Shown piece by piece: positions 1 to 37,600 of a stretch of 37,600 nucleotides of DNA. Within the stretch, counting starts at the first letter, position 1, and every line of letters begins with the position of its first letter. The position numbers were made by a program, and so were the translations under genes. The notes under the pieces are model-generated. The model made no database searches, had not been told where the DNA came from, and was given only the letters and a program-made list of their open reading frames with translations. Origin of the DNA: a virus; IMG/VR virus record IMGVR_UViG_3300042516_002926, positions 1-37,600 of that record; one strand, written 5' to 3'.

Positions 1-195
1 TATGTAGATATGTGTATGATGTCATTATGTTATCATAATATTATAGCAAATAGTACATTTTCATGGTGGGGTGCATACCTAAATCAAAACCCAGAAAAAA
101 TTGTTGTATGCCCTAAGGATTATATAGGACCATCAGATCCAGCAAATCAGTTTATGAATAAAAATTATTATCCAACGGAGTGGATTGCATTATGA
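1..195 (+). CDS. C-terminal end of a GT11-like (alpha-1,2-fucosyltransferase type) glycosyltransferase, partial
   Basis: The reading frame is open from base 1, so only the last 64 residues are in the window. The stretch [12 protein letters not shown] followed by a short strand and a lysine/proline-rich turn is the pattern near the C-terminus of family 11 glycosyltransferases, which transfer fucose (in some members another sugar) from a GDP-sugar to galactose. The stop overlaps the next start as ATGA, so it belongs to the same operon as the sugar genes that follow. The donor and acceptor cannot be judged from this fragment. The family call rests on this one motif. Confidence 0.72.
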
Positions 196-974
196 CAAAT
201 GAAGATAAAAATTACATAGTACAAAAATTAGCTTCTGCACAGTTAGAACAAATACCATTTACTCACACTGTGATTGATAATTTTTTACCAATTGAATTAG
301 CAAATCAACTCTTTGAAGAATTTCCAGATTTTGAAAATCCAATTTGGTTTAATTATAAAAATAAAATTGAAGATAAAAAACTATTAAGTGATTGGAGACA
401 ATATCCAAAACAAACATATCAAATGTTTTCATTTTTAAATTCCAATTTAATTTTAGAGACATTATCTAATAAATTGAATACCAACTTATTAGCTGATCAT
501 GGTTTACATGGTGGCGGCTGGCATATTCACGCTAATGGCGGAAAATTGAATCCGCATTTAGATTATTCAATACATCCGATGTTAAAAATGCAACGAAAGT
601 TAAATTTAATTATTTATCTTTGCAAAGATTGGGATGAACGATATGGCGGACATTTTGGATTGTATAATCAAGATTTAGAAACTAATAGATCTGGAGAATT
701 AGCAAAAGAAATTGCAGTAGGATTTAATAAAGCTGTTTTATTTGATACTACACAAAATTCGTGGCACGGTTTGAGTCGAGAAGTTAATTGTCCAGCAAAT
801 CAATACAGAAAAAGTTTAGCAATTTATTATTTAACACCACCGCCGGCTAATGTCGATACTAGAGCTAGAGCATTATTTTCTCCTACGGAGGGACAACGTG
901 ATGATAATACTATAACAGAATTAATAGAAAAAAGAGCAGATTTTAATAAATCAAAAGAAGTTTATATAGGATAG
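192..974 (+). CDS. 2-oxoglutarate/Fe(II)-dependent oxygenase, prolyl-4-hydroxylase-like fold
   Basis: 260 residues. The Fe(II)-binding triad of the double-stranded beta-helix is visible: H122-x-D124 (in N-P-H-L-D-Y) and H192 (in S-W-H-G-L), followed by R206-K-S, the usual 2-oxoglutarate carboxylate anchor. Residues between them (L-N-L-I-I-Y-L and G-G-H-F-G-L-Y) match the strand pattern of P4H-type oxygenases. The ATG at 192 overlaps the previous stop as ATGA and is preferred over an in-frame GTG at 180. In phage and O-antigen clusters such enzymes hydroxylate sugars, lipids or peptides; the substrate here is unknown. Position in a glycan operon makes a sugar or glycan-linked substrate plausible, by inference only. 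Confidence 0.8.
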
Positions 975-978
975 TGAT

Positions 979-1932
979 ATGACAAAAGTAGTATATGTAA
1001 CGGGTTGTTTGGGATTCATAGGATCATATGTAACGCGTACGTGTTTAAAAAGAGGATGGTATGTAAAAGGAGTTGATAAAATTACTTATGCATCAAATGA
1101 TCATTTATTAAATGAGTTTTATGAATATGAAAATTTTTCATTTGTTCATTGTGATATTAGCGAATTGAAATTTTTATATGATTGTGACTATATCATCAAT
1201 ACAGCAGCAGAAACTCATGTAGGTAACAGTATTGCTAACAGCGATGAATTCGTTCATTCGAATATCAATGGTGTTCATAATTTATTAGAATTGATAAATA
1301 ATCATAGAGGTGAACATACGAAGAAACCAGTTTTATTACATTTTAGTACTGATGAAGTATATGGTGATATTGAAGATGGAGCACATATTGAGACAGATTT
1401 ATTGAAACCTAGCAATCCATATTCAGCAACAAAAGCAGCTGCAGATATGTTAGTAATGGCGTGGGGCCGTACATATAAGTTACCATATGTTATCGTACGT
1501 CCAACTAATAACTATGGAATAGGTCAATATGTTGAAAAATTAATTCCAAAGGCATGTAAACATTTAAAACTAGGAAAACAGATTCCATTACATAATAACG
1601 GATCACCAATTAGAACATGGTTACACGCACAGGATACTGCTAATGCAATTATGACTATAATTGATTCTGGCATTGAAAATGAAATCTTTAATATATGCGG
1701 TGGTTTTGAGCAAAGTAACTTGGAAACTATAACAAAAGTTATTAAATTATATTATAATGATATAGTAGATATTAATACATATGTTGACTTATCATATAAT
1801 CGACAAGGACAAGATGTACGCTATGCATTAGATGATTCGAAATTAAGATCATTAGGATGGAAGCCAGAACATGATTTTGATACTGAATTAGAAAAAATTG
1901 TAAATTATTACAGACATAAGTTTATATGGTAA
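979..1932 (+). CDS. NAD-dependent nucleotide-sugar epimerase/dehydratase (RmlB-like 4,6-dehydratase)
   Basis: 317-residue extended short-chain dehydrogenase. The NAD-binding G-x-x-G-x-x-G motif is G-C-L-G-F-I-G at residues 9-15. S-T-D-E-V-Y-G begins at S123; the Asp-Glu pair (D125, E126) is characteristic of dTDP-glucose 4,6-dehydratases. The catalytic Y148-x-x-x-K152 lies in Y-S-A-T-K, followed by R-P-T-N-N-Y-G, again RmlB-like. It should oxidise C4, dehydrate C5/C6 and leave a 4-keto-6-deoxy nucleotide sugar, the usual precursor for deoxy, amino and branched sugars. The nucleotide cannot be assigned. Its 3' end overlaps the ThDP gene by 7 bases, so the two are translationally linked. Confidence 0.85.
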   Translation: MTKVVYVTGCLGFIGSYVTRTCLKRGWYVKGVDKITYASNDHLLNEFYEYENFSFVHCDISELKFLYDCDYIINTAAETHVGNSIANSDEFVHSNINGVHNLLELINNHRGEHTKKPVLLHFSTDEVYGDIEDGAHIETDLLKPSNPYSATKAAADMLVMAWGRTYKLPYVIVRPTNNYGIGQYVEKLIPKACKHLKLGKQIPLHNNGSPIRTWLHAQDTANAIMTIIDSGIENEIFNICGGFEQSNLETITKVIKLYYNDIVDINTYVDLSYNRQGQDVRYALDDSKLRSLGWKPEHDFDTELEKIVNYYRHKFIW

Positions 1933-3677
1933 AAGTTAGTGATGTTATAGCAGATTTTTTAGTAAAAAATAATATCGAAGTTATATTTGGAATTATAGGA
2001 TCTGCTAATTCTCATATTTTTGATTCAATAAATAAACATTCTGATATTAAATTAATATCAGTTCATCATGAGCAAGCTGCCGTAATGGCAATGGGCGCAT
2101 ATTATCGAGCTACAGGGAAGCTGTCAGCTGCATTAGTTACTGCAGGCGGAGGATCATCGAATGCATTTACTGGAATTCTTTCGAATTGGGCAGATTCAAT
2201 CCCAGGAATCATTATTTCAGGACAAGAACAATCATATTATATCGATGAATATTCAGATATGAGAATGTATGGTATTCAAGGATATGATTCAGTTGAAACT
2301 TTCAAGAATTGTACTAAGTTATCTGTACGCATTACGAAAGATAATGTAGTTGAGACGTTATCATTAGCTAATTTCATTACTAATAGTAAAAGACCAGGTC
2401 CTGTATATTTGGAGGTACCATTTGATGTTCAAGGACAGTTAATTGAATTTGAACAATTTGTAACGTATGAGCAGCCTATAGATGAACCAATTGAAGAAGC
2501 TAAGTATATTATTAAAAGACTTAATGAAGCAAAACATCCTTTAATATTAGGAGGACACGGAATAAAATTATCAGGAGCTGAAGACTATTTTAGAGAATTT
2601 GTTAACACACATCAAATACCAACCGTATTAAGTTGGTCTGCAGTTGACTTATTAGAAACTGATAATCCTATTAATTTCGGAAGACCTGGGGTACAAGGAC
2701 AACGATCTGCAAATTTTATAGTACAAAATAGTGATTTAATTATTGTATTAGGTAGTAGATTGTCATTATTACAAACAGGTTATTCTAGAAAAGACTTTGC
2801 CCCAAATGCTGAAATAATTCATATTGATATAGATCCAACAGAAACAAAAAAATTCAACGGTAAAAATTATAATGTAGATGTAAAACCATTATTAAAATTA
2901 CTTAATGAATTTAGCATATCACTTGAGCTTGATATCGAAATATGGATAAACTATTGTAATAAAATGAAAGAAGAATATCCATTAGTGATGCCCGAGCATT
3001 TAGCTGACCCCACTAATTCATATACATTTATGGATTGGTTTTCAAACAAAGTACCTGATAACTATACAATTGTTACAGATATGGGAACAGCATTATTGAG
3101 TGGATTTTATGGATTTAATATCAAACCAAATCAAAAGATGTTTACTTCTTTAGGCTTAGGGGAGATGGGATATGGTATTGCAGCAGCAGTAGGCGCTGGA
3201 TTTGGAACGAAACCGGTTATGTGTTTAAACTGTGATGGCGGAATGATGATGAATCTACAAGAACTACAAACAATAAAAACGCACAACTTACCAGTTAAAA
3301 TAGTTATCTTTAATAACGATGGCTATTTAATGATTAAACATACGCAAAACATATTATTCAATGGAAATCGTACATGTGTTGATAAGAAAACAGGTGTAGA
3401 ACTTCCAGATTATAAAAAAGTAGCAGCTGCATTTGAATATGAATATTATACAATAGATAACGTTGATGAATTTATAACTTCAAATAATCAAGCAATATTA
3501 GAAGTATTTATGGACCCAGATCAAGAATTTATACCTAAAGTAAGAGGTATTAAAAATGATGATAATACAATTCAAGCAGGTTTATTAGAAGAAATGTCAC
3601 CATTGATATCATATGAACAAATAAAACAAGCAATGATATCTGGAATTAATGAACGGAGTAAAACAATAATAAGATGA
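1926..3677 (+). CDS. Thiamine diphosphate-dependent enzyme, acetolactate synthase-like
   Basis: 583 residues with the three-domain layout of the acetolactate synthase/pyruvate decarboxylase superfamily. The cofactor-activating glutamate is E49 in H-H-E-Q-A-A. The C-terminal diphosphate/Mg site is C-D-G-G (436-439) followed 27 residues later by N-N-D (463-465). These enzymes decarboxylate a 2-oxo acid and either release or transfer the resulting acyl carbanion. Beside a 4,6-dehydratase and a reductase it resembles the role of YerE, which adds a two-carbon branch to a 4-keto sugar in yersiniose biosynthesis. No valine or isoleucine genes are nearby, so an amino-acid role is unlikely. The exact donor 2-oxo acid is unknown. 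It overlaps the following gene by ATGA. Confidence 0.85.
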   Translation: MVKVSDVIADFLVKNNIEVIFGIIGSANSHIFDSINKHSDIKLISVHHEQAAVMAMGAYYRATGKLSAALVTAGGGSSNAFTGILSNWADSIPGIIISGQEQSYYIDEYSDMRMYGIQGYDSVETFKNCTKLSVRITKDNVVETLSLANFITNSKRPGPVYLEVPFDVQGQLIEFEQFVTYEQPIDEPIEEAKYIIKRLNEAKHPLILGGHGIKLSGAEDYFREFVNTHQIPTVLSWSAVDLLETDNPINFGRPGVQGQRSANFIVQNSDLIIVLGSRLSLLQTGYSRKDFAPNAEIIHIDIDPTETKKFNGKNYNVDVKPLLKLLNEFSISLELDIEIWINYCNKMKEEYPLVMPEHLADPTNSYTFMDWFSNKVPDNYTIVTDMGTALLSGFYGFNIKPNQKMFTSLGLGEMGYGIAAAVGAGFGTKPVMCLNCDGGMMMNLQELQTIKTHNLPVKIVIFNNDGYLMIKHTQNILFNGNRTCVDKKTGVELPDYKKVAAAFEYEYYTIDNVDEFITSNNQAILEVFMDPDQEFIPKVRGIKNDDNTIQAGLLEEMSPLISYEQIKQAMISGINERSKTIIR

Positions 3678-4537
3678 CTAAAATTAAAGTAGCAATCATA
3701 GGTACGGGTAATATCGGTACCGATTTATTATTAAAATCAATTAAAACTGATTTTATCAATATCGTTGCATTTGTCGGTAGACGATTAGATTCACCTACTA
3801 TGAAAATTGCACAAGAGAAAGGCATAACAACTTCGGATCTAGGTATTCAATACTTTATTGATAATCCTAACTGCTGTGATGTAGTATATGATTGTACAAG
3901 TGCGGCAGATGCTAAAGAACATGCAAAAATATTCAAAGAACAAGGTATCAAAGTAATAGATTTAACGCCGGCTAAAGTAGGAGATATGTGTGTCCCAGAT
4001 GTTAATGCTGAAATGATATTAACTGATGATAACGTTAATATGATTACATGCGGAGGTCAAGCATCAATGCCAATGTTACATTTGTTATCTAAACGATGCA
4101 TCGGATTAGAATATGTAGAGATTGTATCGCAAATTGCATCTAAAAGTGCAGGAATGGCTACTAGAATTAATGTTGATAATTATATTGCAACTACAAGAAA
4201 AGCAATCACAAAGTTTACTGGATGTAAAAATACAAAAGTAATACTTAATCTTAATCCAGCTGAACCATGTGTGGATATGCAAACAACTATTTTTATTAAA
4301 ACTAAAGATATTAACTTTATTGGATTGATAGAAGAGATTGCTGAAAAGATAGAAGAACTAAAAACTTATATACCGCATTATGAATTAGTATTGCCGCCGA
4401 CAATGAACGAAGCTGGAGTATTAGTATTAAGTATTAGAGTTAAAGGAGCTGGCGATTATCTGCCAGAGTATGCAGGAAATTTAGATATTATTAACTGCGC
4501 TGCTATTAAAGTTACGCAAAAATTAACAGAAGTATGA
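3674..4537 (+). CDS. Acylating acetaldehyde dehydrogenase (DmpF/MhpF/BphJ type)
   Basis: 287 residues, close to the length of the family. N-terminal Rossmann motif G-T-G-N-I-G at about 10-15; the catalytic thiol is C126 in T-C-G-G-Q-A, which fits the family. These NAD(P)- and CoA-dependent enzymes interconvert acetaldehyde and acetyl-CoA and normally form a channelling complex with a 4-hydroxy-2-oxovalerate aldolase, which is exactly the next gene. In catabolic bacteria the pair closes aromatic meta-cleavage pathways; no other gene of such a pathway is here, so a biosynthetic use in sugar assembly is more likely. ATGA-type overlaps at both ends indicate coordinated translation. Confidence 0.87.
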   Translation: MTKIKVAIIGTGNIGTDLLLKSIKTDFINIVAFVGRRLDSPTMKIAQEKGITTSDLGIQYFIDNPNCCDVVYDCTSAADAKEHAKIFKEQGIKVIDLTPAKVGDMCVPDVNAEMILTDDNVNMITCGGQASMPMLHLLSKRCIGLEYVEIVSQIASKSAGMATRINVDNYIATTRKAITKFTGCKNTKVILNLNPAEPCVDMQTTIFIKTKDINFIGLIEEIAEKIEELKTYIPHYELVLPPTMNEAGVLVLSIRVKGAGDYLPEYAGNLDIINCAAIKVTQKLTEV

Positions 4538-5535
4538 AAAAAATTATTATAACAGATTCTAGTTTACGCGACGGAAATCATAGTGTTAAACATACTATTA
4601 GTTTAGATAGTATTGAAAAGTATTGTCAGTTTGCAGATAAGGTTGGAATTCCAATTGTAGAAGTTGGCCATGGCAATGGATTAGCAGCTTCTTCTTTATT
4701 AATTGGAAAATCTCCAAATACAGATAAAGAGATGCTTATTACTGCTAAGAAATATTTAAAGAATTCGAAGTTAGGCATTCATACTATTCCGGGATTATCA
4801 ACTGTCGATGACGCCATGGCAGCTGCCGACTATGGTGTCGATGTATTTCGAGTAGCTACTCATTGTACTGAAGCTACATTAGCTAAATCACATATTGAAT
4901 ATCTTGCAAAAGCAGGAAAAGAAGTATATGGCGTATTGATGATGAGTGCATTAATTACTGCAGATGAATTAGTAGAACAAGCAAAAATCATGGAAAGTTA
5001 TGGCGCACAAGCTATCATCATTATGGATTCGACTGGTACATATCTTCCTAGCGATGTACAAGAACGTATCTCAAAACTAAAAGCTCACACCAACATTAAA
5101 GTAGGCTTTCATGCTCACAATAACCTAGGATGTGCAGTAGCTAATTCATTAGTAGCTGTTCAGTCAGGAGCTGATATGATCGATGTATGCATAAGAGGTT
5201 TTGGTGCTGGTGCAGGTAATGCTCCTTTAGAGTTAATACTTCCAGTATTTGAGAAGAGTGGATTTTTAACTGGTATTGACTTTGAAGAGACAATCAAAGA
5301 AGCAGATCGCGTTATGGATTATCTTGTGCCAAATGTTCCAATTACAACGCCAATTAATGTTTTAACTGGTTTAACAAAATTATTTTCAGGATTTGAGAAA
5401 CCAATTATAAAGGCATCTAAACTATACGGTATAGAGTATTCATCTCTTATATTTGAATTAGGTAATAGAAAATTAGTAGCCGGCCAGGAAGATTTAATTT
5501 TAGAAGTTGCACAAAAATTAAAAGAAAATAAATGA
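4534..5535 (+). CDS. 4-hydroxy-2-oxovalerate aldolase-like protein (DmpG/MhpE/BphI family)
   Basis: 333-residue TIM-barrel aldolase of the HMG-CoA lyase-like group. N-terminal D-S-S-L-R-D-G-N-H is the substrate- and metal-binding signature (usual form D-T-T-L-R-D-G-x-H), and H-A-H-N-N-L-G carries the metal-binding histidines. The G-F-G-A-G-A-G-N glycine loop is also family-like. It should cleave, or in reverse form, a 4-hydroxy-2-oxo acid from pyruvate and an aldehyde. Its partner dehydrogenase precedes it with a 4-base overlap and a sugar reductase follows with another. Against a purely catabolic reading, all neighbours are nucleotide-sugar and glycosyltransfer genes. Confidence 0.87.
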   Translation: MKKIIITDSSLRDGNHSVKHTISLDSIEKYCQFADKVGIPIVEVGHGNGLAASSLLIGKSPNTDKEMLITAKKYLKNSKLGIHTIPGLSTVDDAMAAADYGVDVFRVATHCTEATLAKSHIEYLAKAGKEVYGVLMMSALITADELVEQAKIMESYGAQAIIIMDSTGTYLPSDVQERISKLKAHTNIKVGFHAHNNLGCAVANSLVAVQSGADMIDVCIRGFGAGAGNAPLELILPVFEKSGFLTGIDFEETIKEADRVMDYLVPNVPITTPINVLTGLTKLFSGFEKPIIKASKLYGIEYSSLIFELGNRKLVAGQEDLILEVAQKLKENK

Positions 5536-6338
5536 AAATTTTAATCACCGGCGGAAATGGTTATATTGCTAAGAGTTTATATTCATACTTATATACTGAT
5601 TATGATATAACTATCATCACGCGAAATGATTTTGATTTAACAGATAGAAGTGCAACCGATTTATACTTTAAAGATAAATATTTTGATTTAGTAATACATA
5701 CAGCAATTAAAGGTGGCAATAGATTACATGTAGATAAATCTAATATTACACACGAAAACTTAAGTATGTTTTATAATTTGTGGAATAATAAACGTAAATT
5801 TAATCAACTTATAAGTTTTGGCTCCGGTGCCGAAGATGGTATGCCAGTTAGCCCATATGGATTAAGTAAACATGTAATATCAAAACTAATTGATAATATA
5901 GAATATTTTTATAATATAAGAATATTTGGCGTTTTTGATGAGAATGAATTAGAATCTAGATTCATTAAATCTAATATACAACGTTATATTAATAAACAAC
6001 CAATAATCATTCATCAAGATAAATTTATGGATTTTTTCTATATGAAAGATTTAGTATCAATTATTAAATTTTATTTGAAACGAGATCGAGTTTGGGAGTC
6101 CCCACCTCATAGTTTAGATTGTTGTTATCAAACAAAATATATGCTATCAGACATTGCAACAATGATCAATGAATTAGATTCACATAAAGTTAAAATTATT
6201 ATAGAATCATCTGATATTGCAAATCCATATACTGGTACATTTAATACACCGGTTATTGAAAATACTAATATTCCAGTTATTGATTATATTGGCATCGAAA
6301 CTGGTATACAACAAGTTTATGAAAAATTAAGGAAATAA
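5532..6338 (+). CDS. NAD-dependent sugar epimerase/reductase (GDP-fucose synthase/RmlD-like SDR)
   Basis: 268-residue extended SDR. N-terminal M-K-I-L-I-T-G-G-N-G-Y-I-A carries the nucleotide-binding glycines (final G replaced by A), and S-P-Y-G-L-S-K supplies the catalytic Tyr-x-x-x-Lys. The acidic turn and short C-terminal region look like WcaG/RmlD reductases, which finish 6-deoxy sugars by reducing the 4-keto group, sometimes after epimerisation. It is shorter than typical GDP-fucose synthase (about 320 residues). It probably reduces the keto or branched intermediate made by the upstream enzymes; this is inference from order. ATGA overlap with the aldolase and TAATG overlap with the GT2 gene. 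Confidence 0.78.
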   Translation: MKILITGGNGYIAKSLYSYLYTDYDITIITRNDFDLTDRSATDLYFKDKYFDLVIHTAIKGGNRLHVDKSNITHENLSMFYNLWNNKRKFNQLISFGSGAEDGMPVSPYGLSKHVISKLIDNIEYFYNIRIFGVFDENELESRFIKSNIQRYINKQPIIIHQDKFMDFFYMKDLVSIIKFYLKRDRVWESPPHSLDCCYQTKYMLSDIATMINELDSHKVKIIIESSDIANPYTGTFNTPVIENTNIPVIDYIGIETGIQQVYEKLRK

Positions 6339-7561
6339 TGAGAATTAGTTTTATAATTCCTTCTCGGAATAATTTAAAGTATTTGCAACAAGCTGTTTCA
6401 TCAATTACAGATTGTTATGGCACGGAACATGATATTGTTTTGTTAGATGATGCATCAACAGATGGTACGTGGGATTGGATTCAATCTTTAGATGGCGATC
6501 ATTTTGTTAAGTATAGAAACGACGGCCCAGAACGAGTAGGGCATACAATACTATATGATAAAGGTGTAGAATTAAGCAGAACGGAAATCTTTAGCATTCT
6601 TCACGCAGATATGATTACAACAAAGAATCATATTCCTAATTCATTAAAATATATGAAGCCAGGTGTTGTAGTTGCTGCAACTCGTATTGAGCCACCATTA
6701 CACCCACCAGGACCGGAAAAACATGTAAGAGCATTTGGATTTGAGCCCGAAGAGTTCGAACGTGATGCATTTTTGAAAGATGTGGAGGTTCTTGAACTAG
6801 AAAATGCAGATAAGCACACAAACGGGATCTTTGCCCCATGGATGATGTATAAATCAGACTTCGAAGCAATTGGAGGACATGATCCTTTATTTGCACCAAT
6901 GGAATTAGAAGATTCAGATATCTTTAATAGAATGCATTTAGCTGGGTATGAATTAATACAAAGCCGCGATTCATTTGTATATCATATGACGTGTAGAGGA
7001 AGTAGATTCAAAGATGGAATTGAAATCGAAGCAGAGATTCCATTACCAGATGGTACAATTTGGTATAAACCCAAAGACTCAGAAGAATATAAAGCATTAA
7101 GAGCAATTAAATTTAGAGAGTGGTGGAGAAAATGGGGACAAAATGTTCTTCACGATGAATTAATGATGCCAAAGGTCTTACCTAAATATAACATTGCTTT
7201 TGTAGTTAAAACTTGCAATTCACAAATGTTAGAATTATTAGAGCCATGGTGTGATGGAATCTATATAGATGATGATATGCAAGTTTTAACATCTCATTAT
7301 ATAGATCAAGAACAAAAAAATACATTGTATGATTTAGAAAAACGAATATTTCGTATTGGCCATAATGATCCAGAAGGAGAAAATGATATCATTGTTACAA
7401 TTGATAGAAAAACATTTACGGATTATGATTATCAGCTAATACAAAATTTATCAGCAATCATACAAGATTCCGGAGAACCTGGTACATTTAGGTTGAATAA
7501 TTTAGATATTACAATTATTTCTAAAGAATCTTACGTATCAGATCTGATCGTTTGCAAATAA
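6338..7561 (+). CDS. Family 2 glycosyltransferase with a C-terminal extension
   Basis: 407 residues. The first ~240 are a GT-A domain: opening strand S-F-I-I-P-S-R-N-N, D-D-A-S-T-D-G-T in the nucleotide-binding region, a H-A-D motif at 89-91 taking the place of the metal-binding D-x-D, and E-L-E-D-S-D-I-F-N-R as the acidic acceptor-side region. The remaining ~150 residues are acidic and match no domain I recognise. It probably transfers the sugar built by the upstream genes; acceptor unknown. It starts with a TAATG overlap and ends the operon: the next gene lies 58 bases on with its own strong ribosome-binding site. Confidence 0.85.
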   Translation: MRISFIIPSRNNLKYLQQAVSSITDCYGTEHDIVLLDDASTDGTWDWIQSLDGDHFVKYRNDGPERVGHTILYDKGVELSRTEIFSILHADMITTKNHIPNSLKYMKPGVVVAATRIEPPLHPPGPEKHVRAFGFEPEEFERDAFLKDVEVLELENADKHTNGIFAPWMMYKSDFEAIGGHDPLFAPMELEDSDIFNRMHLAGYELIQSRDSFVYHMTCRGSRFKDGIEIEAEIPLPDGTIWYKPKDSEEYKALRAIKFREWWRKWGQNVLHDELMMPKVLPKYNIAFVVKTCNSQMLELLEPWCDGIYIDDDMQVLTSHYIDQEQKNTLYDLEKRIFRIGHNDPEGENDIIVTIDRKTFTDYDYQLIQNLSAIIQDSGEPGTFRLNNLDITIISKESYVSDLIVCK

Positions 7562-7619
7562 CTTTCTGTTTAAATTGTCCTTTGCCATATTTATATAAAA
7601 AATAAAAAGGAGAGAGTTT

Positions 7620-7868
7620 ATGGCAAAGTTTACAGACATTTTTAAAAATTCAAATGATTTCAATGAAAAAACAATCATTGGATTTATGTCATTCGCAGTT
7701 ATGGCGCTAGCAATGATAATAGATCTAATTACAGGTTATTTCGGAAATGAATTGAAACTTAATGAATACATTTACAATTCATTTGTAGTTGTTACATTAG
7801 GAAGTCTAGGAATTGCAGGTTTAGAAAAATTTGCGGGTAAAAAAGGTTCTGATACTACAGAAGAATAA
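7620..7868 (+). CDS. Small two-helix membrane protein, holin-like
   Basis: 82 residues with two hydrophobic segments (about 21-41 and 53-70) separated by a short polar turn, and a charged tail K-K-G-S-D-T-T-E-E. Size, topology and position just before an endolysin suggest a holin or a holin partner. The AGGAGAG sequence 4-10 bases before the ATG is one of the clearest Shine-Dalgarno sites in the window. An AT-rich TATTTATATAAAA block upstream (about 7589-7600) may be the -10 region of a lysis promoter. A second, better holin match lies at 9078, so this one could be an antiholin or a pinholin; that is not decided by the sequence. Confidence 0.6.
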   Translation: MAKFTDIFKNSNDFNEKTIIGFMSFAVMALAMIIDLITGYFGNELKLNEYIYNSFVVVTLGSLGIAGLEKFAGKKGSDTTEE

Positions 7869-7876
7869 GGATAACA

Positions 7877-8488
7877 ATGAGTTTAAAAAGTTTACAAGAA
7901 AAAGTAGGTGTTACGGCTGACGGAGCTTTCGGTCCAGGAACATTAAAAGCAGCAATGGCTTTTTATAAATTAACACCAGTACGTGCAGCACACTTCTTTG
8001 CACAGACAGCACACGAAACGGGTGAGTATAAATTATTCACTGAAAATTTAAATTATTCAGCGAGTGGTCTTCAAGGTGTATTTGGAAAGTACTTTCCGGG
8101 TAACTTAGAAGAGTCTTATGCTCGTAATCCAGAAAAGATTGCTAACAGAGTTTATGCAGATCGTATGGGTAATGGAAATGAAGCTTCAGGCGATGGTTGG
8201 AAATACCGCGGAAGAGGTGCTTTACAATTAACTGGTAAATCAAATTATAAAGCATTTGCAGATTACCTAGGGAAACCTGAGATTATGGAAACACCGGATC
8301 TAGTTTCAACAACATATGCATTTGAATCAGCAATGTTCTTTTTTGATCGTAACAAACTTTGGTCAATTTGTGATCAAGGTGTTAATGATGCATCTATCTT
8401 GGCATTGACAAAACGTATCAATGGTGGTACAAATGGTTTGGATCATAGAAAACAATTAACTAACAAATATTATGGATATGTAAAGTAA
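7877..8488 (+). CDS. GH19 (chitinase-like) endolysin with a short peptidoglycan-binding start
   Basis: 203 residues. The first ~25 residues (L-Q-E-K-V-G-V-T-A-D-G-A-F-G-P-G-T) are the repeat signature of PG_binding_1 domains, though only part of one. The rest is a glycoside hydrolase 19 domain: H46-E47-T-G carries the catalytic glutamate, followed by E-N-L-N-Y-S, Y-R-G-R-G-A-L-Q-L-T-G and the G-G-x-N-G-L turn. Phage GH19 enzymes cut peptidoglycan glycan strands at lysis. There is no signal peptide, so it depends on a holin. It overlaps the following lysis gene as TAATG, with AAGGAT upstream as a modest ribosome-binding site. Confidence 0.92.
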   Translation: MSLKSLQEKVGVTADGAFGPGTLKAAMAFYKLTPVRAAHFFAQTAHETGEYKLFTENLNYSASGLQGVFGKYFPGNLEESYARNPEKIANRVYADRMGNGNEASGDGWKYRGRGALQLTGKSNYKAFADYLGKPEIMETPDLVSTTYAFESAMFFFDRNKLWSICDQGVNDASILALTKRINGGTNGLDHRKQLTNKYYGYVK

Positions 8489-9078
8489 TGGCATATACAA
8501 GAGAACAAATTGAAACAGCTGTTAAAGCCAAGGGATATGCTTGGTTTGAAGGCGCAAAAGACTTCGACGTTAATATTGTAGGAGTTAGAAATTCAGCAAC
8601 AGGCGATAAAGTAACAAACGTATTTGATGATATGATGACTGTATCGTATAAAGAAGGTGGCGAATGGAAATTTGCATCGTGGCCTTGTACAACTGATCCT
8701 GGAACAAAAGGTGTTAAACAATATCATAATGCTGCAGGTGTAGCTCGTTTGGTAGAAGGACAATATAGAGGTTCTCATACTTTAGGATTGCACCAAGGTA
8801 AATATGAAGCTCTTAAACAAGCAAAACCAGTTAAAGTTTATCGTGATGCAAATCGTGATATGATTTATGACGAAAGCAAAGTTGCTGAGGGTGTATTTGG
8901 AATCAATATTCACAAAGCAGGCGCAGATTCAACATATGTTGAGAATTGGAGCGAAGGATGTCAAGTATTTAAGAAGTCAGCTGACTTTGATGCGTTTATG
9001 GCAATTTGTCGTAAAGCAGCTGCCATCCATGGTAAATCATTTACTTATACATTAATTGAATCAGCGGATATTAAGTAA
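8488..9078 (+). CDS. Probable second cell-wall enzyme, L,D-transpeptidase (YkuD)-like
   Basis: 196 residues, no signal peptide. The C-terminal half has G-I-N-I-H-K-A-G, then 13 residues later W-S-E-G-C-Q-V-F; this His ... S-x-G-C arrangement resembles the catalytic motif of YkuD-type L,D-transpeptidases (H-x-x-x ... S-x-G-C). R-D-A-N-R-D before it suggests a calcium-like loop. It lies between an endolysin and a holin with TAATG overlaps on both sides, so a lysis or wall-remodelling role is likely. Whether it cuts or forms cross-links is not visible. A catalytically unrelated fold with a chance SxGC is possible but less likely. Confidence 0.6.
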   Translation: MAYTREQIETAVKAKGYAWFEGAKDFDVNIVGVRNSATGDKVTNVFDDMMTVSYKEGGEWKFASWPCTTDPGTKGVKQYHNAAGVARLVEGQYRGSHTLGLHQGKYEALKQAKPVKVYRDANRDMIYDESKVAEGVFGINIHKAGADSTYVENWSEGCQVFKKSADFDAFMAICRKAAAIHGKSFTYTLIESADIK

Positions 9079-9491
9079 TGAAAACAACCATCGCAACATA
9101 CACGATTAGTACAATGTTAACATTTATTTGGGCCTATTTCTTTAACTTAGCATTGACTAATTCAGATCAATATCTGGCATTGGTTGCAGTAGTTATGGTA
9201 GATGGGTTCTTCGGTGTTATTGCTGGAATTAAACGTGAAGGCTTTCAAACATGTAAAGCAATCAAGGTATTACGTACTTTAGTTACATGGGTTGTATTGT
9301 TGACTGTGTTGTTGATGGTAGAAAAAGGATTTAAAGGGACTAGTTGGTTAAGTGAAACTATATTAGTCCCTTTTATTGTTTTCCAATTGATGTCGGCATT
9401 GAAAAATGCGTCTATGGCAGGTTTTATCAAAATAGAAGCATTGAATAGCATTTTAGATAAATTTGACAATCACAAAGGTGATCGTAACTAA
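9078..9491 (+). CDS. Phage holin, toxin-secretion/phage-lysis holin family
   Basis: 137 residues with about four hydrophobic stretches. V-M-V-D-G-F-F-G-V-I-A-G-I-K-R-E-G-F is the family signature of phage_holin_4-type proteins (D-x-x-x-G followed by a charged turn), and the C-terminus is charged (F-D-N-H-K-G-D-R-N). It should oligomerise in the inner membrane and let the endolysin out at the set time. It is the fourth gene of the lysis set. A 10-bp inverted repeat followed by four T residues lies inside the coding region at 9333-9373. Confidence 0.85.
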   Translation: MKTTIATYTISTMLTFIWAYFFNLALTNSDQYLALVAVVMVDGFFGVIAGIKREGFQTCKAIKVLRTLVTWVVLLTVLLMVEKGFKGTSWLSETILVPFIVFQLMSALKNASMAGFIKIEALNSILDKFDNHKGDRN

Positions 9492-9495
9492 ACTT

Positions 9496-9525
9496 TGAAA
9501 TTGTAAAAAAATTCATTATATTATA
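9496..9525 (+). promoter_or_regulatory. Phage promoter, TTGAA - 16 - TATATTATA
   Basis: TTGAA at 9496-9500 and TATATTATA at 9517-9525 match the two-part motif repeated before many genes here. The -10-like block ends 3 bases before the ATG at 9529, so a normal start distance would put +1 at or inside the start codon. Confidence 0.6.
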
Positions 9526-9528
9526 GTA

Positions 9529-9876
9529 ATGAATTATAAACATATAGCATTATCCTTTACTATCTTCCTATTAGGACAAATAGTAGTTTGGATACAGACA
9601 AACGGTCCACTCATATGGGATTGGGCTAAAACGTATAAAGCTGTGTTGATGTTGCTAGGGGTGCCAATAACATGGGCATTCATGGAAGCGACCCGATACG
9701 CAGTTTCCGGTTTTGGAGGCCTATTCTGGCCCGGAAGATTTACCTCATTCGTAGCAGGTATTTTCATATTCACAATCATGACACTAATTTTTAAGGGCGA
9801 ATCAATCAATCTTAAAACTGGTGTTTCTTTAGGGATAGCATTCTCATTATTATTAGTACAACTCTTTTGGAAATGA
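9529..9876 (+). CDS. Conserved phage membrane protein of unknown function
   Basis: 115 residues with about four predicted membrane segments (roughly 5-22, 38-55, 68-85, 94-112) joined by short loops, one of which holds W-P-G-R-F. Small four-helix membrane proteins of this kind occur in many large marine phages but I know no function. It has its own promoter and essentially no leader. It follows the lysis set but is separated by a 37-base gap, so it may be transcribed independently of it. Confidence 0.7.
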   Translation: MNYKHIALSFTIFLLGQIVVWIQTNGPLIWDWAKTYKAVLMLLGVPITWAFMEATRYAVSGFGGLFWPGRFTSFVAGIFIFTIMTLIFKGESINLKTGVSLGIAFSLLLVQLFWK

Positions 9877-9897
9877 TGATATTTATATTAAAAATAT
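9867..9897 (+). promoter_or_regulatory. Probable promoter, TTGGA with an AT-rich -10 region
   Basis: TTGGA at 9867-9871 is followed 22 bases (start to start) later by TAAAAATAT at 9889-9897, ending 3 bases before the ATG at 9901. A closer-spaced TATATTAAA at 9884-9892 is an alternative -10. Weaker than the other copies. Confidence 0.4.
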
Positions 9898-9900
9898 AGT

Positions 9901-11724
9901 ATGGCTAATATAAAACTTATCGATCGAATCATTCTAAATGAAATAGCTGATGTTAAAAAAATATTAACAGAAGCAGTTGCCAATTGGGCAGCAGTTAGTG
10001 CTAGTTTAAAAAAATTGAATTTGCATAAACTTAATGTGGATGGCGTTGAAACATATGAATTCAATGATCCTACATTAGGTACTGTATATATCGGATCAGA
10101 TGGGTCTGCATTTATAGAAAAATCTAATACAGAAAGTCCATGGACATTTGATGGTACCAATGTAATAGTTAACAATAAACCTTTAGGCGTAACTGGCAAT
10201 GTAAATAAATCTAAATCAAACTACGTAGTCACAGTTAAAAAGAAATCCGTAGAGGGCCGCGATGCAATTGATGTATTTCAAACTGCATTAGATTGGCTAG
10301 GATTTATACCTGGATATGGTGATATAATAGATGCAATCAATGCAATAATTTATTTTGCACGAGGGAAATACTTAGATGGTACATTATCTTTAATTGCAAT
10401 TATACCACTCGTTGGATCAGGTATTAAACTAAGTTTCAAAGGTGCTATACAAGGAGCTGGAGGCGCGTTAGCAGTTAGTAGGATTTGGCGCAAAGCAGCA
10501 AATGGTTCGCCTGATGATTTAATTAAATTTTATCGAGAAGCAATTGCATCTGGTAAATTAGATAAAGTGCAATTAGCTGCAATTGCAGCAAAGGGTGATG
10601 AAATAGCTGCTTTGTTAACAAAAGGTAAATCTTACGTAAAAGGTAAAGAAGCAGTAATATCAGCTATGGGATTAGATGCCAAAGCAGTTTTAAAACAATT
10701 GGATGATGTTTCATCATTAATTAAAAATACAACATCCGTTCCTATTAAGAAATCATTTGGAAGTAAAATTGGCGCAGCGTATGATGCAATGAAAGCATCT
10801 AGAGTTGGTCAAGGTACATCTAACTTATTCCAAGGTGGAGCTAATTTAGTGACATTCGGAGGTTTTGGTGTTGCTAAAAATTTAGTTAAAAAATTAGGCA
10901 TTTCTGGCAGAGAAATGAAAATGCTTAAAGATGCAATGGATGTGAGATGGGTTAAGCGCATATCAGATAGTCCCACATTAACAACAGCTATGTTTAAAAC
11001 AAACAAACGATTGTCAACCCAAGCTGCAGCATCAATGGGTATTCCACCATGGTTGTCTGCTAGGCCGACAAAAGAAATACAAGCTTGGTTTGCAAACTTG
11101 CAAAAAACAGATCCTAGACGTTGGAAAGAAGTTAGTTCTACAATTGCGCAACAATCAGCTGACGCAAAAAATATATACTATATGAAATACGTCGAAAATG
11201 CATTCCAACAGGCATCGAATATATTTAGACCTGGAGCTGTATTAAAAGGCGGGTATACAGATATGTTTGCACGAGCGCTAAAGCTAGACTCATATAGATT
11301 ATCAAATCCTAAGAATTTAGATATCGTTAAAAATGAAATAGAAGATTTAGCTGAGAAATTAGGCTTAGATCCTGAAGAAAATCCAAATGGTGTTATTATG
11401 CCGGCAATATATTCAGTATTTTCATCATTTTTAAATGATACTAAAAATAAAGCAGCAGACGCATATGAAAAGGGATTAGCAGGAACTGTTATTGGAACTG
11501 TAGGAGCTATTGTTGGAACTGGCGAGGAAGAAGAACAAGAACCAACAGATTCTATTCCTGGTAGTACTAATGTAGACCCGGATCCATCATCGCAGTTATC
11601 ATCAATCAAACAAGATTTTAAGAATGCTGATGGTAGTACATTGGAAAAATTACAAGCATTGTCTGATATAGGTTGGTCGGAAGATGATATTGATGTATTG
11701 AAAAAAGCTTTGGATATTGAATGA
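9901..11724 (+). CDS. Large candidate virion/internal protein with a pre-toxin-like hydrophobic module
   Basis: 607 residues, not a recognised enzyme. The N-terminus M-A-N-I-K-L-I-D-R-I-I-L-N-E ends in L-N-E at 12-14, a possible maturation-protease site. Around 120-185 is a hydrophobic pair of helices with G-F-I-P-G-Y-G-D-I-I-D and I-I-P-L-V-G-S-G, the 'P-x-x-G-D' pattern that polymorphic toxins use in pre-toxin regions. The middle is alpha-helical and lysine-rich; near 545 an acidic run (G-E-E-E-E-Q-E) leads to a flexible Pro/Ser stretch and a short C-terminal helical domain. It heads the candidate virion block and ends with an ATGA overlap. A virion protein delivered into or across the host membrane fits, by inference. 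Confidence 0.6.
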   Translation: MANIKLIDRIILNEIADVKKILTEAVANWAAVSASLKKLNLHKLNVDGVETYEFNDPTLGTVYIGSDGSAFIEKSNTESPWTFDGTNVIVNNKPLGVTGNVNKSKSNYVVTVKKKSVEGRDAIDVFQTALDWLGFIPGYGDIIDAINAIIYFARGKYLDGTLSLIAIIPLVGSGIKLSFKGAIQGAGGALAVSRIWRKAANGSPDDLIKFYREAIASGKLDKVQLAAIAAKGDEIAALLTKGKSYVKGKEAVISAMGLDAKAVLKQLDDVSSLIKNTTSVPIKKSFGSKIGAAYDAMKASRVGQGTSNLFQGGANLVTFGGFGVAKNLVKKLGISGREMKMLKDAMDVRWVKRISDSPTLTTAMFKTNKRLSTQAAASMGIPPWLSARPTKEIQAWFANLQKTDPRRWKEVSSTIAQQSADAKNIYYMKYVENAFQQASNIFRPGAVLKGGYTDMFARALKLDSYRLSNPKNLDIVKNEIEDLAEKLGLDPEENPNGVIMPAIYSVFSSFLNDTKNKAADAYEKGLAGTVIGTVGAIVGTGEEEEQEPTDSIPGSTNVDPDPSSQLSSIKQDFKNADGSTLEKLQALSDIGWSEDDIDVLKKALDIE

Positions 11725-12755
11725 TAACTGAATACGAAATAAATAACGAACTCAATCCGGATATCTGGAATGGTGATGTTCTTAAAGAAAATCTACGAGA
11801 TGGATTTTTAAAGATTGCTACATCATTTTATGATTTCTTAAATATCAATGCAGAAATGCTAGATGTTATTTTGATTGGCAGTAATGCTAATTATAATTGG
11901 ACTGAACATAGTGATATTGATTTACATGTTATCATTAATTTTTTCGATATTGGAACTAATTTGCATTTAGTTAAAGAATATTTGCAAGCTAAAAAAAGTA
12001 TATGGAATACTAATTATCCTTTAAAATACAAGGGAATGAACATTGAACTTTATGCCCAAGACTTAAATGAAAATTTACATTCATCAGTGGGTATATATTC
12101 CATCGCACATGACAAATGGATTCAAAAGCCATCATATCAAATGATATCAATCGATGATGATATTATCAAACAAAAAGCAGATCCATATGCATATGAAATA
12201 GATGCATTATCAATTAAAGATGATAACTTAGATCTTAAGATAAAAAATATTTTACGTCGTTTAAAAAATCTACGTCAATCTGGTTTGGATGCTAACGGTG
12301 AATATTCAGTAGAAAATTTAGCATATAAATACTTACGTAATAAAGGCTATTTAGAACGTTTAAAAGATATGTTACGTGCCACTACCATGGGCCAACTAGA
12401 TATAGAAGATCCTGCAGTACAAAGTTTAACAAACCATATAACGCAAAAAGAAATCCTAGACGAATCAGGCTGGGCACATATTATGCAACGTATGAATGCA
12501 GTAGAAGATCCCATGGGACAATGGAAACATCCAGGTCGTTGCACCATGATTCCACACAATCAAATCACAATGAAAAATGTACCTTATAAGGTATTAGGTA
12601 TTGATGATACGGGCCATATGCAAATGATGCATCCAGAAAAACAATATACATATCCTGGCGGCAAAGTTTATGAAATACCAATGACTGCACAATATCGTAC
12701 ATGGGCAATACAATTATTAAATGCAATAAAAAATGGATCTAAATATGCAAAGTAA
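11721..12755 (+). CDS. Nucleotidyltransferase-fold protein with a phage virion-type C-terminal domain
   Basis: 344 residues. G53-S-N ... W-T-E-H-S64-D65-I-D67-L-H is the G-S-x(n)-S-D-I-D signature of the nucleotidyltransferase superfamily, with the two metal-binding aspartates; the third carboxylate may be E-L-Y-A about 45 residues on. Residues after ~230 form a second domain (W-A-H-I-M-Q-R-M ... G-R-C-T-M-I-P ... G-H-M-Q-M-M-H-P-E-K-Q-Y ... P-G-G-K-V-Y-E-I-P-M), a module I associate with large-phage structural proteins. An enzyme carried in the virion, modifying a host RNA, protein or metabolite by nucleotide transfer, would fit. The target is unknown. Confidence 0.65.
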   Translation: MITEYEINNELNPDIWNGDVLKENLRDGFLKIATSFYDFLNINAEMLDVILIGSNANYNWTEHSDIDLHVIINFFDIGTNLHLVKEYLQAKKSIWNTNYPLKYKGMNIELYAQDLNENLHSSVGIYSIAHDKWIQKPSYQMISIDDDIIKQKADPYAYEIDALSIKDDNLDLKIKNILRRLKNLRQSGLDANGEYSVENLAYKYLRNKGYLERLKDMLRATTMGQLDIEDPAVQSLTNHITQKEILDESGWAHIMQRMNAVEDPMGQWKHPGRCTMIPHNQITMKNVPYKVLGIDDTGHMQMMHPEKQYTYPGGKVYEIPMTAQYRTWAIQLLNAIKNGSKYAK

Positions 12756-12930
12756 AGGTTTAGGCGATGACATCAAAAAAATAACTAAAGCAACCGGTTT
12801 AGATCAACTTGCAAAAAAGATAGCACAATTGTTAGATGAAGATTGTGGGTGTGATGATAGACAAACATGGCTCAATGAAAAAACAGAAAATTGGCCTATT
12901 TATAAAAAAAGAAACAAGGATACAAAATGA
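12745..12930 (+). CDS. Small phage module protein with a C-x-C-D-x-R-Q segment
   Basis: 61 residues from the ATG at 12745; an in-frame ATG at 12733 would add four residues. The sequence G-L-G-D-D-I-K-K-I-T-K-A-T-G-L-D-Q followed by D-C-G-C-D-D-R-Q-T-W-L-N-E is a recurring small module in phages of aquatic bacteria, found alone or fused to longer proteins. The C-x-C pair could bind metal. It overlaps the genes on both sides (11 and 4 bases). Function unknown. Confidence 0.65.
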   Translation: MQSKGLGDDIKKITKATGLDQLAKKIAQLLDEDCGCDDRQTWLNEKTENWPIYKKRNKDTK

Positions 12931-13394
12931 ATCTTTTAAAAGAATGTGATTGTGGATGTGAAGGAAAAGGCGGATGCAATGATACTAACAGCAATTACAT
13001 GTTTTTTGGTAATTTAAAAATCATTAAAAAATATGTAGATGCAATGTTGCAAATGAATCCAGATCAAGTTCAAGAAATACTAAGTAATGGACATGATTGG
13101 GCAGCAGATCATATTGCAACTTCAAAAGATGATGTACAAGAAGTTGGTGATTTTCTAATGAATGAAATGCAACATGATCATGCAAAAGATTCATATGATA
13201 TGCAACAGCCAATGTTTGTTCCAATTGGGTTTAAAAATCATCTCAAACAATTAATGCCAGAGCGTATTGAAAAAACCGAATCTGGTTACTTTGCTACAAC
13301 TGAAACAGGTAGACGATTGTCTAAAAAACCTAAATCTAAAAAAGCTGCATTGGCTCAATTAGCCGCAGTTGAAATTTCAAAACATAAAAAATAA
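12927..13394 (+). CDS. Composite phage protein: Cys-rich start, helical middle, basic C-terminal module
   Basis: 155 residues in three parts. Residues 1-20 hold M-N-L-L-K-E followed by C-D-C-G-C-E-G-K-G-G-C, five cysteines that could bind metal. Residues 24-78 (Y-M-F-F-G-N-L-K-I-I-K-K-Y-V-D ... G-H-D-W-A-A-D-H-I-A-T-S-K-D-D-V) is a helical module seen repeatedly in phage proteins. The C-terminus (S-G-Y-F-A-T-T-E-T-G-R-R-L-S-K-K-P then a K/A-rich helix) is another such module. L-K-E at 4-6 is a possible prohead-protease site. No enzymatic motif. It starts with ATGA and is followed by an 8-base gap. Confidence 0.65.
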   Translation: MNLLKECDCGCEGKGGCNDTNSNYMFFGNLKIIKKYVDAMLQMNPDQVQEILSNGHDWAADHIATSKDDVQEVGDFLMNEMQHDHAKDSYDMQQPMFVPIGFKNHLKQLMPERIEKTESGYFATTETGRRLSKKPKSKKAALAQLAAVEISKHKK

Positions 13395-13400
13395 ATAGTT
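13369..13400 (+). promoter_or_regulatory. Possible weak promoter, TTGAA - 18 - TAAATAGTT
   Basis: TTGAA at 13369-13373 is followed 23 bases later (start to start) by TAAATAGTT at 13392-13400, two bases before the ATG at 13403. Spacing fits the window's promoter motif but the -10 match is poor. Confidence 0.3.
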
Positions 13401-13402
13401 AT

Positions 13403-14041
13403 ATGGCATACTTAAATGCAAACATACCTACAATTACGTGTTTCATACGTAATGAATTCATGTTTAATCATGAACAAGGTAACGGCGAATTTACACTAGC
13501 AGATGTGCATAGTGTAGCTTCAATACAAAAACGAACTCCATTGTTTGAGGCATTTCTAGAAAATGGCGTCAATTGGACACGAAGACCAATTCATGCATTT
13601 TGTTGGAGAAAAGATGCAGAACAGTTACCATTGACCGAACATGTATATTGGGATTGTTTTTCTTCATATATCGATGTACAAGTAAGAGAACGATTATCAG
13701 GCCTTCGAGCTGATTTAATTTCTATTACAGGTGTAAAGAGACAAGGTACATATATGTTCACATTGGATTGGTCTCATGAAAATAGAAATGTATTAGATAC
13801 TAATTTTTCTGAAACACCTGAACATAAATGCGGCCATGTATTTAAAATGGATAATGGTAATTATTTTATTTATCCGAATAATAGAATTATATGGATGGAT
13901 ACTGCTTGGACATATAATAGAATAGATAAAAATCCAGGTTATAAGATTGATATGACAGTATATACTGTTGAAGGTAAAGGTGGTTTTGAAACAGATTATT
14001 CTTATATGACTGAATTCAAACAAGATAAAACAAAAAAGTAA
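13403..14041 (+). CDS. Conserved phage protein of unknown function
   Basis: 212 residues, soluble, rich in aromatic residues (many W, Y, F), no signal peptide or membrane segment and no catalytic motif I recognise. It opens M-A-Y-L-N-A-N-I-P and contains W-R-K-D-A-E-Q-L-P and K-C-G-H-V-F-K-M-D-N-G-N-Y-F-I-Y-P-N-N-R-I-I-W. Similar proteins occur in large phages of marine bacteria, always among virion or accessory genes, as far as I recall. A structural role is possible but not shown. Confidence 0.6.
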   Translation: MAYLNANIPTITCFIRNEFMFNHEQGNGEFTLADVHSVASIQKRTPLFEAFLENGVNWTRRPIHAFCWRKDAEQLPLTEHVYWDCFSSYIDVQVRERLSGLRADLISITGVKRQGTYMFTLDWSHENRNVLDTNFSETPEHKCGHVFKMDNGNYFIYPNNRIIWMDTAWTYNRIDKNPGYKIDMTVYTVEGKGGFETDYSYMTEFKQDKTKK

Positions 14042-14053
14042 ATATTTATTAAT

Positions 14054-14386
14054 ATGAAACTAATGAATTTACTTTTTGAATCAAAAGATAAAACAGAAAC
14101 TTTTGAATCATTTGCAGACACTAGAGAAGCTGGTGCTGAAAAGATTGTTGATAATGCTAAAAAGAAAGGTGGATTAGCACTTTTAACGTGGCATCACTTC
14201 AAAGTTAAATTACCTTATTATAAAAAAGCAGCTGCTGGCAAATTAGATATGGACGCAACTAAAAAAGAATTTGATGCTACATATAAAAAGATATCTACAT
14301 CAATGTCACAAATTGAATTCCAACGGGAAGTAGGTCGTTTAGAAGTTTTAGGTGAATTGATTATACGAGATCAAAAAGGCAAATAA
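14054..14386 (+). CDS. Small candidate internal virion protein with an LFE leader
   Basis: 110 residues. The first nine, M-K-L-M-N-L-L-F-E, end in L-F-E, resembling the targeting peptide of T4 internal head proteins. The rest is lysine-rich and mostly helical; G-G-L-A-L-L-T-W-H-H-F-K-V-K-L-P-Y-Y-K-K-A-A is a recurring phage module with no known activity. The start lies directly behind a TATTTATTAAT block, leaving almost no leader. The gene ends in a TAATG overlap with the tail lysozyme. Confidence 0.6.
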   Translation: MKLMNLLFESKDKTETFESFADTREAGAEKIVDNAKKKGGLALLTWHHFKVKLPYYKKAAAGKLDMDATKKEFDATYKKISTSMSQIEFQREVGRLEVLGELIIRDQKGK

Positions 14387-15258
14387 TGATACGTTTAAAA
14401 AGTTTATTGTTTGAGTTTGATTTAAATGAAACAGGCGAATTAGATAAAGCTAAAGATATTGTTACGGGGTTACAATCGCGAGGATTTAGTTACACCGGTG
14501 CTGTTGCATTAGCAGGTAACATAGCTCACGAATCTGGATGTGAACCTAATACTACTGAAGAGGGTGGTACTGGAGGATATGGATTAATGCAATGGGATCC
14601 AGGATTCGGGCGTAAACAAGCATTAACTGCATTTGCAAAATTTACAGGTAAATCAAAGAGTAGTTTGTCGACACAATTGGATTTCATGAAATGCGAATTA
14701 TTGAATGGATATCTATGGAATGGTAAACCAGTCGATGGCATAGATAAAAAATTAATGTATTACAAACAAGAAAACGGTACCTATAAAGGTTTATCAAACG
14801 AATATGTTAAAAAATACAAAAATAGTATTGTAGATGGAAACATTGCAAAGAGTGCAGCTAACTTGATGGATAATGTATTCAAACCGATTGCTGGCAGCAA
14901 ACAACAACGCATTGATAATGCTTTAAAAATTGATAAGTATATCAAAGGTGGCAGTGAAACATCAAAATCAACAAAATCGGATACTAAATCAACAGCAAAA
15001 AAATATACAGCATTTCCGAATCCAGCTGTCGTCGGCGATATGATTACAGTAACTGTTAATAAAGATATATTGCCTTTAGATTCTATAGATTTAAACGTAG
15101 TAAATACAGCAGGACGGGTACTAGATAAGCATCATTGGGATAATGTTCAGCAAGGCATATTAAAATTTACAGCCCCTGACGAAGTTGGAATTTACATTTT
15201 ACAAATGCTAACGGGTAATTCCGATACTGATGATTTTATTAAGTTGATGGTTCGATAA
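14386..15258 (+). CDS. Phage tail lysozyme with a C-terminal T9SS type A-like sorting domain
   Basis: 290 residues, no signal peptide. M-I-R-L-K-S-L-L-F-E is a targeting-type N-terminus ending in L-F-E. Residues ~20-190 match the phage tail lysozyme family: G-N-I-A-H48-E49-S-G with the likely catalytic glutamate, then G-G-Y-G-L-M-Q-W-D and the helical R-K-Q-A-L-T core. After a Lys/Ser/Thr linker (191-206), residues ~208-290 read F-P-N-P-A ... D-S-I-D-L-N-V-V-N-T-A-G-R-V-L ... V-G-I-Y-I-L-Q-M ... I-K-L-M-V-R, the layout of a type A secretion C-terminal sorting domain. A lysozyme cutting the wall during entry, with its C-terminal domain touching host surface machinery, is one reading; a generic Ig-like domain is the other. 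Confidence 0.83.
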   Translation: MIRLKSLLFEFDLNETGELDKAKDIVTGLQSRGFSYTGAVALAGNIAHESGCEPNTTEEGGTGGYGLMQWDPGFGRKQALTAFAKFTGKSKSSLSTQLDFMKCELLNGYLWNGKPVDGIDKKLMYYKQENGTYKGLSNEYVKKYKNSIVDGNIAKSAANLMDNVFKPIAGSKQQRIDNALKIDKYIKGGSETSKSTKSDTKSTAKKYTAFPNPAVVGDMITVTVNKDILPLDSIDLNVVNTAGRVLDKHHWDNVQQGILKFTAPDEVGIYILQMLTGNSDTDDFIKLMVR

Positions 15259-15259
15259 T

Positions 15260-15289
15260 TTGGATAATTTAAATTATTTATATATTATA
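15260..15289 (+). promoter_or_regulatory. Phage promoter, TTGGA - 16 - TATATTATA
   Basis: TTGGA at 15260-15264 and TATATTATA at 15281-15289. The ATG at 15294 follows after four bases, so the transcript would begin at about the start codon. Confidence 0.65.
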
Positions 15290-15293
15290 AGTT

Positions 15294-15494
15294 ATGGCAC
15301 AAGAAAATTTCATCGATAAGTTATTGGTTGCATCAATCAATCATATGAAAACTAACGAATGGGAATGGCCTGAAAGTTGGGATCTAACCCGTAAGCAAAG
15401 ATTTTTAACACAATGCCGCGAATATGCGGAACAAAATGAGTTATATGAACAATGTGCGATCATTAGAGATGTCGAAAAAGAAATCAACAAGTAA
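15294..15494 (+). CDS. Small conserved phage protein upstream of ClpS
   Basis: 66 residues, acidic and helical, with N-E-W-E-W-P-E-S-W-D-L-T-R-K-Q-R-F-L-T-Q-C-R-E-Y-A-E as its core and an E-Q-C-A-I-I-R-D-V-E-K-E-I C-terminal helix. Its 3' end overlaps ClpS by 26 bases, so the two are probably co-translated. The C-terminal helix resembles UvrB/UvrC (UVR)-type helices that contact Clp-family ATPase partners, but this is a weak likeness. No function can be assigned. Confidence 0.65.
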   Translation: MAQENFIDKLLVASINHMKTNEWEWPESWDLTRKQRFLTQCREYAEQNELYEQCAIIRDVEKEINK

Positions 15495-15726
15495 ACGAGG
15501 TCAGCATCGTGTGATAGTTCACAATGACAATCATAATACGTTTGATCATGTTGTTGATTGTTTGATGAATGTTTGCGGTCATGGATATTTACAGTCAGTG
15601 CAATGTGCTACAATAACTCATATGAGTTCAAAATGCGCAGTGTATACTGACAGTTACGATGAATGCATTTTGGTTCAGAGAGAATTGCAAACATTAGGTA
15701 TAACAGTTTCAATTGAAAAATGCTAA
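15469..15726 (+). CDS. clpS: ClpS-like adaptor of the ClpAP protease
   Basis: 85 residues from the ATG at 15469 (M-S-K-K-K-S); an upstream ATG at 15424 would add an unlikely 15-residue extension. H-R-V-I-V-H-N-D-N-H-N-T-F-D-H-V-V aligns with the ClpS start of the fold, keeping the Asn-Asp pair that grips the amino group of N-degron substrates. T-H-M-S-S-K-C-A-V-Y-T-D keeps the pocket histidine and the C-[AG]-V-[YF]-T strand. The flexible basic N-terminus is the part that inserts into ClpA in cellular ClpS. It would redirect host ClpAP/ClpCP toward N-end-rule substrates, or block that route. No ClpP or Clp ATPase gene is in the window. Confidence 0.86.
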   Translation: MSKKKSTSKRGQHRVIVHNDNHNTFDHVVDCLMNVCGHGYLQSVQCATITHMSSKCAVYTDSYDECILVQRELQTLGITVSIEKC

Positions 15727-15905
15727 AACGAATAATTAAAATTAGAATTGCATTGCTACACGCAACATATCATAGAAATATGAAACGAGCGGAGAAATGT
15801 CGTCAACAATTAGATATTGTTGCATTTAAAAAGTATGTCTATGCTGCAGAAGATGCATGGCGTAAATTAGTTATATTATCAAATAAGTTAAAACCAAATG
15901 GGTAA
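15720..15905 (+). CDS. Small basic protein of unknown function
   Basis: 61 residues, strongly basic and helical (M-L-K-R-I-I-K-I-R-I-A-L-L-H-A-T-Y-H-R-N-M-K-R-A), without a clear membrane segment. It overlaps ClpS by 7 bases and the next gene by 8, the same compact style as its neighbours, which supports its being real. Codon use matches the neighbours. No family recognised. Confidence 0.55.
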   Translation: MLKRIIKIRIALLHATYHRNMKRAEKCRQQLDIVAFKKYVYAAEDAWRKLVILSNKLKPNG

Positions 15906-16284
15906 AAAATCAGCACACACAGGAATGTCTCCGAAGGATCGCTCCATTAACATAATGGACAAGTTCATTACGCGAAATCAAAACAAACAAAAAGATCAAC
16001 CATTCAGATCTGCAATTAGAAAAGATCCGAATATTCCGATTCATATGTGGCCTTTGAAAGATCAAATTGAATATTGGGAAAACAGAACCGATGCAGATCG
16101 TTTCAATGATGTATACCCCGTATATTCATTTTGGATTAGTGAAGTAGAAAAATTATCAAAAGTTCACCCAACATTCTTTACAGATAAAACATTATCATTG
16201 AAACCTAGATTGCTTGAAATGTATGAGACAAAGGTAATGCCTAGAGAAGCAGTAACTGAATTGAGAAAACACGGAATTTATTAA
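15898..16284 (+). CDS. Conserved hypothetical phage protein
   Basis: 128 residues, soluble, mixed charge. M-G-K-K-S-A-H-T-G-M-S-P-K-D-R-S-I-N-I-M-D-K-F then a middle D-R-F-N-D-V-Y-P-V-Y-S-F-W-I-S-E-V-E-K-L and a C-terminal helix ending R-K-H-G-I-Y. No catalytic or binding motif seen. It overlaps the upstream gene by 8 bases and the HNH gene by 1 base (TAATG). Could be a DNA- or nucleoprotein-associated protein given its basic N-terminus, but that is a guess. Confidence 0.6.
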   Translation: MGKKSAHTGMSPKDRSINIMDKFITRNQNKQKDQPFRSAIRKDPNIPIHMWPLKDQIEYWENRTDADRFNDVYPVYSFWISEVEKLSKVHPTFFTDKTLSLKPRLLEMYETKVMPREAVTELRKHGIY

Positions 16285-16838
16285 TGTCAGAAAAACAATA
16301 TAAGTACGTATATGGCATCGGAAAGACAGCCTTGGATATTCCAGAAAGTGAGATACGATATGCAATGGAGAATACAAAATCCAATGCGGAGGCAGCTCGC
16401 TTTCTGAAAGTATCATTTACTACTTATAAAAAGTATGCACGTTTATATACTGATAGAGATTCAGGTAAAACATTGTATGAATTGCATAAAAACCAATTTG
16501 GTATAGGAATCCGTAAAGATGTTGCAAATGCTCGTAAAGGAGTATATTCAATTGACAATGTACTAGAAGGCAAGCATCCTACTTATCCTTCTTGGAAGCT
16601 ACGCAATAGATTATTAGCATTAGCAATACTATCAGAAGAATGTGCTAGTTGCGGTTATTCAGAACGCAGAATAACAGATGATACAGTACCACTTCGATTA
16701 GATCATATAGATGGAGATGAAACAAATCATTGCATCGACAACTTGCAAATGTTATGTTTGAATTGTTATTATCAACAAACAGGTAATCCATATAATGAAA
16801 ATAAAGAAAATTATTGGAATTACAATTTGCTTGAGTGA
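16284..16838 (+). CDS. HNH-type protein with an N-terminal helix-turn-helix
   Basis: 184 residues. Residues ~18-50 (I-P-E-S-E-I-R-Y-A-M-E-N-T-K-S-N-A-E-A-A-R-F-L-K-V-S-F-T-T-Y) read as a helix-turn-helix. The C-terminal half is an HNH-like treble clef: C-A-S-C-G-Y, then L-R-L-D-H-I-D-G-D-E-T-N-H, N-L-Q-M-L-C-L-N-C-Y. Both zinc C-x-x-C pairs and the D-H-I-D-G core are present, but the usual final His after the last Cys is Tyr. It may be a homing endonuclease, a packaging-linked nuclease or a DNA-binding derivative. It overlaps its predecessor by one base and is followed by an 11-base gap. Confidence 0.75.
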   Translation: MSEKQYKYVYGIGKTALDIPESEIRYAMENTKSNAEAARFLKVSFTTYKKYARLYTDRDSGKTLYELHKNQFGIGIRKDVANARKGVYSIDNVLEGKHPTYPSWKLRNRLLALAILSEECASCGYSERRITDDTVPLRLDHIDGDETNHCIDNLQMLCLNCYYQQTGNPYNENKENYWNYNLLE

Positions 16839-16849
16839 TATTTATTAAT

Positions 16850-17602
16850 ATGATATCAATGAAATCACTTATTGTCGAAGGCCGTTATGATCAATTGGTC
16901 TCATCATTATCTAATAAATTGCTAAGTGTAATCAAAGACAGTTATGCTGCAGTTACCGATCCCGAAGGACAATTCTCTGGAACTAAGATCTTTTACAAGC
17001 AAGGCGAAACAGTTCCTCATATTGAAGATGACACAGAACAACCAAATGTTTATTTTGAAGAAGTTGAAAATACAACTATCCCGGTAGAATTTTATTTACA
17101 ATTAAAAATACAATGGATTGAAGGATCGAATGATTTACATGTTGGTGGCGATGCATACAATGAAACAAAAAGAAATTCAGCTGATGCTCCACCATTAATA
17201 GAAATAAGATTTAAAATTGATCCTACTGAGTACCCGAAGGCGTTATCAGAAATTGCAATGGATCTTCGTGATACACTTCGTCATGAAATTGAACATGTAA
17301 CACAAAGTGGTTGGAACACAATCGATTCAAAATATATTCCATCTGATCAAGCATTACGCAAGAAGATTGAATCAGGTGCATTGCCGCCAGCTCGATACTT
17401 TACATTGCCAAAAGAAATTGATGCAATGATTCAAGGATTGTATTTACGAGCTAAAAAAACACGTACTCCATTTAAACAAGTTGTTGATAATTATTTAAAT
17501 ATATGGATTCAAAACGACTCCATAACTGAAAAAGATAAACAAAACATATTAAATGTTTGGAGAAAACGTTTACCGTCATTAGCAATACGTCAGGAGATTT
17601 GA
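16850..17602 (+). CDS. Putative zinc metallopeptidase with an IVE targeting-type N-terminus
   Basis: 250 residues from ATG 16850 (M-I-S-M-K-S-L-I-V-E); ATG 16859 is possible, and a GTG at 16835 is less likely because it overlaps the previous stop and breaks the shared N-terminal pattern. H145-E-I-E-H149 in R-H-E-I-E-H-V-T-Q is an HExxH zinc site, preceded by a long helix (A-M-D-L-R-D-T-L); the conserved acidic region E-I-D-A-M-I-Q-G may give the third ligand. The N-terminus ends in I-V-E like T4-type internal proteins. No signal peptide, so it would act inside the virion or in the newly infected cell. It ends TGATG with the next gene. Confidence 0.65.
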   Translation: MISMKSLIVEGRYDQLVSSLSNKLLSVIKDSYAAVTDPEGQFSGTKIFYKQGETVPHIEDDTEQPNVYFEEVENTTIPVEFYLQLKIQWIEGSNDLHVGGDAYNETKRNSADAPPLIEIRFKIDPTEYPKALSEIAMDLRDTLRHEIEHVTQSGWNTIDSKYIPSDQALRKKIESGALPPARYFTLPKEIDAMIQGLYLRAKKTRTPFKQVVDNYLNIWIQNDSITEKDKQNILNVWRKRLPSLAIRQEI

Positions 17603-18351
17603 TGATTCGATTACAAGACATAATGAATGAAGATTTACACCGTTGGGTTAAAGAAAAATGGGTAGATCAACACGGTAGGCCTTGTGGTAACGATAAAACC
17701 AAAGGCGTAAAGAAATGTCGTCCTAGTAAAAAGGTTTCTGGAGACACACCTAAAACTTGGAGTTCGTTTGATAAAAAAGAAAAAGATTCATTAGTAGCGC
17801 AAAAGCGTAGAGTTGGTATGGGAAAACGTACTCCTAAAGCCGAAGCAGTTATCGATGAGGAAACAAAAGCAAAACGAGATGCGTGTTACCACAAAGTAAA
17901 AGCTCGTTATACACGCAATGGCGGAACATGGCCATCAGCATATGGATCATTAGCTCTTTCTGCGTGTCGTAAAAAGGGTGCTAAGAATTGGGGTAAAAAA
18001 ACAAAGAATGAAGAACTAGAAAAGGATTTCATGGAAGAAATGTCAATCTGCACGGAATGTGCATTAGCTTTAATGGAAGATATTAAAGTTGGTAAATTTG
18101 ATGTAATATCAGAAGCGGAATATCAAGGACGCAAAGTACAATTGGGTAAACCAATGCGCGGCGATGTAAAAAAATTCAAAGTCTACGTTAGAAATGCCAA
18201 AGGCAACGTTGTAAAGGTTAACTTCGGTGACCCTAATATGAGAATACGTAAGAGCAATCCTGCACGTAGGCGTTCATTTAGAGCTAGACACCGTTGTCAT
18301 ACAGCCAAAGACAGAACATCAGCAAGATATTGGTCATGCCGTAAGTGGTAA
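17602..18351 (+). CDS. Three-module basic phage protein, candidate virion/internal protein
   Basis: 249 residues from ATG 17602, which has AGGAG 5 bases upstream and a TGATG overlap; an ATG at 17557 would add 15 residues inside the previous gene. After M-I-R-L-Q-D-I-M-N-E come three modules known to me only as recurring phage pieces: residues ~12-60 (W-V-K-E-K-W-V-D ... K-K-C-R-P-S-K-K ... T-P-K-T-W), ~95-135 (Y-H-K-V-K-A-R-Y ... W-P-S-A-Y-G-S-L-A-L-S-A-C-R-K-K-G-A-K-N-W-G, split here) and ~172-249 (K-K-F-K-V-Y-V ... V-K-V-N-F-G-D-P-N-M ... R-R-R-S-F-R-A-R-H ... Y-W-S-C-R-K-W). Strongly basic; DNA or RNA contact is plausible. Confidence 0.75.
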   Translation: MIRLQDIMNEDLHRWVKEKWVDQHGRPCGNDKTKGVKKCRPSKKVSGDTPKTWSSFDKKEKDSLVAQKRRVGMGKRTPKAEAVIDEETKAKRDACYHKVKARYTRNGGTWPSAYGSLALSACRKKGAKNWGKKTKNEELEKDFMEEMSICTECALALMEDIKVGKFDVISEAEYQGRKVQLGKPMRGDVKKFKVYVRNAKGNVVKVNFGDPNMRIRKSNPARRRSFRARHRCHTAKDRTSARYWSCRKW

Positions 18352-18352
18352 T

Positions 18353-18384
18353 TTGGAATTTTGTATTCTTTTCTTTATATTTAT
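18353..18384 (+). promoter_or_regulatory. Phage promoter, TTGGA - 18 - TATATTTAT
   Basis: TTGGA at 18353-18357 and TATATTTAT at 18376-18384, 23 bases start to start as in the best copies. Six bases separate it from the ATG of the small basic protein at 18391. Confidence 0.55.
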
Positions 18385-18390
18385 GATGTC

Positions 18391-18516
18391 ATGGAAAAGA
18401 TAGAAATAACAATGCAGGAAATATGGCAAGCAACACGCCCAATTGTTCATAAGAACAAGAAATCCTATACCCGCAAGAAAAAACACAAAAAGATTAACGA
18501 AAAATTGGATTCATAA
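18391..18516 (+). CDS. 41-residue basic protein
   Basis: Reads M-E-K-I-E-I-T-M-Q-E-I-W, then R-P-I-V-H-K-N-K-K-S-Y-T-R-K-K-K-H-K-K and a short end. It has its own promoter at normal spacing and sits between two genes on the same strand, and the next promoter's TTGGA box overlaps its last codons. The Y-x-R-K-K-x-x-K core resembles short basic proteins often found in large phages. A nucleic-acid-binding role is likely from charge alone. Confidence 0.6.
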   Translation: MEKIEITMQEIWQATRPIVHKNKKSYTRKKKHKKINEKLDS

Positions 18517-18536
18517 CTTTTATTTCTTATAATATA
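18505..18536 (+). promoter_or_regulatory. Phage promoter, TTGGA - 18 - TATAATATA
   Basis: TTGGA at 18505-18509 and TATAATATA at 18528-18536, with TTTATTTCT directly before the -10 block and AAAATAAAGAG after it. The copy at 19755 shares nearly all these positions. Drives the AAA+ ATPase gene, 15 bases downstream. Confidence 0.75.
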
Positions 18537-18551
18537 GAAAAATAAAGAGTT

Positions 18552-19700
18552 ATGAAAAACAAAACAATTGGTGTGCCAACCTTAATAAATGGCAAACAAA
18601 GAATCATCGAGTTAGGTACTAACGTTGACATTACGGGTAAGTTCCGTAGCATCATGATTCAACATGCATTTGCAAATGATGAAATGTTAGTCTTAGATGA
18701 AGACACGGGTCGTGCAAAACGAGTAGCACGAGAAGCTGATACTCCAATCCCAGAACCTATAATGGAAATCAAAAAAGAAATGACCCCAGAACTACAACTT
18801 ATTACCAATGCGCATAAGATCAAACCAGCATCGTTAGAGATGTCTGATGTTAAATGGAAGTATTTAGTTCGTAGTGCAGTCCGTGGAAAGAATATCATGA
18901 TGGTTGGACCTGCAGGTTGTGGTAAGACACAAGCAGCAAAAGATTTGCCAGCAGCAACCAATCGTCCTTTCTTTTATTTTAACTTAGGTGCAACTCAAGA
19001 TCCTAGAGCAACTCTTATTGGTAATACTCACTTCAAGGATGGTCAGACCACGTTTGATGAGTCAGCATTTGTGAAAGCAATTCAAACCAAAGATGCAGTA
19101 ATCCTTATGGATGAGTTGTCTCGTGCGCATCCAGAAGCTTGGAACATCTTGATGACAGTATTAGATGAGGGTCAACGCTACCTTCGATTGGATGAAGATA
19201 TTGATTCTCCTTTAGTTAAAGTAGCTCCAGGGGTATCATTTATTGCCACAGCAAATATTGGTACTGAGTATACATCGACACGTGTATTGGACCGAGCATT
19301 GATGGATCGTTTCGAAATTATTGAAGTAGACATTCTTTCTTTATCTCAAGAAGAAGCCTTATTGACTCGTCGCTTTGGTGATTCAGTGTCTGCAAATATG
19401 ATTCACGCAGTAGCCGATATTGCTGACGCAACTCGTAAAGAATGGAGATCGGAAGAAGGTAAACTTACCACAATGGTATCCACTCGTATGACGGTTCGAA
19501 TTTGTGAATTGTTAGCAGATGGCTTCTCTCTTACCGAAGCCGCAGAGGTAGCAGTTCTTCCATTCTTTGATGCATCGGGCGGATCGGATTCAGAAAGAAC
19601 ATTTGTTAAGCAAATTATTCAAAAACATATGGCAACTGAAATGAATGACATTTTCAATACGGGAGATGTTGCAATGGATACAGAAAACACGCCATTCTAA
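18552..19700 (+). CDS. AAA+ ATPase of the MoxR/CobS type
   Basis: 382 residues. Walker A G-P-A-G-C-G-K-T at about 119-126, Walker B V-I-L-M-D-E at about 182-188, sensor 1 in F-I-A-T-A-N, and the arginine finger region D-R-A-L-M-D-R-F. The ~100-residue N-terminal part is specific to phage members. This ATPase class works with a von Willebrand A partner, here the gene at 19802, to remodel or insert metal into large targets. CobS (cobaltochelatase) is the closest named relative, but no cobalamin genes are present. Own promoter, then a strong terminator directly after it, so it is a monocistronic unit. Confidence 0.88.
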   Translation: MKNKTIGVPTLINGKQRIIELGTNVDITGKFRSIMIQHAFANDEMLVLDEDTGRAKRVAREADTPIPEPIMEIKKEMTPELQLITNAHKIKPASLEMSDVKWKYLVRSAVRGKNIMMVGPAGCGKTQAAKDLPAATNRPFFYFNLGATQDPRATLIGNTHFKDGQTTFDESAFVKAIQTKDAVILMDELSRAHPEAWNILMTVLDEGQRYLRLDEDIDSPLVKVAPGVSFIATANIGTEYTSTRVLDRALMDRFEIIEVDILSLSQEEALLTRRFGDSVSANMIHAVADIADATRKEWRSEEGKLTTMVSTRMTVRICELLADGFSLTEAAEVAVLPFFDASGGSDSERTFVKQIIQKHMATEMNDIFNTGDVAMDTENTPF

Positions 19701-19713
19701 TTTTTCATAGCTC

Positions 19714-19745
19714 AAAAGGGGAGGCAAGAAATTGTCTCCTTTTTT
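19714..19745 (+). terminator. Rho-independent terminator after the AAA+ gene
   Basis: 14-bp hairpin (AAAAGGGGAGGCAA paired with TTGTCTCCTTTTTT, three G-U pairs) around a GAAA tetraloop, ending in six T residues. Confidence 0.88.
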
Positions 19746-19754
19746 ACTATCTGG

Positions 19755-19786
19755 TTGGATTATTCCAATTTATTTCTTATAATATA
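19755..19786 (+). promoter_or_regulatory. Phage promoter, TTGGA - 18 - TATAATATA
   Basis: TTGGA at 19755-19759 and TATAATATA at 19778-19786, followed by TAAAAATAAAGAG. Almost the same sequence as the promoter at 18505, so the AAA+ and VWA genes appear to be set to fire together even though a terminator separates them. Confidence 0.75.
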
Positions 19787-19801
19787 TAAAAATAAAGAGC
19801 T

Positions 19802-21859
19802 ATGAGTATCATCAACAAAATTATTAACGGCAAGTATAAATACGATCAAGCATCTAGCTTTTGGATGGATGATTTTGATACAGACTTCAAACGCGAGTCT
19901 GGTATTGATTATACTAAATTAGCCGCAACACAAAGAGCAATTGGTAACTTTGTTAATATTGTTACTGGTAAACAAATTCCAGTAGTATTCCAAAGTTCAG
20001 ATAGTAGTTACACTGACGGTGAGCGCGTAGTTATCGGAACTAAATTAGATGGTGATAATTTTGACCCTGCGGTTGGATTAGCTCTTCATGAAGGTTCGCA
20101 TATTGCATTGACAGACTTCACAATGTTTAGACATCCGAATGGTGGATATACTAATAGAATGAGTGACACTAAAATGGCTGAACGAGTAATGATGCGAGGT
20201 GCAGATCCGGATATGAAATTAACGGATGAAGATTATGGCATCGTAAAAGATCTTTTGAATTGGGTTGAAGATCGTCGCATTGACTTTCATATTTATAAGA
20301 CCGCTCCAGGTTATCGTATGTATTATGAAGCAATGTATAACAAATACTTTAATGATAAAGTAATTGACAAAGCTCTTAAGCTCGATGAAAAGAAACAAGA
20401 GACATTGGATGATTATTTATTCCACATCATTAACTTTACTAATCCAAATAGAAACTTAGATGCATTGAAACATCTACGAGCTATTTGGAATGTGATTGAT
20501 TTAAAAAATATTGCACGTCTCAAATCGACACAGGATGCATTAGATGTTGCCATCGATGTATATGCAGTTGTTCGCAAAGCATTGGAAGAAGCAGAAGAAC
20601 AACCACAAACACAAATATCAGCAACAGGTCAATCCGCAGGACAAAGTGAAAACTTAGGTGAAGACTTAGGTGAAGACTTAGGTGAAGATTTAAGTGATGC
20701 AGAAACAGATGAAGATGGTGATAGCAATATCCCAATGACACAAATTCAGTCTCAATTGTCTCCTAAAGATCAAAAGTCATTAGATAAAGCAATTGAAAAG
20801 CAACGAAGCTTCATAAAAGGTGATACAAAGAAGACCGGTAAGTTATCAAAGTCTCAAGCATCTACCGTTAATGCAATCCGCGAAGCAGGTACAGAGACGG
20901 TACAAGTAGCAACGGGTGGCGGCGAGTCTGATATTGTTGATACAATTGTTATTAAAAAATTCACACCTGGTATCATTGCAGCAATGCCTGGATTATTTGA
21001 CTCTCAATCAGAGCAATATGTTAGTGGTAGAGTTGACTTCGAAGCAGATGTAGCAAAAGATTCATGGAGAGCTAAATCAATTAAAAGGGTTGACCAAGCC
21101 GTTATTCGAGGTATTGTTTTAGGTAAACAGTTAGGTAGAAAATTGCAATTACGTAATGCAGATCGAACTTTGAAAAGCACAAGGTTGCAATCAGGTAAGA
21201 TTGATCGTAGATTGATTTCTCAATTAGGATATGATAATGTAAATGTATTTCATAGAATTGTTACAGATCGATTCAAGAATTACTTTATTCATATTTCAAT
21301 TGATGCATCTGGATCAATGGATGGTGAAAAGTTTCGTAATTCAATTACCTCAGCAGTTGCAGTTGCACAAGCAGCATCAATGACAACCGGCATCCGAGTA
21401 CAAATTTCATTGCGAGGTACACATACATTTGATAACAATGGCGAACGAGCAGTTACTATTTATGCATATGATTCCGCAAAGGATAAAATGAATAAGATTC
21501 GTACAATGTTCCGTTACCTAGATTGTTTTGGTTGCACACCGGAAGGCATTGCTTTCAAAAGTATCGAGAAGTATATCAAAGCTGATGCAAAGGGTGATGA
21601 ATGTATCTTTGTTAATTACTCGGATGGTGAGCCTACGAGTGTTAGAGGAACTAGTTATAGTTATAATGGCGTTGAATTTACTCGCCGAGCGGTAAATGGA
21701 TTCCGTGAGAATGGCATTAATGTAGTTAGTTACTTTATCAAAGATGCGTATATATATGACTCAACCGTTGAGAATTTCCGCAAGATGTATGGACCGGATG
21801 CTCAATTTATTAATCCAGAAAGTATGACAGATGTTTCTAAAACATTGAATCGAAAGTTC

Positions 21860-21877
<18 letters not shown>
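19802..21877 (+). CDS. CobT-like protein: HExxH domain, acidic repeat linker and von Willebrand A domain
   Basis: 691 residues. H96-E-G-S-H100 in L-A-L-H-E-G-S-H-I-A lies in a metallopeptidase-like N-terminal domain, with W-V-E-D-R-R-I-D about 55 residues later as a likely ligand helix (the E-D pair). Residues ~265-315 are an acidic linker with a four-fold G-E-D-L repeat. The C-terminal VWA domain has the MIDAS motif D-A-S-G-S-M-D-G at about 501-508 and the later T and D positions (C-T-P-E-G, N-Y-S-D-G-E). This is the usual partner of MoxR/CobS ATPases. It probably recognises a protein target for the ATPase at 18552. The peptidase site may be active or only structural. Confidence 0.82.
20651..20698 (+). 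repeat. 12-base tandem repeat, four copies, in the CobT-like gene
   Basis: Unit GACTTAGGTGAA repeated four times in frame, the first and last copies imperfect. It encodes the acidic L-G-E-D repeat of the linker. Copy number could vary among related phages. Confidence 0.85.
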
Positions 21878-23534
<1,657 letters not shown>

Positions 23535-23535
23535 T

Positions 23536-23796
23536 ATGAAAAAGTTTCCAATAAAAAAAATAGAAGATTTAGGTCTTTTTCAAAAAGTGAAAACAATATT
23601 GGCAAAAAAACGAGTAGTAGATCCGGTGGAAGATATTCACCGGTCTATTGCTGTTGTTGATTTAATATTATTTGATTCAAAAGATTTGGGTATACAAACC
23701 GAAGTAGTAACTTGGGCATTGAAATATATGAAACAAGATCCAACACAAGACATTTCAGATGCAATAATTTCTGCATATGAAGAATGGGGGAAATGA
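23536..23796 (+). CDS. Small protein of unknown function downstream of groEL
   Basis: 86 residues, one base after the groEL stop. Basic N-terminal helix (M-K-K-F-P-I-K-K-I-E) and an acidic C-terminal helical half (D-P-T-Q-D-I-S-D-A-I-I-S-A-Y-E-E-W-G-K). It lacks the mobile loop and length of GroES, so it is not a co-chaperonin by sequence. Similar small helical proteins are common fillers in large phages. Confidence 0.6.
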   Translation: MKKFPIKKIEDLGLFQKVKTILAKKRVVDPVEDIHRSIAVVDLILFDSKDLGIQTEVVTWALKYMKQDPTQDISDAIISAYEEWGK

Positions 23797-24005
23797 GACC
23801 AGTTTATCGACACGGAGATGCGGCATATATAATTGTTAAGCAAACACCTATACAGCATTTTGCCAAATTGATAGGGGAAGAGCCTAACATGGAATATGTG
23901 CAATTATATATGCAAAGTTTAGGTTGTGATCACGTACTCCGTAATGAAACTCATTTCATGTTTTGTGAAACAATTCCAGACGTAGACTTTGAAGTTATAG
24001 AATAA
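23793..24005 (+). CDS. Small hypothetical protein
   Basis: 70 residues from ATG 23793, which forms an ATGA overlap; ATG 23784 would add three residues. M-R-P-V-Y-R-H-G-D-A-A-Y-I-I-V-K-Q opens it and two cysteines occur late. No motif recognised. The end of the gene carries the TTGAA box of the next promoter. Confidence 0.55.
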   Translation: MRPVYRHGDAAYIIVKQTPIQHFAKLIGEEPNMEYVQLYMQSLGCDHVLRNETHFMFCETIPDVDFEVIE

Positions 24006-24019
24006 TTTCTTATATTAAA
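23989..24019 (+). promoter_or_regulatory. Phage promoter, TTGAA - 17 - TATATTAAA
   Basis: TTGAA at 23989-23993 and TATATTAAA at 24011-24019, with ATTTCT just before the -10 block as at 18505 and 19755. Nine bases separate it from the ATG at 24029. Confidence 0.6.
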
Positions 24020-24028
24020 GAAAAAGAA

Positions 24029-24550
24029 ATGGCACAAGTACGATTCATAGCAGATTTACATTTATCACACGCTAATATGGCTAAACGTCGAGGCTTTGCT
24101 TCGGTAGAAGAGCACGATGCATATTTGATTGCACAATGGAATAGCGTTGTAGATAAACGAGATGTCACTTATATTTTAGGTGATGTTACCATGGAGAAGT
24201 CCGCACCATATCCGTTACTTAATAAGTTGAATGGAAAAAAACACATTGTGTTAGGGAATCATGATCGCCGACAGGATACTAAGAAATTATTTGAGTATGC
24301 TGAAAGTGTAGCTGGTATGATTCAATACAAAGGAATCATGTTAACACATTGTCCTATTCACCCAGCTGAATTAGAATATCGTGTTCCGTATAACATCCAC
24401 GGGCACATTCACGGAAAATTAGTAACATACCCAGTTACATTGTTTGGGTTTAAATTGTTCGATCGTGTTGATCGTCGATACTTTTGTGTATCTTGTGAAC
24501 ATGTAGACTTTAAACCAAAAACATTGGCTGAATTAGGAATCACACGTTAA
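24029..24550 (+). CDS. Calcineurin-like metallophosphoesterase
   Basis: 173 residues with the complete metal-binding set: D-L-H near residue 8, G-D (L-G-D-V-T) near 51, G-N-H-D near 75, H-C-P near 110 and G-H-I-H near 126. This small single-domain type acts on phosphodiesters or phosphomonoesters, often nucleotides, and is frequent in large phages. Substrate unknown. Its stop is 3 bases before thyA, suggesting co-transcription with nucleotide metabolism. Confidence 0.87.
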   Translation: MAQVRFIADLHLSHANMAKRRGFASVEEHDAYLIAQWNSVVDKRDVTYILGDVTMEKSAPYPLLNKLNGKKHIVLGNHDRRQDTKKLFEYAESVAGMIQYKGIMLTHCPIHPAELEYRVPYNIHGHIHGKLVTYPVTLFGFKLFDRVDRRYFCVSCEHVDFKPKTLAELGITR

Positions 24551-24553
24551 GCT

Positions 24554-25585
24554 ATGTATATAGAACGAGAATACCTTAAGCTCCTTAAAGATATTTTATC
24601 CAATGGAGTTGAGAAACAAGATAGAACGGGTACAGGCACCCTTTCGGTATTTGGAAGACAAATACGTCATTCAATGTCGAAAGGGTTTCCTTTATTAACA
24701 ACTAAGAAGATGCCAATGCGTCTTGTTGCAACTGAGTTGCTTTGGTTCTTACGTGGTGATACTAATATTAAATTTTTGCATGATTATGGTTGTCATATAT
24801 GGGATGGTGATTATGAAAAGAGTGGTAGAACAGATGGCGAGTTAGGTCCAATTTATGGTAAGCAATGGAGAGACTGGAATAGTTCAGAAGCAGAATTTGA
24901 AGGATTATCAGGTGTAGACCAAATTGCAAATCTAATCTCTGAACTCAAAACAAACCCAGATTCTAGACGATTAATGGTCAATGCTTGGAATGTAGGTGAG
25001 ATAGATCATATGACACTTCCACCTTGCCACTATGGATTTCAAATTTATACAAGAGAGTTGAGTTTTGCAGAGAGAGTTGTTTGGATGAAAAATAATACAT
25101 CAACCCAACAAATAACTCTACCACAATATATCGATGATAAATTTTCTTTGGATGAATACTTCAAACCATATGGAGCCCCAACCCGAGCAATCTCTCTAAT
25201 GTGGAATCAAAGAAGTGTTGATACCTTTTTAGGTTTACCTTTCAATATCGCATCTTATGCTTTGTTATTAGAAATAATTGCAAAAGCGACAAATATGGTA
25301 CCTGATGAGTTGATTGGTAATTTAGGTGATGTTCATTTATATTCCAATCACATCGAACAAGCAAAAGAGCAATTGACACGAGAGCCGATGCCGTTATCCA
25401 AATTGAATATTAACACAGAGTTTTGGCCAACTGAAAGTGGTTCCTGCGGAGAAGGCATATTAGATGCAGTAGCAATATTCGACGGATTTAAAGATGATAA
25501 CTTCTGCAGATCCTTATTAGAAGAAGATATACAGTTAAGTAACTATCAATCACATCCAGCAATTAAAGCACCTTTATCAAATTAA
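24554..25585 (+). CDS. thyA: Thymidylate synthase ThyA, long form with insertions
   Basis: 343 residues against about 264 in E. coli. Catalytic C158 is in L-P-P-C-H-Y-G-F-Q; D-R-T-G-T-G-T near the N-terminus and the dUMP-binding Q-R-S-V-D-T-F-L-G-L-P-F-N-I-A-S-Y are intact. About 40-50 extra residues sit between the active-site strand and Q-R-S, and another insertion lies near residues 290-310. These look like the long ThyA form of flavobacteria rather than damage. It converts dUMP to dTMP using methylene-tetrahydrofolate to feed phage DNA synthesis. The insertions keep the frame. Confidence 0.96.
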   Translation: MYIEREYLKLLKDILSNGVEKQDRTGTGTLSVFGRQIRHSMSKGFPLLTTKKMPMRLVATELLWFLRGDTNIKFLHDYGCHIWDGDYEKSGRTDGELGPIYGKQWRDWNSSEAEFEGLSGVDQIANLISELKTNPDSRRLMVNAWNVGEIDHMTLPPCHYGFQIYTRELSFAERVVWMKNNTSTQQITLPQYIDDKFSLDEYFKPYGAPTRAISLMWNQRSVDTFLGLPFNIASYALLLEIIAKATNMVPDELIGNLGDVHLYSNHIEQAKEQLTREPMPLSKLNINTEFWPTESGSCGEGILDAVAIFDGFKDDNFCRSLLEEDIQLSNYQSHPAIKAPLSN

Positions 25586-25588
25586 GAT

Positions 25589-25741
25589 ATGAAAATAAGT
25601 ATTTGCAAAGTAATGGCACAAGTTTATTTATTGCCATACATAAAGATTACACATAGTCTATGGCTAAATGGTTCGTATGAATTTATCATGGGTTGGTGGA
25701 ACTGGGAATTAGTTATTGAAAGAAAGAAATGGAACTATTAA
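25589..25741 (+). CDS. 50-residue Trp-rich small protein
   Basis: Starts 3 bases after the thyA stop and overlaps the thioesterase start by 13 bases. M-K-I-S-I-C-K-V-M-A-Q-V-Y-L-L-P is moderately hydrophobic and W-L-N-G-S-Y-E-F-I-M-G-W-W-N-W-E-L gives five tryptophans in the second half, one more near the end. It fills an otherwise unexplained 143-base gap. No function recognised. Confidence 0.5.
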   Translation: MKISICKVMAQVYLLPYIKITHSLWLNGSYEFIMGWWNWELVIERKKWNY

Positions 25742-26145
25742 ATACACACCCAATTAAAAAAAGTGACTTAGGTTTTCATGGCAATCTCTTTGGTGGTAAA
25801 CTATTAAGTTGGATAGATGCCTCAGCAGCCGGATATGCAATGCAACTATGTGATACTCCACGTATGGTAACGGTATCAATTGATCAATGCAACTTCGAAC
25901 GTCCTGCAAAAGAATCCCAATTATTAAAGATATATGGACATCCTAAACGAGTAGGAAATAGTTCAATAACTCTTTACATGGAAGCACGTGCACATAATGT
26001 GTATACAGGCAAACAAGATCTTGTATTGAAAACAAATACTACATTTGTTCAGATCGACGAAGGCGGTAATTCAATTCCATTAGGAGAAAAAGCCAAGAAG
26101 CGTATCAATGCCATGTTAGGCGAAGGAATCATGTTCGAAAAGTAG
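25729..26145 (+). CDS. Hotdog-fold acyl-CoA thioesterase (YciA/cytosolic acyl-CoA hydrolase type)
   Basis: 138 residues. N-L-F-G-G-K-L-L-S-W-I-D-A-S-A-A is the hotdog signature of acyl-CoA hydrolases, with the catalytic Asp in W-I-D; the strand T-V-S-I-D-Q-C-N-F-E-R-P and the R-V-G-N-S-S-I-T-L motif also match. It should release free fatty acids (or other acids) from CoA. It is a metabolic gene that is uncommon in phages; membrane turnover or CoA recycling during infection are possible roles. It ends the nucleotide-metabolism group; the surface-protein operon follows after 56 bases. Confidence 0.85.
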   Translation: MELLNTHPIKKSDLGFHGNLFGGKLLSWIDASAAGYAMQLCDTPRMVTVSIDQCNFERPAKESQLLKIYGHPKRVGNSSITLYMEARAHNVYTGKQDLVLKTNTTFVQIDEGGNSIPLGEKAKKRINAMLGEGIMFEK

Positions 26146-26176
26146 TTAAGTTTCTCTTACGTTACGATATTTATTA
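26146..26176 (+). promoter_or_regulatory. Possible promoter of the surface-protein operon
   Basis: TATTTATTA at 26168-26176 sits 26 bases before the ATG at 26202, and TTAAG at 26146-26150 lies 22 bases before it, in place of TTGGA. The -10 part fits the window's motif; the -35 part is poor. GAGAGGAA follows as a ribosome-binding site. Confidence 0.35.
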
Positions 26177-26201
26177 TTGAAACAAAAAGAGAGGAACATT
26201 A

Positions 26202-28121
26202 ATGAAAAGAATTTTAAATGTATTACTAACCGTAGTACTATTATTAACAACGTTTAAGGGCTTAGCACAAGCACCTGTAGCACCTGGAAATGGTATTTAT
26301 GGATTGATCCATGCCACATATCAAGTAGCTCCAACTGCGACAGGGTTTACCACAGCAAATCTTACCCTACAAAACACCACATTAACGAAATATGCAGCAA
26401 CTCAGTTCCGCGTATTTTATGACAAAATTGCATTTACTAACGCAACAGTAGCATTGATTGGATCTACAACTAACTTGGATCTACAATATACTACTAATAC
26501 CGCAAATGGTTATATCACTATTACATTAGTATATACAGGCGCTAATGCTACTTATACATTAGCTAATGGTGAAAGATTTGCAATTACCTTCACTCACGCA
26601 GCTCCTGCAGTATTTAATAACTTGGCTTCTATTTCCAATTTAACTTGGACTGGTACACAAACGTATCAGCAATATGCAGGTAAGGCAAATGGTATGGATA
26701 CCACGTTAACATTGCATAACTATGGTGGTGTATTTACTTTACCAACATTTACATATGCAGGAACATTTACTAATACAACAGGAACACCGGCTAAACAATT
26801 ACCATTAGCATTGCAGACACGACCTGCAGGCGGTTCAACTTGGACACAGCATTCAGCTTATGCAACTGATAACTCAGGTAACTTTACATTCACAGTTAAC
26901 TTAGACACAACTTATTGGGATGTTCGTTTAGCAATCCAAGGTGATACAATGGCAGTTGGTAACTTGTTATCAGCAACCGATGCACAATTAATTAATCAAT
27001 GGGTATTAGGCAATACAGCTATGTCAGGCTTTGATTATTATACCGGTGACATTAATGAATCTGATAATGTAACAATTACAGATGCATATGGTGTATTTGG
27101 TAAAGTGGCAGGTAACTTTGCAACATGGCCAAACAACGTTAAGAATGTTAAGTTCTTTACCGCAACTGAATATGCAACGATCAACAACTCAGCAACCAAC
27201 TATACCTCAACTATTGCAGGAGCAACTAACTTCACATTTGAAATCATTGCCGGTCAACCTAGTACAGTAACATATTATGTTTGTGTACCTGGAGATGCAA
27301 ATGGTACTGGTTACCATATGGCACGTGAGACTCCAATTGAAATCGTAGTAGGACCAGCACCTGGATTACAAAATCAGATTTATAACGTAATTGATACGCG
27401 TGTTGAATATGATTTCCCAACTACTGAGATTGAAGTTAATGTACCAAATGTATCAGTAGATGCTGGTAACTTGGTTAATTTACCAGTTAAAGTATTAACT
27501 AATGGTGTTGAACTTAATTCATTGCAATTTGGATTAGAGTATGATCCAACCGTATTAGAGTTTAAAAGTTTGTATTCTACATCAGCAGCAAACAAATGGA
27601 TGACATTTGTTAATCCTACCGTAGGCGGAATTGCTTGGGGTGGGTACGATGTTACTAACAATGTTAATCCATTACGTGATGGCGATGATGTTGTTACAAT
27701 TCAATTCTTAGCATTACAGCCTCAAGCAGAATGGACAGAAAGTCCATTATGGACAACACGCAAATATGCAGGTAATACAAGCTCAAAAGACCTTGAAATT
27801 ACGCCGACTAATGGCATTTTGCAAGTATTGAAGATGCAAGGACCAGGAATTATATTAGATGACAATAACATTCAAATTTATCCTAATCCATTCCGTGAAG
27901 AAGTTAGCATCACATTTAATATAGCAACTCAATCAGATGCACAATTAGCAGTATATGATTTGCAAGGAAGAAAAGTAGTAACATTGATGTCGGGCCAGTT
28001 ACCTGCAGGACAATATAGTTATGTAAAGAACTTAGGTAAATTAGTACCTGGTATGTACATGGTTAGTTTGTCTAGTGACACAGAAGCACCGATAGTACAA
28101 AAATTAGTAAAACAGGATTAA
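26202..28121 (+). CDS. Secreted cohesin/dockerin-like surface protein with a T9SS type A sorting domain
   Basis: 639 residues. Signal peptide of about 23 residues ending L-A-Q. Residues ~30-170 and ~405-510 look like cohesin-type beta-sandwiches (F-R-V-F-Y-D-K-I-A-F-T-N and L-Q-F-G-L-E-Y-D-P-T-V-L-E-F). Between them, near 260-300, is a dockerin-like calcium loop pair (G-D-I-N-E-S-D-N-V-T-I-T-D-A-Y-G). The last ~80 residues (I-Q-I-Y-P-N-P-F ... L-A-V-Y-D-L-Q-G-R-K-V ... P-G-M-Y-M-V-S-L) are a type A C-terminal sorting domain, cut and replaced by a lipopolysaccharide anchor in T9SS hosts. First gene of the exported operon. Surface display through host T9SS is the natural prediction. Confidence 0.85.
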   Translation: MKRILNVLLTVVLLLTTFKGLAQAPVAPGNGIYGLIHATYQVAPTATGFTTANLTLQNTTLTKYAATQFRVFYDKIAFTNATVALIGSTTNLDLQYTTNTANGYITITLVYTGANATYTLANGERFAITFTHAAPAVFNNLASISNLTWTGTQTYQQYAGKANGMDTTLTLHNYGGVFTLPTFTYAGTFTNTTGTPAKQLPLALQTRPAGGSTWTQHSAYATDNSGNFTFTVNLDTTYWDVRLAIQGDTMAVGNLLSATDAQLINQWVLGNTAMSGFDYYTGDINESDNVTITDAYGVFGKVAGNFATWPNNVKNVKFFTATEYATINNSATNYTSTIAGATNFTFEIIAGQPSTVTYYVCVPGDANGTGYHMARETPIEIVVGPAPGLQNQIYNVIDTRVEYDFPTTEIEVNVPNVSVDAGNLVNLPVKVLTNGVELNSLQFGLEYDPTVLEFKSLYSTSAANKWMTFVNPTVGGIAWGGYDVTNNVNPLRDGDDVVTIQFLALQPQAEWTESPLWTTRKYAGNTSSKDLEITPTNGILQVLKMQGPGIILDDNNIQIYPNPFREEVSITFNIATQSDAQLAVYDLQGRKVVTLMSGQLPAGQYSYVKNLGKLVPGMYMVSLSSDTEAPIVQKLVKQD

Positions 28122-28122
28122 T

Positions 28123-28452
28123 ATGTCAGAAGAAACAACAAATGATGGAACATGGTCTGGATTGAAAAAGACCATTATTGGAACACTAACTACAGTTATA
28201 ACAGGCGGAGGAGTTTGGTTAGGCACTGCTCTTTATGGCGGCGGACACGATGAAGAAGAAGGCGATGCTAAAACAGAACAACCTGCAGCAGCACCAGTTG
28301 TTGTTAACGTTCAACAAACACAAGAGAACAAACAAAAGTCCGAGTACAATGGTTCACATGGTGGCACTGTAATTTATGAGAATAAATTGCCAAAGAGTGA
28401 AGAAGTTAAACCTGCAAAACCAGCAGAGAAACCACAAGAAGAATCATGGTAA
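28123..28452 (+). CDS. Small single-span membrane protein
   Basis: 109 residues. One hydrophobic segment (about 17-40, I-I-G-T-L-T-T-V-I-T-G-G-G-V-W-L-G) without a cleavage site, then an acidic, Pro/Ala/Glu/Lys-rich tail that is probably disordered and periplasmic. It lies one base after the type A protein and overlaps CsgG-like gene by 7 bases. It could couple the inner membrane to the exported proteins; no family recognised. Confidence 0.6.
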   Translation: MSEETTNDGTWSGLKKTIIGTLTTVITGGGVWLGTALYGGGHDEEEGDAKTEQPAAAPVVVNVQQTQENKQKSEYNGSHGGTVIYENKLPKSEEVKPAKPAEKPQEESW

Positions 28453-29171
28453 GATTTTTATTTATATTATTGGTGTTAGGGCTGACTTCATGTAAGTCAG
28501 CTCTTGCACAAGGTATTGGCTCAGTTAAGACAGAACAATATCAAGCTGAGTTTGAAAAGAAACAAAGCATTGAAGCGGTTGCTGATTATGATGGTAGCAT
28601 CCAAATTCCAATTCAAATACTAAAAATTGGAATCAATGAAGAACTTTATGAAATGTATCCTGAACTAAAAGATAAACGAGTTGGTTTAGGTGTTACAAAC
28701 ATTATATTAGAATACTTAGAATATACTAATAGATTTACATTTACTGAAGAGAAGGAAGAAATCAAACAACGTATGATTGCCCAAGACAAAGCATCAGACA
28801 AAGGGATTTCATCTAATAAAATAGAAGTTAAAGGAAATGTTGTATTAGCAAAGTACTTTGTATACATTGAAGTATATGACTTTTCAGTAAGTGAAGATGA
28901 CATTGTCAAAGTAAACGGACAACAAACCATAACACAAACAACACGTTTAGGTTTACAAATTAAATTTGTAGATGCTGAGACTGGCCAAATCATTATGGGT
29001 TCTGGTTTAGGAGAAGCAAATACAGTTAAGATGACATCAATATTAGGCGACGTATCAGAAGATGTAAAGTTCAATCAATCTACCATAGGAATCAGCACCA
29101 AAAAAGCACTTGAGACGGCATCTAGCCGAGTAGTTAGCAGAATGATTTCTAAAGGTATATACACACATTGA
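28446..29171 (+). CDS. CsgG-like lipoprotein (curli-type secretion pore family)
   Basis: 241 residues. Lipoprotein signal with lipobox L-T-S-C16. The mature part shows CsgG-type features: G-L-G-V-T-N-I-I-L-E-Y-L-E-Y-T-N-R-F-T-F-T-E-E (conserved 'N-R-F' region), D-A-E-T-G-Q-I-I (the strand before the lumen), and T-T/I-G-I-S-T-K-K-A-L-E-T-A-S-S-R-V-V-S-R-M as the C-terminal helix. CsgG forms the outer-membrane pore for curli subunits; CsgG homologues are known as accessory genes of marine phages. No CsgA/B/E/F is identifiable here. It could export neighbouring proteins; the next gene starts as TTGA over its stop. Confidence 0.75.
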   Translation: MVRFLFILLVLGLTSCKSALAQGIGSVKTEQYQAEFEKKQSIEAVADYDGSIQIPIQILKIGINEELYEMYPELKDKRVGLGVTNIILEYLEYTNRFTFTEEKEEIKQRMIAQDKASDKGISSNKIEVKGNVVLAKYFVYIEVYDFSVSEDDIVKVNGQQTITQTTRLGLQIKFVDAETGQIIMGSGLGEANTVKMTSILGDVSEDVKFNQSTIGISTKKALETASSRVVSRMISKGIYTH

Positions 29172-30649
29172 GACTAAACTATATCATATCGATATTTATA
29201 TGTATATTTATAAGTTGTTCGGCTTTCACCCAAACTTATAATTATAGTTATACAGATCCATGTACTGGTAATCTAAAGACAATTGTAGTTCCTATTAATG
29301 GTAACGTGTCAGTTGGATACTATGGTGAAATAGGATCATTTAGTTATGCAGATTTCACTAACGGTACATTTGAAACATGGGCAAACAATATATTTGCTCA
29401 ATATGGACAAGATTCACCTTGCGCAACAATCGTAGGAATTGGGACAGCTGTGACTGTTACTCAAAATACTACATTCAATGTATTAGGAATCTTGAATTCA
29501 TTGTCAACAATAGCAGACGCAGCTGCGAGCGGAGCGTCTAATATACTTGGCGGCTCTGTATCATCTATAGGTAATTCGGGTGGATCTGACTCAAAAGAAG
29601 ATAACAATCAAAATAAAGGAACAAATGGAAGCAGTAGTAACAGTGGGAGTAGTGGCGGTAATGCTGGTAGTTCTGGTACTGTCAGCAGTAGCGGCGGTAA
29701 TGGAACATCATCATCGGAAGGAACTAGCACGGGGTCTGGGTCAGGCACATCAGAAACAAGCAGCACCGAATCTCCATCTGGAGGTGAAGGAACAAGTACA
29801 GAGGGGTCTGGAACGGAACAAGGAGGTTCTGGAGGAGAAGTATCTAGCGAAACCCAAGCTGGTAGTGGAGGAAACGGTTCGAGTGGCGAAACCACACAAG
29901 AAACGCCGCAACAAGAATCGGGCCAAGAACAAACCCAAGGTAAATCAAATATAACAGGTGGAGCAACTACTACAACTAAGAATGCACCTAGTAAATCTGA
30001 AGGTGGCAAACCTAGTGTTGTAGCATCAAGTGACTTTGTCGGATTCAACTTTAGAAACTCAGAAGTACGTACGGGTGCAAAAGCTACTGGTGGTTATACT
30101 GCAATGCGTTGGGATGGTAAAAGATCATATGGAGCATTAGCAGATTACACTACAGCCCTTAAAGGACCTAACGTAACGTGCTTTTATGCGTGGATTGGTA
30201 CTAAGGCAATAACATTGCTATCCGGTACTGCTACAATCGGCTTCGATGGTAATAAGTCGTTATACGGAACTATTGCAGCAGGCCAAATGTATAGCTTCAA
30301 GAAAGTTAAGTCACTTAAGTTTGTGTATATGGGAACGGTATCATATGGCCATATATTCAGAGAACAATTCATTGGGACAGCTTTGATTGCAGGAGCAATG
30401 TATGATTTAAAGGTTGGTAAACGATTTGATATTAAATTAATGAATCTAATGGTATATGCACCATATGTTTCATATTACAATGATATTGTATTAGCATCTC
30501 CATATGTGATGTTACCTAGCATCGGTACAAACCTTAAGTTAACAAAGAAATTTAAATTTAATATTAACGCCGGCGGCGCTTGGGATTTAAAGACAGCCGC
30601 TTTAAACTATACAGTAACATGTGGTACAAGAATAATGATAGGGCAATAA
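29168..30649 (+). CDS. Exported protein with a Ser/Gly-rich linker and a barrel-like C-terminal domain
   Basis: 493 residues from a TTG at 29168 that overlaps the previous stop; no suitable ATG exists near it. Signal peptide ends about F-T-Q (also a possible lipobox I-S-C17). Residues ~25-130 form a beta domain (Y-T-D-P-C-T-G-N). Residues ~137-263 are almost only Ser, Gly, Thr, Glu, Asn and Gln, with locally high GC. The last ~200 residues have alternating aromatic and hydrophobic strands and end ...T-R-I-M-I-G-Q, as in outer-membrane beta-barrel proteins. A surface or barrel protein linked to the CsgG-like pore is likely. No named family recognised. Confidence 0.65.
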   Translation: MRLNYIISIFICIFISCSAFTQTYNYSYTDPCTGNLKTIVVPINGNVSVGYYGEIGSFSYADFTNGTFETWANNIFAQYGQDSPCATIVGIGTAVTVTQNTTFNVLGILNSLSTIADAAASGASNILGGSVSSIGNSGGSDSKEDNNQNKGTNGSSSNSGSSGGNAGSSGTVSSSGGNGTSSSEGTSTGSGSGTSETSSTESPSGGEGTSTEGSGTEQGGSGGEVSSETQAGSGGNGSSGETTQETPQQESGQEQTQGKSNITGGATTTTKNAPSKSEGGKPSVVASSDFVGFNFRNSEVRTGAKATGGYTAMRWDGKRSYGALADYTTALKGPNVTCFYAWIGTKAITLLSGTATIGFDGNKSLYGTIAAGQMYSFKKVKSLKFVYMGTVSYGHIFREQFIGTALIAGAMYDLKVGKRFDIKLMNLMVYAPYVSYYNDIVLASPYVMLPSIGTNLKLTKKFKFNINAGGAWDLKTAALNYTVTCGTRIMIGQ

Positions 30650-31626
30650 TATTATTGATTGTAATGCTATTAGCATACGCAATATCATTTGCACAGACGT
30701 TTACCTATTCCGGGTATATTCGTAATGCAGATGGTACTGGTGCAGTTAATGTGCCAGTTAAATTGTATAAAAGAACTACGCCTACACTTACTGGATTTAC
30801 ATCACAGCAAAATTATAATGGACATTCATATTATAGATCGACTGGGAGTGCATTTTGGACGGATGCAAGAACTGCTTGTTCGAACATGGGTGGTTATTTA
30901 GTTACAGTAACTAGTGCAGCAGAAAATAATTTTATATTTGGTCTATGGCCGTCTGGTTGGATTGGATTAACTGATGAAGTAAACGAAGGAGTGTGGAGAT
31001 GGGTAACTGGCGAGACGTATTCATATACATCATGGAATCCAGGAGAACCAAACAATGCCGGTAATGAAGATTATGTACAATTTGTCGGAGGAGGTAAATG
31101 GAATGACTTACCTAACAACATTTCATTACCATATGTAATTGAATTTAATTATATCGTAACATTCACTCCATGGGTATTGCATCAAACAGTATATACTAAT
31201 TCTGCAGGATATTATTCCTTTTCACAGCCAACTAACCCGGCAACAGAATGGTATATTCAATTAGATGCACCAACTCCAGTAACTGCTTTAACATTAACTG
31301 ATATTCGTGGTGTAACGGATAATGTAATAGGTAATACGGTTCGTAAGAGTATACATTGGATTCAATATGATACCAACAATGATGGTAGAATAAGTGTAGC
31401 AGATGCATTGTATATTAATTTAAAACGTAATAACTTGGCATTGTTCCAATATCCATCGCGAATATTCACACCAACCCAATACACATCATTAGCAAATGGT
31501 ACTACTGATTTAAGATCAACTATTCCAGGAGTAAGCACAATAACGATTAGCTCACCGGTTAGCGGTACAACAACCGGCAATTATTATTTATTAGCACCTG
31601 GTTATAAAGGACAGGTATCATATTAA
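30619..31626 (+). CDS. Secreted C-type lectin-like protein with a dockerin-like C-terminal repeat
   Basis: 335 residues from ATG 30619 (an in-frame TTG at 30580 is also open); it overlaps the previous gene by 31 bases. M-W-Y-K-N-N-D-R-A then a hydrophobic stretch ending F-A-Q is a signal peptide. Residues ~66-173 form a C-type lectin domain: W-I-G-L, the E-P-N motif (mannose-type calcium site) and W-N-D are all visible. Near 255-275, D-T-N-N-D-G-R-I-S-V-A-D is an EF-hand-like dockerin loop. It should bind sugars at the cell surface with calcium. The dockerin-like end could attach it to a cohesin-like partner such as the protein at 26202. Confidence 0.82.
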   Translation: MWYKNNDRAIILLIVMLLAYAISFAQTFTYSGYIRNADGTGAVNVPVKLYKRTTPTLTGFTSQQNYNGHSYYRSTGSAFWTDARTACSNMGGYLVTVTSAAENNFIFGLWPSGWIGLTDEVNEGVWRWVTGETYSYTSWNPGEPNNAGNEDYVQFVGGGKWNDLPNNISLPYVIEFNYIVTFTPWVLHQTVYTNSAGYYSFSQPTNPATEWYIQLDAPTPVTALTLTDIRGVTDNVIGNTVRKSIHWIQYDTNNDGRISVADALYINLKRNNLALFQYPSRIFTPTQYTSLANGTTDLRSTIPGVSTITISSPVSGTTTGNYYLLAPGYKGQVSY

Positions 31627-31635
31627 AAGGAACGA

Positions 31636-32217
31636 ATGAAAAAGTTATTATTTATTTTATTATTACCATTTGTAGCATTTGCTCAGCCAGATGTTAAAGT
31701 TAACAAAAAGTATTATCAAGTTAATTACTCGCAAAAATACAAACAACCCGTTGCAGTTGATTATGGTATTAGAACACGCGAATGCAATGCAACTCGAGCA
31801 GGAATGGATTTCTTTGCAGAGAAAGGAATCATTACAAGTAGCAATGTAGATTATGCAAACAATGAATGGGATAAAGGTCATATGGCTCCAGCAGCTGACT
31901 TTTGCTTTAGCAAAGAAGCAATGCTAGCAACATTCTCTTATACCAATTGTGCGTTGCAACATTACAAATTGAATAGAGGAGTATGGAAAGAATTAGAAGC
32001 AGCTGAAAGAGAATGGGCTAAGAAGGATTCTATCATTATACATATCGATATCATATTTGGTAAGACACCTGCAAAGACTCCAGGCGGAGCTATGATACCA
32101 GAATCATTCCGCAAGACAATTACATTTTATTCTACAAAAAAGAAATTGATATATGAATTTCCAAATGTTCCTCCAACGAAGACATTGGATAAGTATTTAG
32201 TACAAGGTAAATTATGA
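31636..32217 (+). CDS. Secreted DNA/RNA non-specific endonuclease
   Basis: 193 residues. Signal peptide M-K-K-L-L-F-I-L-L-L-P-F-V-A-F-A-Q. D79-K-G-H82-M-A-P-A-A-D is the D-[RK]-G-H-x-A-P-A-x-D signature with the catalytic His, and L-N-R-G-V-W-K-E-L-E supplies the metal-binding Asn and the following Glu region. It degrades DNA and RNA outside the cytoplasm. It could clear DNA from lysed cells, salvage nucleotides or attack incoming phage DNA. AAAGGAA precedes the ATG. It ends with an ATGA overlap. Confidence 0.88.
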   Translation: MKKLLFILLLPFVAFAQPDVKVNKKYYQVNYSQKYKQPVAVDYGIRTRECNATRAGMDFFAEKGIITSSNVDYANNEWDKGHMAPAADFCFSKEAMLATFSYTNCALQHYKLNRGVWKELEAAEREWAKKDSIIIHIDIIFGKTPAKTPGGAMIPESFRKTITFYSTKKKLIYEFPNVPPTKTLDKYLVQGKL

Positions 32218-32660
32218 AAAAGTTATTGATTGCATTGTTATTTCCTATTACTGCATTTACACAAAATTGTGTTTATGTAGACACTGTTACGGTATCTGCT
32301 AAAGTAAGAGAATTAGGAACAAGAGATATTAGATTTGGTATTCAACAAATACTAGAAGATGAGTTATCAGAAAAGTATTGTATTGCTGATAAAGGCGATG
32401 CAGTTAGTTTAGATGTATACTTCTTTGGTATTCCTAGAACAACTATACGAGTTGTAGGCATTGAGCAAACCCAACAAGTAACACAGATCAAAGTACGCAT
32501 CAAGTACAAGGATGCTAAGTATGAAGGCTGTGGTGAATCAGAAACTGAAGTAAGAGCTGTTATGATTGAATTAGTAGACAACAAAGTTCCATTTGAGAAG
32601 ATGACAGTATCATCTGCACTAAAGAAAGCTATACATGAAGCTGTTAGTAAAATGCCTTAG
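32214..32660 (+). CDS. Small exported protein of unknown function
   Basis: 148 residues. Signal peptide M-K-K-L-L-I-A-L-L-F-P-I-T-A-F-T-Q. The mature part has three cysteines (C-V-Y, K-Y-C-I, E-G-C-G) and alternates strands and helices (V-S-L-D-V-Y-F-F-G-I-P ... T-Q-I-K-V-R-I-K-Y-K-D-A-K-Y) as small periplasmic alpha/beta proteins do. Between a nuclease and a protease it may be a partner or inhibitor of either. The overlap with the next gene is 26 bases. Confidence 0.6.
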   Translation: MKKLLIALLFPITAFTQNCVYVDTVTVSAKVRELGTRDIRFGIQQILEDELSEKYCIADKGDAVSLDVYFFGIPRTTIRVVGIEQTQQVTQIKVRIKYKDAKYEGCGESETEVRAVMIELVDNKVPFEKMTVSSALKKAIHEAVSKMP

Positions 32661-33099
32661 TCTTATTCCATTCTTAACCTTCGGACAAATTCGTATTGAT
32701 GATGTAGGCGATGGTTGGAAAAACAAAGTAGAACAAGCATTGCAAGTTGTACAACAAACTGATTGTGAGAAGTATGAGATGATTGTGTCTACGTGTACTC
32801 ATATATCTTATTCAACGGCTAACTTTGCTACAACAGAATCGGGCAATACTATTCTTATTCCGCGCAGAGAGATTATGGCCGGGAATATTAATGACATTGC
32901 AGCAATACTTGTGCATGAGTCATTGCATTTGTATATACTTCAAACCAAAATGTTAATGCCAGAAGCTGATGAAGAGTTGTTATGTTATGCATATGAATTA
33001 GAATTCCTTCTACAAATTCCAGGAGTTGAGCCATGGCTCCTAGATCATGCTCGCAAACAAATTGCATACTTTTCTAGCAAATCAGTTGGATCTAATTGA
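32635..33099 (+). CDS. Secreted HExxH metallopeptidase
   Basis: 154 residues. Signal peptide ends L-T-F-G-Q. H94-E-S-L-H98 in L-V-H-E-S-L-H-L-Y is a zinc-binding motif, with E-A-D-E-E-L-L-C-Y-A-Y-E-L-E about 13-25 residues later containing likely third-ligand acids. Small size and fold order suggest a compact zincin. It would act in the periplasm or outside the cell. It is the last gene of the surface-protein operon, and the promoter for the RNA locus overlaps its final codons. Confidence 0.72.
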   Translation: MKLLVKCLSLIPFLTFGQIRIDDVGDGWKNKVEQALQVVQQTDCEKYEMIVSTCTHISYSTANFATTESGNTILIPRREIMAGNINDIAAILVHESLHLYILQTKMLMPEADEELLCYAYELEFLLQIPGVEPWLLDHARKQIAYFSSKSVGSN

Positions 33100-33117
33100 T
33101 TTATTTCTTATATTATA
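33086..33117 (+). promoter_or_regulatory. Phage promoter, TTGGA - 18 - TATATTATA, upstream of the RNA locus
   Basis: TTGGA at 33086-33090 and TATATTATA at 33109-33117, with TTTATTTCT before the -10 block as at 18505 and 19755. No other promoter or terminator is evident before 34459, so it should drive the short ORF at 33131 and the whole tRNA/ncRNA locus. Confidence 0.75.
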
Positions 33118-33130
33118 TAAAAATAAGAAA

Positions 33131-33298
33131 ATGGAAATAGTTAGATTGATTAATGACACATGGCAATTGATTGATTCAGAAACAGAGTCAGTTGTTATAC
33201 AAGGCACTTGGGATGAGTGTTTTGACAAGTTAGCAGAACTAGAACGCGAAAATGAAAATGAATCATATCGCGATTTCTTATTATTATCAGGATTTTAA
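33131..33298 (+). CDS. 55-residue acidic protein ahead of the RNA locus
   Basis: M-E-I-V-R-L-I-N-D-T-W-Q-L-I-D-S-E-T-E-S, ending F-L-L-L-S-G-F. An upstream in-frame ATG at 33047 exists but lies before the promoter. Strongly acidic with short helices. No function recognised; as the only protein in the transcript of the structured RNA it may simply be the leader ORF. Confidence 0.6.
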   Translation: MEIVRLINDTWQLIDSETESVVIQGTWDECFDKLAELERENENESYRDFLLLSGF

Positions 33299-33377
33299 AA
33301 TAAAAACGCTGATGCTCCGATTGGGCATTGAAGAGCACACCGGTTGCTCCAAGCAGGTTAAGCGTGCCCTGCAACAT

Positions 33378-33449
33378 GTTCCCATCGTCTAACGGTTAGG
33401 ACGTTAGGTTTTCATCCTAGAAATCGGAGTTCGATTCTCCGTGGGAATA
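33378..33449 (+). tRNA. tRNA-Glu (UUC)
   Basis: 72 bases without CCA. Acceptor GTTCCCA pairs TGGGAAT (one G-U), D stem GTCT/GGAC, anticodon stem TTAGG/CCTAG with loop TTTTCAT giving anticodon TTC, and T arm CGGAG-TTCGATT-CTCCG. All positions expected of a bacterial tRNA-Glu are present. Confidence 0.93.
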
Positions 33450-33450
33450 C

Positions 33451-33556
33451 AACACATAAACTCAAGTACCCATACCGCAAACGTAGGGTTAAATAAGATA
33501 CAATTTCGTGCTATCCATTGTGTAGGGGCGGGAAGTAGAATGCTTGAGAGTGTGTT
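33451..33556 (+). ncRNA. Structured RNA domain between tRNA-Glu and the tRNA-like element
   Basis: Ends pair AACACA (33451-33456) with TGTGTT (33551-33556), then after a TAAA/AG internal loop CTCAAG (33461-33466) with CTTGAG (33543-33548). Inside, ATACAAT (33498-33504) pairs with ATTGTGT (33517-33523). It begins one base after tRNA-Glu and ends one base before the tRNA-like acceptor, so it looks like an arm of the larger RNA. Confidence 0.6.
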
Positions 33557-33557
33557 T

Positions 33558-33645
33558 AGTCAGGTGGCTACATGGGGGTAAGCGCCCTGAGACCCGGCAA
33601 AGTTACGGGTTAGGGGAGATGCAGGTTCGAATCCTGTCCTGACTA
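33558..33645 (+). ncRNA. tRNA-like element with normal acceptor, D and T arms but no normal anticodon arm
   Basis: 88 bases. Acceptor AGTCAGG/CCTGACT with discriminator A, D stem GCT/AGC with a GG-containing loop, and T arm GCAGG-TTCGAAT-CCTGT are all good. Where the anticodon and variable arms should be, CCCT (33585-33588) pairs with AGGG (33612-33615) and ACCCG (33592-33596) with CGGGT (33606-33610), enclosing a nine-base loop with no U33-type layout. It may be a degenerate class II tRNA or a tRNA mimic acting as a processing or structural domain. Confidence 0.6.
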
Positions 33646-33786
33646 CACGTTTCGGTTCATCACCGAATAGTATGTCCAATATGATGAGAAGTAGGTTGAT
33701 TACCTATATGGAACTTCTGATAGGGAAACGCTCTATCCGGTTTGACTAACCGCGGGGAATATCAAAGGGAAGCAAAGAACAACGTG
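33646..33786 (+). ncRNA. Multi-hairpin RNA domain between the tRNA-like element and tRNA-Met
   Basis: Closed by CACGTT (33646-33651) with AACGTG (33781-33786). Inside are TCGGT-TCATC-ACCGA (33652-33666), AGAAGT (33687-33692) with ACTTCT (33713-33718) enclosing AGGT-TGATT-ACCT, GATAG/CTATC (33719-33723 with 33733-33737) and CGGTT-TGACT-AACCG (33738-33752). Three of the hairpins share five-base loops. Confidence 0.65.
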
Positions 33787-33802
33787 CTCTCGTAGTCATA
33801 AT

Positions 33803-33875
33803 GGTCTTTTAACTCAGGTGGTAGAGTGCTGCCCTCATAAGGCAAGAGTCGTAGGTTCGAATCCTGCAAGGACCA
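33803..33875 (+). tRNA. tRNA with CAU anticodon (Met, or Ile if lysidine-modified)
   Basis: 73 bases without CCA. Acceptor GGTCTTT pairs AAGGACC (one G-U), D stem ACTC/GAGT, anticodon loop CTCATAA with one mismatch at the top of the stem, and T arm GTAGG-TTCGAAT-CCTGC. No initiator-type C1-A72 mismatch, so an elongator Met or tRNA-Ile2. Confidence 0.88.
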
Positions 33876-33939
33876 CGCAAAAAACAATTTGGGTGGAGTT
33901 TCCTTACCCTGAAAAGGATGGGTTTTACAAGCCAATTAC

Positions 33940-34013
33940 GCGTCTGTAGCTCCAATTGGTAGAGCACCGGATTCCAAATCCGAATGTTAGTGGTTCGAAT
34001 CCATTCAGGCGTG
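33940..34013 (+). tRNA. tRNA-Trp (CCA)
   Basis: 74 bases without CCA. Acceptor GCGTCTG pairs CAGGCGT (two G-U pairs), D stem GCTC/GAGC, anticodon loop TTCCAAA, T arm GTGG-TTCGAAT-CCAT type, and discriminator G as in bacterial tRNA-Trp. The discriminator also begins the next helix (34013-34017 with 34050-34054). Confidence 0.9.
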
Positions 34014-34414
34014 CACTGGCTCATATGGCAACTTAACATTGCCTGAGGGAGTGCAGATAGTTAAGTATCGTGGCACCGGGTGAACTGCTGGCAGAGTTGA
34101 GTTCAAAATACAAGAAGGCAGGTGGGAGCTTGTATTATATTTATTTATGACAGTACCTACCACGCTTCTGATCAAGTATCATAGCGTACCAGGGTAGGTC
34201 TTTTACCCCACCAATGTTTATCATTGGAACCCCATAGTGATACTGTTGCTATGGAATGCCGCCCCCCTGCGTTGAGATAAACGTAGGCCTAAGAGCCATC
34301 GGGCATACCGTAAGATCTGCTCACTCCGATGGTCGCTTTTGTTATTGGGAAGTGGAACTTGATTCTTTGGTGCAAGACGTTGCCTCACTGAACAACCCTA
34401 TAACCAATTAACGC
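34013..34414 (+). ncRNA. 3' structured domain of the giant RNA
   Basis: Contains GCACT (34013-34017)/AGTGC (34050-34054), CTCA/TGAG and GGCAA/TTGCC stacked as a long hairpin whose loop CTTAAC (34032-34037) matches GTTAAG (34060-34065); TGAACT/AGTTCA (34081, 34100); AATACAAG/CTTGTATT (34107, 34129); GGGTA/TACCC (34192, 34204); CCAATG-TTTAT-CATTGG (34211-34227); CCATAG/CTATGG (34232, 34249); CCTGCGTT/AACGTAGG (34266, 34280); CCATCGG/CCGATGG (34296, 34326); ATTGG/CCAAT (34344, 34404). Confidence 0.65.
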
Positions 34415-34459
34415 ACCCAGGTAAGCCTGTCTGATCAACAGAAACTGCCTGGGTTTTTT
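34415..34459 (+). terminator. Rho-independent terminator ending the RNA locus
   Basis: ACCCAGG (34415-34421) pairs with CCTGGGT (34448-34454), with an inner CTGT/ACAG helix, followed by a run of six T residues (34454-34459). Confidence 0.9.
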
Positions 34460-34489
34460 ACTGTACATTATTTATATAAAAGGTTTGTT

Positions 34490-36685
34490 ATGAAACATGT
34501 TTACACGTTGTTATTGGTATTGTTATCCATTAACGCATATTCTCAGTATTGTCCAGCATTAGGACCTGATCAATTATTACCTTGCGGTGTTGGTTCAACA
34601 ACACTTACAGCTGACTTAAGTCAATGCGGAGGAGGAATTGGTCCAAAGGAAACAACTACATATGCAGTATCAAGTATTCCATATGCAGCACAATCAAATA
34701 CCGGTAACCAATTGTTTATGACTGATGACTCACAACAAGGACCATTTGCTATTGGGTTTAACTTTTGTTTCTTCGGCAATACGTATTCTCAGTTCTACGT
34801 AGGATCTAATGGTTGGATAGCATTCTCGCCAGGACAGCCAACAACGTTCACATCACAACCTATCCCTACATTTAATGCACTAGTGCCTAAGAATTGTATA
34901 ATGGGACCGTGGCAGGATTGGCATCCAGGCCTGGGTGGTCAAATACGTTATCAGACATCAGGAGTAGCTCCTTGTCGCAAATTAACAATAAGTTGGATTG
35001 GCGTGCCAATGTTTTCATGTACAGGTAATCAAGGGACATTTCATATTGTAATTTATGAATCAACCAACAACATAGAAAATTATATTCAAAACAAACCAGC
35101 TTGTACTCAATGGCAAGGTGGAACAGCAACCGAAGGAATACATAATGCATTAGGGACACAAGGTATTGCAGTGCCAGGAAGAAACTCAACGGCTTGGACT
35201 GCTAACAATGATGCTTGGAAATGGACTCCAAATGGTGCTACGGTTAATCCGGTATTAACTTGGTACCAAGTAGGTAATCCAGTAGCAATTGGAACTGGTC
35301 CTAGCATTACTGTTACTCCATTAACTCCAACACAATATACTTGCCACTTTGTTTATCCTACTTGCAATGCAGGTTGGGCTTCGTGTAACATCGGAGGCTT
35401 AGGACCTGACACTGTATTAGTTGTGCCTGGCCCACCTAACCTTACGCCTCCGGGAATTGTATATAGTAATCCTTCATGTATTAACGAATGCGATGGAACT
35501 ATAATAGTATCACCTATAGGCGGTACGCAACCAATGACAATTTCATGGAACGGGCCTACCGGATTCACTCCTTTAAATTTATGTGATGGTGTATATCAAT
35601 TCAATATCATTGATGCGGCGGGATGTACAGTATCAGGAGTAGTTACTTTAGTTGACCCTCCGATCCCAGTAGTAGGACCTATCACGGCATTAGACACAAT
35701 TTGTTGGCAATCTACATCGGAAACTTATTCAATACCAGTACAACCTAATTATACATACCAATGGAGTTCAGTAGGCACAATCATTTCAGGACAAGGATCT
35801 AGTACCATCAACGTTGATTGGAGTGCATTAAACGGAGGATATATACCCGGAGCAGTTCAAGTAACCGGGTTTGATATCAACGGCTGTCCTAGTTTGCCAG
35901 TAGATGTAGACATAGAAATATTAAATATATTACCGGTGATACAACCAGTAGGACCTTTTTGTTCATATGATGAGTTCGTAGGATTGCAGGCTACACCTAT
36001 AGGCGGAGTATTTTCCGGCGTTGGAGTAATAGATCCTAACTTCACTCCGGGTGATGCAGTTGGTACTAATACTATAACGTATACATATACTCAAAGCGGT
36101 TGTGTATTTGATACTACGACACAAGTAACAGTGTATCCACAACCAACCATATCACCAATTACACCTTATAATGAATTCTATGAAATATGCGATGGTGATT
36201 CAGTTGTTAGTACATACTCAGTAGTTCCTGACTTACCTGGATACAATGAATGGACTTTATTAAATAACACTACGCAACAAGATGAATTAACTGTAACTTG
36301 GAATGCACCTGGTATGTTTGATATATCAGTAGTGCATTGGTCTAATGGTTGCGTTTCATCACCACAGACTACAGCAATAACCATCGTGCAGTGTCCTTCA
36401 GAATTGTTTTATATCCCAAATGGCTTTACACCAGATGGTGATGAACATAACAATACGCTACGCTTTGTAGTAGGCGATGCGTTTGATCGATTTGATTTCG
36501 CAGTAGTAATTTACAACCGTTGGGGAGAAATAGTATATGAATCTCACGATGCGACTGCTGAATGGGACGGAACATATAACAATGCAATGTGTCAAGCAGG
36601 AACATATATTTATTATATTCAACTCAAACACAAAGAAACATCGAAGCGTTATGCTTTCAATGGACATGTAACTTTGTTGAAATAA
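34490..36685 (+). CDS. Secreted SprB-like surface protein with a T9SS type B (gliding-motility-associated) C-terminal domain
   Basis: 731 residues. Signal peptide ends about A-Y-S-Q. Residues ~40-270 resemble a nidogen-like/adhesin domain with paired cysteines. Residues ~320-395 fit one SprB-type repeat (S-C-I-N-E-C-D-G-T-I ... G-G-T-Q-P-M-T-I-S-W ... L-C-D-G-V-Y-Q-F ... D-A-A-G-C-T-V). Further Ig/PKD-like strands follow. The last ~85 residues (Y-I-P-N-G-F-T-P-D-G-D-E-H-N-N ... I-Y-N-R-W-G-E-I-V-Y ... W-D-G-T-Y-N-N ... G-T-Y-I-Y-Y-I) are the CHU_C, type B sorting domain. Such proteins are moved to the surface of gliding flavobacteria by T9SS. It follows the RNA locus terminator; TATTTATATAAAA (34469-34481) may be its -10 region. 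Confidence 0.9.
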   Translation: MKHVYTLLLVLLSINAYSQYCPALGPDQLLPCGVGSTTLTADLSQCGGGIGPKETTTYAVSSIPYAAQSNTGNQLFMTDDSQQGPFAIGFNFCFFGNTYSQFYVGSNGWIAFSPGQPTTFTSQPIPTFNALVPKNCIMGPWQDWHPGLGGQIRYQTSGVAPCRKLTISWIGVPMFSCTGNQGTFHIVIYESTNNIENYIQNKPACTQWQGGTATEGIHNALGTQGIAVPGRNSTAWTANNDAWKWTPNGATVNPVLTWYQVGNPVAIGTGPSITVTPLTPTQYTCHFVYPTCNAGWASCNIGGLGPDTVLVVPGPPNLTPPGIVYSNPSCINECDGTIIVSPIGGTQPMTISWNGPTGFTPLNLCDGVYQFNIIDAAGCTVSGVVTLVDPPIPVVGPITALDTICWQSTSETYSIPVQPNYTYQWSSVGTIISGQGSSTINVDWSALNGGYIPGAVQVTGFDINGCPSLPVDVDIEILNILPVIQPVGPFCSYDEFVGLQATPIGGVFSGVGVIDPNFTPGDAVGTNTITYTYTQSGCVFDTTTQVTVYPQPTISPITPYNEFYEICDGDSVVSTYSVVPDLPGYNEWTLLNNTTQQDELTVTWNAPGMFDISVVHWSNGCVSSPQTTAITIVQCPSELFYIPNGFTPDGDEHNNTLRFVVGDAFDRFDFAVVIYNRWGEIVYESHDATAEWDGTYNNAMCQAGTYIYYIQLKHKETSKRYAFNGHVTLLK

Positions 36686-36687
36686 AT

Positions 36688-36719
36688 TTGGTTTTATTAA
36701 TTATTTTACTTATATTAGG
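36688..36719 (+). promoter_or_regulatory. Phage promoter, TTGGT - 18 - TATATTAGG
   Basis: TTGGT at 36688-36692 and TATATTAGG at 36711-36719, 23 bases start to start. The ATG at 36722 follows after two bases, so this is the clearest leaderless case. Confidence 0.6.
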
Positions 36720-36721
36720 AT

Positions 36722-37432
36722 ATGAAGGTTACATTAATTTCAGATACGCACACGAAGCATCGCAATTGCGAACTTGATTTACCTGGCGGCGATTTGTTAA
36801 TTCATGCGGGTGACTTCATGAACTCTGGATACAACCCGATGGAGGCAATAGAGTTTTTTCAATGGTTTGATAAAATTGATAACTATGATGATAAGATATT
36901 TATCGCCGGCAATCATGATCGTTGGATGCAAAACAAATCAGAAGAAGCACGTGGTATATTAACTGGATATAAGACTATTGATTATCTTGAAGATGAGCCG
37001 CTTACCTTATACTTCGATGGACCTAATGGTGATTCGCCAGAAGATAATGTTCGCATATATGGTACGCCATGGCAACCTGATTTCTATAATTGGGCTTTCA
37101 ATTTACCTCGTAATGGAGAAGAAATGAAAGCAAAATGGGATGCAATTCCAGAAAATACAGACATCTTAGTCACACACGGTCCACCATATGGATACTTGGA
37201 TATTCCGGGTGGACAAAGCATACAAGTTGGTTGTGAGATGTTACGTCATCGAGTAGATGAGATTCGTCCAAAGATTCATGTATTCGGACATATTCACGGA
37301 AGCCATGGATATTATTACAATGGACATACGCATTTCTTTAATGCATCGATATTAGATGAGAGATATAATTATGCCAATCTGCCATTTACATTTGAATGGG
37401 ATCAGGCAACAAATGAAATAAAATGGCCATGA
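36722..37432 (+). CDS. Metallophosphoesterase, MPPED2/UPF0046-like
   Basis: 236 residues. Metal-binding residues are all visible: D-T-H near 8, H-A-G-D-F-M near 29, G-N-H-D near 62, T-H-G-P-P near 143 and F-G-H-I-H-G near 180. The S-D-T-H-T-K-H-R start and R-I-Y-G-T-P-W-Q-P insert match the class of phosphodiesterases that includes human MPPED2. Cyclic nucleotides or 2',3'-cyclic ends are possible substrates. It is a second, unrelated-looking phosphoesterase in the window. It has its own promoter and ends in an ATGA overlap. Confidence 0.85.
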   Translation: MKVTLISDTHTKHRNCELDLPGGDLLIHAGDFMNSGYNPMEAIEFFQWFDKIDNYDDKIFIAGNHDRWMQNKSEEARGILTGYKTIDYLEDEPLTLYFDGPNGDSPEDNVRIYGTPWQPDFYNWAFNLPRNGEEMKAKWDAIPENTDILVTHGPPYGYLDIPGGQSIQVGCEMLRHRVDEIRPKIHVFGHIHGSHGYYYNGHTHFFNASILDERYNYANLPFTFEWDQATNEIKWP

Positions 37433-37600
37433 AGCAAATGGTAATGATCCGAGTGTTAGGAAAAGAATACTACAAAAAAGTAGTTGAAATTGATATTACT
37501 AAATTTAAATTGAAGTATCGTTTACATAAAGATGTAATTGGTACTTTAGATGGTATGGATGTAGCCATTTGTATAGACGATTATGACCAATTAATAAAAG
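37429..37600 (+). CDS. Hypothetical protein, 5' part only
   Basis: Open from ATG 37429 to the window edge, 57 residues. Begins M-K-Q-M-V-M-I-R-V-L-G-K-E-Y-Y-K-K-V-V and includes G-T-L-D-G-M-D-V-A-I-C-I-D-D-Y-D. It overlaps the previous stop as ATGA, which supports the start. Not recognised. Confidence 0.6.
   Translation, partial: MKQMVMIRVLGKEYYKKVVEIDITKFKLKYRLHKDVIGTLDGMDVAICIDDYDQLIK

Follow-up and report, generated by a model that had tools for sequence, protein, structure and literature searches.

What fills the long gene-free stretch of this phage genome, and what could it do for the phage? The window—the whole stretch of DNA that was analysed, a virus record of 37.6 kb (IMGVR_UViG_3300042516_002926)—belongs to a phage that encodes a GroEL of its own and probably infects Bacteroidota, a host assignment suggested by the type IX secretion tail domains in the phage and by the bacterial counterparts of the hairpins described below. 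Genes for GroEL and for proteins with a type IX secretion C-terminal domain (Por_Secre_tail, CHU_C) lie at 21921–23534, 26202–28121, and 34490–36685. Between an ORF that ends at 33298 and the next one, which starts at 34490, there is no long ORF, and the GC content is 0.45–0.49 versus 0.31–0.37 upstream. A preliminary description saw this stretch as packed with helices from a promoter at its start to a terminator, with three tRNAs and a tRNA-like element as branches of one giant RNA. That the stretch is a structured non-coding region holds, but its overall excess of helices is only modest, with MFE z-scores relative to shuffles of −2.3 in the sense direction, −2.3 for the reverse complement, and −1.9 when the tRNAs are left out. 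Because this value is modest and equal on the reverse strand, counting helices is not by itself strong evidence; two of the spacers, the leader and gap3, fold no better than shuffles. Apart from tRNA, a search of the stretch against Rfam 15 found nothing significant even at E ≤ 10. The functional clue is the presence of two hairpins resembling AbiF antitoxins, which is invisible without databases, and we propose, with a probability of roughly three in four, that 34150–34459 specifies a phage non-coding RNA that would act as an anti-defence decoy of the AbiF antitoxin, in which two classes of this RNA (B and A) are combined.

The proposed decoy RNA (plus strand, as are all the features of the stretch given here) is a 3′ array of about 310 nt with seven hairpins in the order B, M1a, M1b, H1, H2 (class A), H3, and H4. 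The class B AbiF-antitoxin-like hairpin (ACAGTACCTACCACGC...GCGTACCAGGGTAGGTCTTTT), identified with the covariance model CM R1 discussed below, is at 34150–34203. It is followed by M1 at 34206–34259, two hairpins (CCAATG/CATTGG and CCATAGTGAT/TTGCTATGG) that are part of the MFE structure and are conserved in five viral loci (L011, L292, L298, L319, and L229), and by H1 (CCTGCGTT-GAGATA-AACGTAGG) at 34266–34287, which is seen in aligned homologues. H2, the class A AbiF-antitoxin-like hairpin, spans 34294–34334, with its loop GCATACCGTAAGATCTGC at 34303–34320 and an extra 3′ bulge, TCACT. H3 (GTTATTGG...CCAATTAAC), at 34341–34412, has a variable interior and was delineated by alignment, with nhmmer matches in L489, L473, L295, L223, L227, and others. 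H4, at 34416–34459, is a terminator hairpin with a conserved internal loop and a T-run. The 3′ ~312 nt fold with an MFE of −94.1 (z −2.8), which none of 100 shuffles equals. Covariation among homologues, which the preliminary description had named as a check, is found in the helices of this 3′ part. It is strong in H4, where 98.1% of cells are paired and 50 are double-change cells, a result not approached by any slid register and seen in 0 of 500 shuffles, and the terminator end of the span proposed earlier is thereby confirmed. Its promoter end is not, as no sigma-70 promoter in the stretch scores above shuffles. Instead, a promoter of the Bacteroidota type is likely within the stretch, at about 34133–34146, where TATTATATTTATTT comes near to the TAnnTTTG box with the final G missing, and the array probably has its own promoter. 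Among 34 loci including the window, 19 (the window not among them) have a TAnnTTTG box 57–131 nt upstream of the H2 loop.

The array is found, whole or in part, in more than 30 phage loci (about 33 homologues), most of which have no called tRNA closer than 1.5 kb, and its 5′ end varies, starting at H1, M1, or B. Two of these loci, L473 and L489, have the same order of hairpins with both antitoxin classes. They represent unbiased support because they were fetched via the tRNA shell described below rather than via the antitoxin loop, and because their class A loops are altered, by one substitution in L473 and by a compensated change in L489. Of the seven hairpins, B, H2, and H4 were compared with host genomes, and a counterpart was seen for B and H2. 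The possibility that H4 is another host defence RNA was considered and rejected, as 5 of the 395 genomes searched had weak matches only, with E-values between 2e-4 and 5e-3, which were taken as chance. A 14-mer pattern (GGGTGAACTGCTGG) gave chance matches, which were reused as negative controls. The class A loop (34303–34320) and the H4 loop (34429–34439) contain the palindromes AGATCT and TGATCA, respectively, which may permit loop–loop dimers.

Class B emerged from the toxin gene. Abi_2 genes were sought by family in 247 genomes of the phylum Bacteroidota, 24 of which were positive, and a second class of RNA, AGTACTTATCACGCTTCCCGTAAGAACAGCGTACCAGGGTAAGTCTTTTGC, lies upstream of such genes. 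The covarying model CM R1, built exclusively from ten abiF-linked bacterial sequences, matches the window at 34149–34206 with 49.5 bits and an E-value of 9.4e-12 (rough, by the tool's own statement, as are those of the class A model CM R2), the next best match being 10.9 bits. The window hairpin has the outer stem, the inner CGC/GCG stem, the 3′ bulge TACCAGG, and the T-run of the bacterial RNAs. It departs from them in the apical loop, which is TTCTGATCAAGTATCATA versus TCCCGTAAGAAC in most bacterial members, a loop that also varies in bacteria (e.g., in L403) and in the phage loci L473 and L489. In L473 and L489 the class B hairpin occupies the corresponding position; it is missing from L011, the closest relative of the window. 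In the phylum, CM R1 scores in 48 of 395 genomes, with an adjacent AbiF in 17 of the 30 loci fetched, and neither CM R1 nor CM R2 had a match in 80 unrelated viral loci.

Class A is defined by its loop. The pattern CATACCGTAAGATCTGC (34304–34320) matches at least 119 virus contigs, nearly always as a hairpin loop carried on a freely changing stem: 40 of the 67 distinct flank pairs yield helices of 6 bp or longer, versus a mean of 7.9 and a maximum of 15 when flanks were re-paired in 300 trials. These hairpins stand alone behind phage genes and are followed by a T-run, come second of two hairpins, or form part of an array of the window type. The complete 18-mer GCATACCGTAAGATCTGC is found unchanged in 69 stretches of species-representative genomes, where simple arithmetic predicts about 7 by chance, and 68 of the 69 are titled Bacteroidota; the remaining stretch, L394, is from a metagenome bin and carries the phage-type version at a contig end. 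In these bacterial loci, a TAnnTTTG promoter box typically precedes the hairpin and an ORF of ~300 aa usually starts 20–32 nt after it, an ORF identified as Abi_2 (E 1e-52 to 1e-55), as AbiD by PADLOC, and by the HEPN-type motif RNIIAHH; abiF is present in 52 of the 69. As class A loci were chosen by an exact match to the loop, only the covariation of the stem and the genomic context count as evidence for this class. The window has the exact 18-mer on a stem that covaries in phage copies. CM R2 aligned only the loop part in the window (23.6 bits, E 0.0011), because the stem, which is present, is offset by the extra 3′ bulge TCACT.

Several loci found in this search have features of their own. 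In four bacterial loci (L332, L375, L386, and also L369), the gene behind the class A hairpin is not abiF, and three such genes have a start that may be that of a type I restriction HsdR subunit. In L348 (about 6063–6140) and L357, the class A hairpin is followed by a second promoter-like box and a class B–like RNA (ACAGTACACGCCACGCTACCCATCAGAACAGCGTCCC), which suggests that hosts may carry both classes in tandem. L360, a class A abiF locus, contains the Rfam DUF3800-VIII RNA at 504–568 (46.7 bits) and 1750–1815 on the minus strand (36.6 bits, which does not reach the cut-off). Among phage loci with a class A loop, L238 (3270–3331) and L244 (2718–2779) have tRNAs and the Rfam freshwater-1 RNA (RF02979); L264 has a phage tmRNA (8670–9115, minus strand, 65.5 bits) about 420 nt upstream of the loop; L209 has, about 140 nt behind it, a tRNA-like minihelix with acceptor and T arm in which the D and anticodon arms are nearly absent; and L208, L217, and L243 are among the loci that share another, longer loop context (GATCGAAA...GTGGCATACC...TCGCTTAATAGC).

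Copies that stand alone behind phage genes and run into T-runs could be mere transcription terminators or RNA-stabilising 3′ ends with a fortuitous resemblance to AbiF RNAs. We consider this improbable, because an invariant 18-nt loop is unnecessary for termination, because class B matches abiF-linked RNAs (E 1e-11) with bulge and inner stem included, and because the array is closed by a terminator of its own, H4.

AbiF, which is restrained by RNA, has been described as ancestral to the Cas13 nucleases. The principal publication on the two is reportedly that of Zilberzwige-Tal in Cell in 2025. AbiF proteins are RNases kept inactive by RNA, and the structure of an AbiF–RNA complex has been reviewed (PMC12737573); in Clostridioides difficile, the RNA neutralises the AbiF RNase in trans (PMC12373285). 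A DNA region of lactococcal phage sk1 that protects against AbiF is also on record (Rince 2000, as cited in PMC12737573). The AbiF antitoxin RNA (AbiFr; RCd22 of C. difficile; Rfam RF03085) is a short hairpin immediately upstream of a gene for an Abi_2/AbiD/F HEPN toxin. In the window, the two hairpins agree with the Bacteroidota forms of this RNA in sequence and structure, class A being aligned by its model in the loop part only. What sets the phage RNA apart is that the toxin gene is missing and that a single array unites the two classes with further hairpins. The RF03085 model misses the Bacteroidota RNAs and the window alike, with no match in the window at E ≤ 10 or in abiF-bearing bacterial loci at E ≤ 1.

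If the phage RNA is a decoy, the following scenario would apply. In the host, the small hairpin RNA made from just upstream of abiF would bind the HEPN ribonuclease and hold it inactive; once a phage interfered with host transcription, the antitoxin would run out and the toxin would be released. By transcribing stable, terminated, well-folded copies of the antitoxin in two versions, with no toxin gene, the phage would keep AbiF bound by its own RNA, neutralised, and infection would proceed to the benefit of the phage; the tRNAs and other modules upstream would be separate neighbours in the same island and different molecules. Binding of AbiF by the window RNA is not certain, since the apical loop of class B differs and the 3′ bulge of class A is longer than in the bacterial RNAs.

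The absence of the toxin gene from the phages is what makes a mimic of this RNA. No cognate Abi_2 gene lies beside it in the window, which is why we regard it as a mimic rather than as part of a complete AbiF system, and an orphan antitoxin-like RNA in a phage is also what characterises pseudo-ToxI. Abi_2 was found in 0 of 64 whole virus records (the window, L011, 48 hairpin-bearing records, and 14 with tRNA shells), many of them longer than 100 kb and many of them fragments, so that the missing abiF makes a toxin elsewhere in the genome less likely and no more than that. Among the 119 viral loci fetched with a class A loop, abiF is present in one, L293, as an intact pair. This pair and the AbiF systems known from C. 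difficile prophages (PMC12373285) would fit the view that the hairpins are antitoxins, or remnants, belonging to AbiF systems of the phages themselves, retained because they serve lysogeny or competition and not directed against the host. With 0 of 64 records positive for Abi_2, and with covarying stems and recurring two-class arrays that would be unexpected of remnants, we judge this view very unlikely.

An anti-host decoy of the AbiF antitoxin would have precedents, as phage RNA mimicry works against ToxIN in the case of phiTE pseudo-ToxI (PMC3475682) and against CRISPR-Cas in the case of Racr (PMC10651486). Like pseudo-ToxI, the window RNA is a host-type antitoxin RNA carried by a phage in the absence of the toxin gene, and its putative action is to neutralise an RNase toxin. 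It differs in its target, AbiF rather than ToxN, and in being a stable and widespread array, whereas in phiTE the repeats are expanded in rare escape mutants. Like Racrs, it is a solitary host-defence RNA element in a viral genome from which the defence gene is absent; Racrs, in contrast, mimic CRISPR repeats and target Cas proteins. A literature search, conducted mostly without subscription papers, found no description of AbiF-antitoxin mimics in phages. Neither antitoxin class was found by blastn in 50,697 records of isolated phages, a search limited by the short queries, so that these mimics are so far known only from uncultivated phages.

What of the 5′ part of the stretch? Its tRNAs for Glu (ttc, 33378–33450), Met (cat, 33803–33876), and Trp (cca, 33940–34014) were located, as the preliminary description had it, and between and around them lie the leader (33302–33377), gap1 (33451–33557; fold z −2.7), a tRNA shell (33558–33645), gap2 (33646–33802), gap3 (33877–33939), and a mid module (34015–34131). 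Relatives were reached via the endonuclease gene just upstream of the stretch, which led to 79 viral loci, L011 being the closest (L265 is the same contig and not independent); the neighbouring protein at 32635–33099, used as bait, found none. L011 has the elements of the window in a different order: the leader runs directly into the mid module and the tail with no tRNAs between, and gap2 and tRNA-Met sit upstream of this unit. It is the only relative that carries the leader and mid modules. The three gaps recur separately and in different phages, gap1 in L546, L561, L579, and L469 by nhmmer, gap2 in L011 (97% identity), L510, L546, L549, and L083–L086, and gap3 in L227, L473, L547, L554, and L578. 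Because relatives shuffle the pieces, because L011 joins leader to tail without tRNAs, and because the spacers recur alone, this comparison indicates that the stretch is a block of separate modules, a phage tRNA/ncRNA island, and not one giant RNA. Both gap1 and gap3 are recurring phage RNA modules, and gap2, ~155 nt long and conserved, sits directly behind a tRNA or a tRNA shell in several loci (L509 is among its carriers); in host genomes it gave short chance matches only.

A long-range pairing between leader and tail was suggested by a consensus fold of two sequences. In that fold all substitutions preserve pairing, but these sequences are also the source of the structure itself. The pairing disrupts H2, and its complementarity is not above chance, which led to its rejection. 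The idea of a single giant ornate RNA over 33301–34459 (GOLLD- or ROOL-like, possibly a nanocage), in which the tRNAs would be branches or cargo of linkers, can appeal to dense structure close to phage tRNAs, to tRNAs that can occur in GOLLD linkers (PMC12286853), and to the z-score of −2.3 over the whole region, yet it is highly unlikely, as neither the window nor the L011 core matches the GOLLD or ROOL models at E ≤ 10, the window unit is ~310 nt and predicted to be a row of independent hairpins, L011 and other relatives contradict tRNAs as branches, and the complementarity of a leader loop to the distal hairpin at 34291–34336 is at chance level (reached in 144 of 500 shuffles).

The tRNA-like element at 33558–33645 is recognised as a tRNA by Rfam (38.8 bits), in line with the preliminary description, and rejected by ARAGORN. 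It has no regular anticodon loop with a decodable anticodon, an unrelated insert taking the place of the anticodon domain. Compared with tRNA-Leu, the acceptor stem, the beginning of the D arm, and the T arm are tRNA-like, whereas variable inserts with no consistent anticodon stand in for the anticodon domain. Two candidate leads on this element were discarded, a match to skipping-rope RNA (E 0.26 only) and a pattern for its anticodon side (ACGGGTTNNGGGAGATGC, 16 specified bases), which gave 6 chance matches. The element belongs to a family of tRNA shells with constant acceptor and T arms (5′ AGTCAGGTGGC and 3′ CAGGTTCGAATCCTGTCCTGACT, ends fixed by the search pattern), which comprises at least 141 distinct inserts of 32–113 nt in at least 121 similarity groups and at least 128 loci, including the window, L466–L543, L227, L071, and L083. 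Among the matches listed, some records have several shells, 4 or 5 in number (5 in L468), and ARAGORN called 43 of the 141 listed shells as tRNAs, with scattered anticodons. The pattern was found in none of 395 genomes of the phylum. The shell family is a second class of phage RNA, one of constant tRNA shells with hypervariable inserts, and may be what the laboratory tRNA scaffold looks like in nature. One insert, in L490 (2786–2891), contains GCTTCCCATAAGAACAGC, a sequence like that at the apex of the class B AbiF RNA.

It is a tentative idea, and one we hold as rather less probable than not, that Bacteroidota phages maintain islands of RNA counter-defence in which arrays of AbiF decoys with several specificities and a large repertoire of tRNA-shell inserts, such as the class B–like one of L490, would each be directed against a different RNA-dependent defence of the host. 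If the decoy reading of the array is true, it would argue strongly that in Bacteroidota AbiF is a genuine barrier to phages, which they answer by RNA mimicry, and it would add a third target system to the principle established by pseudo-ToxI and Racr. The spacers of phage tRNA clusters, so far puzzling, might then be read as RNAs that counter host defence.
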